Positions 1 to 64,000 of a DNA stretch of 64,000 bases are shown one piece after another. The DNA is taken from NCBI GenBank assembly GCA_019459055.1, contig JAIBEI010000007.1, positions 62,001 to 126,000 on the forward strand. Reading direction: 5' to 3'. The stretch comes from Thiobacillus sp. GTDB taxonomy: Bacteria > Pseudomonadota > Gammaproteobacteria > Burkholderiales > Thiobacillaceae. Made by a program: the position numbers and the translations under genes. Within the stretch, counting starts at the first letter, position 1; every line of letters starts with the position of its first letter. A model generated the notes under the pieces. The model was not told the DNA's origin, did no database searches, and worked only from the letters and a program-made list of their open reading frames with translations.

Positions 1-1
1 G

Positions 2-301
2 AGCCCGGCCACGCCGCATCGCAATCTCCACCGCAAGCGGGGCTCGGTCAGCGGCAGTCGCCAGCCCGAAGACCAGAACTATTATCACGAGGTCGTGGAA
101 ACCCTCGCCGGCGCCACGGAAATCCTGATCGTCGGCCCAGGCCAGGCCAAGCTCGAGCTGATCAAGCATATCCATTCCCACGACCAGGGCATCTCCGACA
201 AAGTGATCGGGGTGGAAACCGTGGATCACCCGAGCGACGGCCAACTGGTCGCGTTTGCCCGCAAGTATTTCCTTGCCAAGGACAATATGCTGTCGCAGTG
301 A
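2..301 (+). CDS. Translational machinery protein-like (eRF1 domain 3-like), C-terminal part
   Basis: The reading frame is open from the first in-window codon (base 2) to TGA at 299-301, so the gene starts before the window. About 99 codons are visible. The peptide has HRKRGS near its start, then YYHEVVETLAGATEILIVGPGQAK and later FARKYFLAKD. I recall this layout (basic HRK region, ILIVGPG turn, short C-terminal helix) from small proteins annotated as translational machinery protein, which resemble the C-terminal domain of release factor eRF1. The name rests on remembered family resemblance and the function is not established. A terminator hairpin follows within 60 bases. Confidence 0.6.
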   Translation, partial: SPATPHRNLHRKRGSVSGSRQPEDQNYYHEVVETLAGATEILIVGPGQAKLELIKHIHSHDQGISDKVIGVETVDHPSDGQLVAFARKYFLAKDNMLSQ

Positions 302-352
302 TTGCATGATGCCCGGCCAAGGGGCATCGCTTCTTGTATTGTCAGCAGCCTG

Positions 353-377
353 AGCGCCGGTTCCCCGGCGCTTTTTT
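353..377. terminator. Intrinsic terminator between convergent genes
   Basis: AGCGCCGG (353-360) and CCGGCGCT (365-372) form a perfect 8-bp stem with a TTCC loop, followed by six T. It sits between the plus-strand gene ending at 301 and the minus-strand FMN reductase ending at 376. The T run serves the plus-strand gene. Confidence 0.8.
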
Positions 378-945
378 ATGCCCGCTTCAGGGCGGCGGCG
401 GTGTTCACCAGTTCCAGCATCAGGTCATGCAGCCGCGCCGGCGATTTCAACGCGCCGTTTTCCTCGTCGAATGCCTTGTCGGCGCTGGGCAGCGAGAACT
501 GGCCGGGCAGCACCAGCACGCCGAGCGTGTTCAGGATCTGCCGCAGGTGCGGCAGCATGCGCATGCCGCCGAACTGGCCCGGCGAGGCGGCCATGATGGC
601 CGCCACTTTGTTTTGATACGGCACCAGCCCCGATTCGCCCTGCCATTCGCGCGACACCCAGTCGATCGTGTTCTTCAGCAGTGGCGGAATCGAGCTGTTG
701 TATTCCGGGCTGGCAATCAGCAGGGCGCCGTGGCTCTTGAACAGCGCTTTCAGGCGTAGCGCGTTGTCGGGCAGGCCGTCCTTCTCTTCGAGGTCGCCGT
801 TGTAGAGCGGCAGAGGGTAGTCCGCCAGATCGATCAGGGTGACGTCGCCGCCCGCGGCCCGGGTGGCGTCCACGGCCGCCTGGATCAGCTTGCGGTTCCA
901 GGCGTCGCGGCGAATGCTGCCTGAAAAGGCGAGAATCTTGGGCAT
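376..945 (-). CDS. NADPH-dependent FMN reductase (flavodoxin-like fold)
   Basis: A 189-residue protein of the NADPH-dependent FMN reductase / ChrR-type quinone reductase family. Members use NAD(P)H to reduce FMN, quinones or azo and chromate compounds in the cytosol. The phosphate-binding loop GSIRRDAWNRKL lies at residues 9-20, SPEYNSSIPPLLKNTIDW at 79-96, and SPGQFGGMR at 121-129. The start is the ATG at 943-945, preceded by AAGGAC. A GTG-type extension upstream to 993 adds 16 residues without family features. The gene is divergent from a LysR regulator, which suggests the regulator controls it (inference). The true substrate cannot be read from the sequence. Confidence 0.85.
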   Translation of the reverse strand: MPKILAFSGSIRRDAWNRKLIQAAVDATRAAGGDVTLIDLADYPLPLYNGDLEEKDGLPDNALRLKALFKSHGALLIASPEYNSSIPPLLKNTIDWVSREWQGESGLVPYQNKVAAIMAASPGQFGGMRMLPHLRQILNTLGVLVLPGQFSLPSADKAFDEENGALKSPARLHDLMLELVNTAAALKRA

Positions 946-1027
946 GGCGTGTCCTTGCGTCGGAAAGGGGGGGATTGTATCGGTCTTCCGCAAGACCGGC
1001 CGGTTTCAAACCACCTTCGGCTTTAAT

Positions 1028-1100
1028 GTTCAAGGGTTCGGTTCAATATAAACGTGGCTTCTGCCGTGTAAAGCCGGCACAATTCGACCGACTCGTTCAA
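1028..1100. promoter_or_regulatory. Divergent control region with three GTTCAA repeats
   Basis: The 166-base region between the FMN reductase and the LysR gene holds GTTCAA at 1028-1033, 1041-1046 and 1095-1100. The first two are spaced 13 bases apart, followed by an AT-rich ATATAAA stretch. LysR proteins usually bind dyads containing T-N11-A upstream of divergent targets, so these repeats are a candidate operator. No binding data are implied. Confidence 0.3.
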
Positions 1101-1111
1101 TTTTTCCGAAC

Positions 1112-2017
1112 ATGCCGCTCACCCTGGAAGCACTGACCATTCTTGATGCCATCGAACGCCGTGGTTCGTTTGCCCGGGCCGCCGAAGAGCTGGCGCGCGC
1201 GCCGTCGAGCCTGACCTACGCGGTGCAGCAGATGGAGGCCGGCCTCGATGTGCTGCTGTTCGACCGCTCCGGCCACCGTGCGCGTTTCACCCCGGCCGGC
1301 CGCGTATTGCTGGAGGAAGGCCGCGCCCTGCTGGCCGCGGCCAACGCGCTGGTGCACAAGACCCGGCAGGTTGCGGGCGGCTGGGAGACGGGTTTTACGG
1401 TCGCGGTCGAGGGCATTTTGCCGATAGCGCCGCTGCTGCCGCTGCTCGACGCGTTTTATCAGCTGGGTCAGGCCACCGAGGTCAAGCTGCGCCACGAAGT
1501 GCTGGCGGGCGGCTGGGACGCGCTCGCCGCCGGCCGCGCCGATCTGGTGATCGCCGGCGGCGACGCGCCCGCCGGCGGCGGCATCCGCAGCCGCGCGCTG
1601 GGCCGCATCGAATTCGTGTTCTGCGTGGCGCCGCAGCATCCGCTGGCGCGCGTCAACAAGCCGCTCGATCAGGCCGACATCGCGGCGCACCGTGCGGTGG
1701 TGATCGCCGACACCGCGCGCAACCTGCCGCTGCACAGCGCGGGCTGGCTGCAGCAACAGCCGCGCCTGACGGTGGCCGACCTGCCGAGCAAACTCGCGGC
1801 CCAGCAGGCCGGGCTGGGGGTGGGGTCGCTGCCGCGCTGGCTGGCCGACCGCGAAGTGGCCGCCGGGCGGCTGGCAGCGTGCGAATGGGCCGGCGGCAAC
1901 CCGCATGAGACCCTGCACCTGGCCTGGCGCAGCGGCGAAGCGGGGCGGGCGCTCGAATGGTGGACGCGGGCGCTGTCGCAGCCCGGTGTGCTGGCGGAGG
2001 TGCTCGATGCCGACTGA
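1112..2017 (+). CDS. LysR-family transcriptional regulator
   Basis: A 301-residue protein. The N-terminal winged helix-turn-helix covers roughly residues 3-62, with the typical GSFARAAEELARAPSSLTYAVQQME and LFDRSGHRARFTPAGRVLL segments. A periplasmic-binding-protein-like effector domain follows to the end. Length and layout match the LysR family. It is divergent from the FMN reductase, so local control of that gene is plausible. The effector is unknown. The last codons overlap the start of the following S4-domain gene. Confidence 0.9.
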   Translation: MPLTLEALTILDAIERRGSFARAAEELARAPSSLTYAVQQMEAGLDVLLFDRSGHRARFTPAGRVLLEEGRALLAAANALVHKTRQVAGGWETGFTVAVEGILPIAPLLPLLDAFYQLGQATEVKLRHEVLAGGWDALAAGRADLVIAGGDAPAGGGIRSRALGRIEFVFCVAPQHPLARVNKPLDQADIAAHRAVVIADTARNLPLHSAGWLQQQPRLTVADLPSKLAAQQAGLGVGSLPRWLADREVAAGRLAACEWAGGNPHETLHLAWRSGEAGRALEWWTRALSQPGVLAEVLDAD

Positions 2018-2414
2018 CCAAGCCATGCCCGACCGGGCCGGAAAAATGCGGCTCGACAAGTGGCTGTGGGTGGCACGCTTTTTCAAGACGCGCAGCCTTG
2101 CCGGCCAGGCCATCGAACAGGGCCGCGTGAAGCTCGCCGGCGAGCGCGTCAAGCCGGCGCGCGAGATCGGGCCCGGCGCCCGGCTGGATCTTCATGTCGG
2201 CGATGCCGACTGGACCGTCACGGTGCGCGCGCTGTCGATGCAGCGCGGCCCGGCGCCGGTCGCGCAAGCTCTGTACGAAGAAGACCCCGCCAGCCACGCG
2301 CGGCGCCAGCAGCAGGCGAGCGAGCGCAAGCTGGCCGCCAGTCCGGCGGCAACGATCAAGGGCCGCCCCACCAAGCGCGACCGGCGTCTGATTCACCGTT
2401 TCACGGATGAATGA
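2007..2414 (+). CDS. hslR: RNA-binding S4 domain protein, Hsp15 family
   Basis: A 135-residue protein of the Hsp15 family, which binds free 50S subunits carrying stalled nascent chains and aids their recycling. The S4 RNA-binding domain lies at about residues 14-75: MRLDKWLWVARFFKTRSLA, then GRVKLAGERVKPARE. A basic, charged C-terminal tail (RRQQQASERK, KGRPTKRDRR) follows, as is usual for this family. I chose the ATG at 2007, which has GGAGG at 1996-2000 and overlaps the LysR stop. ATGs at 2025 and 2046 are alternatives that keep the S4 domain. Confidence 0.85.
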   Translation: MPTDQAMPDRAGKMRLDKWLWVARFFKTRSLAGQAIEQGRVKLAGERVKPAREIGPGARLDLHVGDADWTVTVRALSMQRGPAPVAQALYEEDPASHARRQQQASERKLAASPAATIKGRPTKRDRRLIHRFTDE

Positions 2415-2493
2415 ATCGCGCCGAATTTCCGGCCGGGTCCCCCGCAAGGCGCGGACAAGCGCATAGAATCGTGGCATCCGCGAATCCTCTTTT

Positions 2494-5400
2494 ATGACTG
2501 TTTTTTCATCGCTTTCCGTGTTCCTGCGCCGCGCGTCGCGCTGGCTGGCCGCCCTGGCTGCGCTGGCCGTACTGGGCTTTGCGACCGCGGCGGCGTTGAT
2601 GTTCTTCTGGGTGTTGCCGAATATCGCCGATCACCGCGACACGGTGGCCAGCCTGATGTCGCGCGCGCTGGGCCAGCGGGTGACGCTGGAGGCGGTGTCG
2701 GGGGTGTGGCAGCAGGCACGCCCCGAATTCCGCCTGCAGGGTGTGCGCCTGTACGACGCGCAGGGTCGCCCGGCGCTTTACTTGCCCGAACTGGAGGCCG
2801 CTTTTGCCTGGCGTTCGCTGCTGGTGCTGGAGCCGCGCTTCAACCGCATCGAGTTGCAGCGACTGACGCTCGGAGTGCGGCGCGCGCGCGACGGCCATTT
2901 CCACGTCGGCGGCATTCCCATCAGCCCGGCCGATCCCGACAGCGGTTTTTCCAGCTGGCTGCTGCGGCAGGGGCGGGTGCACGTCGGCCACGCCACACTC
3001 ACCTGGCAGGACGAGGTGCGTAACGCGCCGCCGCTGATTTTCACCGCGGTCGATTTCACCCTGACCAATGCGCGCCGCACCCACCGCCTGCAGCTGCATG
3101 CCGTCCCCCCGGCCAGCCTGGCCCGGCCGCTGACGGTCGACGCGAAACTGAGCGCACGCGATGCGGACGACCTCAAGACCTGGAACGGTACCCTCGACGC
3201 CAGCACGGCGGAGCTGTCGTTTTCGCATCTGGGCGCCTGGCTGTCCCTGCCGTATCAGCCCCAACAAGGCCAGGGTGCGCTGAAGCTGAAATTCGAGGTG
3301 GCGCGCGGCGCGCTGGGCGGGGTGGCCGCGGAACTGGACCTGCGCGCGATCGAAACATCCCTGGGGGACGGCCTGCCCGCGCTGAAGCTGAGCAAGGTGC
3401 AAGGCCGGGCCGTGTGGCAGCGGGATTCAGACGGTCAGCGCGTGATGCTTGAACACCTGCGCGTGGCGCGGCCGGGCGCCGCCCTGGGGGCGCCGTTCAG
3501 CGTGGGCCTGGCCTGGAACGCCGCGTCACATGAAATCACGGCACAGTCCCTCAGCCTGAGCGGCTGGCAATCGATATTGCCGAGCCTGCCGATGGATGCG
3601 GCGCTGCGTGCGCGCCTGCATGCCCTGCAACCGCAAGGGCGGCTCGACGGCTTGCGCTTGCACTGGCGCGGCACGCAGCCCGGGCTGGACAACTTCAGTA
3701 TTGCGACCCGCTTCAGCGGCCTCGGCGTGACAGCGGCCGGCAGCCAGCCCGGGCTGTCCAATCTCAGCGGGCGCATCGAGGGGGACGCGGCTGCGGGCGT
3801 GTTCGAAATAGACTCGAAACAGCTGAACCTGAGCCTGCCCGACCTGTTCCGTGAACCGTCGTTCGGATTCGACAGCGTGCATGCGCGCGGCAGCTGGAAG
3901 AAGACGTCACGCGGCCGCCGCCTGACCCTGGACGAAATGGCGTTCGCCAATGGGGACATGGCCGGGTCGGCCAAGGGGCGTTACGAGCTGATCGCCGGCC
4001 AGCGCGGCGTGATCGATTTGAGCGTGCATCTGAGCCGCGCCGAGGGCACCGCGGTGTACCGCTATTTCCCGAAAAAAATCGGCGAGCAAACGGTCGACTG
4101 GGTGAGACGGGCCGTCGTGGCCGGGCACTCCGACAATGTGCGGCTGGACCTCAAAGGCGACCTGGCGCAGTTCCCGTTCGAGCAGGGCAACGGCGTGTTC
4201 CGCGTCGATGTGCAGGCCAGAGATGCGGTGATCGACTATGTGCCGGGCTGGCCGCGGATCGAGGGCATTCAGGGGCGCGTGCTGTTCCAGGGCAAGACGA
4301 TGGAGGTGACCTCCAGCCAGGCGCGGATCTACGGGGTGGTGCTGGCGCCGGTGAGGGCCGTCATTCCGGACCTGATCCATCATGAGGAGCAGCTGCATAT
4401 CGACGGCGAGGCCAACGGGCCCATCCAGGATTTCATCCGCTTTGCCAACGCGAGCCCGGTTGGCGACAAGCTGCGGGGGTTCACCCGCGATGTGGATGGC
4501 AGCGGGCCGATGAAACTTGCCCTGAAACTGATGATTCCGCTGCGCCACAACCACGACACCACGCTGGCTGGCCGGCTGTCGTTTCTGGGCGATGCCCTGC
4601 GTCCGGCAGGACTGCCGCAGCTCGACCTGGTGCGCGGCGACATCGATTTCACCGATGACAGCCTGAATGCGAGAAACCTCGGTGCGCAGTTTCTCGGCGG
4701 CCCGCTGCGCATCGACACGGCCACCCGCGATGGCCAGGTGCAGATTCTGGCGCAGGGGCGCGCCACCGCTGTGGGCATATCGCCCTGGCTCGGCGCGGAA
4801 TGGGGCCAGCACTTGTCGGGCCAGGCCGCATGGCGTGGCCGGATTGACCTGGAGCCCGCGGGCGAGCGTGTCCAGATCGAATCCGACCTGGTCGGGCTGA
4901 CGTCCAGTCTGCCCGCGCCGCTGGCCAAGGCCGCTGCGCAGCCGATGCCGTTGCGGGTGATCCACCAGCCGCAGGGCGACGGCCTGCTGAATGAAATGCG
5001 GCTGGGCCACATCGTCAGCGCCGTGTGGCGCAGCACCGCGGCGGGCGGTTTCGGTCGCGGCGAAATCCGTTTTGGCGGGGATGCGCAAATGCCGGCCGAG
5101 CCCGGCCTGCGTCTGGCCGGCAGCGGACGCGGGCTGGACATTTCGGGGTGGGCGGCGCTGCTGCCCGAGGACAACGGCAAGCCGTCCTTGCCGCTTTCAT
5201 CCATCGATATCCGCTTCGATGCGCTCGACCTGATGGGACGGCGCTATCAGGCGGTGCGCCTGCAGGGGCGCACCCGCAACGGCCTGTTGCGCACCCAGGT
5301 GAGCGGGCGCGAACTGGACGGCGTGCTGACCTATCGTCCGGCGGGAGACCAGCCCGCCCGCGTATCGGCGCAATTCAGGAAACTGACCATTCCGGCCGCG

Positions 5401-6270
5401 GCGCCCGCAACCGGTCAGGCGGCGGGCATGAACATGACGGCCACGGATTTTCCGAGCCTGGATGTGACGGTGGAAGACTTTCGTCTGGAGGAACGGCCGC
5501 TCGGGCGGCTGGAGGTGGTGGCGCACGGCGCGCCGCAGGGGCTGGTGATCGATAGCCTGCGGCTCACGCACCCGGACAGCGTGTTCCGCATGAGCGGCCT
5601 GTGGCGCGCCGGCGCGTCGAGCGAAACCCATGCCGAACTGAATCTGAACGTGCTCGACGCCGGCAAGTTTCTGGATCGCTTCGGGTATCCCGATACGCTG
5701 CGGCGCGGCAGCGCGGACATCCAGGGCAATGCCCGCTGGACCGGCTCGCCCGCCGATTTCGCGTTCGACACCCTGGCGGGGCAGCTCGACTTCAAAGCTG
5801 GGAGGGGGCAGTTTCTCAAGATCAACCCCGGCGCCGGTAAGCTGCTCGGCGTGCTGAGCCTGCAATCGCTGCCGCGCCGGCTGAGCTTCGATTTCCGTGA
5901 TATCTTCAATCAAGGCTATGCCTTCGACGATATCGGCGCCACCCTGCGCATCGCGCGCGGCGTGGTTTACAGCGATGATTTCAGGATGCGCGGGCCGGCT
6001 GCCAAGGTCAATATGTCCGGACTGGCCGACCTCAATCAGGAATCGGTGCAGCTGCGGGTGAAAGTGATTCCCACATTGTCCGAAGGCCTGGCCGTGGCGG
6101 GCGCCCTGATCGGCGGGCCATTGGCCGGGGTGGGTGCGCTGGCCGCGCAAAAACTGCTGCGCGACCCGTTTGAGGAAGCCATCAGCCAGGAATACATGGT
6201 GACCGGGGCGTGGCAGGAACCCGATGTGAAAAAGTTGGCCCGGGCCAAAACTGGAACCTCTGAACCTTGA
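2494..6270 (+). CDS. yhdP: YhdP family AsmA-like envelope protein
   Basis: A 1258-residue protein, close to the usual length of about 1250-1300 for YhdP. A single N-terminal membrane segment (about residues 19-45) anchors a very long periplasmic beta-rich region (DUF3971, then AsmA-like C-terminal domain). The C-terminal segment with GRGQFLKINPGAGKLLGVLS, FDFRDIFNQGYAFDDIG and GALIGGPLAGVGALAAQKLL is the most diagnostic part. In enterics YhdP works with TamB and YdbH in phospholipid transport between the inner and outer membranes; here the role is by homology. The nitrilase and tldD genes follow, as in many beta- and gammaproteobacteria, which suggests an operon. Confidence 0.92.
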   Translation: MTVFSSLSVFLRRASRWLAALAALAVLGFATAAALMFFWVLPNIADHRDTVASLMSRALGQRVTLEAVSGVWQQARPEFRLQGVRLYDAQGRPALYLPELEAAFAWRSLLVLEPRFNRIELQRLTLGVRRARDGHFHVGGIPISPADPDSGFSSWLLRQGRVHVGHATLTWQDEVRNAPPLIFTAVDFTLTNARRTHRLQLHAVPPASLARPLTVDAKLSARDADDLKTWNGTLDASTAELSFSHLGAWLSLPYQPQQGQGALKLKFEVARGALGGVAAELDLRAIETSLGDGLPALKLSKVQGRAVWQRDSDGQRVMLEHLRVARPGAALGAPFSVGLAWNAASHEITAQSLSLSGWQSILPSLPMDAALRARLHALQPQGRLDGLRLHWRGTQPGLDNFSIATRFSGLGVTAAGSQPGLSNLSGRIEGDAAAGVFEIDSKQLNLSLPDLFREPSFGFDSVHARGSWKKTSRGRRLTLDEMAFANGDMAGSAKGRYELIAGQRGVIDLSVHLSRAEGTAVYRYFPKKIGEQTVDWVRRAVVAGHSDNVRLDLKGDLAQFPFEQGNGVFRVDVQARDAVIDYVPGWPRIEGIQGRVLFQGKTMEVTSSQARIYGVVLAPVRAVIPDLIHHEEQLHIDGEANGPIQDFIRFANASPVGDKLRGFTRDVDGSGPMKLALKLMIPLRHNHDTTLAGRLSFLGDALRPAGLPQLDLVRGDIDFTDDSLNARNLGAQFLGGPLRIDTATRDGQVQILAQGRATAVGISPWLGAEWGQHLSGQAAWRGRIDLEPAGERVQIESDLVGLTSSLPAPLAKAAAQPMPLRVIHQPQGDGLLNEMRLGHIVSAVWRSTAAGGFGRGEIRFGGDAQMPAEPGLRLAGSGRGLDISGWAALLPEDNGKPSLPLSSIDIRFDALDLMGRRYQAVRLQGRTRNGLLRTQVSGRELDGVLTYRPAGDQPARVSAQFRKLTIPAAAPATGQAAGMNMTATDFPSLDVTVEDFRLEERPLGRLEVVAHGAPQGLVIDSLRLTHPDSVFRMSGLWRAGASSETHAELNLNVLDAGKFLDRFGYPDTLRRGSADIQGNARWTGSPADFAFDTLAGQLDFKAGRGQFLKINPGAGKLLGVLSLQSLPRRLSFDFRDIFNQGYAFDDIGATLRIARGVVYSDDFRMRGPAAKVNMSGLADLNQESVQLRVKVIPTLSEGLAVAGALIGGPLAGVGALAAQKLLRDPFEEAISQEYMVTGAWQEPDVKKLARAKTGTSEP

Positions 6271-6286
6271 TCGTGGAATCTGTTAC

Positions 6287-7231
6287 ATGACGACGAAAAA
6301 ACCAGCAAGCCCCAGCGTGGCGCGGCCCAAAGGCGCCCAAGTCAAGAAATCCGCACCGCAGGCCGGTACCGTGCGCGTGGCGGCGATCCAGATGGCGTCC
6401 GGCCCCAGCGTGCCGGCCAACCTGGCCGAAGCCGAGCAGCTCATCGAGCTGGCGGTCGACGCGGGGGCGCGCCTGGTCGTGCTGCCGGAGTTCTTCTGCA
6501 TCATGGCGATGAAGGATACCTATGTGGTGAAGGCGCGCGAGGCCGAAGGCCACGGCCCGATCCAGACGTTTCTGTCGCGCATGGCGAAGAAACACAAAAT
6601 CTGGCTAATCGGCGGCTCAGTGCCGCTGGAGGCCAGCGTGGCGAACAAGGTGCGCAACAGCTGCCTGGTGTATGACGAGCGCGGCAAGCAAGTGGCGCGC
6701 TACGACAAGATCCACTTGTTCGGCCTCGACCTCGGCAACGAGCGCTATCAGGAAGCCAAGCTGATCGAGCCGGGCGACACGGCCGTCGTCGTCAACAGCC
6801 CGTTCGGCCGCATCGGCCTGTCGATCTGCTACGACCTGCGTTTCCCCGAGCTGTACCGCGCCATGCCTGACGTCGACATCATCGTGGTGCCGTCGGCGTT
6901 CACCGCCACCACCGGGCGCGCGCATTTCGAAACCCTGATCCGCGCGCGCGCCATCGAAAACCTGGCCTACGTGATCGCCCCGGCGCAGGGCGGCTATCAT
7001 TTGTCGGGCCGCGAAACCCACGGCGACAGCATGATCGTCGACCCTTGGGGCGTGGTGCTCGACCGCCTGCCGCGCGGTTCCGGCGTCGTCATCGCCAACA
7101 TCAACCCGGCCTACCAGGCCAGCCTCAGGAAGAGCCTGCCCGCGCTGCAGCACCGCTTCATCCAGTGCCAGCAGATCCAGGTCGACGTGATCGAACGCCG
7201 TGTGGTCGGCAAGCGCGAGCCCACTAAATAA
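6287..7231 (+). CDS. Carbon-nitrogen hydrolase (nitrilase superfamily, Nit1/deaminated glutathione amidase-like)
   Basis: A 314-residue cytosolic amidase. The catalytic triad is visible: Glu68 in VVLPEFF, Lys141 in YDKIHLFG, and Cys181 in [14 protein letters not shown]. This matches the Nit1/YafV-type branch, where members hydrolyse deaminated glutathione or related omega-amides. An N-terminal Lys/Pro-rich extension of about 28 residues precedes the core (VRVAAIQM), so a later start is possible, but no other ATG lies close to the core. The gene sits 16 bases after yhdP and 14 before tldD, a conserved trio. The exact substrate is not determined by sequence. Confidence 0.88.
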
Positions 7232-7245
7232 TTCAGGACACCGCC

Positions 7246-8718
7246 ATGAACCCCACCGATGCCTTTGTTCCCATTCAAACCGCCGAACAGCTGTTCCATT
7301 CCGCCGAAGCCACGCTCTTGACGCCGAACGGGCTGGACGCCGACAAGCTCGCGCCCGTCTTTTCGCGCTTGATGGCGCACGACGTCGACTATGCCGACCT
7401 GTATTTCCAGTACTCGCGTTCCGAAGGCTGGAGCCTGGAAGAAGGCCAGGTCAAATCCGGCAGCTTCAACATCGATCAGGGCGTCGGCGTGCGCGCGATC
7501 TCGGGCGAGAAGACCGCCTTCGCCTATTCCGACGACATCAGCCTCGAAGCTTTGGGCGCCGCAGCCGATGCCACCCGCGCTATCGCGCGCGCCGGGCAGA
7601 ACCGCAGCTTCGGTGTGGTACAACGTGGCGAAGGCCGCCAGCTCTACCCCGCAATCGACCCGCTCGCGAGTTTGCAGGACGCCGACAAGGTCGCGCTGCT
7701 GGAACGGCTGGAGAAGAAGGCCCGCGCCATGGACCCGCGCGTGACCCAGGTGATGGCAAGCCTCGCCTCCGAATATGAAGTGATTTTCATCGCCCGCTCC
7801 GACGGCCACCTGGCGGCCGACGTGCGCCCGCTGGTGCGGTTGTCGCTGCAGGTCATTGCTGAGCAGGACGGCCGTCGCGAGCAGGGCAGCGGCGGCGGCG
7901 GCGGCCGCTTCGACTACAGCTATTTCACCGACGACATCCTGGAAAAATACGCGCGCCAGGCCGTGCACCAGGCCATGGTCAACCTCGACGCCCGCCCCGC
8001 GCCCGCCGGCACCATGACCGTCGTCCTCGGCGCCGGCTGGCCCGGCATCCTGCTGCACGAAGCGATCGGCCACGGCCTCGAAGGCGACTTCAACCGCAAG
8101 GGCAGCTCGGCGTTTGCCGGCCGCATCGGCGAGCGCGTCGCCGCGCCCGGCGTCACGGTGGTCGACGACGGCACCATCCCGCTGCGCCGCGGCTCGCTCA
8201 ACGTCGACGACGAAGGCAACCCCACTCAGCGCACCGTGCTGATCGAAGACGGCATCCTCACCGGCTACATGCAGGACATGATGAACGCCCGCCTGATGGG
8301 CATGCCGATCACCGGCAACGCCAGGCGCGAATCGTTCGCGCATCTGACCATGCCGCGCATGACCAACACCCTGATGCTGAACGGCGACAAGAATCCGGCA
8401 GAGATCATCGCCTCGGTGAAGAACGGCTTGTACGCCGTCAACTTCGGCGGCGGCCAGGTCGACATCACCAGCGGCAAGTTCGTCTTCTCCGCCGCCGAGG
8501 CCTACATGATCGAAGACGGCAAGATCACCTACCCGGTGAAAGGCGCCACCCTGATCGGCAACGGCCCCGAAGTGCTGACCCGCGTATCGATGATCGGCAA
8601 CGACATGGAGATGGATTCGGGCGTGGGTACGTGTGGGAAAGAAGGGCAAAGCGTCCCGGTCGGCGTGGGTCAGCCGACGTTGAGGATCGACGGGCTGACG
8701 GTGGGCGGGACGGCTTAG
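7246..8718 (+). CDS. tldD: Metalloprotease TldD
   Basis: A 490-residue protein of the TldD/PmbA family. With its partner TldE (PmbA) it forms a heterodimeric zinc protease that degrades unfolded peptides and matures microcin B17 and CcdA-type substrates. The zinc motif [11 protein letters not shown] is at 271-281 (His271, Glu272, His276). The C-terminal [21 protein letters not shown] motif is present. A Gly-rich run encoded by repeated GGC codons lies at about residues 215-220. No pmbA is in this window. It is probably the last gene of the yhdP operon. Confidence 0.95.
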
Positions 8719-8755
8719 TGCTGGCTTACTGAAAATACGGCGCGATGCCCGTAGG

Positions 8756-9568
8756 CTATTGAGGCTTATGTGGGATAAGCAAGGATGAGGGTTTTAGCTG
8801 CAGGTCGTTTTTGTATTTCTCAAGCAGCCTAATAAAAGCGACCGCTGAGCCGTGCTCGTCCCATTGATCATGGTCTATGTCGTGTTCAATTGTGTATCGA
8901 GTCAGTTGCTTGTACAACGATGATTTCTGATTGATCAGGATTTCTGCCACTGCTTTGTTCTTGCTGACCAAATCAAGCTGGAAGGTGTGCGTCTCAGCAT
9001 CAAACTCGACAAACACTGACTCGGTAAATGTGTAGCCATCGATTCTGTAATTGTTTTCAGTTATCTCCTTGACCCTCTTGTCAGAATCGGTTCTTTGAAC
9101 GCTCGTTCCGTCGGCAATGAAATAAGCCGTCATGAAACTCCTGAATGGCCGGGCAGTGGCCTCCACGAAAAGGGAGGCCAGGTCTACTGCATCCTCGACC
9201 TCAGCAACTTCTGGGCGGTAATATTCATGCTCGAGGAGGTTCCTCACCTTGACGACTTTTTTGAGAATCCTTGGAGCTAACAATCCCAATTCTTCAACAA
9301 CAACTAGCTTCTCAGGGAAGGTGCGCTTTCGTCTTAAGCCAAATGCCGAGAAAAGATTATCCACCTGACAATCGATGGCGCGCTTTGCATTTGAGAGCGC
9401 GTTAATTTGAAAGTGTTCTAAATCCTGCTTGAGATCCGCGTTGGCGAATCGTAGATAGTCAGCAGGTCGTAGCGCTGTTGTGTGATTAAGCCCTTCAACG
9501 CCTTTAATGTCGAAAATTGGGGCGGACCACTTGGTAACACATGATTTCAGAAAATCAACTGGCGTCAT
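8756..9568 (-). CDS. Uncharacterised protein with HEPN-type Rx4HxY motif
   Basis: A 270-residue protein with no family I can name with certainty. Its bases are clearly richer in A and T than those of its neighbours, which suggests acquisition by transfer. The N-terminal half is predicted mostly helical. At residues 109-116 it reads RNLLEHEY, which fits the Rx4HxY motif of HEPN ribonucleases of the HepT kind (Arg109, His114, Tyr116). Upstream helices (NADLKQDLEHFQINALSNAKRAIDCQVD) are compatible with a HEPN bundle. The C-terminal 130 residues show no motif I know. No nucleotidyltransferase (MntA) partner lies next to it. An RNase or defence role is inference only. Confidence 0.5.
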   Translation of the reverse strand: MTPVDFLKSCVTKWSAPIFDIKGVEGLNHTTALRPADYLRFANADLKQDLEHFQINALSNAKRAIDCQVDNLFSAFGLRRKRTFPEKLVVVEELGLLAPRILKKVVKVRNLLEHEYYRPEVAEVEDAVDLASLFVEATARPFRSFMTAYFIADGTSVQRTDSDKRVKEITENNYRIDGYTFTESVFVEFDAETHTFQLDLVSKNKAVAEILINQKSSLYKQLTRYTIEHDIDHDQWDEHGSAVAFIRLLEKYKNDLQLKPSSLLIPHKPQ

Positions 9569-9704
9569 GCCTCATGACCTCAAAAGTAAAGCCCGCTTAG
9601 GGCGTGTAATCGAAGGGTACTGCGCCGATGTGTGGCGCAATACAAGAAAACACTCAAACCAATCAGTCATCGCTAGCCTGTTTTTGACTTTTTTCCCCTT
9701 ACAG

Positions 9705-9925
9705 CCCCGCCGGAAATCGAGCCTGCCGGACGGATCAGCGGCGAAGGTGTTTGAGCCCCGCTCACAAAAAAACCAAATTAAAAACAGCAAAGTGGGGCGA
9801 GTTCTTCGCCGCCCGTCTGGCAGGTTCGGTTTTCGGGAATTCGGGGATGTTGGGGTCGCCTTCTTTTGGTTACTTTTCTTGGCGAGACAAGAAAAGTGAC
9901 TAGCTGCCGGGCTACCCCCGGCCAA
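9705..9925. repeat. Dispersed betaproteobacterial intergenic repeat
   Basis: The gap 9569-10018 holds no gene. From about 9705 it carries CCGCCGGAAATCGAGCCTGC, GGGGCGAGTTCTTCGCCGCC and then GGGTCGCCTTCTTTTGGTTA. The last part contains a perfect 10-bp inverted repeat, ACTTTTCTTG (9872-9881) with CAAGAAAAGT (9888-9897). A conceptual translation ending VAFFWLLFLARQEK is one I recall seeing many times as spurious small ORFs in Thiobacillus, Burkholderia and relatives, so I treat this as a multicopy repeat rather than a gene. The rest of the gap (9569-9700 and 9926-10018) shows nothing recognisable. Confidence 0.6.
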
Positions 9926-10018
9926 CGGTCAGTAGATTAAAGAAGGCTTCACTACTTGGTTGTGCTTCGCGCTCAGCTCGACTGGTTTGCTTCGCTGCGC
10001 TCGCAATAAAGCCAAGCA

Positions 10019-13000
10019 TCAGGCCAGACTCTCCAGCGGCTTCGGCTCGCCGATGAGATCCCCCTGCACGCAATCCACCCCCATCTCCCCCAGCTTCATC
10101 AGCGTTTCGGCATCCTCCACAAACCCAACCGTCTTGATCCCCAGGAAATTTCCCGTTTCCAGGATCGATCGCACCAGCGCCTCGTCGATCATGCTGGTGG
10201 AAATTTCACGTACCAGCGCGCGGTCGATCTTCAGGTAATCCAGCTTCATGCTCTTCAGGCGGGTGTAGGAACTGGAGCCGGCGCCGAACGCATCCAGCGT
10301 GAAGCGGCAGCCATGGCGCTGCAGCTGGCGCATGAACAGCTGTGTCTGCGCGTGGCCTTCGATGGCGTCGGCTTCGCTGATTTCGAATATGAGTTTGTCG
10401 CCGGGGATGTCGCCGCGCGCCAGTTCGGCCAGCAGGAATTTCAGGAACAGCGGATTGGTGACCGACTGGCCGGACAGGTTGATCGAGAAGCCGCCGGACC
10501 GGGCGACGTGATCGGCATGATCGCGCATCCACTGCAGGACGGTTCTCACCACCCAGCGGTCGATTTCGGTGATGCGTTGCAGGCGCTCGGCCACCGCGAT
10601 CAGGTCACGGGTGGCGATGGTGCGTTCGCCGTGGGCGGTGGGGTGCAGCAGCACCTCGTGATACAGCGGGGTGTGCGCAGCGTCGGCCGCGGCGGCCACC
10701 GGCTGGCAATTCAGGCTGAGCAGGTTGTCGGCGAGGATGGCGGTCAGTTCGTGCGCCCATTCCGCCAGCGTCAATACGCCGCTGTCGCCGGCTTCGCTGC
10801 GGTATGACACGACGGGCGTGCCGGATTCGCGCGCGCGGGCGCAGGCGGCGTTGGCGTGGTCGTAATAGGTTTCCGGGCTGAGGCAGTCGCTTGTCCACAT
10901 CAGGCCGGCCGCCGCCTGCACATGGTAGCGGGTGCCGTTGATTTCCTGCGGGTGATCGGCGATGGCTTGCAGCAGGGCATCGGCCTGCGTCCTGGCAGCG
11001 GAGCTGTCGCCCGCTTCGGTCCAGAACGCAAGGCCGGATTCGCTCGAGCGCGCCAGCAGTGCGTTGGACGGCAGCCGTGCGGACAGCAACTGGGCCAATT
11101 CACGCAGGATGGGGGTGCGGATTTCGACCCCCGGCGCTTCGCCTGCGGGGTTGCTGATGTCGAGCTGGATAACGCCGATGGCGTAACCGCCGTCCGCCGC
11201 GCTGCGCAGCCAGTTGCGGCGGATGGCGCGGAAAAAACTCTTGCGGTTGGCGAGCCCGGTGGCGGCGTCGTGCGAGGCCTGCCACAGCAGGTCGCGCTGC
11301 ATTTTCTGGATCATCGCGCTGTAGGAACGGTCCATCAGCGGCAACTCCATATCCTCGGTCCATTGCGCCTCGCCGTCTTCCAGTAATTGCAGCAGGTCGG
11401 TGCGCTTGAGGTCGAGCTTTTTGATGCCGCGATAATTGGCGAACACGTACACCGGCGGCTGGTCGCCGATCCAGATCAGGTTGAGCGGAGTGTCGGACGA
11501 CTTGAACTGCAGCCAGTCGCCGACGCGCAGGCGCTCCGCCAGGTTGTCCTGCACCTCGCTCAGCGGCTCGCTGGCGGCGTCGTTGAGACGGGCGGCGACC
11601 GGGGTGTGCTGATGCTGTGACTTGTCCGCGTCGAACAGCGCCGCGGCGAGCAGGTCGACGATGCGGTCCTGCGCGAACTTGTCGGCGCATACCTGGGTGA
11701 GCGCCTGGTCGATGCGCTGCAACAGGGTCTGGATGTCGGTGGCGCCGGGGGGGGACGTCAACTCCGGATCGAGCCAGGCACACAGCTGTTGCAGCACCTG
11801 CCAGGCTTCGTGCGCTTTGTCGCTGTCGGCGCCATGGCGCAGCTCGGCCATCAGCAGCACATTGCGCCAGCCGCCGTTCAGGAGTTCGATCATGGCGTTG
11901 GGCACCACGCGCTTGTCCAGCCGTGCCAGCAGTTTGCGCAGGATGCGCTGCTTGGCGACTTCCGCGCCCTGGCGGCCTTCGCACATTTCCTGCAGGCGGG
12001 ACACGCGTGCGGCACGCTCGTTCAGCAGCGGTTTGACCACGCGTTCGAGCTGAGTGCGCGCCTCTTCGAACACGCCCGGATTCTTGTCTGCTTCGGCGTT
12101 GATGCGGTCGGTCCAGCGGCTCATCAGCCGCATCAGGCGTTGATCGGTGATCTTGCCGTCATCGCCCGCCACCATGCTGATACGGTCGAGCGTGTTCAGC
12201 ACCTTGTGCGCCGGGTGGGTGGGCGAGCTCAGGAATTGCGGATCGGACATCGCCAGCTTGATGAGCTTGGTTTCGAGCTGCTGGAAAAGCGGCCGCATCC
12301 CCTCGCTGATCGATTTCTCGGCGTGCATGGTGTCGAATAGCGCGCCGAACATGTCGACCGAGCGCTGCATTTCCTGGGTGACGGTGTGGGGCAACGCACC
12401 AGCGGCGGCCAGGCGCTGCAGCACCGGCGAGTGCGCCATGCCGGGCATACCCACCCTCCCATTCTGGCCAGCGGCACCAAGCGCTGTGCCCGGGGAGAAA
12501 ACGGCGCCTGCCATGCCCGATGAGGCCGATATTGCTTTCGGCAGGCCATGGAAAAAATCCAGCAGCGAGCCGGCCAGCTTGTTCAGTGTATCTGGCTGCG
12601 CAGCCGCTTCGAGGGCGGCATTTTGGGCGGATGGGGCGACGGGCGCAGGGGCTTCATCCTGAGTACGTGCAGCACGCTGCGCCAGCTTCTCTGCGCTGGT
12701 TTCCTTGCGTTCGGCCTCAATCGGTGAAGCAGGCAACAGCGCCAGCAGTTCGGCATACAGCGGGGCGAGCTGATCGGACAGCGCGTCGCGCAGCGTAGCG
12801 TAGGCCACCTGGCGCGCACGTGCCGACACCGGCACGTCCTGCAGCGCGCTGCGGTAGGCATGTCCGATCACGTCAGGGCCGAAGGGGTTGTTGCTGTGAT
12901 CGCAGTCAAAATCGAACAATTGCCCGACGCGCGGCTCGAGGTAAAAAAGCTGCGCGCGGTACATCTCGTCCAGTTTGTGCACTTCGGTTGCGGTGGCGAG

Positions 13001-13735
13001 CCAGTCTTCGAAATCCTGCTCCTCGATCAGGCTCAGTTTGCCGTCCACGGAGTCGCGGGCGGCGTAGGTCTGTATCGGACACACCTGCTTCGCCGTATCC
13101 AGCACCAGTTGCACAAAGCGGGTTTGAATGCTCGCCGCGCGCTTGCCGAATTCGAGCACAGCGCTCATCAGTGCGCTGTGCTCGACCATGTCGGAGGCCT
13201 GCGCCGCTGCAGCGCTGAGTCTGTCGCCCAGCAGGTGCATCGTCTGGTCATGCACAAGCAGCAGGGTTTCGTTCAGGAGGGTTGAACTGACTTCGCGCAG
13301 TTGCAGGGAAGCCTCGAAGGCGGGGAGATCGGCAAGATTATGGCGGTGGCTGGCCATGCGCAGCATCTGCAGCACCCGTAGCGCGGCGGCGGGATGACGG
13401 TCAAACGCGACACCGACACCGAACTGGCTGATGCGCCTGAGCGTCGCCGGCACGCGAAAGGTCTGAGCAGCTTCGATCAGGTCCGAGGTGAATAGGATTT
13501 CCACAGCGGCGTTCTGGCGATTGGCCAGCGAGGCGATCGCTGATTCCGGATCGGTGAATTTGAGAAACAGGCCGCCCAAGCAGAAATCGCGTATTTCACA
13601 AACGATCCCGCTATGTCCGGGTTGCGTGATAACGGCACTTTGAGAGATCTCAAAGCGCTTGCCGCGCCGCATTTCCTGATCGGTGTGCTGATTTTTTGCC
13701 GTCATAGCCATCAACTCCACGCTATTTATCTTCAT
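10019..13735 (-). CDS. PilZ-DUF1631-GGDEF-EAL protein with degenerate signalling motifs
   Basis: A 1238-residue protein. Residues about 24-115 look like a PilZ domain (RRGKRFEISQ, then DFCLGGLFLKF), which binds cyclic di-GMP. A long helical DUF1631 region follows to about residue 740. A GGDEF-like domain (from SHDAATGLANRKSFF) and a C-terminal EAL-like domain close the protein. The GGDEF signature position reads RSSESGLAF, and the EAL domain has EVLLHP for EALLR and LDAFGAG for DDFGTG, so both enzymes are probably inactive and may act as sensors. The start is uncertain: ATG at 13735 has AAGGAAA close by, and ATGs 8 and 10 codons on follow GGAG. It is transcribed away from the aroG leader. Confidence 0.85.
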   Translation of the reverse strand: MKINSVELMAMTAKNQHTDQEMRRGKRFEISQSAVITQPGHSGIVCEIRDFCLGGLFLKFTDPESAIASLANRQNAAVEILFTSDLIEAAQTFRVPATLRRISQFGVGVAFDRHPAAALRVLQMLRMASHRHNLADLPAFEASLQLREVSSTLLNETLLLVHDQTMHLLGDRLSAAAAQASDMVEHSALMSAVLEFGKRAASIQTRFVQLVLDTAKQVCPIQTYAARDSVDGKLSLIEEQDFEDWLATATEVHKLDEMYRAQLFYLEPRVGQLFDFDCDHSNNPFGPDVIGHAYRSALQDVPVSARARQVAYATLRDALSDQLAPLYAELLALLPASPIEAERKETSAEKLAQRAARTQDEAPAPVAPSAQNAALEAAAQPDTLNKLAGSLLDFFHGLPKAISASSGMAGAVFSPGTALGAAGQNGRVGMPGMAHSPVLQRLAAAGALPHTVTQEMQRSVDMFGALFDTMHAEKSISEGMRPLFQQLETKLIKLAMSDPQFLSSPTHPAHKVLNTLDRISMVAGDDGKITDQRLMRLMSRWTDRINAEADKNPGVFEEARTQLERVVKPLLNERAARVSRLQEMCEGRQGAEVAKQRILRKLLARLDKRVVPNAMIELLNGGWRNVLLMAELRHGADSDKAHEAWQVLQQLCAWLDPELTSPPGATDIQTLLQRIDQALTQVCADKFAQDRIVDLLAAALFDADKSQHQHTPVAARLNDAASEPLSEVQDNLAERLRVGDWLQFKSSDTPLNLIWIGDQPPVYVFANYRGIKKLDLKRTDLLQLLEDGEAQWTEDMELPLMDRSYSAMIQKMQRDLLWQASHDAATGLANRKSFFRAIRRNWLRSAADGGYAIGVIQLDISNPAGEAPGVEIRTPILRELAQLLSARLPSNALLARSSESGLAFWTEAGDSSAARTQADALLQAIADHPQEINGTRYHVQAAAGLMWTSDCLSPETYYDHANAACARARESGTPVVSYRSEAGDSGVLTLAEWAHELTAILADNLLSLNCQPVAAAADAAHTPLYHEVLLHPTAHGERTIATRDLIAVAERLQRITEIDRWVVRTVLQWMRDHADHVARSGGFSINLSGQSVTNPLFLKFLLAELARGDIPGDKLIFEISEADAIEGHAQTQLFMRQLQRHGCRFTLDAFGAGSSSYTRLKSMKLDYLKIDRALVREISTSMIDEALVRSILETGNFLGIKTVGFVEDAETLMKLGEMGVDCVQGDLIGEPKPLESLA

Positions 13736-13797
13736 TTTCCTTATTTATACAGTAACCGTCGCAGCTGTGCCGCCTAAGTATGGCCCCTTAAAAGCAC

Positions 13798-13827
13798 TTG
13801 GCGTGATCCGGCCGTTTTTGGTAGACT
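13798..13827 (+). promoter_or_regulatory. Candidate sigma-70 promoter for the aroG leader
   Basis: TTGGCG (13798-13803) and TAGACT (13822-13827) are separated by 18 bases. Transcription would start near 13834, just before the leader peptide at 13850. TATGCA at 13830 is another possible -10 element. Confidence 0.4.
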
Positions 13828-13849
13828 GCTATGCATGATTCGTGCCGAA

Positions 13850-13903
13850 ATGTTCTTTTTTAGCCGCTTTTATCCCACGCCGCAGGCGGTCGGGAGGCGC
13901 TGA
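13850..13903 (+). CDS. Phe/Tyr-rich leader peptide of the DAHP synthase attenuator
   Basis: A 17-codon ORF, MFFFSRFYPTPQAVGRR, ends at TGA 13901-13903, 96 bases before the aroG start. Codons 2-4, 7 and 8 are Phe, Phe, Phe, Phe and Tyr. This density is typical of attenuation leaders such as enteric pheL and pheM. An in-frame ATG at 13835 would add five residues. No strong ribosome binding site is visible before either start. The downstream RNA can form alternative hairpins (see the next entry). Translation of this ORF is an inference. Confidence 0.65.
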   Translation: MFFFSRFYPTPQAVGRR

Positions 13904-13952
13904 GACGAGCAGCAACGCCTTAACGAAACCGCCAGCCCGCTGGCGGTTTTTT
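13885..13952 (+). promoter_or_regulatory. Transcription attenuator of aroG (antiterminator and terminator)
   Basis: The terminator stem is ACCGCCAG (13928-13935) with CTGGCGGT (13940-13947), followed by a T run to 13952. The upstream segment GGCGGT (13885-13890), inside the leader ORF, is exactly complementary to ACCGCC at 13928-13933, the 5' arm of the terminator, so it can act as antiterminator. AGGCG (13895-13899) and CGCCT (13916-13920) can form a third hairpin. A ribosome stalled on the Phe codons leaves GGCGGT free, whereas one that reaches the stop codon covers it. This is the standard amino-acid attenuation logic and would make aroG respond to charged tRNA-Phe. Confidence 0.65.
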
Positions 13953-13999
13953 CGTTTAGGAAACTGCCGCAGCCAAGGCAAACAACCCGGAGCTTGAAA

Positions 14000-15076
14000 A
14001 TGTCTGCCATCCGAACCGACGATACCCGCATCGAGCAAAGCGGCGAACTGCTTGCCCCGATGCAGATCATGCGCGAATTGCGCGCCAACGAAACGGTGCA
14101 CGCGCATGTCGCGCACGCGCGCAGCGCCATTCACGACGTGCTGCGCGGGGCGGACGACCGCATGTTCATCGTCGTCGGCCCCTGTTCGATCCACGACCCG
14201 GCCGCCGCGCTCGACTATGCACGGAAATTGAAGCCGCTGGCCGACGAGTTGGCGCACGATCTCATCATCGTGATGCGGGTCTATTTCGAGAAGCCGCGCA
14301 CCACCGTGGGCTGGAAGGGGCTGATCAACGATCCGCATCTGGACGAGAGCTTCGACATCAACGAGGGGCTGCGGCTGGCGCGCAAGCTGCTGCTCGACAT
14401 CAACGAAATCGGCCTGCCGTGCGCGACCGAGTTCCTCGACCTGATCTCGCCGCAATACATCGCCGACCTGGTGAGCTGGGGCGCCATCGGCGCGCGCACC
14501 ACCGAGTCGCCGTCGCACCGTCAGCTGGCCTCCGGCCTGTCGTGCCCGGTGGGGTTCAAGAACGGCACCGACGGCAGCCTCAGGATCGCGGTCGAGGCGA
14601 TCAAGGCGGCGGCGGCGCGCCACCATTTCATCTCCATCACCAAGTCCGGCCACGTCGGCGTGTTTAGCACCTCGGGAAACGAGGACGCCCACGTCATCCT
14701 GCGCGGTGGCAAGGCGCCCAATTACGACGCGGCGAGCGTCAATCTGGCGTGCTGCGAACTGGCCGCGGCCGGCCTGCGCCAGCAGCTGATGATTGACTTC
14801 TCGCACGCCAATTCGAGCAAGCAGTTTCAGCGCCAGATCGATGTCGGCGCCGACGTGGCGGCGCAGGTGGCCGGCGGCGACGCGCGCATCATCGGCGTCA
14901 TGGTCGAAAGCCATCTGAGCGCGGGGCGCCAGGATTTGATCCCGGGGCAACCGCTGGAATACGCCAAATCGATCACCGACGCCTGCATCGGCTGGGACGA
15001 CACCGTTCCGCTGCTGCGGATGCTGGCAGACGCGGTAAAAAAACGCCGCCTGAGCGTGCCGGAGGACGAGGAATAA
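14000..15076 (+). CDS. aroG: 3-deoxy-7-phosphoheptulonate synthase, class I (AroG type)
   Basis: A 358-residue DAHP synthase that condenses phosphoenolpyruvate and erythrose 4-phosphate, the first step of the shikimate pathway. The diagnostic segments are VVGPCSIHDP, GARTTESPSHRQLASGLSCPVGFKNGTDG, and IDFSHANSSKQFQRQ. Length fits the 350-residue enteric AroF/G/H group. I chose the ATG at 14000, which has GGAG at 13989-13992; a TTG at 13994 would be too close to that site. The leader peptide and terminator upstream point to regulation by attenuation on Phe/Tyr codons. Which amino acid feeds back on the enzyme cannot be read with confidence. Confidence 0.95.
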   Translation: MSAIRTDDTRIEQSGELLAPMQIMRELRANETVHAHVAHARSAIHDVLRGADDRMFIVVGPCSIHDPAAALDYARKLKPLADELAHDLIIVMRVYFEKPRTTVGWKGLINDPHLDESFDINEGLRLARKLLLDINEIGLPCATEFLDLISPQYIADLVSWGAIGARTTESPSHRQLASGLSCPVGFKNGTDGSLRIAVEAIKAAAARHHFISITKSGHVGVFSTSGNEDAHVILRGGKAPNYDAASVNLACCELAAAGLRQQLMIDFSHANSSKQFQRQIDVGADVAAQVAGGDARIIGVMVESHLSAGRQDLIPGQPLEYAKSITDACIGWDDTVPLLRMLADAVKKRRLSVPEDEE

Positions 15077-15113
15077 GGGCTGGATTTTCATAGGGCGCGC
15101 AGCGCTTCTGCGT

Positions 15114-15119
15114 TAAAAT
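15114..15119 (+). promoter_or_regulatory. -10 element of the SRP RNA promoter
   Basis: TAAAAT at 15114-15119 lies exactly 6 bases before the inferred 5' end of the SRP RNA at 15126. No convincing -35 box is seen. Confidence 0.5.
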
Positions 15120-15125
15120 GCAGGC

Positions 15126-15219
15126 GGCGGGTCTCCCCGCATGGCTACGTTGTGAATCGGGTCAGGTCCGGAAGGAAGCAGCCCCAGCGACCGATGCCAG
15201 TGCCGGGGTAAGGCTCGCC
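15126..15219 (+). ncRNA. ffs: Signal recognition particle RNA, small bacterial type (4.5S)
   Basis: The conserved tip GGTCAGGTCCGGAAGGAAGC is present, followed by the matching 3' strand ending CCGGGGTAAGG. The ends pair: GGCGGGTC (15126-15133) with GGCTCGCC (15212-15219), allowing G-U pairs, which fixes the boundaries to within a few bases. The RNA binds Ffh and targets membrane proteins to the translocon. The position just before dnaX is common in betaproteobacteria. Confidence 0.95.
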
Positions 15220-15225
15220 ACTTTT

Positions 15226-15327
15226 CCAGGATTCAGGGGTCAGGATTCAGGGATCAGGGTGGGATGGTCGTGTCCAGTGCATATCATCAACGAAACAGTT
15301 TTTCCTGACCCCTGAATCCTGACCCCT
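15226..15327. repeat. TCAGGATTCAGGG-type inverted repeat element
   Basis: The left arm (15226-15258) holds CAGGATTCAGGGGTCAGG and a near-tandem copy. The right arm (15304-15327) reads CCTGACCCCTGAATCCTGAC, its reverse complement. About 45 bases of unrelated sequence lie between. The same arm sequence occurs again at 41196-41318. The element lies between ffs and dnaX. Confidence 0.8.
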
Positions 15328-15340
15328 CGCCCTTCAAACC

Positions 15341-17074
15341 ATGACTGATCTCTTCGGCGACTCCGCATCTCCCGCACTGGCGCTGGCGCGCAAGTGGCGA
15401 CCGCGCGCGTTTGCCGACCTCAAGGGGCAGGCGCATGTGGTGCAGGCGCTCGCCAATGCGCTCACCCAGGGGCGGCTGCATCACGCCTATCTGCTGACCG
15501 GCACGCGCGGGGTGGGCAAGACCACGCTGGCGCGCATTCTCGCCAAGTGCCTCAATTGCGAGGCCGGCGTCACCGCCACCCCCTGCGGCACCTGCTCGTC
15601 CTGCACCCAGATTGACGCCGGGCGCTTCGTCGATCTGCTCGAACTCGACGCGGCGTCGAACACCGGTGTCGACAACATGCGCGAGGTGCTCGACAACGCG
15701 CAGTACGCGCCGACGGTGGGGCGCTACAAGGTCTACATCATCGACGAAGTGCACATGCTGTCGAAGCCGGCGTTCAACTCCATGCTGAAGACGCTGGAAG
15801 AGCCGCCCGCGCATGTGAAGTTCATCCTCGCCACCACCGACCCGCAGAAAATTCCGGTGACGGTGCTTTCCCGCTGCCTGCAGTTCAACCTGAAACCGAT
15901 GCTGCCCGCGCTGGTGGCGCAGCATCTGGGCGAGGTGCTGGAACAGGAGAATGTCGTCAGCGAGCCCGCCGCGCTGAATCTGCTGGCGCGCGCCGCCGCC
16001 GGCAGCATGCGCGACGCGCTGTCGCTGACCGACCAGGCGATTGCCTACGGCGGCGGCAAGGTGGAGGCTGCCGCCGTCGAGGCCATGCTGGGCACGGTGC
16101 GACGCGATTACCTGTTCGACCTGCTCGACGCGCTGGCGGCGCACGACGGCGATGCGCTGTTGGAGCAGGCGCGCACGCTTGCCGAGCGCGGCATTGCCTT
16201 CGATGCGACGCTGCAGGATCTGGGCAGCCTGCTCACGCAACTGGCCCTGCTGCTGCACGCGCCGGGGGCGATTGAAGCCAGCGCCGACGCCGAACGGATG
16301 CAGGCTGCGGCCGCGCAGCTGGATGCCGAAACGGCGCAGCTGTACTACCAGATCGCCTTGAATGGCCGCCGCGACCTGCCGTATGCACCGGACGAGTTTT
16401 CCGGCTTCTGCATGACGCTGCTGCGCATGCTGGCGTTCGTCCCGGGTTCGGGGAACCGCGCGGTGGCAGTGGAGCGACCCGCGCCGAAGCGTGCCGCCGC
16501 GCCTGCGGCATCGCCCGTCGTGTCGCACGCGCAGGTGCCGGATGCCGCCACTGCGCCGGGCGGGACGCCCGCGCCCATCGAGACCACATCCCCCGAGCCG
16601 GCTGCGCTGCCCGCGCCCACCGCGCGGCCGCCCGAACCGGCGCCACCCGCCGTCGAGCTGGTTGCCCGCGAATCCGCGCCGCAAGCGGCCTGGGACTGGC
16701 TCGCCATCGTCGCCGAGCTGCGCCTTGGCGGCATGGCGAAAATGCTCGCCGACCACTGCGAACTGGTGTCGCAGGCGGGCGATGCGGTGACGCTGCGCGT
16801 GGGCGAAACGCACAAACATCTGCTCGACCGCACCTATCAGGACAAGCTGATCGCGGCACTGCGCGACCGGTACGGGGCAATGCTTGCCGTGACGATCGAG
16901 ATCGGCGCCGCGGCGGAGAAGACGCCGCAGCAGGTGCGTTCGCGCATCAGGCAGGCGCGCCAGGACGAGGCCGTGGCGGCCATCGAATCGGATCCATTCG
17001 TGCGCGAGCTGGTCGACCAGTTTGGTGGTCAGCTCGACGCCACTTCCATACAGCCACTAGGAGAATCAACATGA
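15341..17074 (+). CDS. dnaX: DNA polymerase III subunit gamma/tau
   Basis: A 577-residue clamp-loader ATPase subunit. Walker A GTRGVGKT is at residues 54-61. The four-cysteine zinc module has Cys73, Cys82, Cys85 and Cys88. The Walker B region IIDEVHML is at 133-140, and a Pro/Ala-rich linker (about 370-445) leads to the tau C-terminal domain. I see no A-AAA-AAG slippery site, so production of a separate gamma form by the enteric frameshift is not supported. The stop overlaps the start of ybaB (ATGA), and recR follows, a conserved order. Confidence 0.95.
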
Positions 17075-17397
17075 TGAAGGGCGGCATCGGCAACATGATG
17101 AAGCAGGTCCAGCAAGTGCAGGAAAACATGGCCAAAATGCAGGCCAAGCTGGCTGATATCGAAATCGAGGGGCAGAGCGGCGCCGGCATGGTCAAGGTGG
17201 TGATGACCTGCAAGTACGACGTGCGCCGCGTCAGCATCGACCCCAGCCTGATGACGGACGACCGCGAAATGCTGGAAGACCTGGTGGCCGCGGCGGTGAA
17301 CGACGCGGTGCGCAAGGTCGAGTCCACGGTGCAGGAAAAGATGGGCAGCGTGACCGCCGGCCTGCCGATTCCGCCGGGGATGAAGATGCCGTTCTGA
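17071..17397 (+). CDS. ybaB: Nucleoid-associated protein, YbaB/EbfC family
   Basis: A 108-residue small DNA-binding protein. The N-terminal Met- and Gln-rich helix ([19 protein letters not shown]) and the C-terminal Gly/Pro-rich tail ([13 protein letters not shown]) are typical. The start ATG overlaps the dnaX stop by four bases and has AGGAG about 9 bases upstream, so translation is probably coupled. recR starts 3 bases after its stop. Confidence 0.95.
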
Positions 17398-17400
17398 GCC

Positions 17401-19411
<2,011 letters not shown>

Positions 19412-19461
19412 GCGGGTCTGATTGAACCGGGCAGCCATCCGGAAGATTGAAGCGGAGTCCC

Positions 19462-20304
19462 ATGACCGAACATTCCCTCGACGTCGGCCTCGCCGATTTT
19501 CAGCAAGCCGTTCTCGAGGAATCGAAGCGGCGCCCGGTGCTGGTCGATTTCTGGGCGCCCTGGTGCGAGCCCTGCAAGGCGCTGAAACCGGTCCTGGAAA
19601 AACTTGCCGCCGAATACGGCGGCAAGTTCCTGCTTGCCAAGATCAATTCGGACGACAACCAGGAACTCGCCACACGCTATGGCGTGCGCGGCATTCCCAG
19701 CGTCAAGGCCTTCATCGACGGCGAGCCGGTCGATGAATTTTCCGGTGCGCTGCCGGAATCCGAAGTGCGTGTCTTCCTCGATCGGCTGGTTCCCGGCCCG
19801 GCCGACGAACTGCGTGTCGAGGCCGCTGAACTGCGTATTGCCGGCGATATTTCCGGCGCGTTGCAGAAGCTGGCCGATGCTTCGAAAATCGCCCCTGACC
19901 ATGTCGGCGTGCGGCTCGATGCCGCGGAAATCATGCTCGACCTGAATGAGGCCGACGAAGCCCGTCGCCTGATTGCGGGCGTTACGGACGCCGCCGATCC
20001 GCGCGTGCCGCAGTTGAAGGCGCGGCTGCAATTCATGGGGGCGGCCGGCGAGGACGAAGCGGCGCTGGCCGCGCGGGTGGCGGCGAACGAAAACGATCTG
20101 GATGCGCGGCTGAATCTCGCCAATTTGCTGGTTGCCGCCGGGAAGTACGAAGCGGGCATGGATCAGTTGCTGGAAATCGTTCGCCGCGATCGCGGCTTCG
20201 GCGACGACATCGGCCGCAAGACCCTGCTGTCGGTATTCGACCTGCTGGGTGGCGGCGAACTGCTCAGCCGCTACCGGCGGATGCTGGCCAGCGCGCTGTA
20301 CTGA
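19462..20304 (+). CDS. ybbN: Thioredoxin-TPR co-chaperone, CnoX/YbbN family
   Basis: A 280-residue protein. An N-terminal thioredoxin domain (about 1-110) has the active site WAPWCEPCK, so both cysteines are present, unlike the enteric protein that lacks one. A helical TPR-like C-terminal region follows. Relatives act as chlorine-activated holdases that pass clients to GroEL or DnaK and protect cysteines from over-oxidation. The start is the ATG at 19462 with GGAG 5 bases upstream; the TTG at 19447 is less likely. Confidence 0.88.
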   Translation: MTEHSLDVGLADFQQAVLEESKRRPVLVDFWAPWCEPCKALKPVLEKLAAEYGGKFLLAKINSDDNQELATRYGVRGIPSVKAFIDGEPVDEFSGALPESEVRVFLDRLVPGPADELRVEAAELRIAGDISGALQKLADASKIAPDHVGVRLDAAEIMLDLNEADEARRLIAGVTDAADPRVPQLKARLQFMGAAGEDEAALAARVAANENDLDARLNLANLLVAAGKYEAGMDQLLEIVRRDRGFGDDIGRKTLLSVFDLLGGGELLSRYRRMLASALY

Positions 20305-20327
20305 ACAGCGGTCAATATGCAGCCGGG

Positions 20328-20888
20328 TCAGACGATGGCCTGGTAACTCACTTCGACAATTTCCACCTCGCGCCGGCCCTCCGGCGTCTGCACGCTGACG
20401 CTGTCGCCTTCGCGCGCCTTCAGCAGCGCGCGCGCCATCGGCGATATCCAGGCGATGCGGCCGCGCCCGGCGTCGGCTTCGTCGATGCCGACGATGGCGT
20501 AGGTGGCTTCGCTGCCGTCTTGATCCGCCACGGTGACGGTGGCGCCGAAGAACACCTGATCGGTGTCCTCGCGGGTGGCGGGGTCGACCACCTCGGCGTG
20601 TTCCAGCCGCTTGGACAGAAATCGGATGCGACGATCGACCTCGCGCAGGCGCTTCTTGCCGTAGATGTAGTCGCCGTTTTCAGAACGGTCGCCGTTGCTC
20701 GCGGCCCAGGAGATGGTTTCCACCAGCTTGGGCCGCTCGACTTTCCATAGCTGATTGAATTCGGCGTCGAGCTGCGCGTAGCCTGCGGGTGTCATGTAAT
20801 TCTTCGAGCCGACGGGAAGCGCCGGCGCGGCGATCTCGTCTTCGTCGGCGTCGTCCGTGTCGGTTTCCTTGACGAAGGCCTTGTTCAT
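20328..20888 (-). CDS. greB: Transcription elongation factor GreB
   Basis: A 186-residue Gre factor. The N-terminal coiled coil carries the acidic tip region (SWAASNGDRSENGDYIYGKKRLREVDRR), followed by the FKBP-like C-terminal domain (VFFGATVTVAD to PEGRREVEIVEVSY). The LREVDRRIRFLSKRLE stretch and YIYGKK favour GreB over GreA. It rescues backtracked RNA polymerase by stimulating transcript cleavage. An extra acidic leader of about 20 residues (TDTDDADEDE) precedes the domain. The start codon overlaps the stop of the DUF2905 gene by four bases, the last link of a long overlapping chain. Confidence 0.93.
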   Translation of the reverse strand: MNKAFVKETDTDDADEDEIAAPALPVGSKNYMTPAGYAQLDAEFNQLWKVERPKLVETISWAASNGDRSENGDYIYGKKRLREVDRRIRFLSKRLEHAEVVDPATREDTDQVFFGATVTVADQDGSEATYAIVGIDEADAGRGRIAWISPMARALLKAREGDSVSVQTPEGRREVEIVEVSYQAIV

Positions 20889-21085
20889 CGACCAAACAGC
20901 CAGGCAAGCAGCGAGAGCAGCAGCGACATGAGAATGACGCTGGTGAAGGGGAAGTAGAACGTGCCGCGTGCGTGCTTCACCCGCAGGTCGCCCGGCAAGC
21001 GTCCCAGGCCCAGGCGGTTGAGCCAGGGGGTGAGCAGGCCCAGAACCAGCAGGGCCGCAATCAGGGTGAACAGCCATTTCAGCAT
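20885..21085 (-). CDS. DUF2905 small membrane protein
   Basis: A 66-residue protein with two membrane helices (residues about 2-20 and 47-64) around a loop with LNRLGLGRLPGDLRVKHARGTFYFPF. The LGRLPGD motif and length are those of the DUF2905 family, whose function is unknown. The start overlaps the preceding lipoprotein stop by one base (TAATG) and its own stop overlaps greB. Confidence 0.88.
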   Translation of the reverse strand: MLKWLFTLIAALLVLGLLTPWLNRLGLGRLPGDLRVKHARGTFYFPFTSVILMSLLLSLLAWLFGR

Positions 21086-21285
21086 TACTGCGCCGCTTCA
21101 TCCATTTGCTTGCGTTGCGCCTCTGCGGCATCCATCATCTGCCCCTCGACCGCACGCGCTTTTTCCATCGCCTGAATCTGGGCTTCGAACGCAGGGTTGG
21201 GTTGGCGTCCGGTTTCGGGCTGCGGCGGCGTGCCGGGGTCGCAGGCGCTCAGTATCAACCCAAACAGGATCACGATTCGTTTCAT
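21085..21285 (-). CDS. Small predicted lipoprotein
   Basis: A 66-residue protein with a signal peptide and lipobox: MKRIVILFGLILSAC, with acylated Cys15. The mature part is Pro-rich, then a Gln/Glu/Ala-rich helix. I know no family. The ATG at 21283-21285 overlaps the stop of the preceding oxidase-like gene by four bases, with GGATG just upstream, supporting a real gene rather than noise. Confidence 0.75.
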   Translation of the reverse strand: MKRIVILFGLILSACDPGTPPQPETGRQPNPAFEAQIQAMEKARAVEGQMMDAAEAQRKQMDEAAQ

Positions 21286-21833
21286 CTTGCATCCTCCAAC
21301 AGTCCGGTGGGCAGGCCGTCGATGCTGACCTGGTTTTTCTCGCGCCAGTACTCCAGCAAGCCCACCGCGCCTTTCTTTTCGGCCCAGCGCGCCAGTGTGT
21401 CGCGCTCGCCCGTGTGGAGGTACCTCGGCACGGCGTAGCCGCACGAGGTCTGCACCGCTTCGATGTCGAGCACGACGATCTGGCGCTCGCCGGGCAGGGC
21501 GGGAAAGCAGCGGCGCAACTCGCCCCATTCGGCGTCCTGGCGGCGCACCGCGCGGCCACGCCCATACAGGCGCAGGATCAGTGGGTCGGCGTCGAAACTG
21601 CACCACATCATGGTCAGGCGGCCATCGTGCTTCAGGTGGGCGGCGGTTTCGTTGCCGCTGCCGGTGAGGTCGAGGTAGGCCACGCAGCTGTCGGACAGCA
21701 CCCGCAGGCTGTCCATGCCCTTGGGCGACAGGTTGAGGCGGCTGTCGGCGGTGCCGCTGGCGGTGAAGAACAGTTTCTGCGCGGCGATGAAGTCGCGATG
21801 CCTGGCTTCAAGCGCAGGGTAAAAACGCGCCAT
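21282..21833 (-). CDS. Pyridoxamine 5'-phosphate oxidase-family protein
   Basis: A 183-residue split-barrel flavin-binding protein. The segment FFTASGTADSRLNLSPKGMDSLRVLSDS and then YLDLTGSGNETAAHL resemble the PNPOx-like FMN-binding barrel found in general stress-type proteins. It is shorter than, and not the same as, true PdxH. The start [12 protein letters not shown] overlaps the stop of the LON-domain gene (TGATG). Its substrate is unknown. Confidence 0.8.
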   Translation of the reverse strand: MARFYPALEARHRDFIAAQKLFFTASGTADSRLNLSPKGMDSLRVLSDSCVAYLDLTGSGNETAAHLKHDGRLTMMWCSFDADPLILRLYGRGRAVRRQDAEWGELRRCFPALPGERQIVVLDIEAVQTSCGYAVPRYLHTGERDTLARWAEKKGAVGLLEYWREKNQVSIDGLPTGLLEDAR

Positions 21834-22486
21834 CAGTTGACCTGCTTTTTGAGGAATTCGGTGAGGATGCGCAGGCGCATCGCGCTGTCGTTCATTTCCA
21901 GCAGATTCTGTTTGACAGAGAGCTTGAGCGGCAGCACTTCGGAAAGCCGGTAGCCCACCCACACCGCATTGTCGAATTCGTGTGGCGCGGGGAAATTGGA
22001 ATTGCCGTATTCGTCGATGATATGGCGCAGGATTTCGACGGCAAGTTCGAGTTCGTCGGGAATGGCGCTGGCAGGCTCGGCGCTGACTGCCTCTACGCTG
22101 CCGATGAGCAGGCCGCCGGGTTCGGTGCGCGTGCTGCGGACGACGAAGCGTTCCTCCGCCTGGGTGTCGATGTGCAGGATGCCGGCCTGCGGCATATCCC
22201 AGTCGGTGACGCGCACGCGGGTGCCGATGGAGAAGGGCGCGGCCGGGACGCCGGTTTCCGCGCCTTCGCGAATGGCTGCGGAAGGGTCGCCGCGCAGTGG
22301 CGGGGCCCCCGCCGGCGTACCCCAGACGGGTGCACAGATGCCGAATGGCGTGTCGTCGGCGATGGCCTGTTTGACCATGTCGAGATAGCGTTGCTCGAAA
22401 ATCCGCAGCGGCAGCCGCCCGCCTGGGAACACCACGGCATTGAGCGGGAATAGCGGCAGCCTGAATTGTTCGAGTGCTGCGCTCAT
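21833..22486 (-). CDS. LON peptidase substrate-binding domain protein
   Basis: A 217-residue stand-alone Lon N-terminal (LAN/PUA-like) domain. [31 protein letters not shown] is the typical opening, and there is no ATPase or protease domain. Such proteins are widespread with unknown function, possibly substrate recognition. It overlaps ubiX by four bases upstream and the PNPOx-like gene by one base downstream. Confidence 0.9.
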
Positions 22487-23100
22487 CGGTCGTCGCCCCA
22501 GCGCGCCATCAGCGTGTGCGGGATGCGCAGCTGGTCAAGAATGCGCGCGACCATGAAATCGACGATGTCCTCGACATTTTGCGGACGATGGTAAAAACCG
22601 GGATTGGCGGGCAGGATCACAGCGTTCATTCTAGACAGCGTCAGCATGTTTTCCAGGTGCAGGGTGGAAAACGGCGCCTCGCGCGGAACCAGTATCAGTT
22701 TGCGTTGCTCTTTCAGCATCACATCGGCGGCACGCTCGATGAGGTTGTCGGACAGGCCGTGGGCAATGGCGGCGAGGGTGCCCATCGAACACGGGCACAC
22801 CACCATCGCGTCGGCCGGATTGGAGCCGGAGGCAACCGGTGCATTCCAGTCCTCGCGGCCGAACACGCGCAGCTGGCCATCACGCGCGTTGAGGCTCTCG
22901 CTCAGCTGTTTTTCGAGATCGCCGGCGCGCGCCGGCAGCGCCACGCCGAGTTCCTGCTTGGCGACGATGTGGGCGGCCTGCGACAGCAGCAGGTAAACGC
23001 GCACATCGGCGGCCAGCAGGCATTCGAGCAGGCGCATGCCATAGGCCATGCCGGATGCGCCGGTGAGCGCAAGAGTGACGGTATTCAGGGGAGGATGCAT
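22483..23100 (-). CDS. ubiX: Flavin prenyltransferase UbiX
   Basis: A 205-residue protein that joins dimethylallyl phosphate to FMN, making the prenylated flavin cofactor needed by UbiD decarboxylase in ubiquinone synthesis. Motifs are [15 protein letters not shown] at the N-terminus, [21 protein letters not shown], and [18 protein letters not shown] chose the ATG at 23098-23100. The start lies 16 bases inside the end of the preceding Gx transporter gene. No ubiD is in this window. Confidence 0.95.
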
Positions 23101-23636
23101 GGCGTGGATTGTCGCTTGTCCGGTGCCGGGGCGGCAAGCAGACGCGCGACGATCACGCCGTTCACCGCGCCAAAAATCAGGGCTGCAGCGGCAAACACCG
23201 GCATGAGTTTGACCAGTGCGGCGCTGGGCAACAGCCACCAGCCGGCCAGCGCGAGCTGGCCGCCGATATGGCCGAAGGCCGCCAGCACCGAGAGGCTGAC
23301 CGGGCCGAAATAACGACCGGGCAGGTGGCGCGCCAGCGCCAGGACGGACAGGCTGACGAGCGCGCCGGCGGCCGACAGCCAGAATCCCGGCGCGAACAGG
23401 CTGCCCAGAAGTAGGCCGCCGGCCAGCACGCGCAGGGCGGACACCCAGGCCGCTGCACGCCAGCCGACTTGCAGCAGCACCAGCAGGATGACGATGTTGG
23501 CGAGCCCCGGCTTCACCCCGGGAACGGGACTGGGGATCGCCGCTTCGGCGAGCGTGAGGCCGATCGCCAGCGCCGCCAGCCATGCGATGCGACGGTCGTC
23601 GGCCGTGACCGGCAATTCAATAGCCGAGCGTGTCAT
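23085..23636 (-). CDS. Gx transporter family membrane protein
   Basis: A 183-residue protein with about five membrane helices. [53 protein letters not shown] is typical of the family also labelled heptaprenyl diphosphate synthase component I or Gx transporter. It is related to ECF-type substrate-binding membrane components. The substrate is unknown. It overlaps the NusG domain II gene by 20 bases and ubiX by 16 bases. The pairing with a NusG domain II protein is one I recall from other genomes. Confidence 0.82.
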
Positions 23637-23982
23637 AGGCGGACGTGCGCCCCCGGATTTCGAGGCTGACCTGGTTCGGCAGGCACAGCGCGGCCTGGCC
23701 GGACTGCGTGAGCCAGCCCTGTTTCACACACAGCTGGCGCGGCGACGGGTCGCGCGCGATGCGGGCGCGACCGGGCTCGATTTCGATTCGCGTGGTGCCG
23801 AGCGGGCCATCGACGGTGAAGCTTTGCGTGTGGGTGAGGGCGGTGGTTTGCACGACCTGGCCGGAGGCGCGTATGACCGCGGTGTCGCCGCGGCCGCCGC
23901 CCCAGGCAAACACCGTCAGCGCGGCAACCAGGCCTGCGCCGGCCAGCAGCACGCCCACATCGCCGGCACGCAGCATCATCAT
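23617..23982 (-). CDS. NusG domain II-containing protein
   Basis: A 121-residue protein with an N-terminal membrane anchor (VGVLLAGAGLVAALTVFAWG, about residues 8-27) and a periplasmic beta domain of the NusG domain II type. This includes ARDPSPRQLCVKQGWLTQSGQAALCLPNQVSLEI, with two cysteines. It starts with three Met codons, and the first overlaps the rapZ stop (TGATG). The role is unknown, probably in the envelope next to the Gx transporter. Confidence 0.8.
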   Translation of the reverse strand: MMMLRAGDVGVLLAGAGLVAALTVFAWGGGRGDTAVIRASGQVVQTTALTHTQSFTVDGPLGTTRIEIEPGRARIARDPSPRQLCVKQGWLTQSGQAALCLPNQVSLEIRGRTSAYDTLGY

Positions 23983-24821
23983 CAGCTGAGCTCGCGGTGG
24001 CGCACCAGCACCTGCTCGCGTTCGCGGAAGGCGGCGGCCAGCGTTTCGGCGAAGTAGACGCTGCGGTGCTGGCCGCCGGTGCAGCCGATGGCGACCGTCA
24101 GGTAGGCGCGATGGTCGCGGATGAAGCACGGCAGCCAGTTTTCGACAAAACTGCGGATGTCGGCCAGCAGCGCCATTGCGTCGGCGCTCGCCTCGATGTA
24201 GTCCCTGACCGGCTGGTCGCGTCCGGTGAGCGGACGCAGTTCGGCGACGTAATGTGGATTGGACAGGCAGCGCACGTCGAACACCAGGTCGGCGTCGAGC
24301 GGAATGCCATGCTTGAAGCCGAAGGATTCGAACAACAGGGTGATGCGCGAGCGGTCCTGGCCAACCAGATCCTTGATCCACAGCCGCAGGGCTGCGGCGG
24401 AGAGGTCGCTGGTGTCGATGCGGTGCGCCAGCGGCGCGACATCGGCGAGCATCTCGCGTTCGAGCTGGATCGCTTCCTGCAGCGACACGCTCTCGCTCGA
24501 CAGCGGGTGGCGCCGCCGCGTTTCGGAAAAGCGCTTGACCAGCGTCAGCGTCTTGGCTTCGAGAAAAATCACCCGCAGGTCGGCGCCCTGCTCGCGCAGC
24601 GCCCCGGCAATCCGGGGCAGCTGTGCAAAGCTCGCGCTGCTGCGCGCATCGATGGCGATGGCGATGCGAGTGTGGCCTTCGCGCGTCAGGTAGTCGACCA
24701 GGGGTTGCAGCATGGCCAGCGGCAGGTTGTCGACGCAGTAATAGCCGACGTCTTCCAGCACCGCGATGGCAATGCTTTTGCCGGAACCCGACAATCCCGA
24801 GACCAGAACGATCTGCATCAT
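23982..24821 (-). CDS. rapZ: RNase adapter protein RapZ
   Basis: A 279-residue P-loop protein. Walker A GLSGSGKS is at about residues 9-16. DNLPLAML and the C-terminal [18 protein letters not shown] are diagnostic. In enterics RapZ binds GlcN6P and directs RNase E to the sRNA GlmZ; here the target is unknown. Two ATG codons stand at the start and the first overlaps the hprK stop (ATGA). In many betaproteobacteria the next genes encode PTS components, but here a NusG domain II protein follows. Confidence 0.95.
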
Positions 24822-25768
24822 TCGTTCCCGTCGATGGCCGCCTGCTGGCGCTTGATGAATTGCTCGACCGGATTGATGCCGCGCTGTTTGAGGCGGTGAT
24901 TGCGTACCGCCACTTCGACCAGCACGGCAAGATTGCGGCCGGCCGCAACCGGGATGCGCACCTTGGGAATGGCGACGCCGAGAATGGTCTCGGTCGACGC
25001 CACCATGTCGAGCCGGTTGAGGCTGACTTCACCGATTTCCTGTGGATGCACCAGTTCGACGATGAGCTTGAGATTTTTTTGCGGCTTGAGCGCCATTTCG
25101 CCGAACAGGACGCGGATGTTGAGTATGCCGAGACCACGCACTTCGAGAAAGTCGCGGATCAGCGGCGGGCAGATGCCTTCCAGCGTTTTCGGTGCGACGT
25201 GTTTCAGATCGACCACGTCGTCGGCAATCAGCCGGTGGCCGCGCGTGATGAGTTCCAGCGCCAGTTCGCTCTTGCCGACGCCGGCGTCGCCCTTGATGAG
25301 GACGCCGGTGCCCAGCACTTCCAGGAATACCCCGTGGATCGAGGTGGTCTCGGCCAGGCTCTGTGTCAGGTAATGACCCAGGTAGGACATCAGGATGGGG
25401 CTCGCAAGTGTCGACGTGAACAGCGGCGTTTCGGTGCGATCGGCACCGTCAAACAGAACTGCCGGCACGGCTTCGCCGCTGGAAACGACAATGGCGGCCA
25501 GCTCGGTCGAAAACAGGTGGTCGATGGCATCCTGCAGGGCGGATTCGGACAGACTGCGCAGATAGTCCATTTCGGCCGGCCCCAGCACCTGCACCTGGTT
25601 GGGGTGGACGAAATTCAGGTGGCCGATGAGGGCCAGGGTGGGTTTCTGGATGGTTTCGGAAGACAGACTGCGCTGGCCACCGTCGCGTCCGGCCAGCCAT
25701 TGCAGGCCGAGCTGTTTCGCCATGTCGTGGAACAGGGTCTCGACCGAAACGTGGCTGATCTCGCTCAT
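24818..25768 (-). CDS. hprK: HPr kinase/phosphorylase
   Basis: A 316-residue bifunctional enzyme that phosphorylates and dephosphorylates HPr on a serine. The N-terminal domain is followed by [24 protein letters not shown] (Walker A at 160-168, His145). The C-terminal signature [11 protein letters not shown] is clear. In betaproteobacteria HprK belongs to a sugar-independent regulatory PTS with PtsN, whose gene lies 16 bases upstream. No HPr or enzyme I gene is in the window. Confidence 0.96.
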
Positions 25769-25784
25769 GCGCCGGCTCGCGCGT

Positions 25785-26240
25785 TTAGCCAGACCATGAC
25801 TCGAGCAGCGCGATCAATTCGGCCGGGGTCGCCGCGCCCAGCATTTTTGCGCGCATGGCATCGTCGCCGAACAGTTGCGCCAGTTCGCCAAGGATCTGCA
25901 GATGACGTTCGTTGGCATCCTTGGGGACCAGCAAAATGAAGCACAGCGATACCGGCTGGTTGTCCGGGGCGTCGAATTCGAGCGGCGTCTTCAGGCGGTA
26001 CAGCGCGCCGCTGGCATCCTTCAGCCCCTTGATGCGGCCATGCGGAATGGCGATGCCGTAGCCGAGCGCGGTCGAGCCCAGGCGTTCGCGTTCGAACAGG
26101 CTGGTGAAAACATCGGAAGCCTTGAGCCCGTGGATTTTGGCGAACAGCTCTGCAGCATGTTCGAACAGCTTCTTCTTGCTGGTGAAACTCTTGTCCAGCA
26201 AGGTGGAGTCGGGGGTGATGAGTGGAGCGATTAGGTTCAT
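25785..26240 (-). CDS. ptsN: PTS IIA-like nitrogen regulatory protein PtsN
   Basis: A 151-residue EIIA-Ntr protein. The phosphorylated histidine is His67 in GYGIAIPHGR. It is the output protein of the nitrogen PTS, affecting potassium transport and kinases in other bacteria. The start is the ATG at 26238-26240; the extension to 26279 lies over a likely -10 element and is not used. It lies between hpf and hprK, the usual order downstream of rpoN. Confidence 0.95.
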   Translation of the reverse strand: MNLIAPLITPDSTLLDKSFTSKKKLFEHAAELFAKIHGLKASDVFTSLFERERLGSTALGYGIAIPHGRIKGLKDASGALYRLKTPLEFDAPDNQPVSLCFILLVPKDANERHLQILGELAQLFGDDAMRAKMLGAATPAELIALLESWSG

Positions 26241-26279
26241 GCCGGTTGCATAGCCGGGGAAGGAATCCGGCGCCTGCAA

Positions 26280-26306
26280 ATTATACGCCCGGAGTGCCTC
26301 CGGGCG
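26280..26306 (-). promoter_or_regulatory. Hairpin and consensus -10 box upstream of ptsN
   Basis: CGCCCGGAG (26286-26294) and CTCCGGGCG (26298-26306) form a 9-bp stem. Immediately downstream on the minus strand is TATAAT (26285-26280), a perfect -10 box. The hairpin may end hpf transcripts, although no T run follows. The TATAAT could start a ptsN-hprK transcript. No -35 is visible, so the promoter call is tentative. Confidence 0.4.
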
Positions 26307-26334
26307 GGGGTGCCTCAGTTCGGGCGGCGCGATG

Positions 26335-26670
26335 TCAGGCGGCGCTTTCGCTCGGTTGATGCTTCAAACCGCCGTCGGCCTGGTGGACATCCGCGGTTTT
26401 TTCCTTGTGCTTGACGATCTGGCGATCCAGTTTGTCGGCCAGAAGGTCGATGGCAGCGTACATGTTGCCGTCCTCGCTGCGAGCGTGGAAATCATGGCCC
26501 TTGACGTGCAGGGTGGCTTCCACTTTGTGCACCAGCTTTTCCACCTGCATGATCACGGTCACGTTGATGACGTGATCGAAGTGGCGTTTGACGCGGTCGA
26601 GTTTCTCGGAAACATAATCGCGAATGGCTGGGGTCACGGGCAGGTGATGGCCGGAAATCGTCAAGTTCAT
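26335..26670 (-). CDS. hpf: Ribosome hibernation promoting factor, short form
   Basis: A 111-residue protein of the short HPF/YfiA group that binds the 30S decoding centre and helps form 100S dimers in stationary phase. MNLTISGHHLPVTPAIRDYVSEKLDRVKRHF is the standard opening, and YAAIDLLADKLDRQIVKHKEK closes the domain. A strong AGGAGG lies just before the ATG. It follows rpoN, as is usual. Confidence 0.95.
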   Translation of the reverse strand: MNLTISGHHLPVTPAIRDYVSEKLDRVKRHFDHVINVTVIMQVEKLVHKVEATLHVKGHDFHARSEDGNMYAAIDLLADKLDRQIVKHKEKTADVHQADGGLKHQPSESAA

Positions 26671-26782
26671 AGAGCCTCCTACGTCTGTTAAAAAACTAAA
26701 AATCGGCTTGTCTATATTTCGGAGCGATGCTTTGCGTCCGGTTTCATTGTGAGACGAAACTGGAATACATTCAAGAAGACTG

Positions 26783-28213
26783 TTAAAGCGAACGCCGCAT
26801 ATTTGCCGGGGGAATGTGCAGCGTTTCGCGATATTTTGCGACGGTTCGGCGGGCGACCACGATGCCCTGCTGGCTCAAAACTTCGGCCAATTGGCCATCG
26901 GATAGCGGTTTTTTGCAGCTTTCGGCGGCGATCAGCTGCTTGATCAGCGCCCGGATCGCAGTGGACGAGCAGGCGCCGCCACTGTCGGTGGCGACGTGGC
27001 TGCCGAAAAAATACTTCAGTTCGTACAGGCCGCGCGGGGTCATCATGAATTTTTGTGTGGTGACGCGCGAAATGGTCGATTCGTGCAGTTCCACCGTGTC
27101 GGCAATTTCACGCAGTACCAATGGGCGCATCGCCACATCGCCGTGCTCGAAGAACTGCTTCTGCCGGTCGACGATGGCCTGCGAGACGCGCAGGATGGTG
27201 TCGAACCGCTGTTGCACGTTCTTGATCAGCCAGCGCGCCTCCTGCAGCTGGGTGGCAAGCTGGCCGCCGCCGCTGTCGCGGTGGCGCGCCAGGATGTCGG
27301 CATAGACGCGATTGACCCGCAGTTTGGGCATGGCGTCGGCGTTGAGGCTGGCAATCCACATGCCCTTGACCTTGCGCACATACACGTCGGGAATGACATA
27401 ACGTGTTTCGTCGGCGCCGAAGACGGCGCCCGGACGCGGGTTGAGCGAAAGGATCAGGGTGCGCGCCGCGTGCAGCACGGCATCGTCGATGCCGAGGGTT
27501 TTCTTCAGCTTGCCGACATCGCGTGCGGCCAGCAGGTCGAGATAATGCGCGGTCAGTCGCATGGCGACGTCGCGCGCCGGGGTGTCGGGGGGCAGGGCGC
27601 GCAGTTGCAGGGTCAGGCATTCAGCCAGGTTGCGCGCGCCGACTCCGGTCGGATCCATGTTCTGCAGGTGCTTGAGCGCGGTCTCGACTTCCTGGGGCTC
27701 GAGCTCCTCGATTTCGTCCTGCAGGCTGGCAGTAATGTCCTCCAGCGGCTGGGTCAGAAAACCGGAATCGTCCAGGTCGTCGATCAGTGTGGCAACCAGG
27801 GTGCGGTCGCGCAGAGTGAGCGGGCTGACGATCAGCTGGTTCAGCAGATGTTCGCGCAGGGTCGAACTGGCTACCGAACCTTGCTCATAGTCGTTGTCTT
27901 CGTCATTGCTGCCGGCTGAGCTGTAATCGTTCCAGTCGGAATCGTCCAGCGCGGTGACGGGGTCGGATTCGGAGCTTTCGGGCTGACTGGGTTCCGTGCT
28001 TTGCGCCTCGGCCTCGGCGGTGTGGGCAGGCGCTTCGACGGCAAGACCGGCGTCGTCCTCGTCCTCGCGTTCCAGCAGCGGATTGTCCTGCAGCATTTGC
28101 TCCAGTTCCTGGTTCAATTCCAACGTCGATAGCTGCAATAGCCGGATCGACTGTTGCAGTTGCGGTGTCAGGGTAAGGTGCTGGCCGAGCTTGAGTTGAA
28201 GGCTGTGTTTCAT
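26783..28213 (-). CDS. rpoN: RNA polymerase sigma-54 factor
   Basis: A 476-residue sigma-54 factor. Region I is the Gln/Leu-rich N-terminus (LQLKLGQHLTLTPQLQQSIRLL) that contacts activators. An acidic region II follows (about 55-110). The RpoN box ARRTVAKYRE is at 454-463. It serves activators such as the GAFTGA response regulator found at 47-48.6 kb in this window. It follows lptB and precedes hpf, ptsN and hprK. Confidence 0.97.
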   Translation of the reverse strand: MKHSLQLKLGQHLTLTPQLQQSIRLLQLSTLELNQELEQMLQDNPLLEREDEDDAGLAVEAPAHTAEAEAQSTEPSQPESSESDPVTALDDSDWNDYSSAGSNDEDNDYEQGSVASSTLREHLLNQLIVSPLTLRDRTLVATLIDDLDDSGFLTQPLEDITASLQDEIEELEPQEVETALKHLQNMDPTGVGARNLAECLTLQLRALPPDTPARDVAMRLTAHYLDLLAARDVGKLKKTLGIDDAVLHAARTLILSLNPRPGAVFGADETRYVIPDVYVRKVKGMWIASLNADAMPKLRVNRVYADILARHRDSGGGQLATQLQEARWLIKNVQQRFDTILRVSQAIVDRQKQFFEHGDVAMRPLVLREIADTVELHESTISRVTTQKFMMTPRGLYELKYFFGSHVATDSGGACSSTAIRALIKQLIAAESCKKPLSDGQLAEVLSQQGIVVARRTVAKYRETLHIPPANMRRSL

Positions 28214-28283
28214 AAAATCTGACTACGGCAAAAATCATGCCGACTTGAATCAAGTGTAGCGTGATTTTTTGCGCAGATTGAAG

Positions 28284-29006
28284 TTACAGGCGGAAATTCT
28301 CGCCGAGATAGACCTTGCGCGCGTTGTCGTCCTGGATGATAAGGTCGGGCGTGCCCGCGATCAGCAAGCGGCCTTCATTGATGATGTAGGCGCGGTCGCA
28401 GATGCCGAGGGTTTCACGCACGTTGTGGTCGGTGATGAGCACGCCGATGTCGCGCTCGATCAGGAAATGCACCAGCTTCTGGATGTCGAGCACGGCAATT
28501 GGATCAACCCCGGCGAAGGGTTCGTCGAGCAGGATGAAGCGCGGATTGATGGCCAGCGCGCGCGCGATTTCCACGCGGCGGCGCTCGCCACCGGACAGGC
28601 TGATGGCGGCCGCATCGCGCAGATGCGCGATGTGCAGGTCATTGAGCAGATTGTTGAGGTGTTCCTCACGCTCATCCGGGGTGTAGGGTTTGAGTTCCAG
28701 AATGGCGCGGATGTTTTCCTCCACCGTCATCTTGCGGAAGATGGACGGTTCCTGCGGCAGGTAGGACAGCCCCAGCCGCGCGCGCTGGTGGATCGCCATA
28801 TGGGTGAGATCATGCGTATCCAACCGCACGCTGCCGCCGTCCACTGCGACCAGCCCCACCACCATGTAGAAGCAGGTGGTCTTGCCGGCGCCGTTGGGTC
28901 CCAGCAGGCCGACTACCTCGCCGCTGTTGACCTCGAATGAGACGTCGTGCACCACGGTGCGTTTGCCATACGTCTTGCGCAGGCCCTGGGCGGAAATCTG
29001 GCTCAT
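28284..29006 (-). CDS. lptB: LPS export ABC transporter ATPase LptB
   Basis: A 240-residue ATPase of the LptB2FG complex that extracts lipopolysaccharide from the inner membrane. Walker [10 protein letters not shown] is at 36-44, the signature LSGGERRR lies in the middle, and [13 protein letters not shown] is Walker B. Its start overlaps the lptA stop by four bases. Confidence 0.97.
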
Positions 29007-29545
29007 GGTTGTGCGGCGGGCTGGTCGGTGCGCGGCTTCGGACGAATGACGGCGCGCACCCGGCCGGCCGGGGTTTCCACGCCGGGCTGGCCGACGACCT
29101 TGTAGAACTCGGTGTCGGCGTTGTAGGAAATCTGCGCGCCGCGCAGTTCGTCGCTGCCGCGCCGCAGCTGGGCCTGGCCGATCATTTCAAGCTGGTTGTT
29201 GACGCTGTCGTACTCGATGCGGTTGGCAGCTCCCTCGATGAATTCGTCGCGGTTATCGAGCTTCTGGCGGAACGTTGCGGGGCGGCCGGTGGCGCTTATC
29301 TTGTCGAGCCCGCTCGCATTCTGGGTTACCTGTACACGGTCGGCACGCAGCATCAGCGTGCCCTGGCTCAAAATCACATTACCCTGGTAGACGCTGACTT
29401 TCCGGATGTCGTCGAGGGTGACCATGTCGGCCTCGAGGTTGACCGGCTTGCCGCGGTCGGCTTTTTCTGCATGCGCGGGTGAGGCCAGCAGCACGGCAGA
29501 GAGCGCTGCATACACTCCAATTTTCAATATTTGCATGGCATTCAT
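29003..29545 (-). CDS. lptA: LPS transport periplasmic protein LptA
   Basis: A 180-residue periplasmic bridge protein. A signal peptide ends at ASPAHA (about residue 26). The OstA-like beta-jellyroll follows, with [28 protein letters not shown] proline-rich tail ([14 protein letters not shown]) ends it. It overlaps lptC and lptB by four bases each, so the three are probably translated together. Confidence 0.94.
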
Positions 29546-30123
29546 GAACCCTGGTTTTGTCCGGCAATATAACGGGCGCGCACCCGTCCTGTCAGTTTGA
29601 TGATGCGTTGTCCGGCGTCGTATTCCATGGCGCCCGCGCGTACCGTTACGATGTCGTCGAGGATTTCGACGGCGCCCGGCGCGCGCAGCAGGTCGCGCTC
29701 GGGGAAAACAAGCAGCTGTTCCGTGCGCAGGGTCATGGCGGATTGTCCGGGGCGGGCGGCGCGTTCAATGGCGACGTCGCCGAGCAGCACCACCTCGTCG
29801 CCGCCGGACGAGACAGTGGCCTGCTTTGCCACGGCACTCACTTCGCCGGCTTCGGGGTCGAGTTGGACGAAGCGGGGCGATTCCAGTTCCGTGCGCCTGC
29901 TGCCGGAATAATGCTTGAGCCTCTTGGCTGACAAGCGGTAGTGCGGCTTGCCTTCCGGATTGGTGCGCAGCGCATCGAAGTTTTCCATGATGCCTTCAGG
30001 GTCGGTTTGGCTCGCCTCGCTGCCGGTCTCCGTCAGCTGCACCGAACGCTCGATCCAGAAGCTGAGTGCGGCCAGCAGCAGCAAAATCGCCAGCGGCAGC
30101 CACAGCGAGCCCCGCGTGATCAT
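29542..30123 (-). CDS. lptC: LPS export protein LptC
   Basis: A 193-residue bitopic protein. One membrane segment (LWLPLAILLLLAALSFWIE, residues 7-25) anchors a periplasmic jellyroll that hands LPS from LptBFG to LptA. The segment RTNPEGKPHYRLSAKRLKHY is characteristic. It starts 37 bases after the kdsC stop. Confidence 0.92.
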   Translation of the reverse strand: MITRGSLWLPLAILLLLAALSFWIERSVQLTETGSEASQTDPEGIMENFDALRTNPEGKPHYRLSAKRLKHYSGSRRTELESPRFVQLDPEAGEVSAVAKQATVSSGGDEVVLLGDVAIERAARPGQSAMTLRTEQLLVFPERDLLRAPGAVEILDDIVTVRAGAMEYDAGQRIIKLTGRVRARYIAGQNQGS

Positions 30124-30160
30124 GCCGCCCTCAAATTCGCGGTGCCCGGTGTGCAGCGCT

Positions 30161-30703
30161 TCATTTCAGATAAGGGGCCAATGCCGCGTCCAGCGTGCCC
30201 TGCGCGCGCATCAGGAATTCGCAGGCTTCGCGCACCGCGCCGCGCCCGGCTTCGCGGGTGGTGATGTAGTGGCTGTGCGCCTTCACCAGATCGGGCGCGG
30301 CGGGCACGGTGATCGCCAGGCCGGCGCGTCGCATCACCGGCAGATCGACCACGTCGTCGCCCATGTAAGCGGTGGCTTCGCATTCGATGCCGAGTTCGCG
30401 GCAGAGCGCCTCGTACACGACCAGCTTGTCGTGCGCGCCCTGGTGGACGATCTCGATGCCGAGGTTCCTGGCGCGGTTTTCCACCACGCGCGAGCTGCGG
30501 CCGGTGATGATGGCAAGCTCGACGCCGCTGCCCTTGAGCATTTTCAGGCCGTGGCCGTCGAGCGAATTGAAGCCCTTGTATTCCTGCCCGTCGTCGGCCA
30601 GGAACAGGGTGCCGTCGGTCATCACGCCATCGACGTCAAACGCGACCAGCTTGATTTTCCGTGCGCGGGCAATCAGGGCTGTATTGATCAACTCGGCAGT
30701 CAT
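30161..30703 (-). CDS. kdsC: 3-deoxy-D-manno-octulosonate 8-phosphate phosphatase KdsC
   Basis: A 180-residue HAD-superfamily phosphatase in the Kdo pathway for LPS core. The catalytic motif is VAFDVDGVMTDGTLF, and YMGDDVVDLPVMRRAGLAI is the metal-binding motif. I use the ATG at 30701-30703, which overlaps the kdsD stop (TGATG); a GTG one codon upstream is the alternative. There is no cap insertion, as expected for KdsC. Confidence 0.95.
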   Translation of the reverse strand: MTAELINTALIARARKIKLVAFDVDGVMTDGTLFLADDGQEYKGFNSLDGHGLKMLKGSGVELAIITGRSSRVVENRARNLGIEIVHQGAHDKLVVYEALCRELGIECEATAYMGDDVVDLPVMRRAGLAITVPAAPDLVKAHSHYITTREAGRGAVREACEFLMRAQGTLDAALAPYLK

Positions 30704-31689
30704 CACACCACCCCCGCTTTCAGCAGGTCGTGCATGTTGAGCGCGCCGACCAGGGTGTTGTCGGGGTCGACCACCAGCAGGCCGTTGATTTTCAGGGTGT
30801 CCATTTTCTCCACCGCCGCCACGGCGAGTTCGTCCGCACCGATCGTTTTTGGGTTGGGTGTCATCAGGTCGGTCACCCGCGCTTGCTGCAGATCGAGCGC
30901 ATGCTCCAGCGCCCGCCGCAGGTCGCCGTCGGTGAACACCCCCGCCACTTTCCCGGCGGCGTCGACCACGGCGGTCATGCCGAGCCCCTTCTTCGTCATT
31001 TCGAGCAGGGCGACCTTGAGCGAGGCGTCGCGATCGATTTTCGGCAGTTCGTCGCCGCTGTGCATGACGTCGCGCACATGCACCAGCAGGCGGCGGCCGA
31101 GGCTGCCGCCAGGATGGGAACGCGCGAAGTCGTCGGCCGAAAAGCCGCGCGCATCGAGCAGCGCCACCGCCAGCGCATCGCCCAGCGCCAGCGCCGCGGT
31201 GGTGCTGGCGGTGGGCGCCAGGTTGAGCGGGCAGGCTTCCTTGTCGACGGAAGCATTGAGGTGGGCGTCGGCCTCGCGCGCCAGGGTCGAATGCGGATTT
31301 CCGGTCATCGCGATGAGCTTGGTGCCGCGCCGTTTGATGAGTGGGACGATGCAGACGATTTCGTTGCTCTCGCCCGAATTCGACAGCGCCAGCACGACAT
31401 CGTTTTGCGTGATCATGCCGAGGTCGCCGTGGCTGGCTTCGCCCGGATGCATGAAAAACGCCGGAGTGCCGGTGGACGCCAGGGTGGCGGCGATCTTGCC
31501 GCCGATGTGCCCGGACTTACCCATGCCCGACACCACCACGCGGCCGCTGCAGGCCAGGATCAGGTGCACGGCGTCGGCAAAACCGGCGTCGAGGCGGGAG
31601 GATGTGGTGCGCAGGGCGTCGGCTTCGATGTCGAGCACCTGGCGCGCAAGCGCAAGCAAATGTTCGGCGGAGGTGGGTTGGGGTCGCAT
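30703..31689 (-). CDS. kdsD: Arabinose 5-phosphate isomerase KdsD
   Basis: A 328-residue enzyme converting ribulose 5-phosphate to arabinose 5-phosphate, the first step toward Kdo. The SIS domain has VVVSGMGKSGHIGGKIAATLASTGTP and FMHPGEASHGDLG, followed by two CBS domains (from about residue 200). I chose the ATG at 31687-31689; an extension to 31722 is less likely. It heads the kdsD-kdsC-lptCAB cluster and is divergent from the antiporter gene, 47 bases away. Confidence 0.95.
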   Translation of the reverse strand: MRPQPTSAEHLLALARQVLDIEADALRTTSSRLDAGFADAVHLILACSGRVVVSGMGKSGHIGGKIAATLASTGTPAFFMHPGEASHGDLGMITQNDVVLALSNSGESNEIVCIVPLIKRRGTKLIAMTGNPHSTLAREADAHLNASVDKEACPLNLAPTASTTAALALGDALAVALLDARGFSADDFARSHPGGSLGRRLLVHVRDVMHSGDELPKIDRDASLKVALLEMTKKGLGMTAVVDAAGKVAGVFTDGDLRRALEHALDLQQARVTDLMTPNPKTIGADELAVAAVEKMDTLKINGLLVVDPDNTLVGALNMHDLLKAGVV

Positions 31690-31736
31690 GGTCGGCAAGT
31701 ATACTAAAGCCTGCCTTCCCAACCGCGTTTTCCTGA

Positions 31737-33707
31737 ATGCATAGCAGCCTCCAGCTTGTTTTGACTCTGCTCGCTGTCGCCGTGCTGGTGGCCGCTGCCG
31801 CCCGCGCCCTGCGCCTGCCGACCATGCTTGGTTATCTGGTGACCGGCATCGCCATCGGGCCGTTCGCGCTGGGCTGGATTCCGGACAGCGAGGAGGCGCG
31901 CTACCTGGCCGAATTCGGCGTGGTGTTCCTGATGTTTTCCATCGGCCTGGAATTCAGCCTGCCGCGTCTGATGAGCATGCGCATGACGGTGTTCGGCTTC
32001 GGCGGCGCGCAGGTCGTGCTCACCATCGTGCTCACCGCGCTGATCGCCTGGCTGCTCGACTTGCCGCTGTTGGCGGCCATCGCGCTGGGCGGCATCATGT
32101 CGATGTCGTCCACTGCCATCGTGTCGAAGCTGCTGGCCGAGCGGCTGGAAATCCAGACTCCGCACGGGCGCCAGATTTTCGGTGCGCTGCTGTTCCAGGA
32201 CCTGGCGGTGGTGCCGCTGTTGATCCTGATCCCGGCGTTCGCCAAGGACGCCGACGACATGGGGCTGGTGCTGGGGCTGGCCATGTTCAAGGCGGTGCTG
32301 GTGCTGGGCTTTCTGCTGTTCGTCGGCCAGCGCATCATGCGCCCATGGTTCCAGTGGGTGGCCGGGCACAAGTCGCCAGAATTGTTCACGCTCAACCTGC
32401 TGTTGTTCACCCTGGGGCTGGCTTTCCTCACTGAAAGCGCCGGCCTGTCGCTGGCGCTGGGCGCATTCCTGGCCGGCATGCTGATCTCGGAAACCGAATA
32501 CCGCTACCAGGTGGAAGACGATATCAAGCCCTTCCGCGACGTCTTGCTGGGGCTGTTCTTTGTCACCATCGGCATGCGGCTCGACCTGATGCAGGTGATG
32601 CTGAACTGGGGCGACGTGCTGCTGCTGGTGGCGGCCATCGTCGTCGGCAAGGTCCTGCTGGTGGGCGGGCTGGCGATGGCATTCGGCAGCACCCGCCCCA
32701 CCGCCGTGCGCACGGCATTGGGGCTGGCGCAGGCGGGCGAGTTCGGCTTCGTGCTGCTGGCGCAGGCGGCCGACCTCACGCTGCTGGGTGCCGAGATCAC
32801 CCAGCCGGTACTGGCGGCGATGGTGCTGTCGATGCTGATCGCACCGCTGCTGATCAACCGCATGGACGCGATCACCCGTCTGCTTGCCGGCAGCGAGTGG
32901 GCCGGCCGCGCCAAGGAAGTGCACGACATCGCGGTCAAGACCTTCGGCAAGGCCCAGCACGTGATCGTCTGCGGCTATGGCCGCAGCGGTCAGAATCTGT
33001 CACGTCTGCTGGAGGCCGAAGGCATCAGCTTCGTCGCGCTCGACGCCGACCCCGAGCGCATCCGCGCAGTGGTCGCCTCGGGCGTCAACGTGGTGTACGG
33101 CGACGCCAGCCGCCGCGAAGTGCTGGTCGCTGCCGGCTTGAGCCGCGCGCAGGCGGTGGTGGTGACCTATGCCGATCTGCATTCGAGCATGGCCATCCTG
33201 CGCCACGTGCGCGAACTGCGGCCGGAATTGCCGGTGGTGGTGCGCACCATCGACGACACCCACGTCGACGCGCTGAAAGCGGCGGGCGCGGCCGAAGTGG
33301 TGTCCGAGGTGATGGAGGGCTCGCTGATGCTGGCATCCCACGCGCTGATGCTGCTGGGCGTGCCGCTCACTCAGGTGCTGAAGCGGATCCGCGAGGTGCG
33401 CGAATCGCGTTACGCCATCATGCGCGGCTTTTTTCGCGGTGCCTCCGACGCCGACGACGAACTCGACCAGCACGCCCAGCCGCGCCTGCATACGGTGCTG
33501 ATCACGCAGGGCGCGGCGGCAGCGGGGCACAGTCTGGAAAGCCTGGCGCTGGATGAATTGTTGGTGGAAGTGGTGGCGATCCGGCGTCAGGGGATCAAGG
33601 GCGTCGATCCCCAGCCCGACACCGAAATCAAGGTCGGCGATGTGCTGGTGCTGCGCGGCGCCGCCGACGGGTTGGCGGCGGCGGAGTTCAGGGTGATGCA
33701 GGGGTAG
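31737..33707 (+). CDS. Monovalent cation:proton antiporter, KefB/KefC type
   Basis: A 656-residue CPA2-family transporter. About 12 membrane helices cover residues 1-385, including LAEFGVVFLMFSIGLEFSLPRL and AQAGEFGFVLLAQAADLT. A TrkA-N nucleotide-binding domain begins at HVIVCGYGRSGQNL (about 402), and a TrkA-C domain lies near the end. Such proteins export potassium, often gated by glutathione adducts. The specific ion is not proven by sequence. Its placement divergent from kdsD is common in betaproteobacteria. Confidence 0.92.
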   Translation: MHSSLQLVLTLLAVAVLVAAAARALRLPTMLGYLVTGIAIGPFALGWIPDSEEARYLAEFGVVFLMFSIGLEFSLPRLMSMRMTVFGFGGAQVVLTIVLTALIAWLLDLPLLAAIALGGIMSMSSTAIVSKLLAERLEIQTPHGRQIFGALLFQDLAVVPLLILIPAFAKDADDMGLVLGLAMFKAVLVLGFLLFVGQRIMRPWFQWVAGHKSPELFTLNLLLFTLGLAFLTESAGLSLALGAFLAGMLISETEYRYQVEDDIKPFRDVLLGLFFVTIGMRLDLMQVMLNWGDVLLLVAAIVVGKVLLVGGLAMAFGSTRPTAVRTALGLAQAGEFGFVLLAQAADLTLLGAEITQPVLAAMVLSMLIAPLLINRMDAITRLLAGSEWAGRAKEVHDIAVKTFGKAQHVIVCGYGRSGQNLSRLLEAEGISFVALDADPERIRAVVASGVNVVYGDASRREVLVAAGLSRAQAVVVTYADLHSSMAILRHVRELRPELPVVVRTIDDTHVDALKAAGAAEVVSEVMEGSLMLASHALMLLGVPLTQVLKRIREVRESRYAIMRGFFRGASDADDELDQHAQPRLHTVLITQGAAAAGHSLESLALDELLVEVVAIRRQGIKGVDPQPDTEIKVGDVLVLRGAADGLAAAEFRVMQG

Positions 33708-33746
33708 TAATCGGCTTTATGCCGCAAATCGCGCCGAAGAAACACT

Positions 33747-33842
33747 GTAGGGTGCGCCGTGCGCACCGTTTTATGTCCCGCAGGGACGGTATCCCTTTGG
33801 GCACGTTTGGGCACGTTCGATGGTGCGCACGGCGCACCCTAC
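33747..33842. repeat. GTAGGGTGCGCC-type palindromic element
   Basis: The left arm at 33747-33767 begins GTAGGGTGCGCCGTGCGCA. The right arm at 33822-33842 ends GCACGGCGCACCCTAC. The two are reverse complements over 21 bases, around a 54-base centre containing GGGCACGTTTGGGCACGTT. Elements with this end sequence recur in many proteobacterial genomes (recalled, not searched). It lies between the antiporter and a prepilin gene. Confidence 0.8.
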
Positions 33843-33892
33843 GAAATCAAGGGTTGTATGGTGTTTCTTGAGAGGCCTGCAACGAGCGTACG

Positions 33893-34537
33893 TCAGGGTG
33901 CTTTGCAGACCACGTAGATGTTGGTGCCGTTGTCCACGTAGTTGGGCACAGGTGCGCCAGTTGTCAGGGTGGCGGTCAGCACCGTGATGATTTCCCCCCG
34001 CACCGTGCCGGTTATCGCACTACCGTCATCGAACTGCGCGTCGATTGCCTGGGCGATCTTTGCAGGGAGATTATTGCTGCAAACAATGGGGCCAACCAAG
34101 CCCAAGCCGCCATTCTGGACGCCAGTGCGGCCCTGCGTAGCGTTGACCGCTTGCGTTCTGTCGGTTGTGGCTCCGCCGATTAAGCCGGCTAGCCGCAAAT
34201 GGTGCCAGAACAGACAGGGCTCAGTAGTGGATGCATTGGTGCAAGCTTCATTGTATGTGCCATCAAAAACACCATTGCCATTGCCTGCCGTCGTGGTTGT
34301 CCAGCGCGTCGCCGCGCCGGCATCATCTCCCGGCAGCGCCCGATACCGATCCTGGTATAGATTGATCGCCGCCGTCACCGACTGGAAATCATTGCCCACG
34401 TTGCGGATGCGGCCCTGGGTGATCAGTTCCTGCCCCTTGAGAATGCCGCCGAGCAGCAGGCCGATGATGACCAGCACAATGGCGATCTCGATCAGGGTGA
34501 AGCCCGACTGGCGTCGCGGGAAATTGGGGTGATGCAT
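33893..34537 (-). CDS. Prepilin-type protein, candidate major pilin of the MSHA-like system
   Basis: A 214-residue prepilin. The processing site is RRQSG|FTLIE, with Gly12 before Phe13 and the conserved Glu at mature position 5, and the hydrophobic helix IAIVLVIIGLLLGG follows. The mature part has several cysteines (for example NEACTNASTTEPCLFWH and IVCSNN near the end) that could form disulfides. I chose the ATG at 34535-34537, which has GGAGCG 8 bases upstream; an ATG at 34552 is possible. It is separate from the main operon and convergent with the antiporter. Its role as the assembled subunit is inference. Confidence 0.8.
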   Translation of the reverse strand: MHHPNFPRRQSGFTLIEIAIVLVIIGLLLGGILKGQELITQGRIRNVGNDFQSVTAAINLYQDRYRALPGDDAGAATRWTTTTAGNGNGVFDGTYNEACTNASTTEPCLFWHHLRLAGLIGGATTDRTQAVNATQGRTGVQNGGLGLVGPIVCSNNLPAKIAQAIDAQFDDGSAITGTVRGEIITVLTATLTTGAPVPNYVDNGTNIYVVCKAP

Positions 34538-34803
34538 GGCGGAGCGCTCCATTTAGGTTATGCCTGACCGCCAACATGCAAAATGCGTTCCAGACGTAAT
34601 GGATGCTTACCTTGTTGATCAGAATGGAAAAAAATGGATATTTCGCGCCGGAAGGGATGCCGGTTTGACGAAAACACGACGTCCATGTCGGATTTCCGTC
34701 AGTCCTGTGGGCGGACAGTCGTGTTCGCGGGCTCCATTTCCCGGATGAAATGCCGATAGCTGTGTCATGCTGAGTTTCTACCGCTCCCCCAACAACCTTT
34801 GAT

Positions 34804-36552
34804 ATGACTGAACGCACTGAGACGGCATCGCCGCTTGCCTGGTTGACGTCGCTGGCCACCTGCTTCACGCGGGTGACGCCCGGGCGCTGGCTGGCCCTGA
34901 TGCTGCTGGCCCTGCACGCGGCCGTGGTGCTCGATGCCGAGGCGGCGGTGACGCGCGCATTCCTGCTGGCGCATTACGGGCTGTTCCTGCTGTGGCAGCC
35001 GCTGGTGCGCAGCGAGGCGCGCATCGAGCCGCGCCTCGCGCTGCCGGTGTTCGCGATGGCGGCGCTCCTGGTGCTGGCGGACAGTACCTGGGTGATGGCG
35101 CTGTGGCTGGCGATTCTGGCGGGGCTGGTGGGCGCGGTGGCGACTTCGCAAACCGAACGCGGGCCGCGGCTGGCCTACCTGCTCGCCCTGGCTTATCTGC
35201 TGGCGCTGCTGCTGGCCTGGGTGCTGCCGCAGAGCCTGGGGGATGCCTCGCTTCCTGAGGAGCTGCAGGCCGCGGTGCGCTATGGCCTGCCGCTGCTGCC
35301 GCTGGTGATCCTGTTCCTGCCTGCCACCCGCCAGCGCGGCGCATCGTCCACGCTCGACTTCATCTATGGGCTGATGCTGTCGCTGCTCGTCATGGTGGTG
35401 GCGCTGGGCGCATTTGCCGTGGTGGCGGTGGCCAGGGTGAGCTATGCCTGGGCGCTGGTGCAGACCCTGCTGGGCATGGCGGCGCTGCTGCTGGCGCTGT
35501 CGTGGCTGTGGAATCCGCGCGCCGGCTTTGCCGGGCTGGGGCAGGTGACTTCGCGTTATCTGCTGTCGGTGGGGCTGCCGTTCGAAGGCTGGGCGCAGCG
35601 GCTGGCGACGCTGGCCGAACGCGAGCGCGACCCCGAGTCGTTCGTGCGCGAAGCGCTGGCCGACCTGCACGAACTGACCTGGATCCGCGGCGGCAGCTGG
35701 CAGGCCGCGCGCGGCGAGGGGACGTTCGGCGAACCCGCCCCTCATGCCCTCGTTCATTCATTTCATGGCCTTACCCTGACCTGGCAGGCGCCGCGCCCGC
35801 TCACCCCCGCGCTGGCGCTGCATGTACGGCTGCTGTCGCAGCTGCTGGGCTATTTCTACGCTTCCAAGGTGCGCGAGCAGACCCTGCGCGAGCAGGCCTA
35901 CAGCCAGGCCATCCACGATACCGGTGCGCGCCTGACCCACGACGTGAAGAACATCCTGCAGTCGATGAAAACCCTGATCGCCGCGGCCGACACTTCCACC
36001 CCGGAAGACGGCGAGCGCCTGCAGGCGCTGGTGAAACGCCAGCTGCCCCAGCTGGCGGCGCGCCTGTCGCAGACCGTCGACAAATTGAAGCAGCCGGCTG
36101 AAATGGATGTCGCCCAGATTCCCGCGCAAGCCTGGTGGGCGGCGTTGCAGACGCGCTACGAACACGACGACGTGCAGTTCTTCGTCGAAGCGCTCGACGA
36201 CACGCCCCTGCCGCAGGATCTGTTCGACAGCGTCGCAGACAATCTGCTCACCAATGCGCTGCGCAAGCGCCAGCGCGAGCCGGGCATTGCGGTGGAGGTG
36301 CGGCTCGCACTGCATTCGCTGGTATGCCTCGCCGTGACCGACAGCGGCGCGCCGGCGCCGGAGCACGTGGCGCGCAATCTGTTCCTGAGCCCGGTGGCGT
36401 CGGACTTCGGTCTGGGGGTGGGCTTGTATCAGGCCGCGCGGCAGGCGGCGCGGTCGGGCTACCGGCTGGAACTGCCAGAGAATGAGGCGGGGCGGGTGAG
36501 CTTTCGCTTGCAGGCTACGGACAGCCGCCCGACGGGCACACCCGCCCTCTGA
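34804..36552 (+). CDS. Membrane sensor histidine kinase near the pilus locus
   Basis: A 582-residue kinase. About seven or eight membrane helices fill residues 30-235, a linker of about 120 residues follows, and the catalytic part starts near 360. The phosphoacceptor is probably His379 in LTHDVKNILQSM. The N box is DNLLTNALRKRQ, the D box TDSGAPAP and the G box FGLGVGLYQAARQA. It resembles kinases paired with PrsR-type sigma-54 regulators, and such a regulator lies at 47.2-48.6 kb. The pairing is inference. Its 3' end overlaps the convergent prepilin gene by 38 bases. Confidence 0.82.
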   Translation: MTERTETASPLAWLTSLATCFTRVTPGRWLALMLLALHAAVVLDAEAAVTRAFLLAHYGLFLLWQPLVRSEARIEPRLALPVFAMAALLVLADSTWVMALWLAILAGLVGAVATSQTERGPRLAYLLALAYLLALLLAWVLPQSLGDASLPEELQAAVRYGLPLLPLVILFLPATRQRGASSTLDFIYGLMLSLLVMVVALGAFAVVAVARVSYAWALVQTLLGMAALLLALSWLWNPRAGFAGLGQVTSRYLLSVGLPFEGWAQRLATLAERERDPESFVREALADLHELTWIRGGSWQAARGEGTFGEPAPHALVHSFHGLTLTWQAPRPLTPALALHVRLLSQLLGYFYASKVREQTLREQAYSQAIHDTGARLTHDVKNILQSMKTLIAAADTSTPEDGERLQALVKRQLPQLAARLSQTVDKLKQPAEMDVAQIPAQAWWAALQTRYEHDDVQFFVEALDDTPLPQDLFDSVADNLLTNALRKRQREPGIAVEVRLALHSLVCLAVTDSGAPAPEHVARNLFLSPVASDFGLGVGLYQAARQAARSGYRLELPENEAGRVSFRLQATDSRPTGTPAL

Positions 36553-37393
36553 TCTGATCTGCCGAAATCCATCTAACCAGATCGTCGAATTCCTTGGCCT
36601 GTTCAGTAGCGGAATCATCGGCGGGTTTATAAGGGTGGCTGCTGACGAATTCGGTGTCTATATTGGCGTTTTCCTTCTCGCCGTCGCCGCCAAGGGGCGC
36701 CAGTGTGTTGCCGTTTACATTGAGTGCGCCCCAGCCGTTAGGACCGTGTGACAGCACCACCACGGGAACCTCGTTGGCCACGTTGCCTGTAGTGCAGTCG
36801 CTGGTACCGGCGTTCGCGCTGCTGTCGCACACATTCAGATCGCCTGGGTCGGTATTGGAAAAGCCGGCGGACTTCGAGAACGCATCGCTTACTGCATAGC
36901 GTAGGCGGTTGCCCCAGGCGTCCTGGCTGGCGACGCCGAGCGTCGCCCAAGGCAGATAGCCATAAGGCTTGACGCAGTCTGCGGTCGGGTCTGCGCCAAT
37001 ATGGTCGGCCACGCCGTCCCCGTCGTCCGTGGTGAGAGGGTCTCCATCGTCGAGTTTGTCCGGACAGGGAAGGCGATGGCCTGTCGGTAAAGTGATATCC
37101 CCTGTAACAGTGTCGGTAACAGTACTTACAGGACAGAATGACAAGCACGCTAATGGGGTAGCCGTAACTGGATTTCCTGGAGAATAGGTGCATGTACATG
37201 CCGCAGTACTGCGGTGGCTCATCGCATAGCCAATAATCGCCTCGCGTGCCTCCTCCAGTGTCCTGTTCGTCTCCGCAATCCGCCGTGCCTGAATCTGCGC
37301 CGACAGCGGCATCGCCAGCCCGCCAATCAGGATGGTGATGATCACCAGCACGATCGCCAGTTCGATCAGGGTGAAACCGTGTGTCCGCTTCAT
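36515..37393 (-). CDS. Prepilin-type protein (large minor pseudopilin)
   Basis: A 292-residue protein with a type IV prepilin leader, MKRTHG|FTLIELAIVLVI, with Glu at mature position 5. The mature region is large for a pilin and rich in Cys and Asp (AACTCTYSPGNP, ACLSFCPVS, DPGDLNVCDSS, ISADQIRGRVCPSGGCP). The size suggests a tip or minor pilin such as MshO/MshP-like proteins, but I cannot place it in a named family. Its start overlaps the upstream small gene by four bases, and it ends the operon that starts at 48.6 kb. Confidence 0.78.
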   Translation of the reverse strand: MKRTHGFTLIELAIVLVIITILIGGLAMPLSAQIQARRIAETNRTLEEAREAIIGYAMSHRSTAACTCTYSPGNPVTATPLACLSFCPVSTVTDTVTGDITLPTGHRLPCPDKLDDGDPLTTDDGDGVADHIGADPTADCVKPYGYLPWATLGVASQDAWGNRLRYAVSDAFSKSAGFSNTDPGDLNVCDSSANAGTSDCTTGNVANEVPVVVLSHGPNGWGALNVNGNTLAPLGGDGEKENANIDTEFVSSHPYKPADDSATEQAKEFDDLVRWISADQIRGRVCPSGGCP

Positions 37394-37917
37394 GGCGTGG
37401 GTTCCTCGGCGACAGGCGCGGCGGGATTGGGGCGCAGCACCTGATAGGGTTCATACACACGGCCGTCGGCGCGGATCTGGCCCGGCTTCAGGCCCGTCAC
37501 ACCGGACGTGCCGGTCTGCGGCTGACCATCGACCCAGCGCGTGGTCTTGCCGTCGGAGCGGATCACCACGCCGTCATAGCGTACCGGCGGCGGGGCGCCT
37601 GCGTCGGGCGCCGCCTGCCTGAGCTGGGTGACATTGCGCGCGCGCGCGGCTTCGAGTTGGGCGCGCTGGTCGGGGGTATAGAACAGGCGGCCGGGGTCGG
37701 CGGCAAGGCTGGCGCCGCACACGCCCAGCATGGCCAGCAAGAGCAGCGTCATGGGGGTGGCGCGGACTCGCCAGGCGTCGTGCCGATTCATCTCAGATTG
37801 TTCATTAGGCGATTTGTAGTGTGTAGGGTGCACACTGTGCACCGATTGACGCCCAAAGGTGCACAGAGTGCACCCTACTCCTTGTGTCTCGCGTCCTAAT
37901 GAACAATCTCGGTTCAT
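37390..37917 (-). CDS. Small exported MshK-like protein with disrupted N-terminus
   Basis: The conserved part is 133 residues, starting at an internal ATG at 37789-37791: a signal peptide (TPMTLLLLAMLGVCGASLAA), then RLFYTPDQRAQLEAARARN and RYDGVVIRSDGKTTRWVDGQ. I recall similar small proteins in MSHA and secretin loci (MshK position). The frame extends upstream to an ATG at 37917 that overlaps the preceding gene by four bases, as every other gene pair here does. The intervening 42 residues are encoded by a palindromic element (37795-37909). The original start was probably 37917 and the element inserted later. Which start is used now is unclear. Confidence 0.65.
   Translation of the reverse strand: MNRDCSLGRETQGVGCTLCTFGRQSVHSVHPTHYKSPNEQSEMNRHDAWRVRATPMTLLLLAMLGVCGASLAADPGRLFYTPDQRAQLEAARARNVTQLRQAAPDAGAPPPVRYDGVVIRSDGKTTRWVDGQPQTGTSGVTGLKPGQIRADGRVYEPYQVLRPNPAAPVAEEPTP
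37795..37909. repeat. Nested palindromic element inserted at a gene start
   Basis: Outer arms are AGATTGTTCATTAGG (37795-37809) and CCTAATGAACAATCT (37895-37909), a perfect 15-bp inverted repeat. Inner arms begin GTAGGGTGCACACTGTGCAC (37823) and end GCACAGAGTGCACCCTAC (37878), of the same family as the element at 33747. On the minus strand, ATGAACCGA precedes the element and ATGAATCGG follows it (7 of 9 matches), which could be a worn target duplication. Confidence 0.75.
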
Positions 37918-38513
37918 TTTGCCTCCTTGCCATCAGCCGCCACGGTAAACCACAGCAGTTCGCATTCGGCGTCGAGTTCGGGGCGGTTGACGGGCTGGGG
38001 CGGTACGTCGGTGATGCGGGCGAGGCGGCAACTGCTGACGCGGAACAGACCGGGTGCGCGCTCGTGCAGGGCGTCGATAAAACGCGGCAGGTCGGTTTCC
38101 ACCAGCAAGGGCATTTTCACCAGCATGCGGGTCTGCTTGAGCGGCAGGCCGCCGGCCAGGGTGGGTGGTGCGGCCGTGCGTGGCGACAGGATGTAGGTGA
38201 GTCCGTAGAGCCGGGCATCCCGATTGGCGAGGTGCACCGCCTCGATCCAGGCGAGGCGGTTTTCCTCGCCGACAAACCCTCGTGCAACCAGCGCGCGGTA
38301 GGCATCGAGATGCTGCGCGATCAGGTGCGCTTCCGTTTGGCCCTGTTGCTGGCGTGCGTGTGCGGCATTGAGGGCCGTCTGCTGGCGTTGCAGGTCGGCG
38401 CGCGCTTCGGTGTCCTGCTGGTGGCTCCAGAAAACGCCCGCAGCGGGCAGCAGGCTGGCGGCAAGCAGCAGCAGGATCGATGTTTTCAGCGAGGCAATCG
38501 GCGGCCGGCTCAT
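37914..38513 (-). CDS. PilO/MshJ-like inner-membrane protein
   Basis: A 199-residue protein with one N-terminal membrane helix (SILLLLAASLLPAAGVFW), then a coiled coil (RADLQRQQTALNAAHARQQQ), then an alpha-beta domain. This is the architecture of PilO, GspM and MshJ, which form the inner-membrane alignment complex. Sequence identity to a named family is not certain. It overlaps the genes on both sides by four bases. Confidence 0.65.
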   Translation of the reverse strand: MSRPPIASLKTSILLLLAASLLPAAGVFWSHQQDTEARADLQRQQTALNAAHARQQQGQTEAHLIAQHLDAYRALVARGFVGEENRLAWIEAVHLANRDARLYGLTYILSPRTAAPPTLAGGLPLKQTRMLVKMPLLVETDLPRFIDALHERAPGLFRVSSCRLARITDVPPQPVNRPELDAECELLWFTVAADGKEAK

Positions 38514-39988
38514 GGACGCACCTGCAGGCTCAGGATGAACCGGGTCTCTTCAGGCCTGGCTTCGCCCGAGGTTTTGCCGGTCAGGGTGGCGGTGGAGGCA
38601 GTGTTGACCGGGCTTGTCACGCGTTCGACCGCCGCAATGCCCGGTGTGGCGGCCAGCCGGGAGACGAAGCTGTCGATGCGCGACATGGCGGCACGATAGT
38701 TGCCGTCGAAGTCGGACAGTCGCGCATCCAGCATGATATTCGCCGTGGCGTTCGCCGTGTCCCGCAGCGTCAACGCCTTGATTACCACATCGGGGTGCGC
38801 GGCCAGCGCCTGCCCCAGCGGCAGGAACAGCGCGTTGATGTCGAGCGGCGAACGATTCAGCTGTGTGGCCAGGGCAAGGGTCTGGCCGAGCTGGTCGGGC
38901 CGGGTGGCGAGCACGGGGAAGTTGCGCACGATGGCGGCGTGGCGTGCATCGCCGCGTTGCACCTCGCCCTCAATCCGCAGCGCCTGGTTGCGCAGGTCCT
39001 GGGTATTGAGCCAATAGGCGGTGGTGAGGGTCAATCCGGTCGCGGCGACGATGCCTGCCGCCAGATTCAGGCCGCGCCGCCAGCGGAACTCGGTATGGCG
39101 TTGCAGCAGTTCGGGCGGCGCCAGATTCAGTTGCACGGGTTCACCCCCAATCGCTGCGAGCGGTGCGATCTCCGGAGTGGCGGCCAGGAAACTGTCGGGA
39201 ATGCGCAATGCCCGCGCGAGGCTCGTCATGTCGATGAGTCGCGTGCTGAATGCGGGGTCGGCATTGAGCGGGGCCTGCGCGCTGTCGAGCTGGCCGCTGG
39301 GGTCCAGCAGCAGCACATGCAGCCGGGCTTCGCGCGGCAGGATGCGCTGGCCGGTGAGATAAAGCTGGGTCTTGGCAATTTCGTCGGCCGCATTGCCCGG
39401 CAGCTGGGTGGGCGTGTCGCTGCCGATCAGGCGCGAAAAACGCAGCAGGCCGTTGTGATAGTAGGACAGCCGCAGGCTGTTGTTGAGACGGCACGCCAGC
39501 AGCGTGTGCGGCGCCTGCACCCGCAGCCTGGCCAGCAGGTGCTGGTACGCCAGCGCCAGCGGGGTGATGCCGCACAGCGGCACCCGTTCGCGATGCAGCA
39601 CGATGAGCCAGGGCATCAGCCATTCGGCATCGGTGAGGGCGGCCAGCAGGTAGCGGTCGTCGCGGCGGCCGGTCGTTTCGCGGGTTTGCCGCCAGGCGCC
39701 GGTGAAACGTGCGTTGCGGAACACCTGTTTGAGCTTGCGTGCCAGCACTTCGTCGCGTGCGTGCCCCTGCACGTGCGGCAGAATCTCGCTGCGGTAATCC
39801 TCGTCCACCGTGTCGACGACCAGCAGCACCGGCAGCTGCGCGTGCTTGACCAGCACCTTACGAAACGCTGCGAGCCCCGTTTCGCTGGGGGCAAACTCAC
39901 CCAGCCAGTGCATGTGGCCGGGCCGCCAGTCGAGCACGCCGATCTGGCGTGGGGTGGCAAGCAGGATCAGGCGGTGGTCGAACATCAT
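38510..39988 (-). CDS. Fused PilM/PilN (GspL/MshI-like) alignment protein
   Basis: A 492-residue protein. Residues 1-310 form a cytosolic region that looks like a reduced PilM/GspL actin-like domain (ILLATPRQIGVLDW, VLLVVDTVDEDYRSEILPHV). A QLNLAPPELLQ motif near 305 resembles the PilN cytosolic tail that docks to PilM. One membrane helix (about 328-348) and a periplasmic domain follow. This is the arrangement of MshI/GspL. The assignment rests on architecture and position between GspF-like and PilO-like genes. Confidence 0.65.
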   Translation of the reverse strand: MMFDHRLILLATPRQIGVLDWRPGHMHWLGEFAPSETGLAAFRKVLVKHAQLPVLLVVDTVDEDYRSEILPHVQGHARDEVLARKLKQVFRNARFTGAWRQTRETTGRRDDRYLLAALTDAEWLMPWLIVLHRERVPLCGITPLALAYQHLLARLRVQAPHTLLACRLNNSLRLSYYHNGLLRFSRLIGSDTPTQLPGNAADEIAKTQLYLTGQRILPREARLHVLLLDPSGQLDSAQAPLNADPAFSTRLIDMTSLARALRIPDSFLAATPEIAPLAAIGGEPVQLNLAPPELLQRHTEFRWRRGLNLAAGIVAATGLTLTTAYWLNTQDLRNQALRIEGEVQRGDARHAAIVRNFPVLATRPDQLGQTLALATQLNRSPLDINALFLPLGQALAAHPDVVIKALTLRDTANATANIMLDARLSDFDGNYRAAMSRIDSFVSRLAATPGIAAVERVTSPVNTASTATLTGKTSGEARPEETRFILSLQVRP

Positions 39989-41190
39989 AACGGCAGGTTT
40001 CCGATCAGGTCGTAAACCGGCAGCAGCACCGACACGAGAATGCCGCCGAGCAGCAGGCCGAGGATGGCGGTGAGCAGCGGTTCCAGAACCCGCAGGCCGT
40101 TTTCGATCGAGTCGAGCACCTCACGGTTGTAGAAATACGTCACATTGTCCAGCGCCTCGTCGAGCGCGCCGGTGGATTCGCCCACGCGCAACATGCGGAT
40201 CACCAGCGGCGGGAACAGCGCCAGCGACTGGAAACTTTCAGACAGGCCGCGGCCATCGGCGATCTGCTGCGCCGCGCGATGGATGCCACGGGCGATCACC
40301 CGATTGCCGGCGACCATCTCGCCTGCACGCAACGCGTCGAGCACGGTGACCCCCGAGCGGTACATCATCGCCAGGGTATTGGTGAAGCGCGACAGCACGA
40401 TCTTCTGCACGATCGGGCCGATGATGGGTAGCCGCAACTGGGTGCGGTCCCACCATTCGCGTCCCGCCTCGGCTTGCGTTACCCACAGCGGCAGGCCGAT
40501 TCCAAGCGCCAGCGCCAGCAGCAGCCCGATCGGCCAGTACGACTGCATCACCTTCGATACGGCCATTAGAATCAGCGTCGGCAGCGGCAGCACCACCCCC
40601 ATGGTCTCGACCAGGGAGAGCACCTGCGGCACCAGATACAGCATCAAAAACAGGATGGCCGCGCCGACGACGGTCAGCACCATCGCCGGGTAGATCATCA
40701 GCCGTTTGGCCTTGGCGGCGACCTCCTCCTGCCACTTGAGCGATTCGCCCAGGCGATCGAACACCGCGTCCAGCAGGCCGGTCTGCTCGCCCGCGCGCAC
40801 GCTGTGGACGAACACGGCGCCGAATACCGCCGGATGCGCGGCAAGTGCCTGCGACAGCACCTTGCCGCCTTCCATGTCTTCCAGCAGCGCGGTCAGCACA
40901 TCGCGAAAGCCGCGTTTTTCCATGGTGTCGCGCAGGTCGCGCAAGCCGTCGAGCAGCGGAATCTTGGCGCGGGTGATGTAGCGCATGTGGATGCAGAAGG
41001 TGACCAGATCGCGCCGGGTGACGCGCTCGCGGCCGCTGGGGGCGTACTGGCGCGAAAGCTCCGCCAGTGTGATGAGATCGAGCCCCATGCGCTTCAGGCG
41101 CAGTTCGAGGTCGACGTCGTTGACGGCCGACAGCGTGCCCCGGGTGGTGCGGCCGGTCTGGTCGATGGCGCGGTAGTCGAAGAATGGCAT
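39985..41190 (-). CDS. Type II secretion/type IV pilus platform protein, GspF/PilC/MshG family
   Basis: A 401-residue inner-membrane protein with two T2SSF domains. Typical segments are FFDYRAIDQTGRTTRGTL at the start, FCIHMRYITRAKIPLLDGLRDL, VHSVRAGEQTGLLDAVFDRL, and LLLGGILVSVLLPVYDLIGNL at the end. About three or four membrane helices are visible. It couples the ATPase to pilin insertion or extraction. The MSHA context suggests MshG. Confidence 0.92.
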   Translation of the reverse strand: MPFFDYRAIDQTGRTTRGTLSAVNDVDLELRLKRMGLDLITLAELSRQYAPSGRERVTRRDLVTFCIHMRYITRAKIPLLDGLRDLRDTMEKRGFRDVLTALLEDMEGGKVLSQALAAHPAVFGAVFVHSVRAGEQTGLLDAVFDRLGESLKWQEEVAAKAKRLMIYPAMVLTVVGAAILFLMLYLVPQVLSLVETMGVVLPLPTLILMAVSKVMQSYWPIGLLLALALGIGLPLWVTQAEAGREWWDRTQLRLPIIGPIVQKIVLSRFTNTLAMMYRSGVTVLDALRAGEMVAGNRVIARGIHRAAQQIADGRGLSESFQSLALFPPLVIRMLRVGESTGALDEALDNVTYFYNREVLDSIENGLRVLEPLLTAILGLLLGGILVSVLLPVYDLIGNLPL

Positions 41191-41195
41191 GGTGT

Positions 41196-41318
41196 TAGGG
41201 GCCAGGGGTCAGGATTCAGGGGTTAGGGGGCCTTGTGCGGCTTGCCGCGCTTTATGAATTCATTGGTCGCGGCAAAGCCGCTCGTTCCCTGACCCCTGAA
41301 TCCTGACCTCTGACCCCT
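41196..41318. repeat. TCAGGATTCAGGG-type inverted repeat element with inner palindrome
   Basis: Left arm 41196-41226 contains CAGGGGTCAGGATTCAGGGG, and right arm 41287-41318 contains CCCTGACCCCTGAATCCTGA. The centre holds a second imperfect inverted repeat, GCGGCTTGCCGCG and CGCGGCAAAGCCGC. The arms match the element at 15226-15327. It separates the GspE-like and GspF-like genes, which are otherwise in an operon. Confidence 0.8.
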
Positions 41319-41320
41319 CA

Positions 41321-43018
41321 TCACACCCGCCCCGTCAAATCCACCACCCGCGCCACTTCCGCCAGCGAGGTCACGCCGTCCAGCACGCGCTTGACGCCGT
41401 CTTCGGCCAGCGGGTGATAGCCGTGCTCGAGCGCGGCGCGGCGGATTTCGTGCAGCGGCGCGTGGTCGGCGACCAGTTCGTCCAGCCGGGGGTCCATCCG
41501 CAACAGCTCGATCAGGGCAAGGCGGCCTTTGTAGCCTTTGTTGCTGCACGCCGGACAGCCGGTGGCGCGAAAGATCCACGGCGGCTGGGCCGGGTCGGTG
41601 CCGAGAATACGCGCTTCGTCTTCGTCCGGCATGTAGGCCTCCCGGCAGTGCGGGCACAGTTTGCGCACCAGGCGCTGCGCGACGACACCGATGATGTTGC
41701 CGGACAGGATGCCGGGCTGGATGCCGATGTCCATCAGGCGCGGGAACACGCCGAGCGCGGAGTTGGTGTGCAGGGTGGTGAACACCTGATGGCCGGTCAT
41801 CGCGGCGCGGAAGGCCATTTCGGCGGTGTCCTTGTCGCGGATTTCGCCGACCAGGATGATGTCGGGATCCTGCCGCATGATCGAACGGATGCCGTTGGCG
41901 AAGTCGAGTTTGAGCGTTTCGTTGACCGAGCTCTGGCGCATCAGGGTGACCGGGTACTCGACCGGGTCTTCCAGCGTCATGATGTTGACGGTTTCGTCGT
42001 TCAGATGCGACAGCATCGAATACAGCGTGGTGGTCTTGCCGGAGCCCGTCGGGCCGGTGACGACCAGGATGCCTTCGGGCCGCGCCATCATCAGTTTCAG
42101 TTCGCGCAGGGCGTCGGCGGTGAAGCCCATCTGTTCCAGCGGCATGATGGATTTTTCGCGGTCGAGGATGCGCAGCACCAGGTTCTCGCCGTGGATGCCG
42201 GGCTGCGAGGACACGCGGAAATCGATCGGGCGGCCGTTCAGCGTCAGCGACATGCGGCCGTCCTGCGGCGCGCGCGTCTCGGCGATGTTCATCCCGGACA
42301 GCACTTTCAGCCGTACCAGAATGCCCGGCCAGTAGGTCTTGTGCAGGCTGCGGATCTGCTCCAGTACGCCGTCGATGCGGTAGCGGATGCGCAGGAAGGC
42401 GTGCTCGGGCTCGAAGTGGATGTCGGAGGATTCGCGCTTCACCGCGTCGGTCAGCAGCGCGCCGACCAGCCGCACCACCGGCTGGGTGTATTCCTCGGTG
42501 TCGGGGTTGAGGCTGGCGTAATCGACTTCGCCGGTCTCGATCTCGCGCAGGATGCCGTCGAGCGAGAGGTCGAAGCCGTAGAACTTGTCGATGCATTCCA
42601 GCAACTGTGCTTCGGCCGCCAGCAGGGTGTCGATTTCGAGCTGGCCGCCGAGTGCAGCGCGCAGCTGGTCGAGCGCGACCACGTTGAACATGTCGGTGGT
42701 CGCCAGCGTCAGCACGTTGCGCGCGGCGTCATGCGCGATCGGCAGCAGATGGTGGCGGCGGGCGAATTCCTCGGGCACCAGCTGCAGCGCTTCGGGGTCG
42801 GCCACCACCTGGGCGAGATCGATGCCCTGGCTGCCGAGTGCGTTGGCGAGCTGGTCGCGCAACACCGCCTCGGTCATGAAGCCCAACGCAACCAGCTGGC
42901 GGCCGATCGGCAGGCCGGTCGTTTTCTGTTCCTTCAGGCCGATGCGCAGCTGGTCGAGGGTGATGAGCCCCTGCGAGACCAGGGTCTCGCCCATCCGGAG
43001 TTTTTTTCTGCGCTCCAT
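41321..43018 (-). CDS. Type II secretion/pilus assembly ATPase, GspE/PilB/MshE family
   Basis: A 565-residue hexameric ATPase. An N-terminal GspE N1E domain (from KLRMGETLVSQGLITLDQL) is followed by the catalytic core: Walker A GPTGSGKTTTLYSM, Asp box EDPVEYPV, Walker B VGEIRDKDTAEMA and His box TGHQVFTTLHTNSA. The tetracysteine zinc module CPHCREAY...CPACSNKG is present, as in extension ATPases. It drives pilin polymerisation. N-terminal MshE domains bind cyclic di-GMP in Vibrio; whether this one does is not determined. Confidence 0.94.
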   Translation of the reverse strand: MERRKKLRMGETLVSQGLITLDQLRIGLKEQKTTGLPIGRQLVALGFMTEAVLRDQLANALGSQGIDLAQVVADPEALQLVPEEFARRHHLLPIAHDAARNVLTLATTDMFNVVALDQLRAALGGQLEIDTLLAAEAQLLECIDKFYGFDLSLDGILREIETGEVDYASLNPDTEEYTQPVVRLVGALLTDAVKRESSDIHFEPEHAFLRIRYRIDGVLEQIRSLHKTYWPGILVRLKVLSGMNIAETRAPQDGRMSLTLNGRPIDFRVSSQPGIHGENLVLRILDREKSIMPLEQMGFTADALRELKLMMARPEGILVVTGPTGSGKTTTLYSMLSHLNDETVNIMTLEDPVEYPVTLMRQSSVNETLKLDFANGIRSIMRQDPDIILVGEIRDKDTAEMAFRAAMTGHQVFTTLHTNSALGVFPRLMDIGIQPGILSGNIIGVVAQRLVRKLCPHCREAYMPDEDEARILGTDPAQPPWIFRATGCPACSNKGYKGRLALIELLRMDPRLDELVADHAPLHEIRRAALEHGYHPLAEDGVKRVLDGVTSLAEVARVVDLTGRV

Positions 43019-43028
43019 GCGAGTGTTC

Positions 43029-44156
43029 TTATCGAAGCGACTTCAGCTGCTGCACGCGCGCTTCGGCCTGAGCGCGGTCGAAGCGGTGCGCGCCGCCGCT
43101 GGCGAGCGCTTTTTCGTAATACGTCAGCGCCGTCGGATACTGGCGCAACTGGTCGAGGCTGACCGCCAGGTTGAAGGCGTAATCGCCGTGATCCGGTGCG
43201 CCGCGCCAGGCTTCGAAGTAGGCGGCCTGGGCATCGTTCCAACGCACCTGCTCGGCGTAGAGGTTGCCGAGCGTCTGGTAAAGCTGCGGGCTGGGGTCGC
43301 GTTCGATCAGCGTTTTCAGGCGGCTTTCGGCTGCCTGGCTGTCGGTGTTGCCGAGCAGGTCGAGCAGCGCGCCCTGGGCGGTGGCATTGCGCGGGTCGAG
43401 ATCGAGCACCTCGCGATACAGGCGCTGCGCGTCCGCCTCGCGGTCTTGCATGCTGGCGATCGCCGCCAGTCCCAGCAGCGCATCCACACTGCTCCCGCGG
43501 GCGGCAGCCTGGGCGTAGAGCCGCTGCGCTTCGGTCAGCGCGCCGCGCCGATAGGCGGCGTACGCCTGGTCGAGTAAGGCGGATTGCGCATCGGGCTGGA
43601 ACAGCGGCAGTGCAGCGGCGGGCGCGCGCACGGGTTCGGCTGTGCGAGGGGCGCTGCGCGCAGGCGCGACCTCGGCGGACGTCCCGGCCGCGGGAGCGGG
43701 TTGCGACAATGCGGGTGAAGCGGGCGCAGGCGCGGGTTCGGTGACGGTCGGGATCTGGCTCACTGAAGCAGCGGGCTCGGCAGCGGGATAGGCCGGGGTG
43801 ACGGATGGCGCAACGGGCGCCGCGGTGGTTTCAGGCGCGGGCGCAACCGCAGCGGGGGGCTGCAAGGCAAAGTACAGATAAATCCCGTAGCCCAGCGCGA
43901 CCAGCACGGCCAGCAGGGCGGCGAGCGGCACCAGCGAGAGTTGCGGCCAGCGGAAAGCCGGTGCGCGGCGTGACTCGGGCGTGGCCCCGCTGCTGCCGAG
44001 CAGCAGGCCCGGCGGCTCCACCCATTCGCGCGCCTGGCCGAAGCCGGGCGCGCCCAGGGGGTCCAGTTCGAGGTCGCCCTCATCGCGGTTGCCGGATCCG
44101 GACTTGTCCGCATTGGCGGATTCGGCCTGTTTCAGCGCTTTGAGAAGCAGGCTCAA
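43029..44156 (-). CDS. TPR protein, MshN-like
   Basis: A 375-residue protein. A short cytosolic N-terminus (MSLLLKALKQAESANADKS) precedes one membrane helix (LSLVPLAALLAVLVALGYGI, about 70-90). A long Pro/Ala linker (about 95-185) and tetratricopeptide repeats (about 195-370) follow. The opening SLLLKALKQAE is typical of MshN/GspB-like proteins beside secretins. It likely scaffolds the secretin across the periplasm (inference). It overlaps the secretin stop by four bases. Confidence 0.8.
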   Translation of the reverse strand: MSLLLKALKQAESANADKSGSGNRDEGDLELDPLGAPGFGQAREWVEPPGLLLGSSGATPESRRAPAFRWPQLSLVPLAALLAVLVALGYGIYLYFALQPPAAVAPAPETTAAPVAPSVTPAYPAAEPAASVSQIPTVTEPAPAPASPALSQPAPAAGTSAEVAPARSAPRTAEPVRAPAAALPLFQPDAQSALLDQAYAAYRRGALTEAQRLYAQAAARGSSVDALLGLAAIASMQDREADAQRLYREVLDLDPRNATAQGALLDLLGNTDSQAAESRLKTLIERDPSPQLYQTLGNLYAEQVRWNDAQAAYFEAWRGAPDHGDYAFNLAVSLDQLRQYPTALTYYEKALASGGAHRFDRAQAEARVQQLKSLR

Positions 44157-45901
44157 GGCGTGCTCCGTGCCGTGCCGGGAAGCAGGCGCTGGAACCGGCG
44201 CAATTCATCACTTTCCAGCGTGGGGCTGGACACCACGATGGGGCGCAGGAAGATCACCAGCTCGGTCTGGCTGTTGATGCGCTCATGCTGGCCGAATACG
44301 GCACCGATGCCTTCCGGCCGCGACAGCCCCGGCAGCCCATCGCGCGCGTTGTTGCTGTCGTCCTGGATCAGGCCGCCGAGGATCACGGTCTGGCCGCTTT
44401 GCACCTGCAGCAGCGATTCCATTTCGCGCACCTGAATGACGGGCACCTGGTTGGGGATATTGGTGGGAATGCTGGGATTGGGGTCGCGGACAAAGCCGAC
44501 ATTGCGTGAAATCGTCGGGCGAACGGTCAGCGAAACCATGCCATTTTGGTTGATCTGCGGCGTCATCGTCATGACGATGCCGACCGGCACGGTTTGCGGG
44601 GTGGTGGTGAAGGTGGTCGTAGTCCCGACATTCGCGGTCGTGGTGGTGTCCGCCTTGACATTGAAATAGACCAGATTGTCGACCACCTTGAGCAGCGCAG
44701 TCTGGTTGTTCAGGGCCATCAGCTTGGGGCTGGAGAGCACTTTGGTCTTGCCGAAGGATTCCAGCAGGTCGATTGCAGCTGTGAAGCCATTGTTCCCGCT
44801 GTTGGTGTAGGTGGCCTGGATGAATGGGCTCAGCGTGCCGGCCAGCGCATTGGTGCCGCCGCCGAGGGTGTTGATGGCCCAACCGGTGGTGCCCTGCAGG
44901 GCTTTCGACCAGTCGATCCCGGCGCGGTATTGATCCTTCAGGCTGACCTCGACGATCGTCGCCTCGATCAGCACCTGGCGCTGCGCGGACTGCATCACGC
45001 GGTCGAGGTACTGCTGCACCAGTTCCTGCTGCTTGGCGGTGCCCAGAACGGATACGGTACCGGCCACCGGATTGACCGCCACATCGTATTTTCCGTCGCC
45101 CGTGGGCTGGCTGGCGAATGCGGCGGTGAACAGACTGGCCGCACCTGCGCCGGCCTTGCTGGCAGCTTCGGCTTGCGACACCCGTTCGGCGCGCTCGGCT
45201 CTTTCGGCGTCCAGTCGGGCGGCGCGCTCTTCGATGCTCTGCGTGACCGCGCGGGTGCCGGCGAGAAGGGTGCGGATATTGTCGGCCAGCACGGCCCACA
45301 GGTCATTGCTGGTCTGGCTGGCGACGGTTGTGCTGGAGGAGTTGCCGGTCGTGGCGCCGGCTGTGCCGGCGGCACTGCCGGTGCTGGCGATTTCGGCCGC
45401 CACGCCAACGCTGGAGGTGGTGTTTCGAACGACGTTGACGTAGTTGATCGTATACGTTTTGACGTAGGCGGTGTCGGGCATGATTGATATCGTGCGGCCG
45501 TTCATTTCGTAACGCAGATCGGCCTGCCGCGCGATGCGCTCGAGAATGGCGGGTAGCGGTTCCTGCACGGCGTTGAGTGAGACACGCCCGGTGATGCCCG
45601 GATGCAAATCGATGTTGTATTGCGTATCGCGCGCGATGGAAAACAGCAGGTCTTTCACCGGCACGTCGTTGACCACCACGGTATAGGTCGGCACCGGCGC
45701 GCTCGGCCTGGGTGGAGCCAGCGCAGGCGCGGCCTTCACTGGCGCGGGCGGCGGGGCGACCGGCATCACGGGCTGGGTGGGCTGGCCGATGTGGCCAGGC
45801 GAGGTGTCGAACGCCTGCGGCGGCACGCATCCTCCCAACAGCACGAGACCAACCAACGCCAGGCCCGTCGATACAGAGTGTTTCAACACAGCATTCATCA
45901 T
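44153..45901 (-). CDS. mshL: MSHA-type pilus secretin MshL
   Basis: A 582-residue outer-membrane secretin. The signal sequence ends in a lipobox (LVLLGGC), so it is probably a lipoprotein. A Pro-rich linker, an STN-like domain (VPVKDLLFSIARDTQYNIDLHPG), an N1-type domain and the C-terminal secretin domain (VLSSPKLMALNNQTALLKV, then QSGQTVILGGLIQDD) follow. The order with ExeA/MshM upstream and MshN downstream matches MSHA loci. An Ala/Glu-rich insert (RAARLDAERAERAERVSQAEA) lies near residue 230. Confidence 0.9.
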   Translation of the reverse strand: MMNAVLKHSVSTGLALVGLVLLGGCVPPQAFDTSPGHIGQPTQPVMPVAPPPAPVKAAPALAPPRPSAPVPTYTVVVNDVPVKDLLFSIARDTQYNIDLHPGITGRVSLNAVQEPLPAILERIARQADLRYEMNGRTISIMPDTAYVKTYTINYVNVVRNTTSSVGVAAEIASTGSAAGTAGATTGNSSSTTVASQTSNDLWAVLADNIRTLLAGTRAVTQSIEERAARLDAERAERAERVSQAEAASKAGAGAASLFTAAFASQPTGDGKYDVAVNPVAGTVSVLGTAKQQELVQQYLDRVMQSAQRQVLIEATIVEVSLKDQYRAGIDWSKALQGTTGWAINTLGGGTNALAGTLSPFIQATYTNSGNNGFTAAIDLLESFGKTKVLSSPKLMALNNQTALLKVVDNLVYFNVKADTTTTANVGTTTTFTTTPQTVPVGIVMTMTPQINQNGMVSLTVRPTISRNVGFVRDPNPSIPTNIPNQVPVIQVREMESLLQVQSGQTVILGGLIQDDSNNARDGLPGLSRPEGIGAVFGQHERINSQTELVIFLRPIVVSSPTLESDELRRFQRLLPGTARSTP

Positions 45902-47199
45902 CCTGTTGGTAAGACTACGGTGCGCATTTTGCCGACTGTGCGTAGAAACGGTGTGCTCCCGGGCGGGGCGGCCAATGTACGCAGGGCCGCCATCGCCGTC
46001 TCGCGGTCGGGAAACTCGCCTGCCAGGATCATCCAGGCAGGCGCCCCTCGGCTCAGGCCATGCAGTACCCGAACCGGCTGTGGCGTGGCGGCACTCAAGC
46101 TGTTTAGTAATACGGCTGCCTGCGCTGCTTCTTTAGCCGAGGCGAGCTGGATGACATGGGTGTCGGGCGCGGCGGTGACGAGCCAGCGCCGGGTCTGCCG
46201 GGCCAGGTCGACGACGTCGGGGGGAGCGGGTGTGGCGGAAGGTCGAGCGGTCTGGGATGGGGGGGGCGAGGGCAACGAGGCGGATGGCGAAGGCGCCTGC
46301 CAGGCGACAAAGGCCAGCAGGCCCAGCGCGGCCGCCAGTCCGGCGCTCAACCACGCCAAGCGAAGCCTGCGCGTGGCGGGCTGCCGTTGGAATGGCTGCA
46401 TTTCTGCGTCGCCCGCCGCCGCCTCAAGATGGGCCGGGGTAAGCGTATGGGTTTGCCCGGCATAGGCCGCCAGCAGGGTTTTGTCGGCCAGCACATTGAT
46501 GCGGCGCGACAGGCCGCGGGAAAGTCGGGTCATGCGCGCGATCAGTGCCGGCGCAAACAAGTCGGGGCCGCGATAGCCAGCGACTGCCAGCCGTGCGCGC
46601 AAGTATGCGGCCACTTCGGATTCGGTCAGCGGCGACAGATTCAGGCTCAGGGTAATGCGGTCCTTCAGCTGGCGGATGCGCGGATCGGCCAGCAGCGCAT
46701 CGAATTCGGGCTGGCCGAACAGCACGATCTGCAGCAGCTTGTCGGTAGCGGTTTCCAGGTTGGTCAGCAGCCGCAGGAATTCCAGGTTGTCGAGCGCGAT
46801 GCCCTGCGCCTCCTCGACGAACACCACTACGCGTCGCCCGGCCGTGTGGCGGGCCAGCAGCGTGGTATTGAGTTGTGCCAGCCGGGCCTGTCGTCCGCTC
46901 TCCGGGGTGTCGACCCCCAGGTCGGCCAGGATTGCCGCCAGCATGTCGTCGGGTGGCAGAGTGGGATTGCCGAGATAGACGCTGTCGACGCTGTCGGGCA
47001 ACTGGGCGGCCAGCTTGCGACACAGCATGGTTTTGCCGCTGCCGACTTCGCCCACCACCTTGACGATGCCCTCGCCCTGGCCGATGGCGTAGAGCAGCGC
47101 GGCGAGCATCTCGCCGCGCTGGCCGCCTGCATACCAGTACTCGGTATTCGGCGTGATGCGGAAGGGCGCTTCCTTCAGGCCGAAATAGTCAAGGTACAC
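45898..47199 (-). CDS. ExeA/GspA/MshM-type AAA ATPase
   Basis: A 433-residue protein. MYLDYFGLKEAPFRITPNTE is the standard opening of the ExeA family, with Walker A GEVGSGKT at 50-57 and VVVFVEEAQGI as Walker B. One membrane helix (about 283-302) and a Pro-rich linker lead to a periplasmic C-terminal domain with a SPOR-like look (THVIQLASAKEAAQAA, then ILAGEFPDRETAMAAL). ExeA-type proteins help insert the secretin through the peptidoglycan. It is 6 bases downstream of the response regulator gene. Confidence 0.9.
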   Translation of the reverse strand: MYLDYFGLKEAPFRITPNTEYWYAGGQRGEMLAALLYAIGQGEGIVKVVGEVGSGKTMLCRKLAAQLPDSVDSVYLGNPTLPPDDMLAAILADLGVDTPESGRQARLAQLNTTLLARHTAGRRVVVFVEEAQGIALDNLEFLRLLTNLETATDKLLQIVLFGQPEFDALLADPRIRQLKDRITLSLNLSPLTESEVAAYLRARLAVAGYRGPDLFAPALIARMTRLSRGLSRRINVLADKTLLAAYAGQTHTLTPAHLEAAAGDAEMQPFQRQPATRRLRLAWLSAGLAAALGLLAFVAWQAPSPSASLPSPPPSQTARPSATPAPPDVVDLARQTRRWLVTAAPDTHVIQLASAKEAAQAAVLLNSLSAATPQPVRVLHGLSRGAPAWMILAGEFPDRETAMAALRTLAAPPGSTPFLRTVGKMRTVVLPTG

Positions 47200-47205
47200 A
47201 GAGGC

Positions 47206-48636
47206 TTATTCGCTGCCGTACGTCTGCATGCGGCTGTATAGCGTGGTGCGGTTGATGCCCAGCAGCTTGGCTGCCTGCGACAGGTTGCCGTGGGTCATGT
47301 TGAGCGCGGCCTCGACGTAGGATTTTTCCCACTGGCGCAGGGTGACGTCGAGGTTGAAATTGGCCAGCGTTTGCAGCTGCTTGCGCGCCAGCTCGATCAG
47401 CGCTTTGCCGTCGCTGGCGAGCGGGATTTCCTGCGGGTAAGCCTGATCGGTATCGAGTTCGTCTTCCAGTTGCTGGGCGTTGACCGCCACGCCCGGGTAT
47501 TTGGTGGTCAGGCGGATGGCGATGTTGCGCAGTTCGCGCACGTTGCCGGGAAAGTGGTAGTCCGCCCACATCTGCTGCGCGCGGGCATCGAGCGAGAACG
47601 GCTGGCTCCCGGCTTCGCGGGCGTAGAAAGCGCGAAAGTGGTTGAGCAGGGTGAGCTTGTCCTGTCCCATCTCACGCAGCGGCGGCACGGCGATGGAGAA
47701 GACCGACAACCGGTGGTAGAGGTCGGTGCGGAAGCGGCCGGCCTTGATCTCGGCGCGCAGGTCGCGGTTGGTGGCGGTCACCACGCGGGCGTTGGAAAAG
47801 CGCGGCTGGGTTTCACCGACGCGCTGGTACTCGCCGTTTTCCAGCACCCGCAGCAGCTTGGCCTGCAGTTCCAGCGGCAGTTCACCGATCTCGTCGAGGA
47901 ACAGGGTGCCGTTTTCGGCTTCCTCGAAGTAGCCGGCACGCGCGCTGGTGGCGCCGGTGAACGCGCCCTTGGCGTAGCCGAACAGGGTGGGTTCGACCAG
48001 GGTCGGTGAAATCGCCGCGCAGTTGAGCGCCAGATAGGGCTTGGCCGCGCGCGGCGACAAGCCGTGCAAGCTGGACGCCACGCGCTCCTTGCCGCTGCCG
48101 GATTCGCCCTCGATCAGCACCGGGAAGGGGGCTGCGGCGTATTGCTTGATCTGCTGGCGCAGCTTGTCCATCGCAGGGCTGTCGCCGACGATGCCGGAAT
48201 CCTTGGCCGGCGCCGGCGCCTGGTCGGCAGTGCGCTCGGCATTCTGTACCAGCAGGGCATTGAACAGCAGGGACTTCAGGCGTTCGGGCTCGCAGGGCTT
48301 GGCGACGAAATCGATGGCGCCGAGCGCACGCGCGTGGCGCGCGTTGGCTTCGTCGCTCTGGCCGGAAAGCACCAGGATTTTGATGCTGGGCGAGATGCCC
48401 AGCAAATCGGCGATCAGGGCAAAACCTTCATCGGGCTTGTGCGGCTGCGGCGGCAGGCCCAGATCCACCAAGGCCAGTTGCGGCGGTTCGTCCAGCTGCA
48501 TCAGCAGGCTTTTCACCTGGGCGCGCGACTCGGCGGCCGAAATGTCAAAGTCTTTGCTCAGCACATACGTGAGCGTATCGGAAATCAGCGGATCGTCATC
48601 GACGATCAGCAAGCTAGGCTTATTGGTTTGGGCCAC
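47206..48636 (-). CDS. Sigma-54-dependent response regulator, PrsR-like
   Basis: A 476-residue NtrC-type activator. The receiver domain has DDDP at 13-16 and phospho-Asp58 in [10 protein letters not shown]. The AAA+ domain has Walker A GESGSGKE, the sigma-54 contact loop GAFTGA and FLDEIGEL. The C-terminal Fis-type helix-turn-helix ([20 protein letters not shown]) binds DNA. Its length and receiver resemble PEP-CTERM-box regulators (PrsR), but no exosortase genes are here. The start is GTG at 48634-48636, with AGGAGG upstream. It heads the pilus operon and probably controls it. Confidence 0.9.
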
Positions 48637-48778
48637 ATACCCTCCTGGTCGAATGGCGTCGAATCCGCGCTTGCTCCATACATGCGGAGGGATTGTTATG
48701 CGCGTGTCGGATTTTCGACGATTGTGCCAGAGACCTGGTGAAAGTTAAACAGGTATGGATTGGTCGGACGAGGGAAAT

Positions 48779-48804
48779 GCCGCAAACCGGGTTTCGTTTG
48801 CGGC
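48779..48804 (-). terminator. Hairpin after the 563-residue protein gene
   Basis: GCCGCAAAC (48779-48787) pairs perfectly with GTTTGCGGC (48796-48804) around an 8-base loop. On the minus strand only ATTTCCC follows, so the T run is short and termination may be weak or factor-aided. Confidence 0.4.
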
Positions 48805-48810
48805 CGGGGG

Positions 48811-50502
48811 TCAGCTGCTCACGGGCTCGGCGATGGCGCGCATCCAGCCTTCCGAGTGCTCAATCGGGTTGCCTAGGGCGATGAACTTGCGTCCAGGCAT
48901 GCCGTGAACCTGAAAGACCTGGCTGAGGATGAAATGGACGGGATCGATAATCACGCTGTCGCCGCCGCCGCTTGCCAGCCACAGGCTGGCGTACGGCAGG
49001 TTGGCGTTGCTGTTGTCGTGACCGTTTACGGTATAGCCCGACGTGGTCGTGGCGTGCAGCATGGCCAGCGTGGGTGTTTCGGACAGCGTTTCGATGCCGA
49101 TCGACATGGTGTCCTCGTTGACGCGCGACAGGCGGCGCACGACACCGATTTGCCAGACGCTGGCTTCATGCGGCTTGATGCCGATCAGGGCCCCGACGCG
49201 CAGCCAGTCCTTGTCGCGCGATTCGACGATGGCGCCGTATCCGCATTCGCTTTCGTCGTGCATCACCCAGCGCTCGACGTCGGGCGAGGCTGCGATGGCC
49301 GGAACATGCATGTGCGAGACGCGCTCCCGGGTGCGCTCGGTGATGAAGCCGTACATATGCAGATCGTTGGCCTCGTTGTAATTGAGTCCGATACCGTAGG
49401 GCGATACGCTGGCGGGCGTATCGGCGGCCTTGATTTGGCTGACGATGGCGTTGAGGCCGTGCGTCACATCGAACAGCCGCTTGATCGATTCGCGCGGGGC
49501 GCGCCGTTGTTCGCGGGTGGCCAGCGAAGACCACTGGTGCTGCAGGTGCTCAAGCAATTCGAGACTTTCGGTCGTGCGGGCATTCTCCGTCAGCCCCTGT
49601 TGTGCGGGGGTGTTGCCTTGCTGCAGGGCGATGTGTATTTCCTGCAGCTTCTGCTGCAGGGCGGTCGTGGTCCAGAAACGCAAGGGTTTGTTGGCTTCGG
49701 GTTTGCGCACGCGGCGTGGGCCATGATCTGCCGACAGGTCAACGGAAAAATGGTGGACATCGGGTTTGAACTCGCAATCCAGTTGCAGCATCCCGTGCCA
49801 GCTGCACAGCCAGCGGTCGAGCAGATCGAGCTGCTTGGGGTAGAGCGTGCCGGAATCAGCCAGATTCAGCATCAGGATATGCAAGTGCGCCGTTTCGCAG
49901 TTGGAATCGGACGCGTCTTCGTCGTACGCCCGCTGGGCCAGTCGATGGAAGCCGCCGGCTTCGGCGATGCGATAAAGGTTGTGCAGCCGTAGCCAGAGTT
50001 TCTCGCCTGTCGACAAATAGCGTATGGCGCGCCATTTCAGTAGCTGACCAAAGGTGCGAATGGCGCGCAGGGTGATCAGCGGAACCAAGCCATCGTGCTG
50101 GTTTTTGCTCTCTTCTCGGGAAATATGCAGCACAAAGGTGTGGTAGCCGCGTGCAATTTCCCAGTACAGGCCGTACACGGCATGCCAGAGCTGGCTTTCC
50201 TGCGGACGCGACATGCGTGGATTGCGAAGATACTGGCGCACCAGCGTGTCCTGCAAGTCGCGTGATTTCTCATCCAGCAGCATGAAGATGGCCAGACGAT
50301 CTTTCGTGTATTGCGTTGAGTTCTCGTTGAAGCGCTTGAGCACATTGAATGTGACTTGCTGGCACTTGAACGCGTCACCGATGGGCAGGTTTTCAACCCA
50401 GCGCGTCGCCGCTTTGATGTTGGCCAGCGGATCGTCGGCCCGTTTGGCGAAAGGCGCAAAACGAGCGAGTTGCGCGACGAATTTATCGGCCAGTGAATTC
50501 AT
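48811..50502 (-). CDS. Conserved uncharacterised protein, 563 residues
   Basis: No family recognised with confidence. The protein is cytosolic (no signal or membrane segment). Residues 1-300 are mostly helical with many Trp and His (LWHAVYGLYWEIARGYHTF). A charged segment TREQRRAPRESIKRLFDVTHGLNAIVSQIK near 340-370 begins a beta-rich C-terminal half (WVMHDESECGYGAIVESRDKDWLRVGALIGIK, VVRRLSRVNEDTMSIGIETLS) that could be PilZ-like. Similar proteins beside alaS are known to me only as hypothetical. It is transcribed in the same direction as alaS, 66 bases downstream of it. Confidence 0.7.
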   Translation of the reverse strand: MNSLADKFVAQLARFAPFAKRADDPLANIKAATRWVENLPIGDAFKCQQVTFNVLKRFNENSTQYTKDRLAIFMLLDEKSRDLQDTLVRQYLRNPRMSRPQESQLWHAVYGLYWEIARGYHTFVLHISREESKNQHDGLVPLITLRAIRTFGQLLKWRAIRYLSTGEKLWLRLHNLYRIAEAGGFHRLAQRAYDEDASDSNCETAHLHILMLNLADSGTLYPKQLDLLDRWLCSWHGMLQLDCEFKPDVHHFSVDLSADHGPRRVRKPEANKPLRFWTTTALQQKLQEIHIALQQGNTPAQQGLTENARTTESLELLEHLQHQWSSLATREQRRAPRESIKRLFDVTHGLNAIVSQIKAADTPASVSPYGIGLNYNEANDLHMYGFITERTRERVSHMHVPAIAASPDVERWVMHDESECGYGAIVESRDKDWLRVGALIGIKPHEASVWQIGVVRRLSRVNEDTMSIGIETLSETPTLAMLHATTTSGYTVNGHDNSNANLPYASLWLASGGGDSVIIDPVHFILSQVFQVHGMPGRKFIALGNPIEHSEGWMRAIAEPVSS

Positions 50503-50568
50503 GGTGTCGGACTATGTTGGATAAATGTTTTCATTTACGGTTATCTCAGCAAATTCCGTACCCGCCCT

Positions 50569-53187
<2,619 letters not shown>

Positions 53188-53277
53188 GGTGTCGGGATGG
53201 ATTCGGGCGTGAACGTCGGACAATAAAGCATTGTATCCGTTAAAGTTCCGGCCTTACAGGCAGCAAGGACAGGGAAA

Positions 53278-53829
53278 ATGAGCGACGAGGACGTGATCGC
53301 TGCAATGCGACAATGGATCGAAAAGGCGGTGATCGGGCTCAACCTGTGCCCGTTCGCCAAGGCGGTTTACGTGAAGAACCAGGTGCGCTTCGTGGTGAGC
53401 CATGCGCCGCATCTGGACGGCCTGCTGGAAGATCTCGACCGCGAGCTGAATTTTCTGGCGGGCGCCGACCCCGAGGTGGTCGACACGACGCTGCTGATTC
53501 ATCCGACACTGCTGCCGGATTTTCCCGATTTTAACGATTTCCTGCAGCTGGCCGAAGCGGCGGTAGGCGAGAACGAACTGGAAGGCGTGATTCAGCTCGC
53601 CAGCTTTCACCCGCAGTTCCAGTTCGAGGGAGCGGCCCCCGACGACATGGGCAACTTCACCAACCGTGCGCCGTTTCCCGCTCTGCACCTGCTGCGCGAG
53701 GCGAGCATCGAACGCGCAGTGGCGGTTTTTCCCGAAGCGGAAACGATTTATGCGCGCAATATCGAGACACTCGAGGCGTTGGGGCATGCAGGGTGGAATG
53801 CCCTGTGGGCGCAGCCACCCACGCAGTAG
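53278..53829 (+). CDS. DUF1415 domain-containing protein
   Basis: A 183-residue protein. DVIAAMRQWIEKAVIGLNLCPFAK at the N-terminus and HPQFQFEGAAPDDMGNFTNRAPFPALHLLRE in the middle are typical of DUF1415, whose function is unknown. It is divergent from alaS (90 bases between starts) and convergent with the end of the nor operon. Confidence 0.9.
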   Translation: MSDEDVIAAMRQWIEKAVIGLNLCPFAKAVYVKNQVRFVVSHAPHLDGLLEDLDRELNFLAGADPEVVDTTLLIHPTLLPDFPDFNDFLQLAEAAVGENELEGVIQLASFHPQFQFEGAAPDDMGNFTNRAPFPALHLLREASIERAVAVFPEAETIYARNIETLEALGHAGWNALWAQPPTQ

Positions 53830-53867
53830 CCCCCATCCGGTGGCGCTGCGGGTAGGGGGCTAGCGGG

Positions 53868-54125
53868 CTAGCCGCCGCAGCTGCCGCAGCAGCTGCCGCC
53901 CGCATGGGGTTTCCGCGCATCTTCGACCAGCACGCCGGCCTTGTTGAGCGCCGCCACCAGTTCCGCCCGGGTCGGTGCGTCGTCATCGATGCGGGCGTAC
54001 AGGCGCGCCGGCGCGTCGAGAAACGACACCTCGTGCACGCCGGGGATCGCTTTCAGGCTTGCGCCGGCGCGTTCGGCTGTTTCGGCATTGATCGGGATGG
54101 CGATATCGAGAATCTCGGTTTTCAT
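53868..54125 (-). CDS. Small HMA-like protein with cysteine-rich tail, end of nor operon
   Basis: An 85-residue protein. The pattern MKTEILDIAIPINAETAERAGASLKAIPGVHEVSF fits the beta-alpha-beta start of heavy-metal-associated domains, but the metal-binding CxxC expected near residues 12-15 is replaced by NAET. Instead the C-terminus ends SCCGSCGG, with Cys79, Cys80 and Cys83. A ribosome binding site (GGAGC) lies before the ATG at 54123-54125. It follows norD by 23 bases, so it is probably co-transcribed. A metal or heme handling role is inference. Confidence 0.7.
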   Translation of the reverse strand: MKTEILDIAIPINAETAERAGASLKAIPGVHEVSFLDAPARLYARIDDDAPTRAELVAALNKAGVLVEDARKPHAGGSCCGSCGG

Positions 54126-54148
54126 GTTTGCTCCTTGGTTAAGAAAAA

Positions 54149-55987
54149 TCAGATGTTTTCGGTAAGCCTTGCGTACAGGCTCGGCAGCACGCTGGGCAGC
54201 ATCGCCGCATCGCGCACCACCACATAGCCTGCCGCGCCGAACAGGTGCGGCAGGTACTCTCCGGCTGTCTCGTCGATGGTCACGCAAAAGGGCGTGAGCC
54301 CCAGGCGGCGCGCTTCGATGATTGCCATGCGGGTGTCTTCGATCCCGTAGCGGCCTTCGTACTTGTCAAGGTCGTTCGGCTTGCCGTCGGTCAGGATCAG
54401 CAGCAGGCGGCGCGCCGTTTTCCGCGTCGACAGGATTGCCGTCGCATGGCGGATCGCAGCGCCCATGCGCGTGTAGTAGCCGGGCTTGATGGCGGCGAGG
54501 CGGCCACGAATCTGGTCGTTGTAGCGCTCGTCGAATCCCTTGAGCAGGTGAAAGCGCACGTTGTCGCGGCGCACCGACGAAAATCCGTACAGCGCAAAGC
54601 GATCGCCGGTCGCCGCCAGCGCTTCGCCGAACAGCATCAGGCTGTCGCGGATCACTTCGATCACGCGCGCCGTGTTGTTGACCCAGGCATCGGTCGAAAG
54701 CGACAGGTCGGCCAGCAGCAGGCAGGACAGGTCGCGCTGCTGCTGGCGGCTGTCGACATACAGCCCCGGCTCGGACGTGCGAGCCCCGCCTGCCTTGTCG
54801 GTGGCAAAGCGCACACAGGCGTCGATGTCGAGGTCGCTGCCGGACAACTGGGCGCGCAGGCGCGTACGCTGGGTGGTGAGCGCCTGGAATTGCTGGCGCA
54901 GGCGCTTGGCCGGCGCGCGCAGGTCAAGCGGCAATGCGCACGGCTCGGCGTCGCGCGCGAGCAGCATCTGCAGGCGGCAATGCGCGGGCTGGAGCTGCTG
55001 CTTGCGATAGTCCCATTCCGGCAGCAGGATGCCGTCGGCCAGCATCAGATCGTCGTCGGCCTCGGCCGGCAGGTCGAGGTCGAAGCGCACCCGGCTGGCC
55101 GCGGTCTGGTCGTCGTCGGCGATGCTGAGGATGTCGAGGTCGTCGGCAGCCTTTTCCGCGTGCTCGTTTTCATCTTCCTCGAGCGGGCGGTCGACCTTGA
55201 TGAATTCGGCCCAGGAAAACAGGCTTTCGGCGCGAAACAGCAGCATGAAGGGGTTGGTCGCCTGCGGCATGTCGACACGCTCCGCGCGTCGCTTGCGCTT
55301 GTCGCGGCTGTCTGTCGACTTGGAATCGGGCGGCGGCGGCGCCTTGTCGCCGGCCGGACGCTGCTTGCCGGGGCCGACGGGCGGCTGCGGGTGCAGCCAT
55401 AAGGGTACGGGCGCCGGCGGCAGCTTGCCCGGCTCGAAGGCTTCGACCGAGCCGGGTTCGTTCAGCGCAGCGCGAATCGCCTCTTCAGCAGCCCGCTCCG
55501 GCCCGTTCAGTTTGGCCGGGTCGGGGCGCAGGGCGAGCGCGGCAGCCACCAGTTCGCGATAACGCCGGGCCAGGCCCGGCAGCGCGTCCAGGGTCGCGCG
55601 GGTGGCCTGCTGGTTGCGCACGATCCACGCTGCATTGGGCGCCACGTCGTGCGCGGCCAGCGCCAGCAGCCACAGGTACAGCTCGCGGTTGCGGGCGCGT
55701 TCCGGGAAAACGTCGATCGAGGTTGGCAGGTAGAGCGCGCTGTCGTCGGTCCAGGCCAGCTCCTGTTTTTCGCCGACGCCGGCCACGCGCTCAAGCCATT
55801 TGCGGCGCGCGCCGTGCGCGGTCGCGGTGCCGGTGCGCACCGTCAGGCCGGTATCGCCGCCCAGGGCGCGAAAGAAGATCGGCGCAATGCGTTCGATTTC
55901 CTTCAGCTCGATGCGCGCTTTCGGAAAGCCGCGATACGCGGTGCGCGTGATCAGCTTGTCCCACAGGTTGCCGACGAACTCTTCCAT
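54149..55987 (-). CDS. norD: Nitric oxide reductase activation protein NorD
   Basis: A 612-residue protein with a C-terminal von Willebrand A domain. The MIDAS motif is DLSLS, within CLLLADLSLSTDAWVNN. NorD and the MoxR-type ATPase NorQ form a chaperone pair that inserts metal into NorB. A long charged middle region (PPPPDSKSTDSRDKRKRRAERV) is typical. It lies just downstream of the iron-sulfur membrane protein gene. Confidence 0.93.
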   Translation of the reverse strand: MEEFVGNLWDKLITRTAYRGFPKARIELKEIERIAPIFFRALGGDTGLTVRTGTATAHGARRKWLERVAGVGEKQELAWTDDSALYLPTSIDVFPERARNRELYLWLLALAAHDVAPNAAWIVRNQQATRATLDALPGLARRYRELVAAALALRPDPAKLNGPERAAEEAIRAALNEPGSVEAFEPGKLPPAPVPLWLHPQPPVGPGKQRPAGDKAPPPPDSKSTDSRDKRKRRAERVDMPQATNPFMLLFRAESLFSWAEFIKVDRPLEEDENEHAEKAADDLDILSIADDDQTAASRVRFDLDLPAEADDDLMLADGILLPEWDYRKQQLQPAHCRLQMLLARDAEPCALPLDLRAPAKRLRQQFQALTTQRTRLRAQLSGSDLDIDACVRFATDKAGGARTSEPGLYVDSRQQQRDLSCLLLADLSLSTDAWVNNTARVIEVIRDSLMLFGEALAATGDRFALYGFSSVRRDNVRFHLLKGFDERYNDQIRGRLAAIKPGYYTRMGAAIRHATAILSTRKTARRLLLILTDGKPNDLDKYEGRYGIEDTRMAIIEARRLGLTPFCVTIDETAGEYLPHLFGAAGYVVVRDAAMLPSVLPSLYARLTENI

Positions 55988-55988
55988 G

Positions 55989-57035
55989 CTATCTCTGCGC
56001 CTTCGCGGCGACGTTGGCGACGTGTTTGATCGGCGCGTCGCGGGCGGCGCGGACGTTGAACGCGGCCTCGGATTCGGCGCGCAGGTCGTGCACCCAGTTC
56101 AGCAGCGAGCCATTCGGATTGTTTTCCAGCGTATGGTCGCAGGCATCGACGCACTGGCCGCACTGCACGCAGGCGAACATCATGCGCTTGACGTTGCGCG
56201 GATTCAGGCGCATCGGGCACACATGGTCGCAGGCCGAATAACAACTCGAGCAATCCTTGGCGCGCTCGCGCTTGAAGCCGATCACCATCGCCTTGTCGTT
56301 GCCCATCCACGCCAGGCTCTGGAACAGCCCGACCGCACAGGCATAGCGGCAGAACAGGTGGCGTGCAAACATGAATTCGACGAAGAAAGCGATGCTGCCC
56401 GCACCCAGGAAAATCGCCTGATTGCGCGTCAGCGTGCCATGCCAGAGGTTGCCGTACACCTCGGCCGGCGGCAGCAGGTACGTCAGCAGCACCACGGCCC
56501 ACAGCATCGCGCAGGCGATGACCAGCGGAATCACGGCGAACCACCAGATCGCGTCATGGCGGGTTTCGCTGCCATCGGGGTTGCGTGCCGGCTGCAGCTT
56601 CTTGTCCCACAGGCTTTGCTTGCCGATCGCGCGTCGCAGCGTCTGGTTGATGGTTTCGACGATCGAGAAATGCGGGCAGAGCCAGCCGCAATAGAGGCGG
56701 CCCCATTTCCAGCTGACGTAGATCAGCGTGCCGCCAACCGCCAGCAAGGGCAGAAAACCACGCAGTACGATGTTCAGCGAAGCCTCGCCGACCGAAGTGC
56801 GACCGGCGAGAAAGTCATCCATCCCCAGCGTCCAGTCGAAGCCGAACAGGATTAAATGCTTGAGATTGAGGTCGAGCCGGAAGATGTCGAAGATCGGCGC
56901 ACACACGAACAGCACGAAAAACCCGGCCTGGGTCAACTGGCGCCAGCGCTGAACCGGCACACCCAACCAGCCGCGCGTTTTGTGCGCAACGCTGGCATGG
57001 ATTGCGGAAGCCGCCTGGGCATGGGGGCCTACCAC
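55989..57035 (-). CDS. NapH/NosR/CcoG-like 4Fe-4S membrane protein in the nor operon
   Basis: A 348-residue polytopic membrane protein. It has about four or five membrane helices, two CxxxC(P) motifs in the membrane part (LYCGWLCPH and FCRYACAVG), and two ferredoxin-type 4Fe-4S motifs near the end (CSSCYSACDHVCPMRL and CVQCGQCVDACDH). This is the layout of the polyferredoxin family of NapH, NosR and CcoG. I chose the GTG at 57033-57035, overlapping the preceding stop; an upstream reading frame to 57230 is a shadow of that gene. Its place inside a nor operon suggests electron delivery or copper/iron handling for the reductase (inference). Confidence 0.8.
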   Translation of the reverse strand: MVGPHAQAASAIHASVAHKTRGWLGVPVQRWRQLTQAGFFVLFVCAPIFDIFRLDLNLKHLILFGFDWTLGMDDFLAGRTSVGEASLNIVLRGFLPLLAVGGTLIYVSWKWGRLYCGWLCPHFSIVETINQTLRRAIGKQSLWDKKLQPARNPDGSETRHDAIWWFAVIPLVIACAMLWAVVLLTYLLPPAEVYGNLWHGTLTRNQAIFLGAGSIAFFVEFMFARHLFCRYACAVGLFQSLAWMGNDKAMVIGFKRERAKDCSSCYSACDHVCPMRLNPRNVKRMMFACVQCGQCVDACDHTLENNPNGSLLNWVHDLRAESEAAFNVRAARDAPIKHVANVAAKAQR

Positions 57036-57409
57036 GTGCGGCGCCCCAGCAGAGGATAGACAAAGGTCTTCCCGGCGATCGCACGCGACAGGCCGAGCAC
57101 GCCCAGTAGCACCAGCGTCGCATGGCAGCACAGCACATACAGCACCAGCAGCACCCAGGTCATCGGGTGGTCGAGGCCGCCGGCCAGCACGATGATGGCC
57201 GGCACCACGGTCAGCAGCAGGCCGGCCCATATGCTGACCACGACAGTCTGGCGCAGATGGCAGCGCGTGAGCGGGTTAACGCTCGCGCGATGCCGGTAGG
57301 CGAGCCCCAGCAGAAGCAGGAATGCCAGCCCGGGCACCAGCAGCAGGTTGAGCAGGTAGAGCACTTCGGCTTGCACCGCATGGGTACGCGGGTCGGGAAT
57401 AGCGTTCAT
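57029..57409 (-). CDS. Small polytopic membrane protein in the nor operon
   Basis: A 126-residue protein with about four membrane helices (VLYLLNLLLVPGLAFLLLLGLAY, VVSIWAGLLLTVVPAIIVLAG, WVLLVLYVLCCHATLVLLGVLGL). I recognise no family. The start ATG is 16 bases after norQ and the stop overlaps the next start, so it is translated as part of the operon. It could be a partner of the iron-sulfur protein that follows. Confidence 0.7.
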   Translation of the reverse strand: MNAIPDPRTHAVQAEVLYLLNLLLVPGLAFLLLLGLAYRHRASVNPLTRCHLRQTVVVSIWAGLLLTVVPAIIVLAGGLDHPMTWVLLVLYVLCCHATLVLLGVLGLSRAIAGKTFVYPLLGRRTW

Positions 57410-57424
57410 TACATAATGACCGAC

Positions 57425-58240
57425 TTATTGACCGAAGGTTGCCTTGATGACTTCCAGCAAGGCTTGCGCCGTGTCCGCGTCGTCGGTCAGCGGCTCCACC
57501 AGCGCCGCTTCGCAGGCGGTGACCGGGTCGCAGCCTGCGCCGATCAGGCTTGCCGCATACACCAGCAGCCGGGTTGAGGCGGCTTCCTCCAGGTCGTGAT
57601 CCTTGAGTTGCCGGAAGTGGCCGGCCAGCGTGACGAGTTGCGTTGCCAGCAACGGCGTGGCGCCGGTTTCGGCAATCACGATCTTTTGCTCCAGCGCGGC
57701 CGGCGGAAAGCCGAAATTGATCGCGACGAAGCGCTGGCGCGTGGACGGCTTCAGGCTTTTCAGCAGGTTCTGGTAGCCGGGGTTGTAGGACACCACCAGC
57801 ATGAACTCGTCCGGTGCGTGCAATTCCTCGCCGGTGCGCTCGATCGGCAAAATGCGCCGGTCGTCGGTCAGCGGGTGCAGTACGACCGTGGTGTCCTTGC
57901 GTGCTTCCACCACTTCGTCCAGGTAGCAGATGCCGCCCTGGCGCACCGCGCGCGTGAGCGGGCCGTCCGACCATACCGTCTGGCCGTCGCCGATCAGGTG
58001 GCGCCCCACCAGGTCGGCTGCGGTCAGATCGTCGTGGCACGACACTGTGATCAGCGGACGCGTCAGGCGCGCCGCCATGTGCGCGACGAAACGCGTCTTG
58101 CCACAGCCGGTCGGACCCTTGATCAAGAGCGGCAGGCGGTTGCGGAAGGCGTATTCGAACAGCGCGCACTCTTTGCCGACGGGCTGGTAGAAGGGGACAT
58201 TCAGGGTGGCCGCCAGGCCGGGTGTGGTGAGGTCGTTCAT
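57425..58240 (-). CDS. norQ: NorQ/CbbQ-family AAA ATPase
   Basis: A 271-residue MoxR-type ATPase. Walker A GPTGCGKT is at 42-49, ICYLDEVVEARKD is Walker B, and SYNPGYQNLLKSLKPSTRQRF is the characteristic region before the arginine finger. With NorD it activates nitric oxide reductase. I chose the ATG at 58238-58240; the frame continues upstream to 58279 without family features. Confidence 0.94.
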   Translation of the reverse strand: MNDLTTPGLAATLNVPFYQPVGKECALFEYAFRNRLPLLIKGPTGCGKTRFVAHMAARLTRPLITVSCHDDLTAADLVGRHLIGDGQTVWSDGPLTRAVRQGGICYLDEVVEARKDTTVVLHPLTDDRRILPIERTGEELHAPDEFMLVVSYNPGYQNLLKSLKPSTRQRFVAINFGFPPAALEQKIVIAETGATPLLATQLVTLAGHFRQLKDHDLEEAASTRLLVYAASLIGAGCDPVTACEAALVEPLTDDADTAQALLEVIKATFGQ

Positions 58241-58259
58241 GGGATTTCTTCGGTTAGGT

Positions 58260-58508
58260 TTACGCGTATTGGAAAGCATAGCCGATCAGGCCCAGCACCA
58301 GCAGCAGCCAGCCAAGAACGACCCAGCGCCAGGCCCCGCCCACGCCCTGCAGTGCCATGAAGCGATCGATCACGATGCGGCCCTTGAACAGCGTCGCCAG
58401 CAGCACCGGAACCAGGGCCGCGCCGCCGGCCACGCCGGCTTCGGCCACACCGAAGCTCAGCGCGGTGAGCGCCATGAGGATCAACCAATTGAAAGTGGCT
58501 GCTTTCAT
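58260..58508 (-). CDS. norF: NorF-like small membrane protein (cytochrome oxidase subunit IV family)
   Basis: An 82-residue protein with three membrane helices (WLILMALTALSFGVAEA, ALVPVLLATLFKGRIVIDRFM, WVVLGWLLLVLGLIGYAF). The loop KGRIVIDRFMALQG is typical of COX4-like NorF proteins that accompany NorE. It starts 4 bases after norE ends. Confidence 0.85.
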   Translation of the reverse strand: MKAATFNWLILMALTALSFGVAEAGVAGGAALVPVLLATLFKGRIVIDRFMALQGVGGAWRWVVLGWLLLVLGLIGYAFQYA

Positions 58509-58512
58509 GACG

Positions 58513-59106
58513 TCAGTTCAATAGGTAAATCAAGGGGAACAGCACAATCCACACCAGGTCGATCATGTGCCAGTAGGCCGCGCCGGTTTCGACGCCTGCA
58601 TAGTCGGTGGCGTGGTAGCCGCCGCGCCATGCCTTGAGCGTAACGGCGCCGAGGATGACCATGCCGAGCACGACATGCATGAAGTGAAAAAACCCGAGAC
58701 CCAGGTAAAACATATAGAAGGTGTTGGTCGACATGCTGATGCCAGCTTCGATCTTGCCGCTGAATTCGACCAGTTTGAGCACGAGAAACGCAGCGCCGCA
58801 TGCCATGGCGGCGATCAGCCAGCGTGTGCAGGCGCGGGAATGGCCATGCCGGATTCGATGGACGGCAAGCACCACGAAATAGCTGCCGGAGATCAGCAGC
58901 ATGGTGTTGATGAAGCCACTGGTCCGGTCCAACTCCAGTTGCGACGCATTGAATAATTCGACATCGTGCGTACGGGCAAACGCGTACGCCAGAAAAAAAA
59001 CGCCGAATACCAGCAATTCGGCAAGGATAAAGCACCACATCGCAAGATCGCCCGGAAGATCGCGGCGGTTGCCATGTGGCGCTGGAAGAGACATTGAGAC
59101 GTTCAA
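58513..59106 (-). CDS. norE: NorE, cytochrome c oxidase subunit III-like protein
   Basis: A protein of about 197 residues with five membrane helices. GNRRDLPGDLAMWCFILAELLVFGVFFLAY and FYLGLGFFHFMHVVLGMVIL and AYWHMIDLVWIVLFPLIYLL are typical of NorE in the COX3 superfamily. It supports nitric oxide reductase assembly or activity. The start is ambiguous. An ATG at 59118 contains the GGAGG itself; a TTG at 59106 is 5 bases after that GGAGG and is my choice; an ATG at 59094 (MSLPAPHG) is a third option. Confidence 0.88.
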   Translation of the reverse strand: MNVSMSLPAPHGNRRDLPGDLAMWCFILAELLVFGVFFLAYAFARTHDVELFNASQLELDRTSGFINTMLLISGSYFVVLAVHRIRHGHSRACTRWLIAAMACGAAFLVLKLVEFSGKIEAGISMSTNTFYMFYLGLGFFHFMHVVLGMVILGAVTLKAWRGGYHATDYAGVETGAAYWHMIDLVWIVLFPLIYLLN

Positions 59107-59120
59107 GACGACCTCCATGT

Positions 59121-59140
59121 CTGCCCGGCGAGCCGGGCAG
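59121..59140 (-). promoter_or_regulatory. Stable hairpin between norB and norE
   Basis: CTGCCCGGC (59121-59129) and GCCGGGCAG (59132-59140) form a 9-bp GC-rich stem, 4 bases before the norE ribosome binding site. No T run follows, so it is more likely an RNA stabiliser or processing element than a terminator. It could hold norE expression below norCB. Confidence 0.5.
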
Positions 59141-59151
59141 AAGGGTCAGGC

Positions 59152-60537
<1,386 letters not shown>

Positions 60538-60565
60538 CTATTGACGCATTCTATGTAAGTCATGC

Positions 60566-60991
60566 TCACCCCTCGATGTTTGGCGGCCAGTTGGACGTGT
60601 TGATCTCGGAGGTGTACTTGAAGAAGTTAACCATGTCGTCAAGCTGCTCCTCGGTCAGATTGAAATTGGGCATCTGGCGCCGTCCAGGGGCGCCGGTCGG
60701 CTGGCCCTTGATCCATGCCTTGATGAAATCCGGGCCGCGTCGCGTGTAGACGTTGCCGAGTTCCGGCGCAAAATACGCGCCCTCGCCAAACAGCGTGTGG
60801 CAACCGATGCAGTTGCGCGTTTCCCAAATGTGTTTGCCGCGAAGGACCGATTCGGACAGGTTCTCGCGGTTGTCGCGTTTGGGAAGCTGGCTCATGGTGT
60901 CGAACGTAAGGGCGATCAACAGGAGGAAGAAGAACACCGCGCCACCGTAGAAGATATTTCGGGCGGCTGATTTGGTAAATGCCGAGCTCAT
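60566..60991 (-). CDS. norC: Nitric oxide reductase cytochrome c subunit NorC
   Basis: A 141-residue membrane-anchored cytochrome c. The N-terminal helix spans about residues 12-31 (NIFYGGAVFFFLLLIALTF). The heme c motif CIGCH is at 61-65, and the axial Met is probably in RRQMPNFNLTEEQ. It passes electrons to NorB. It is the first gene of the operon running norC-norB-norE-norF-norQ and on to the small HMA-like gene. Confidence 0.97.
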   Translation of the reverse strand: MSSAFTKSAARNIFYGGAVFFFLLLIALTFDTMSQLPKRDNRENLSESVLRGKHIWETRNCIGCHTLFGEGAYFAPELGNVYTRRGPDFIKAWIKGQPTGAPGRRQMPNFNLTEEQLDDMVNFFKYTSEINTSNWPPNIEG

Positions 60992-61079
60992 TTGGTTGGG
61001 TCCCTTTCGTATGCTTGGGTTGGGTACGAATCACTTGTCAGTGCGCACTTCCACCTGCCTGCACCAAACGCAGCTATCG

Positions 61080-61120
61080 AGATCCAAATATATATTGGCG
61101 ATGCATGTTTTGTAAAGATG
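61080..61120 (-). promoter_or_regulatory. Candidate nor operon promoter
   Basis: On the minus strand TTTACA (61116-61111) and TATATA (61094-61089) are separated by 16 bases; TATATT at 61092-61087 is an alternative. Transcription would start near 61080, leaving a leader of about 90 bases before norC. The spacer holds ATGCAT and adjacent GATG sequences. I do not see a clean TTGAT-N4-ATCAA box, so control by an FNR/DNR-type protein is not shown. Confidence 0.45.
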
Positions 61121-61232
61121 AAAATTTGCCTGTTGCATTAACGAGACAGTGCAGAAGGGTGATGAGGTTTGGTTTGCGGTCGCTTGGCGCCGTTCGGCGC
61201 GTTTCCGCTGCCCGACGGTTTATTCGAAATAA

Positions 61233-61256
61233 AAAAAGGGGCACGTGCCCCTTTTT
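61233..61256. terminator. Bidirectional terminator after soxB
   Basis: A perfect 24-base palindrome, AAAAAGGGGCAC followed by GTGCCCCTTTTT, gives T runs on both strands. It lies 20 bases after the soxB stop (minus strand) and separates sox from the nor operon promoter. Confidence 0.85.
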
Positions 61257-61276
61257 ACCTTCCTCCAGCGCCGGAA

Positions 61277-63019
61277 TCAGGACACGCCGCCCTGATAGTC
61301 CGCAATGCCCGGGTTGGATTTGCCGACCCCGATAATTTTGGGCTCGTTTAGCTTCAAGCCCTTGATCACCTTCTTGTCGCGCAGGTAGCTGGCGACGACG
61401 TCCCACACCGGCTCGCCTTGCGCGCCTTCAGCCACGGGCGCCCAGCCAGCGACCTTGTAGATCTTGCCGGCATCGACCGGCTTGCCCTTGATGGTCATGT
61501 TGCTGATGCGTTGGCCGATTTTCATGGTCGGGCTGATGCTGTACTCGATGCCGCCGACACGCACCATGTCGCCACCCTGCTGGTAGTACGGGTCGGTGTT
61601 GAACAGGTTGTCGGCGACGTCTTCCATGATGGTCTTGATGGCTTCGCCGGTCATCTCGTTCAGCGTGGTCTGCGGGTAGGTGATCGCGGTCTGGTCCATC
61701 AGGCGTTCCATGGTGATGGCTTCGCCCGGCAACAGCGTGGTGCCCCAGCGGAAGCCGGGCGAGAAAGCGGCGTCCGCGCCCTTGACCTCCATCAGCGCAT
61801 CGACCAGCAACTGGTCCCAGGTGCCGTTGAAATTGCCGCGTCGGTACAGGAAGTCGTCGGTGACGGCGAGTTTCTCGCCAAGCTTGGCCTCGTAGGGCGC
61901 GCGCACTTTCTTGATATGCGCCTCCATGGCCGGGTCGGCCGCCAGCAGGTTGGAGAACACCGGAAGCAGACGGTATTTGTAGCTTTGCACCTTGCCGCCG
62001 CGGACATCGAAGTCCATCACGCCGAGGAACTTGCCATTGGAACCCGCATTGGTCACCAGCGTGATGCCCTTGGCGTTCTTGACCTTCACCGGCTGCGGCA
62101 CGCCGTCGTGCGTGTGGCCGCCGAAGATGGCGTCGATGCCGGTGACGCGGCTGGCCATCTTGAGATCCACGTCCATGCCGTTATGCGAGAGCACGATCAC
62201 GACTTTGGCGCCTTTGGCGCGCGCTTCGTCCACCCATTTTTGCATGCCGTCGTCGCGGATGCCGAAGCTCCAGTCCGGCACATGGTGGCGAGGATTGGCG
62301 ATCGGGGTGTAGGGGAAGGCCTGGCCGACGATGGCGAGCTTCACGCCGTTCATTTCCTTCATGACGTAGGGCTTGAACACCTGGTCGCCGAAGTCGTTGG
62401 TGACGACGTTCTGTGCAACGAAATCAATATTGGCTTTTTTGAAATCGTTGTTGACGATTTCCATGAAGCGGTCGGCGCCAAACATCGCTTCCCAGTGCGA
62501 CGTCATGGTGTCCACGCCGAGCCCGATGCAGGCATCCACCATGTCCTGCGCATTGGTCCACAACGAGGTGGCCGAACCCTGCCAGGTGTCGCCGCCATCC
62601 AGCAGCAGCGCGCCCGGGCGCTGCGCACGCATCTTGTCGACCAGGGTTTTCAGGTGGGCAAAGCCGCCGACTTTGCCGTAGACCCTGGCGGCCTCGGTGA
62701 AGTCGAGGTAGGTAAAGGCGTGGGCTTCGGCGCTGCCGGGCTTGATGCCGTATTGTTTCAGCAGGTGCTGGCCGACCAGGTGCGGCGCCTTGCCGAAGGC
62801 GCTGCCGATGCCGAGGTTGACATTGGGTTCGCGGAACCACACCGGCAGCAGCTGCGCATGGCAGTCGGTGAAGTGCAGGAACGAGACGTTGCCATGGCGC
62901 GGCACGTCGTAGAAGCTGGCGGGCGCCTTGCCGGCCAGGGCGGACTTGCTGTCAAGCGCCATCCCGGACGCGGCGGCGACAGCCAGCAATTGCAGAAACT
63001 CGCGACGGTTCATGTGCAT
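61277..63019 (-). CDS. soxB: Thiosulfohydrolase SoxB
   Basis: A 580-residue periplasmic dimanganese enzyme of the metallophosphatase/5'-nucleotidase fold. It hydrolyses the sulfonate from the cysteine-bound intermediate on SoxY during thiosulfate oxidation. A twin-arginine signal (MNRREFLQLLAVAAASG) leads. Metal motifs are HFTDCHAQLLP, DGGDTWQGS, and LSHNGMDVDLK with GGHTHD. The start ATG at 63019 has GAGGAG 5 bases upstream. A terminator follows. Confidence 0.97.
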   Translation of the reverse strand: MHMNRREFLQLLAVAAASGMALDSKSALAGKAPASFYDVPRHGNVSFLHFTDCHAQLLPVWFREPNVNLGIGSAFGKAPHLVGQHLLKQYGIKPGSAEAHAFTYLDFTEAARVYGKVGGFAHLKTLVDKMRAQRPGALLLDGGDTWQGSATSLWTNAQDMVDACIGLGVDTMTSHWEAMFGADRFMEIVNNDFKKANIDFVAQNVVTNDFGDQVFKPYVMKEMNGVKLAIVGQAFPYTPIANPRHHVPDWSFGIRDDGMQKWVDEARAKGAKVVIVLSHNGMDVDLKMASRVTGIDAIFGGHTHDGVPQPVKVKNAKGITLVTNAGSNGKFLGVMDFDVRGGKVQSYKYRLLPVFSNLLAADPAMEAHIKKVRAPYEAKLGEKLAVTDDFLYRRGNFNGTWDQLLVDALMEVKGADAAFSPGFRWGTTLLPGEAITMERLMDQTAITYPQTTLNEMTGEAIKTIMEDVADNLFNTDPYYQQGGDMVRVGGIEYSISPTMKIGQRISNMTIKGKPVDAGKIYKVAGWAPVAEGAQGEPVWDVVASYLRDKKVIKGLKLNEPKIIGVGKSNPGIADYQGGVS

Positions 63020-63138
63020 GGGGCTCTCCTCGAAAATGAATGATGCGTGATGTTTTTCAGTATTGTCGATACTGGCAGATTGTCCGTAAATGGTAGCTCC
63101 GGCTCATGCCTCCGGGTTTTTTGTGCGCGCGACGAAAT

Positions 63139-63168
63139 AGAAAAAGCCCGGTTGCCCGGGCTTTTTCT
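63139..63168 (-). terminator. Strong terminator between soxA and soxB
   Basis: AGAAAAAGCCCGG (63139-63151) and CCGGGCTTTTTCT (63156-63168) pair fully around a TTGC loop, with T runs on both strands. It lies 14 bases after the soxA stop and 120 bases before soxB, which implies a separate promoter or read-through for soxB. Confidence 0.85.
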
Positions 63169-63181
63169 GTTCTGCTCGAGT

Positions 63182-64000
63182 TTACTTGCGGAACACTGAA
63201 GCTTTCAGCGGCAGGCCGTTCGACAGCGCGGAGTGGAAGTACTCCAGGTTGTTCATCGTGGTGCCGCCCTGTGGTGGGGGTACCGCACGGACCTGTGTGA
63301 AGCAGCCCTGATAGCGTTGTTGCAGCGTCACCAGGGTGTCGCCACCACGGAACACCGGCCAGTGCACGGTGTGGCCGACGGCAGGCGAGATCAGCTCGGA
63401 GCGCAGGCGCAGCCCGGCATTCTGCACGTGGCAGCTGGCACAGGCGAAATTGAGCTGGCCTTTGCGGCTGAAGAAGGTTTTCTTGCCGTCTTCATACGCG
63501 GCCATCGCCTTCGGGCTTTCAGCCTTGATGTTCATGATCATGCCGTCGGACAGCGTGCGCATGTAGGCGGTCAGCACACCCATGGTCTTCATGTCGTTGA
63601 CCTTGAACGCTTCCTCGCCGTTCGCCGTGCGGCAGTCGTTGATGGCATCGTGCAATGTGACGACCTTGCCCTTGGCCTCGTCGAACAGGGGGTAGTTGCC
63701 GGCGATATGCTGGCCTCCGTTGGGCAGGCAGCTTGCATACGTTTTGCCATTCTTGAACGGGGTTTCCCACATCTTGCGGCCCTTGTCGATTTCCGAATCG
63801 TAAGGCGGGAATTCCATGATGGCATCGTACTGCGCCTTGCTGTCGGCGTCGAATGCCAGCGCGCCATAGACGTAATCCTCGACTTTGACGTTGGGATATT
63901 TGTCCATGTAGTGCTTGATGAATTCCTGCCGATCCTTCTCGGGCGAAGCGTGCGCACTGACTGCGCCCAGGGCAATGCCAAGGCCAGCCATCCCTGCCAG
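63182..64000 (-). CDS. soxA: Sulfur oxidation c-type cytochrome SoxA (5' end outside window)
   Basis: About 272 codons are visible and the frame runs off the window edge, so the start is missing. The visible N-terminus is the end of a signal peptide (GMAGLGIALGAVSAHA). One heme c motif is present (CASCHVQNAG), and the axial Cys is probably in RYQGCFTQVRA. The site where diheme SoxA proteins carry an extra heme has YASCLPNGGQ, so this looks like the single-heme type. SoxAX joins thiosulfate to the SoxY carrier, upstream of SoxB in the same pathway. Confidence 0.95.
   Translation of the reverse strand: MAGMAGLGIALGAVSAHASPEKDRQEFIKHYMDKYPNVKVEDYVYGALAFDADSKAQYDAIMEFPPYDSEIDKGRKMWETPFKNGKTYASCLPNGGQHIAGNYPLFDEAKGKVVTLHDAINDCRTANGEEAFKVNDMKTMGVLTAYMRTLSDGMIMNIKAESPKAMAAYEDGKKTFFSRKGQLNFACASCHVQNAGLRLRSELISPAVGHTVHWPVFRGGDTLVTLQQRYQGCFTQVRAVPPPQGGTTMNNLEYFHSALSNGLPLKASVFRK

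Follow-up and report, generated by a model that had tools for sequence, protein, structure and literature searches.

DAHP synthase sets the flow of carbon toward all aromatic amino acids, and in proteobacteria its transcriptional control is known mainly through enteric repressors. Enteric pheA (pheL) and pheST are governed by attenuators in which, as generally described, a Phe-coding leader is followed by a terminator and an antiterminator, and in the ilv and thr attenuators a single leader reads several end-product amino acids. Rfam holds amino acid leader families for Phe, Trp, His, Leu and Thr. A DAHP synthase attenuator, that of aroR-aroF in Corynebacterium glutamicum, was reportedly described by Neshat and colleagues in 2014 (Neshat et al. 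2014). Later accounts state that stalling raises aroF expression under Phe limitation, and that according to a review Tyr availability is without effect (PMC11802643, PMC7356990). Another account tabulates attenuators predicted on the Merino website; they precede some type I-beta operons and the Vibrio operon aroAIalpha_Y-tyrA, which opens with the gene for a Tyr-inhibited DAHP synthase (PMC1173090). A leaderless leader ORF, in an RNA that begins with the ATG, is given in two papers for Sinorhizobium meliloti trpL (PMC7298713, PMC10117765).

We analysed a 64-kb stretch of a Thiobacillus-like genome (hereafter the window) in which the aroG gene is preceded by what is very probably a classical ribosome-mediated transcription attenuator. 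From what these sources give, the C. glutamicum leader, which contains Phe-Tyr-Phe, likewise precedes a DAHP synthase gene; that system is actinobacterial whereas ours is proteobacterial, and the two are likened by description, not by sequence. The Vibrio operon shares a predicted attenuator on a proteobacterial type I-alpha DAHP synthase gene, but its target, as described there, is the Tyr-inhibited paralogue in an operon with tyrA; three Vibrionaceae aroG-like loci (L051, L056, L072) among the best 80 of 591 are without the element described here. The enteric Phe attenuators have the same component parts and differ in their target genes; the aroG leader matches no Rfam family. S. meliloti trpL shares the leaderless leader ORF, which at aroG is suggested by a -10-like box, and differs in its Trp codons and its trpE target. 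The ilv and thr systems share the multi-amino-acid leader and differ in pathway (branched-chain or Thr/Ile). The points that distinguish the aroG leader are its target gene, its mixed aromatic code and its probable leaderless start. The earlier note on this DNA knew of no described case for betaproteobacterial aroG. The open literature, taken without Panina 2001, Vitreschak 2004, Neshat 2014 and the Merino list, yielded no report of one, but the C. glutamicum system and the Vibrio predictions are precedents for DAHP synthase attenuators. The element is widespread and apparently an undescribed example of a classical mechanism.

The aroG gene and its putative leader peptide

The aroG gene (14000..15076, plus strand) was assigned by profile matches of its product, which scored 527.9 bits against TIGR00034 (cut-off 173.2) and 559.3 against the AroG equivalog model NF006723, slightly below the cut-off of 568. 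In profile searches of the Thiobacillus-like genome this product was the sole match to type I-alpha DAHP synthase, and a search for the type II enzyme gave none. The start codon is ATG 14000, which lies 48 nt 3' of a terminator T run, as the earlier note had it; TTG 13994 is a possible alternative start.

The earlier note proposed a 17-codon leader ORF with Phe and Tyr codons. This ORF is confirmed: MFFFSRFYPTPQAVGRR is encoded at 13850-13900 and followed by TGA at 13901-13903. Its frame extends upstream without a stop to ATG 13835, which makes it the 22-codon ORF MIRAEMFFFSRFYPTPQAVGRR (13835..13903 including the TGA, plus strand), and 13835 rather than 13850 is most likely the start, judging by the sequence and its relatives; the inner ATG 13850 is present in the window and in L083. 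The candidate sensor codons, Phe-Phe-Phe-Ser-Arg-Phe-Tyr, occupy 13853..13873 on the plus strand, and their aromatic identity is favoured in relatives. A putative promoter (13798..13827, plus strand) consists of TTGGCG at 13798-13803, an 18-nt spacer and an extended -10 element, TGG-TAGACT, at 13819-13827. A strict sigma-70 promoter scan of the locus reported none, and the call of the -10 box rests on comparison with relatives. Since this -10-like box ends 7 nt 5' of ATG 13835 and no Shine-Dalgarno sequence was seen before that ATG, the leader is probably leaderless, with its RNA starting at or very near ATG 13835.

The comparison covered 176 leader rows. A -10-like hexamer ending 6-9 nt before the leader ATG was found in 49 of 54 Thiobacillaceae rows, with 0/54 at control offsets of 16-19 nt, and in 3/3 named Thiobacillus/Tepidiphilus relatives, 35/53 other betaproteobacteria, 13/17 Xanthomonadales-like and 10/13 alphaproteobacterial rows; the choice of leader start in this set preferred an ATG with TAnnnT 5-9 nt upstream, which biases these counts toward the leaderless reading. 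Control offsets gave 0-3 rows per group. Under the same start rule this spacing was rare in Oxalobacteraceae (2/19) and Burkholderiaceae (0/17), and in the latter a -10-like box was found about 35-38 nt upstream of the leader ATG. Summed over the groups, a Shine-Dalgarno-like word preceded the leader ATG in 8/176 rows versus 117/176 for aroG itself. The 176 rows include one Thiobacillaceae locus with no real leader (L117). They leave out L133, for which 132 nt of upstream DNA was available, L038, whose frame is broken, and L136 and L137, which lack the element, as well as same-genome repeats and loci without aroG.

The codon content of these leaders varies with lineage. Phe dominates in Thiobacillaceae (mean 3.8 Phe and 1.0 Tyr, with Trp in 1/54), and most other lineages mix Phe and Tyr, often with Trp. 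Trp occurs in 17/17 Xanthomonadales-like, 13/17 Burkholderiaceae, 10/13 alphaproteobacterial and 30/53 other betaproteobacterial leaders, in 3/19 from Oxalobacteraceae and in 0/3 of the named Thiobacillus/Tepidiphilus relatives. The sensing of Phe and Tyr proposed by the earlier note is refined by the broader aromatic code elsewhere. We counted 129 changes at aromatic codons over 59 disjoint pairs of similar leaders: 77 left the residue aromatic (45 synonymous, 32 to another aromatic residue) and 52 were to or from a non-aromatic residue, whereas a random single-base change would leave it aromatic about one time in four. Changes at the other leader codons of these pairs were 63 synonymous and 236 non-synonymous. 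Since aromatic residues are retained above the random expectation, the comparison points to selection for them, and hence for translation of the leader.

The terminator and the predicted pairing switch

An intrinsic terminator lies between leader and aroG (13925..13952, plus strand). The T-tailed stem that the earlier note placed at 13928-13947 is confirmed and extends to 11 pairs at 13925-13950, with segment 3 at 13925-13935, a loop at 13936-13939 and segment 4 at 13940-13950; the core is ACCGCCAG (13928-13935), loop CCCG and CTGGCGGT (13940-13947), and the T's run to 13952. Segment 2, GGCGGT at 13885..13890 within leader codons 17-19 (plus strand), is the exact complement of ACCGCC at 13928-13933 in the terminator 5' arm, just as had been noticed at the outset, and folding and comparison agree with their pairing. 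A segment complementary to the terminator arm over at least 5 pairs is found near the leader's end in 173/176 rows. A possible protector (1:2) hairpin is predicted at 13874..13894 on the plus strand, pairing CCC 13874-13876 with GGG 13892-13894 and, inside these, CGCC 13878-13881 with GGCG 13885-13888.

These parts are the hallmarks of an attenuator that can be read from sequence: a short leader ORF with clustered end-product codons, and an intrinsic terminator between it and the gene. Prediction and comparison add an antiterminator that is exclusive with the terminator and freed by a ribosome at the sensor codons, less strongly so in Thiobacillaceae. In the mechanism we propose, RNA polymerase would begin at ATG 13835 or very close to it, with a ribosome trailing it through the leader ORF. 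When charged Phe- or Tyr-tRNA is scarce, the ribosome would stall at codons 7-13 and leave segment 2 just outside, free to pair with the 13928-13933 part of segment 3, so that the terminator would not form in time and aroG would be transcribed. When charged tRNA is plentiful, the ribosome would reach the stop codon at 13901 and cover segment 2; segments 3 and 4 would then form the terminator, and transcription would end before aroG. We infer the start site, the translation of the leader, the stalling, the response to Phe and Tyr and so regulation itself. The attenuator reading, the core of the earlier proposal, is supported by the presence of the parts, their conservation, their association with aroG, the selection on aromatic codons and the modelled pairing switch.

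That switch was modelled by folding the leader with ribosomes at defined positions. For window transcripts in which segment 3 has only just been synthesized (3' ends at 13934-13942), a ribosome stalled at F9, F12 or Y13 gave a 2:3 pairing probability of 0.99-1.00, and a ribosome at the stop codon gave 0.00. Once the full leader is made, the terminator is favoured in every ribosome state, stalled included, so the switch must be kinetic. Across 175 of the 176 leader rows, mean upstream pairing of segment 3 was 0.94 with a stalled ribosome, 0.32 with the ribosome at the stop and 0.66 in the stalled state with a shuffled spacer, and it was higher stalled than at the stop in 170/175 loci. Thiobacillaceae means were 0.97 stalled versus 0.55 at the stop, and in 20/53 of these loci segment 3 paired upstream at 0.8 or above despite a ribosome at the stop. 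With no ribosome, segment 3 paired upstream at a mean of 0.69 over the 175 loci and 1.00 in Burkholderiaceae; in the folding model, the untranslated leader has no clean default-off state. Whole-leader folding energy does not stand out (z -1.07, not significant) and was dropped as evidence.

In comparative pairing changes, the terminator pairs covary and the segment 2:3 pairs do so modestly. One alignment (A1) had two-sided changes in 3/10 terminator pairs and 3/8 segment 2:3 pairs; a second (A2) misaligned segment 2 and was set aside. In a set of 164 rows preselected for GGCGG and CCGCC, with the 12 rows without these omitted, three of the four terminator pairs tested exceeded all 1000 shuffles and the fourth was reached by 2/1000. 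The 2:3 core is uninformative here because the rows were chosen for it; of its five flanking pairs, two exceeded all 1000 shuffles and three did not, and the flanks are often mismatched.

The combination of features is not a chance occurrence. We scanned for a short ORF carrying, within 12 residues, at least 5 aromatic ones, a stop no more than 60 nt from a strong terminator, and at least 6 bases complementary to its arm. The full combination occurred once in the window, at the aroG leader, was absent from 608,960 background bases on both strands (DNA cut from 80 aroG loci, starting at base 3001), and did not arise in 5000 dinucleotide-preserving shuffles of the leader.

Metabolite-binding riboswitches and T-boxes likewise combine a terminator with an alternative pairing. 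Control of the aroG terminator by either is scarcely credible to us, given that none of the 4227 Rfam families matched over the leader at E up to 5, that nine related loci searched at E up to 1 had nothing near gathering score at their leaders, and that the conserved alignment columns are the aromatic codons, segment 2 and the terminator. Two weak, unrelated Rfam matches, far under gathering score, touched the leader region among these nine: RNAI in L016 (E 0.98) and Plastid-petD at the terminator end of L003 (E 0.71).

Conservation among Thiobacillaceae and other proteobacteria

The earlier note had tied its reading to conservation of the leader ORF and the complementarity in close relatives, and both are conserved. 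In the family, aroG is present in 57 of 61 genomes, and 57 upstream regions were compared (56 genomes plus a paralogue, the second copy in G048; G052, with a split match, was left out). Leader ORF and terminator were found in 53 of these, three of them weak. The four exceptions were L117, with a terminator and no leader, L133, which is cut short, and L136 and the paralogue L137, which have nothing. A single Phe is kept in the weak leaders of L101 and L134; in L082 the conserved ATG frame is interrupted, and an aromatic peptide comes solely from a different frame that begins with GTG. The L108 element stands about 300 bases upstream of aroG, separated from it by a gap of N.

In L117, L101, L134 and L082 the terminator persists beside a leader that is weak or absent, which suits an explanation in which the small ORF is a bystander and the terminator serves to insulate aroG or to end an RNA from upstream. 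This is very unlikely at the window locus, where the nearest upstream gene (10019-13735) is divergent, on the minus strand; moreover, the leader's aromatic residues appear to be under selection, and nearly every row carries the terminator-arm complement near the leader end.

Beyond the family, a terminator with an aromatic leader was found at 31 of the best 80 of 591 named aroG loci, one of them (L038) with a broken frame. Carriers among these 80 include Burkholderia, Paraburkholderia, Caballeronia, Cupriavidus, Janthinobacterium, Massilia, Rugamonas, Noviherbaspirillum, Thiobacillus and Tepidiphilus, several betaproteobacterial MAGs, a 'Devosia' MAG and a 'Lysobacterales' MAG. An origin of the element restricted to Thiobacillus was abandoned after this wider survey found it elsewhere. 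Many aroG genes among the 80, including those of Rhodocyclaceae and enterics, are without it.

A covariance model built from 32 leaders (R1) was run on 300 genomes of the order, of which 232 have aroG at E up to 1e-40. The genome that the window comes from has a single full-length match below E 1, at the aroG site. Some match at E up to 0.01 was found in 130 of the 300 genomes, many of them confined to the model's terminator end. Among 70 full-length matches that we checked, 68 were upstream of aroG, including all of the best 30, and two (L206, L207) had no adjoining aroG. Further listed full-length matches lay outside the 70, in G003, G023, G031 and G038 (family genomes, covered in the upstream set) and in G079, G201 and G224. 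All 68 aroG-adjoining matches, spanning 14 family codes, have an aromatic leader: 64 by our leader finder, and L193, L194, L198 and L205, whose terminator loop exceeded its limit, by separate inspection. In a control of aroG loci from order genomes without a listed full-length match, a few of which had partial or unlisted weak matches, the element was found in 1/40 (G237).

Wider searches with R1 gave matches at E up to 0.001 in 12/274 class genomes and 38/299 phylum genomes, order members included, and at E up to 1e-4 in 8/190 genomes in the class of G766 and 23/101 in the order of G515. Twelve alphaproteobacterial matches (L259-L266, L268-L271) and 16 gammaproteobacterial matches (L248, L249, L257, L258, L274-L285) lie upstream of aroG; MITVATSYFWYFSYDSLLAAGGSRSI and MNAARASFYFWYYFPMPLAEEGLRSP are examples of leaders from these outside lineages. 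The labels 'alphaproteobacterial' and 'Xanthomonadales-like' were assigned from kinship labels and from the look-alikes L061 (Devosia) and L036 (Lysobacterales). Matches L252-L256, L272 and L273 were dropped for want of an adjoining aroG, as was L267, which shows no aroG and ends 53 bases from a contig end.

History and possible regulatory role of the element

On a tree of 105 AroG rows, made by a quick method, at least 7 changes are required to explain where the element is present, versus a mean of 35.1 when shuffled, and the starred branches alone force 2. The element is clustered on the tree and was gained or lost several times. The copy from 'Lysobacterales' (L036, L274) clusters with betaproteobacterial AroG (support 81, branch not starred), which suggests transfer; an old origin of the element is possible.

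Attenuation could also be real but minor at aroG, with the main control lying in a DNA-binding repressor and in feedback inhibition of the enzyme. Escherichia coli aroG is placed in the TyrR regulon in one account (PMC1173090), and regulons are said in another to differ between lineages (PMC5343134); the former, dating from 2005, limits TyrR to the lower-gammaproteobacteria. We consider this division of control unlikely.

More broadly, and tentatively, for we would stop just short of calling it probable, the loci may form a single RNA family, probably old within the alpha-, beta- and gammaproteobacterial aroG lineage but sometimes transferred together with the gene, that controls entry to the shikimate pathway through one often leaderless peptide reading Phe, Tyr and, in many lineages, Trp. 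Lineages without it, such as enterics and Rhodocyclaceae, would use repressors or other control, and the terminated RNA, a small leaderless mRNA, might act in trans like rnTrpL. A conserved aroG attenuator across three classes would alter the default picture of entry-point regulation and would provide an RNA family for annotation. It also makes a testable claim, that a single peptide can integrate up to three end products.

Several further observations were made at these loci. In the window, the divergent gene at 10019-13735 (minus strand) encodes a 1238-aa protein whose C-terminal third matches GGDEF/EAL-type domains, and a bacterial small SRP RNA (4.5S) lies at 15126-15222 between aroG and dnaX (Rfam E 4.5e-16). 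A palindromic GATTCAGGGGTCAGG repeat occupies 15228-15336, between the SRP RNA and dnaX; its pattern has 21 genomic sites at no more than 3 mismatches versus 0 for the reversed control pattern, and it is possibly a dispersed repeat family. Rfam miRNA matches at 15225-15336 fall on this repeat, far under gathering scores, and were rejected.

Candidatus Burkholderia humilis is a leaf-nodule symbiont. In its locus (L038, 2809-2958), the terminator and the complementarity are kept and the leader frame is broken. An Anaerolineae MAG (L073) has MSRYFSFFSWYGYFAAGQVERAVVRPRDV about 190 bases upstream of aroG, followed by a different strong hairpin with no clear U tract, perhaps an independent attenuator or a misbinned contig. 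In G082, G209 and G304 (L162-L164), a tandem aroG pair stands behind a single attenuator whose leaders are rich in Phe, Trp and Tyr.
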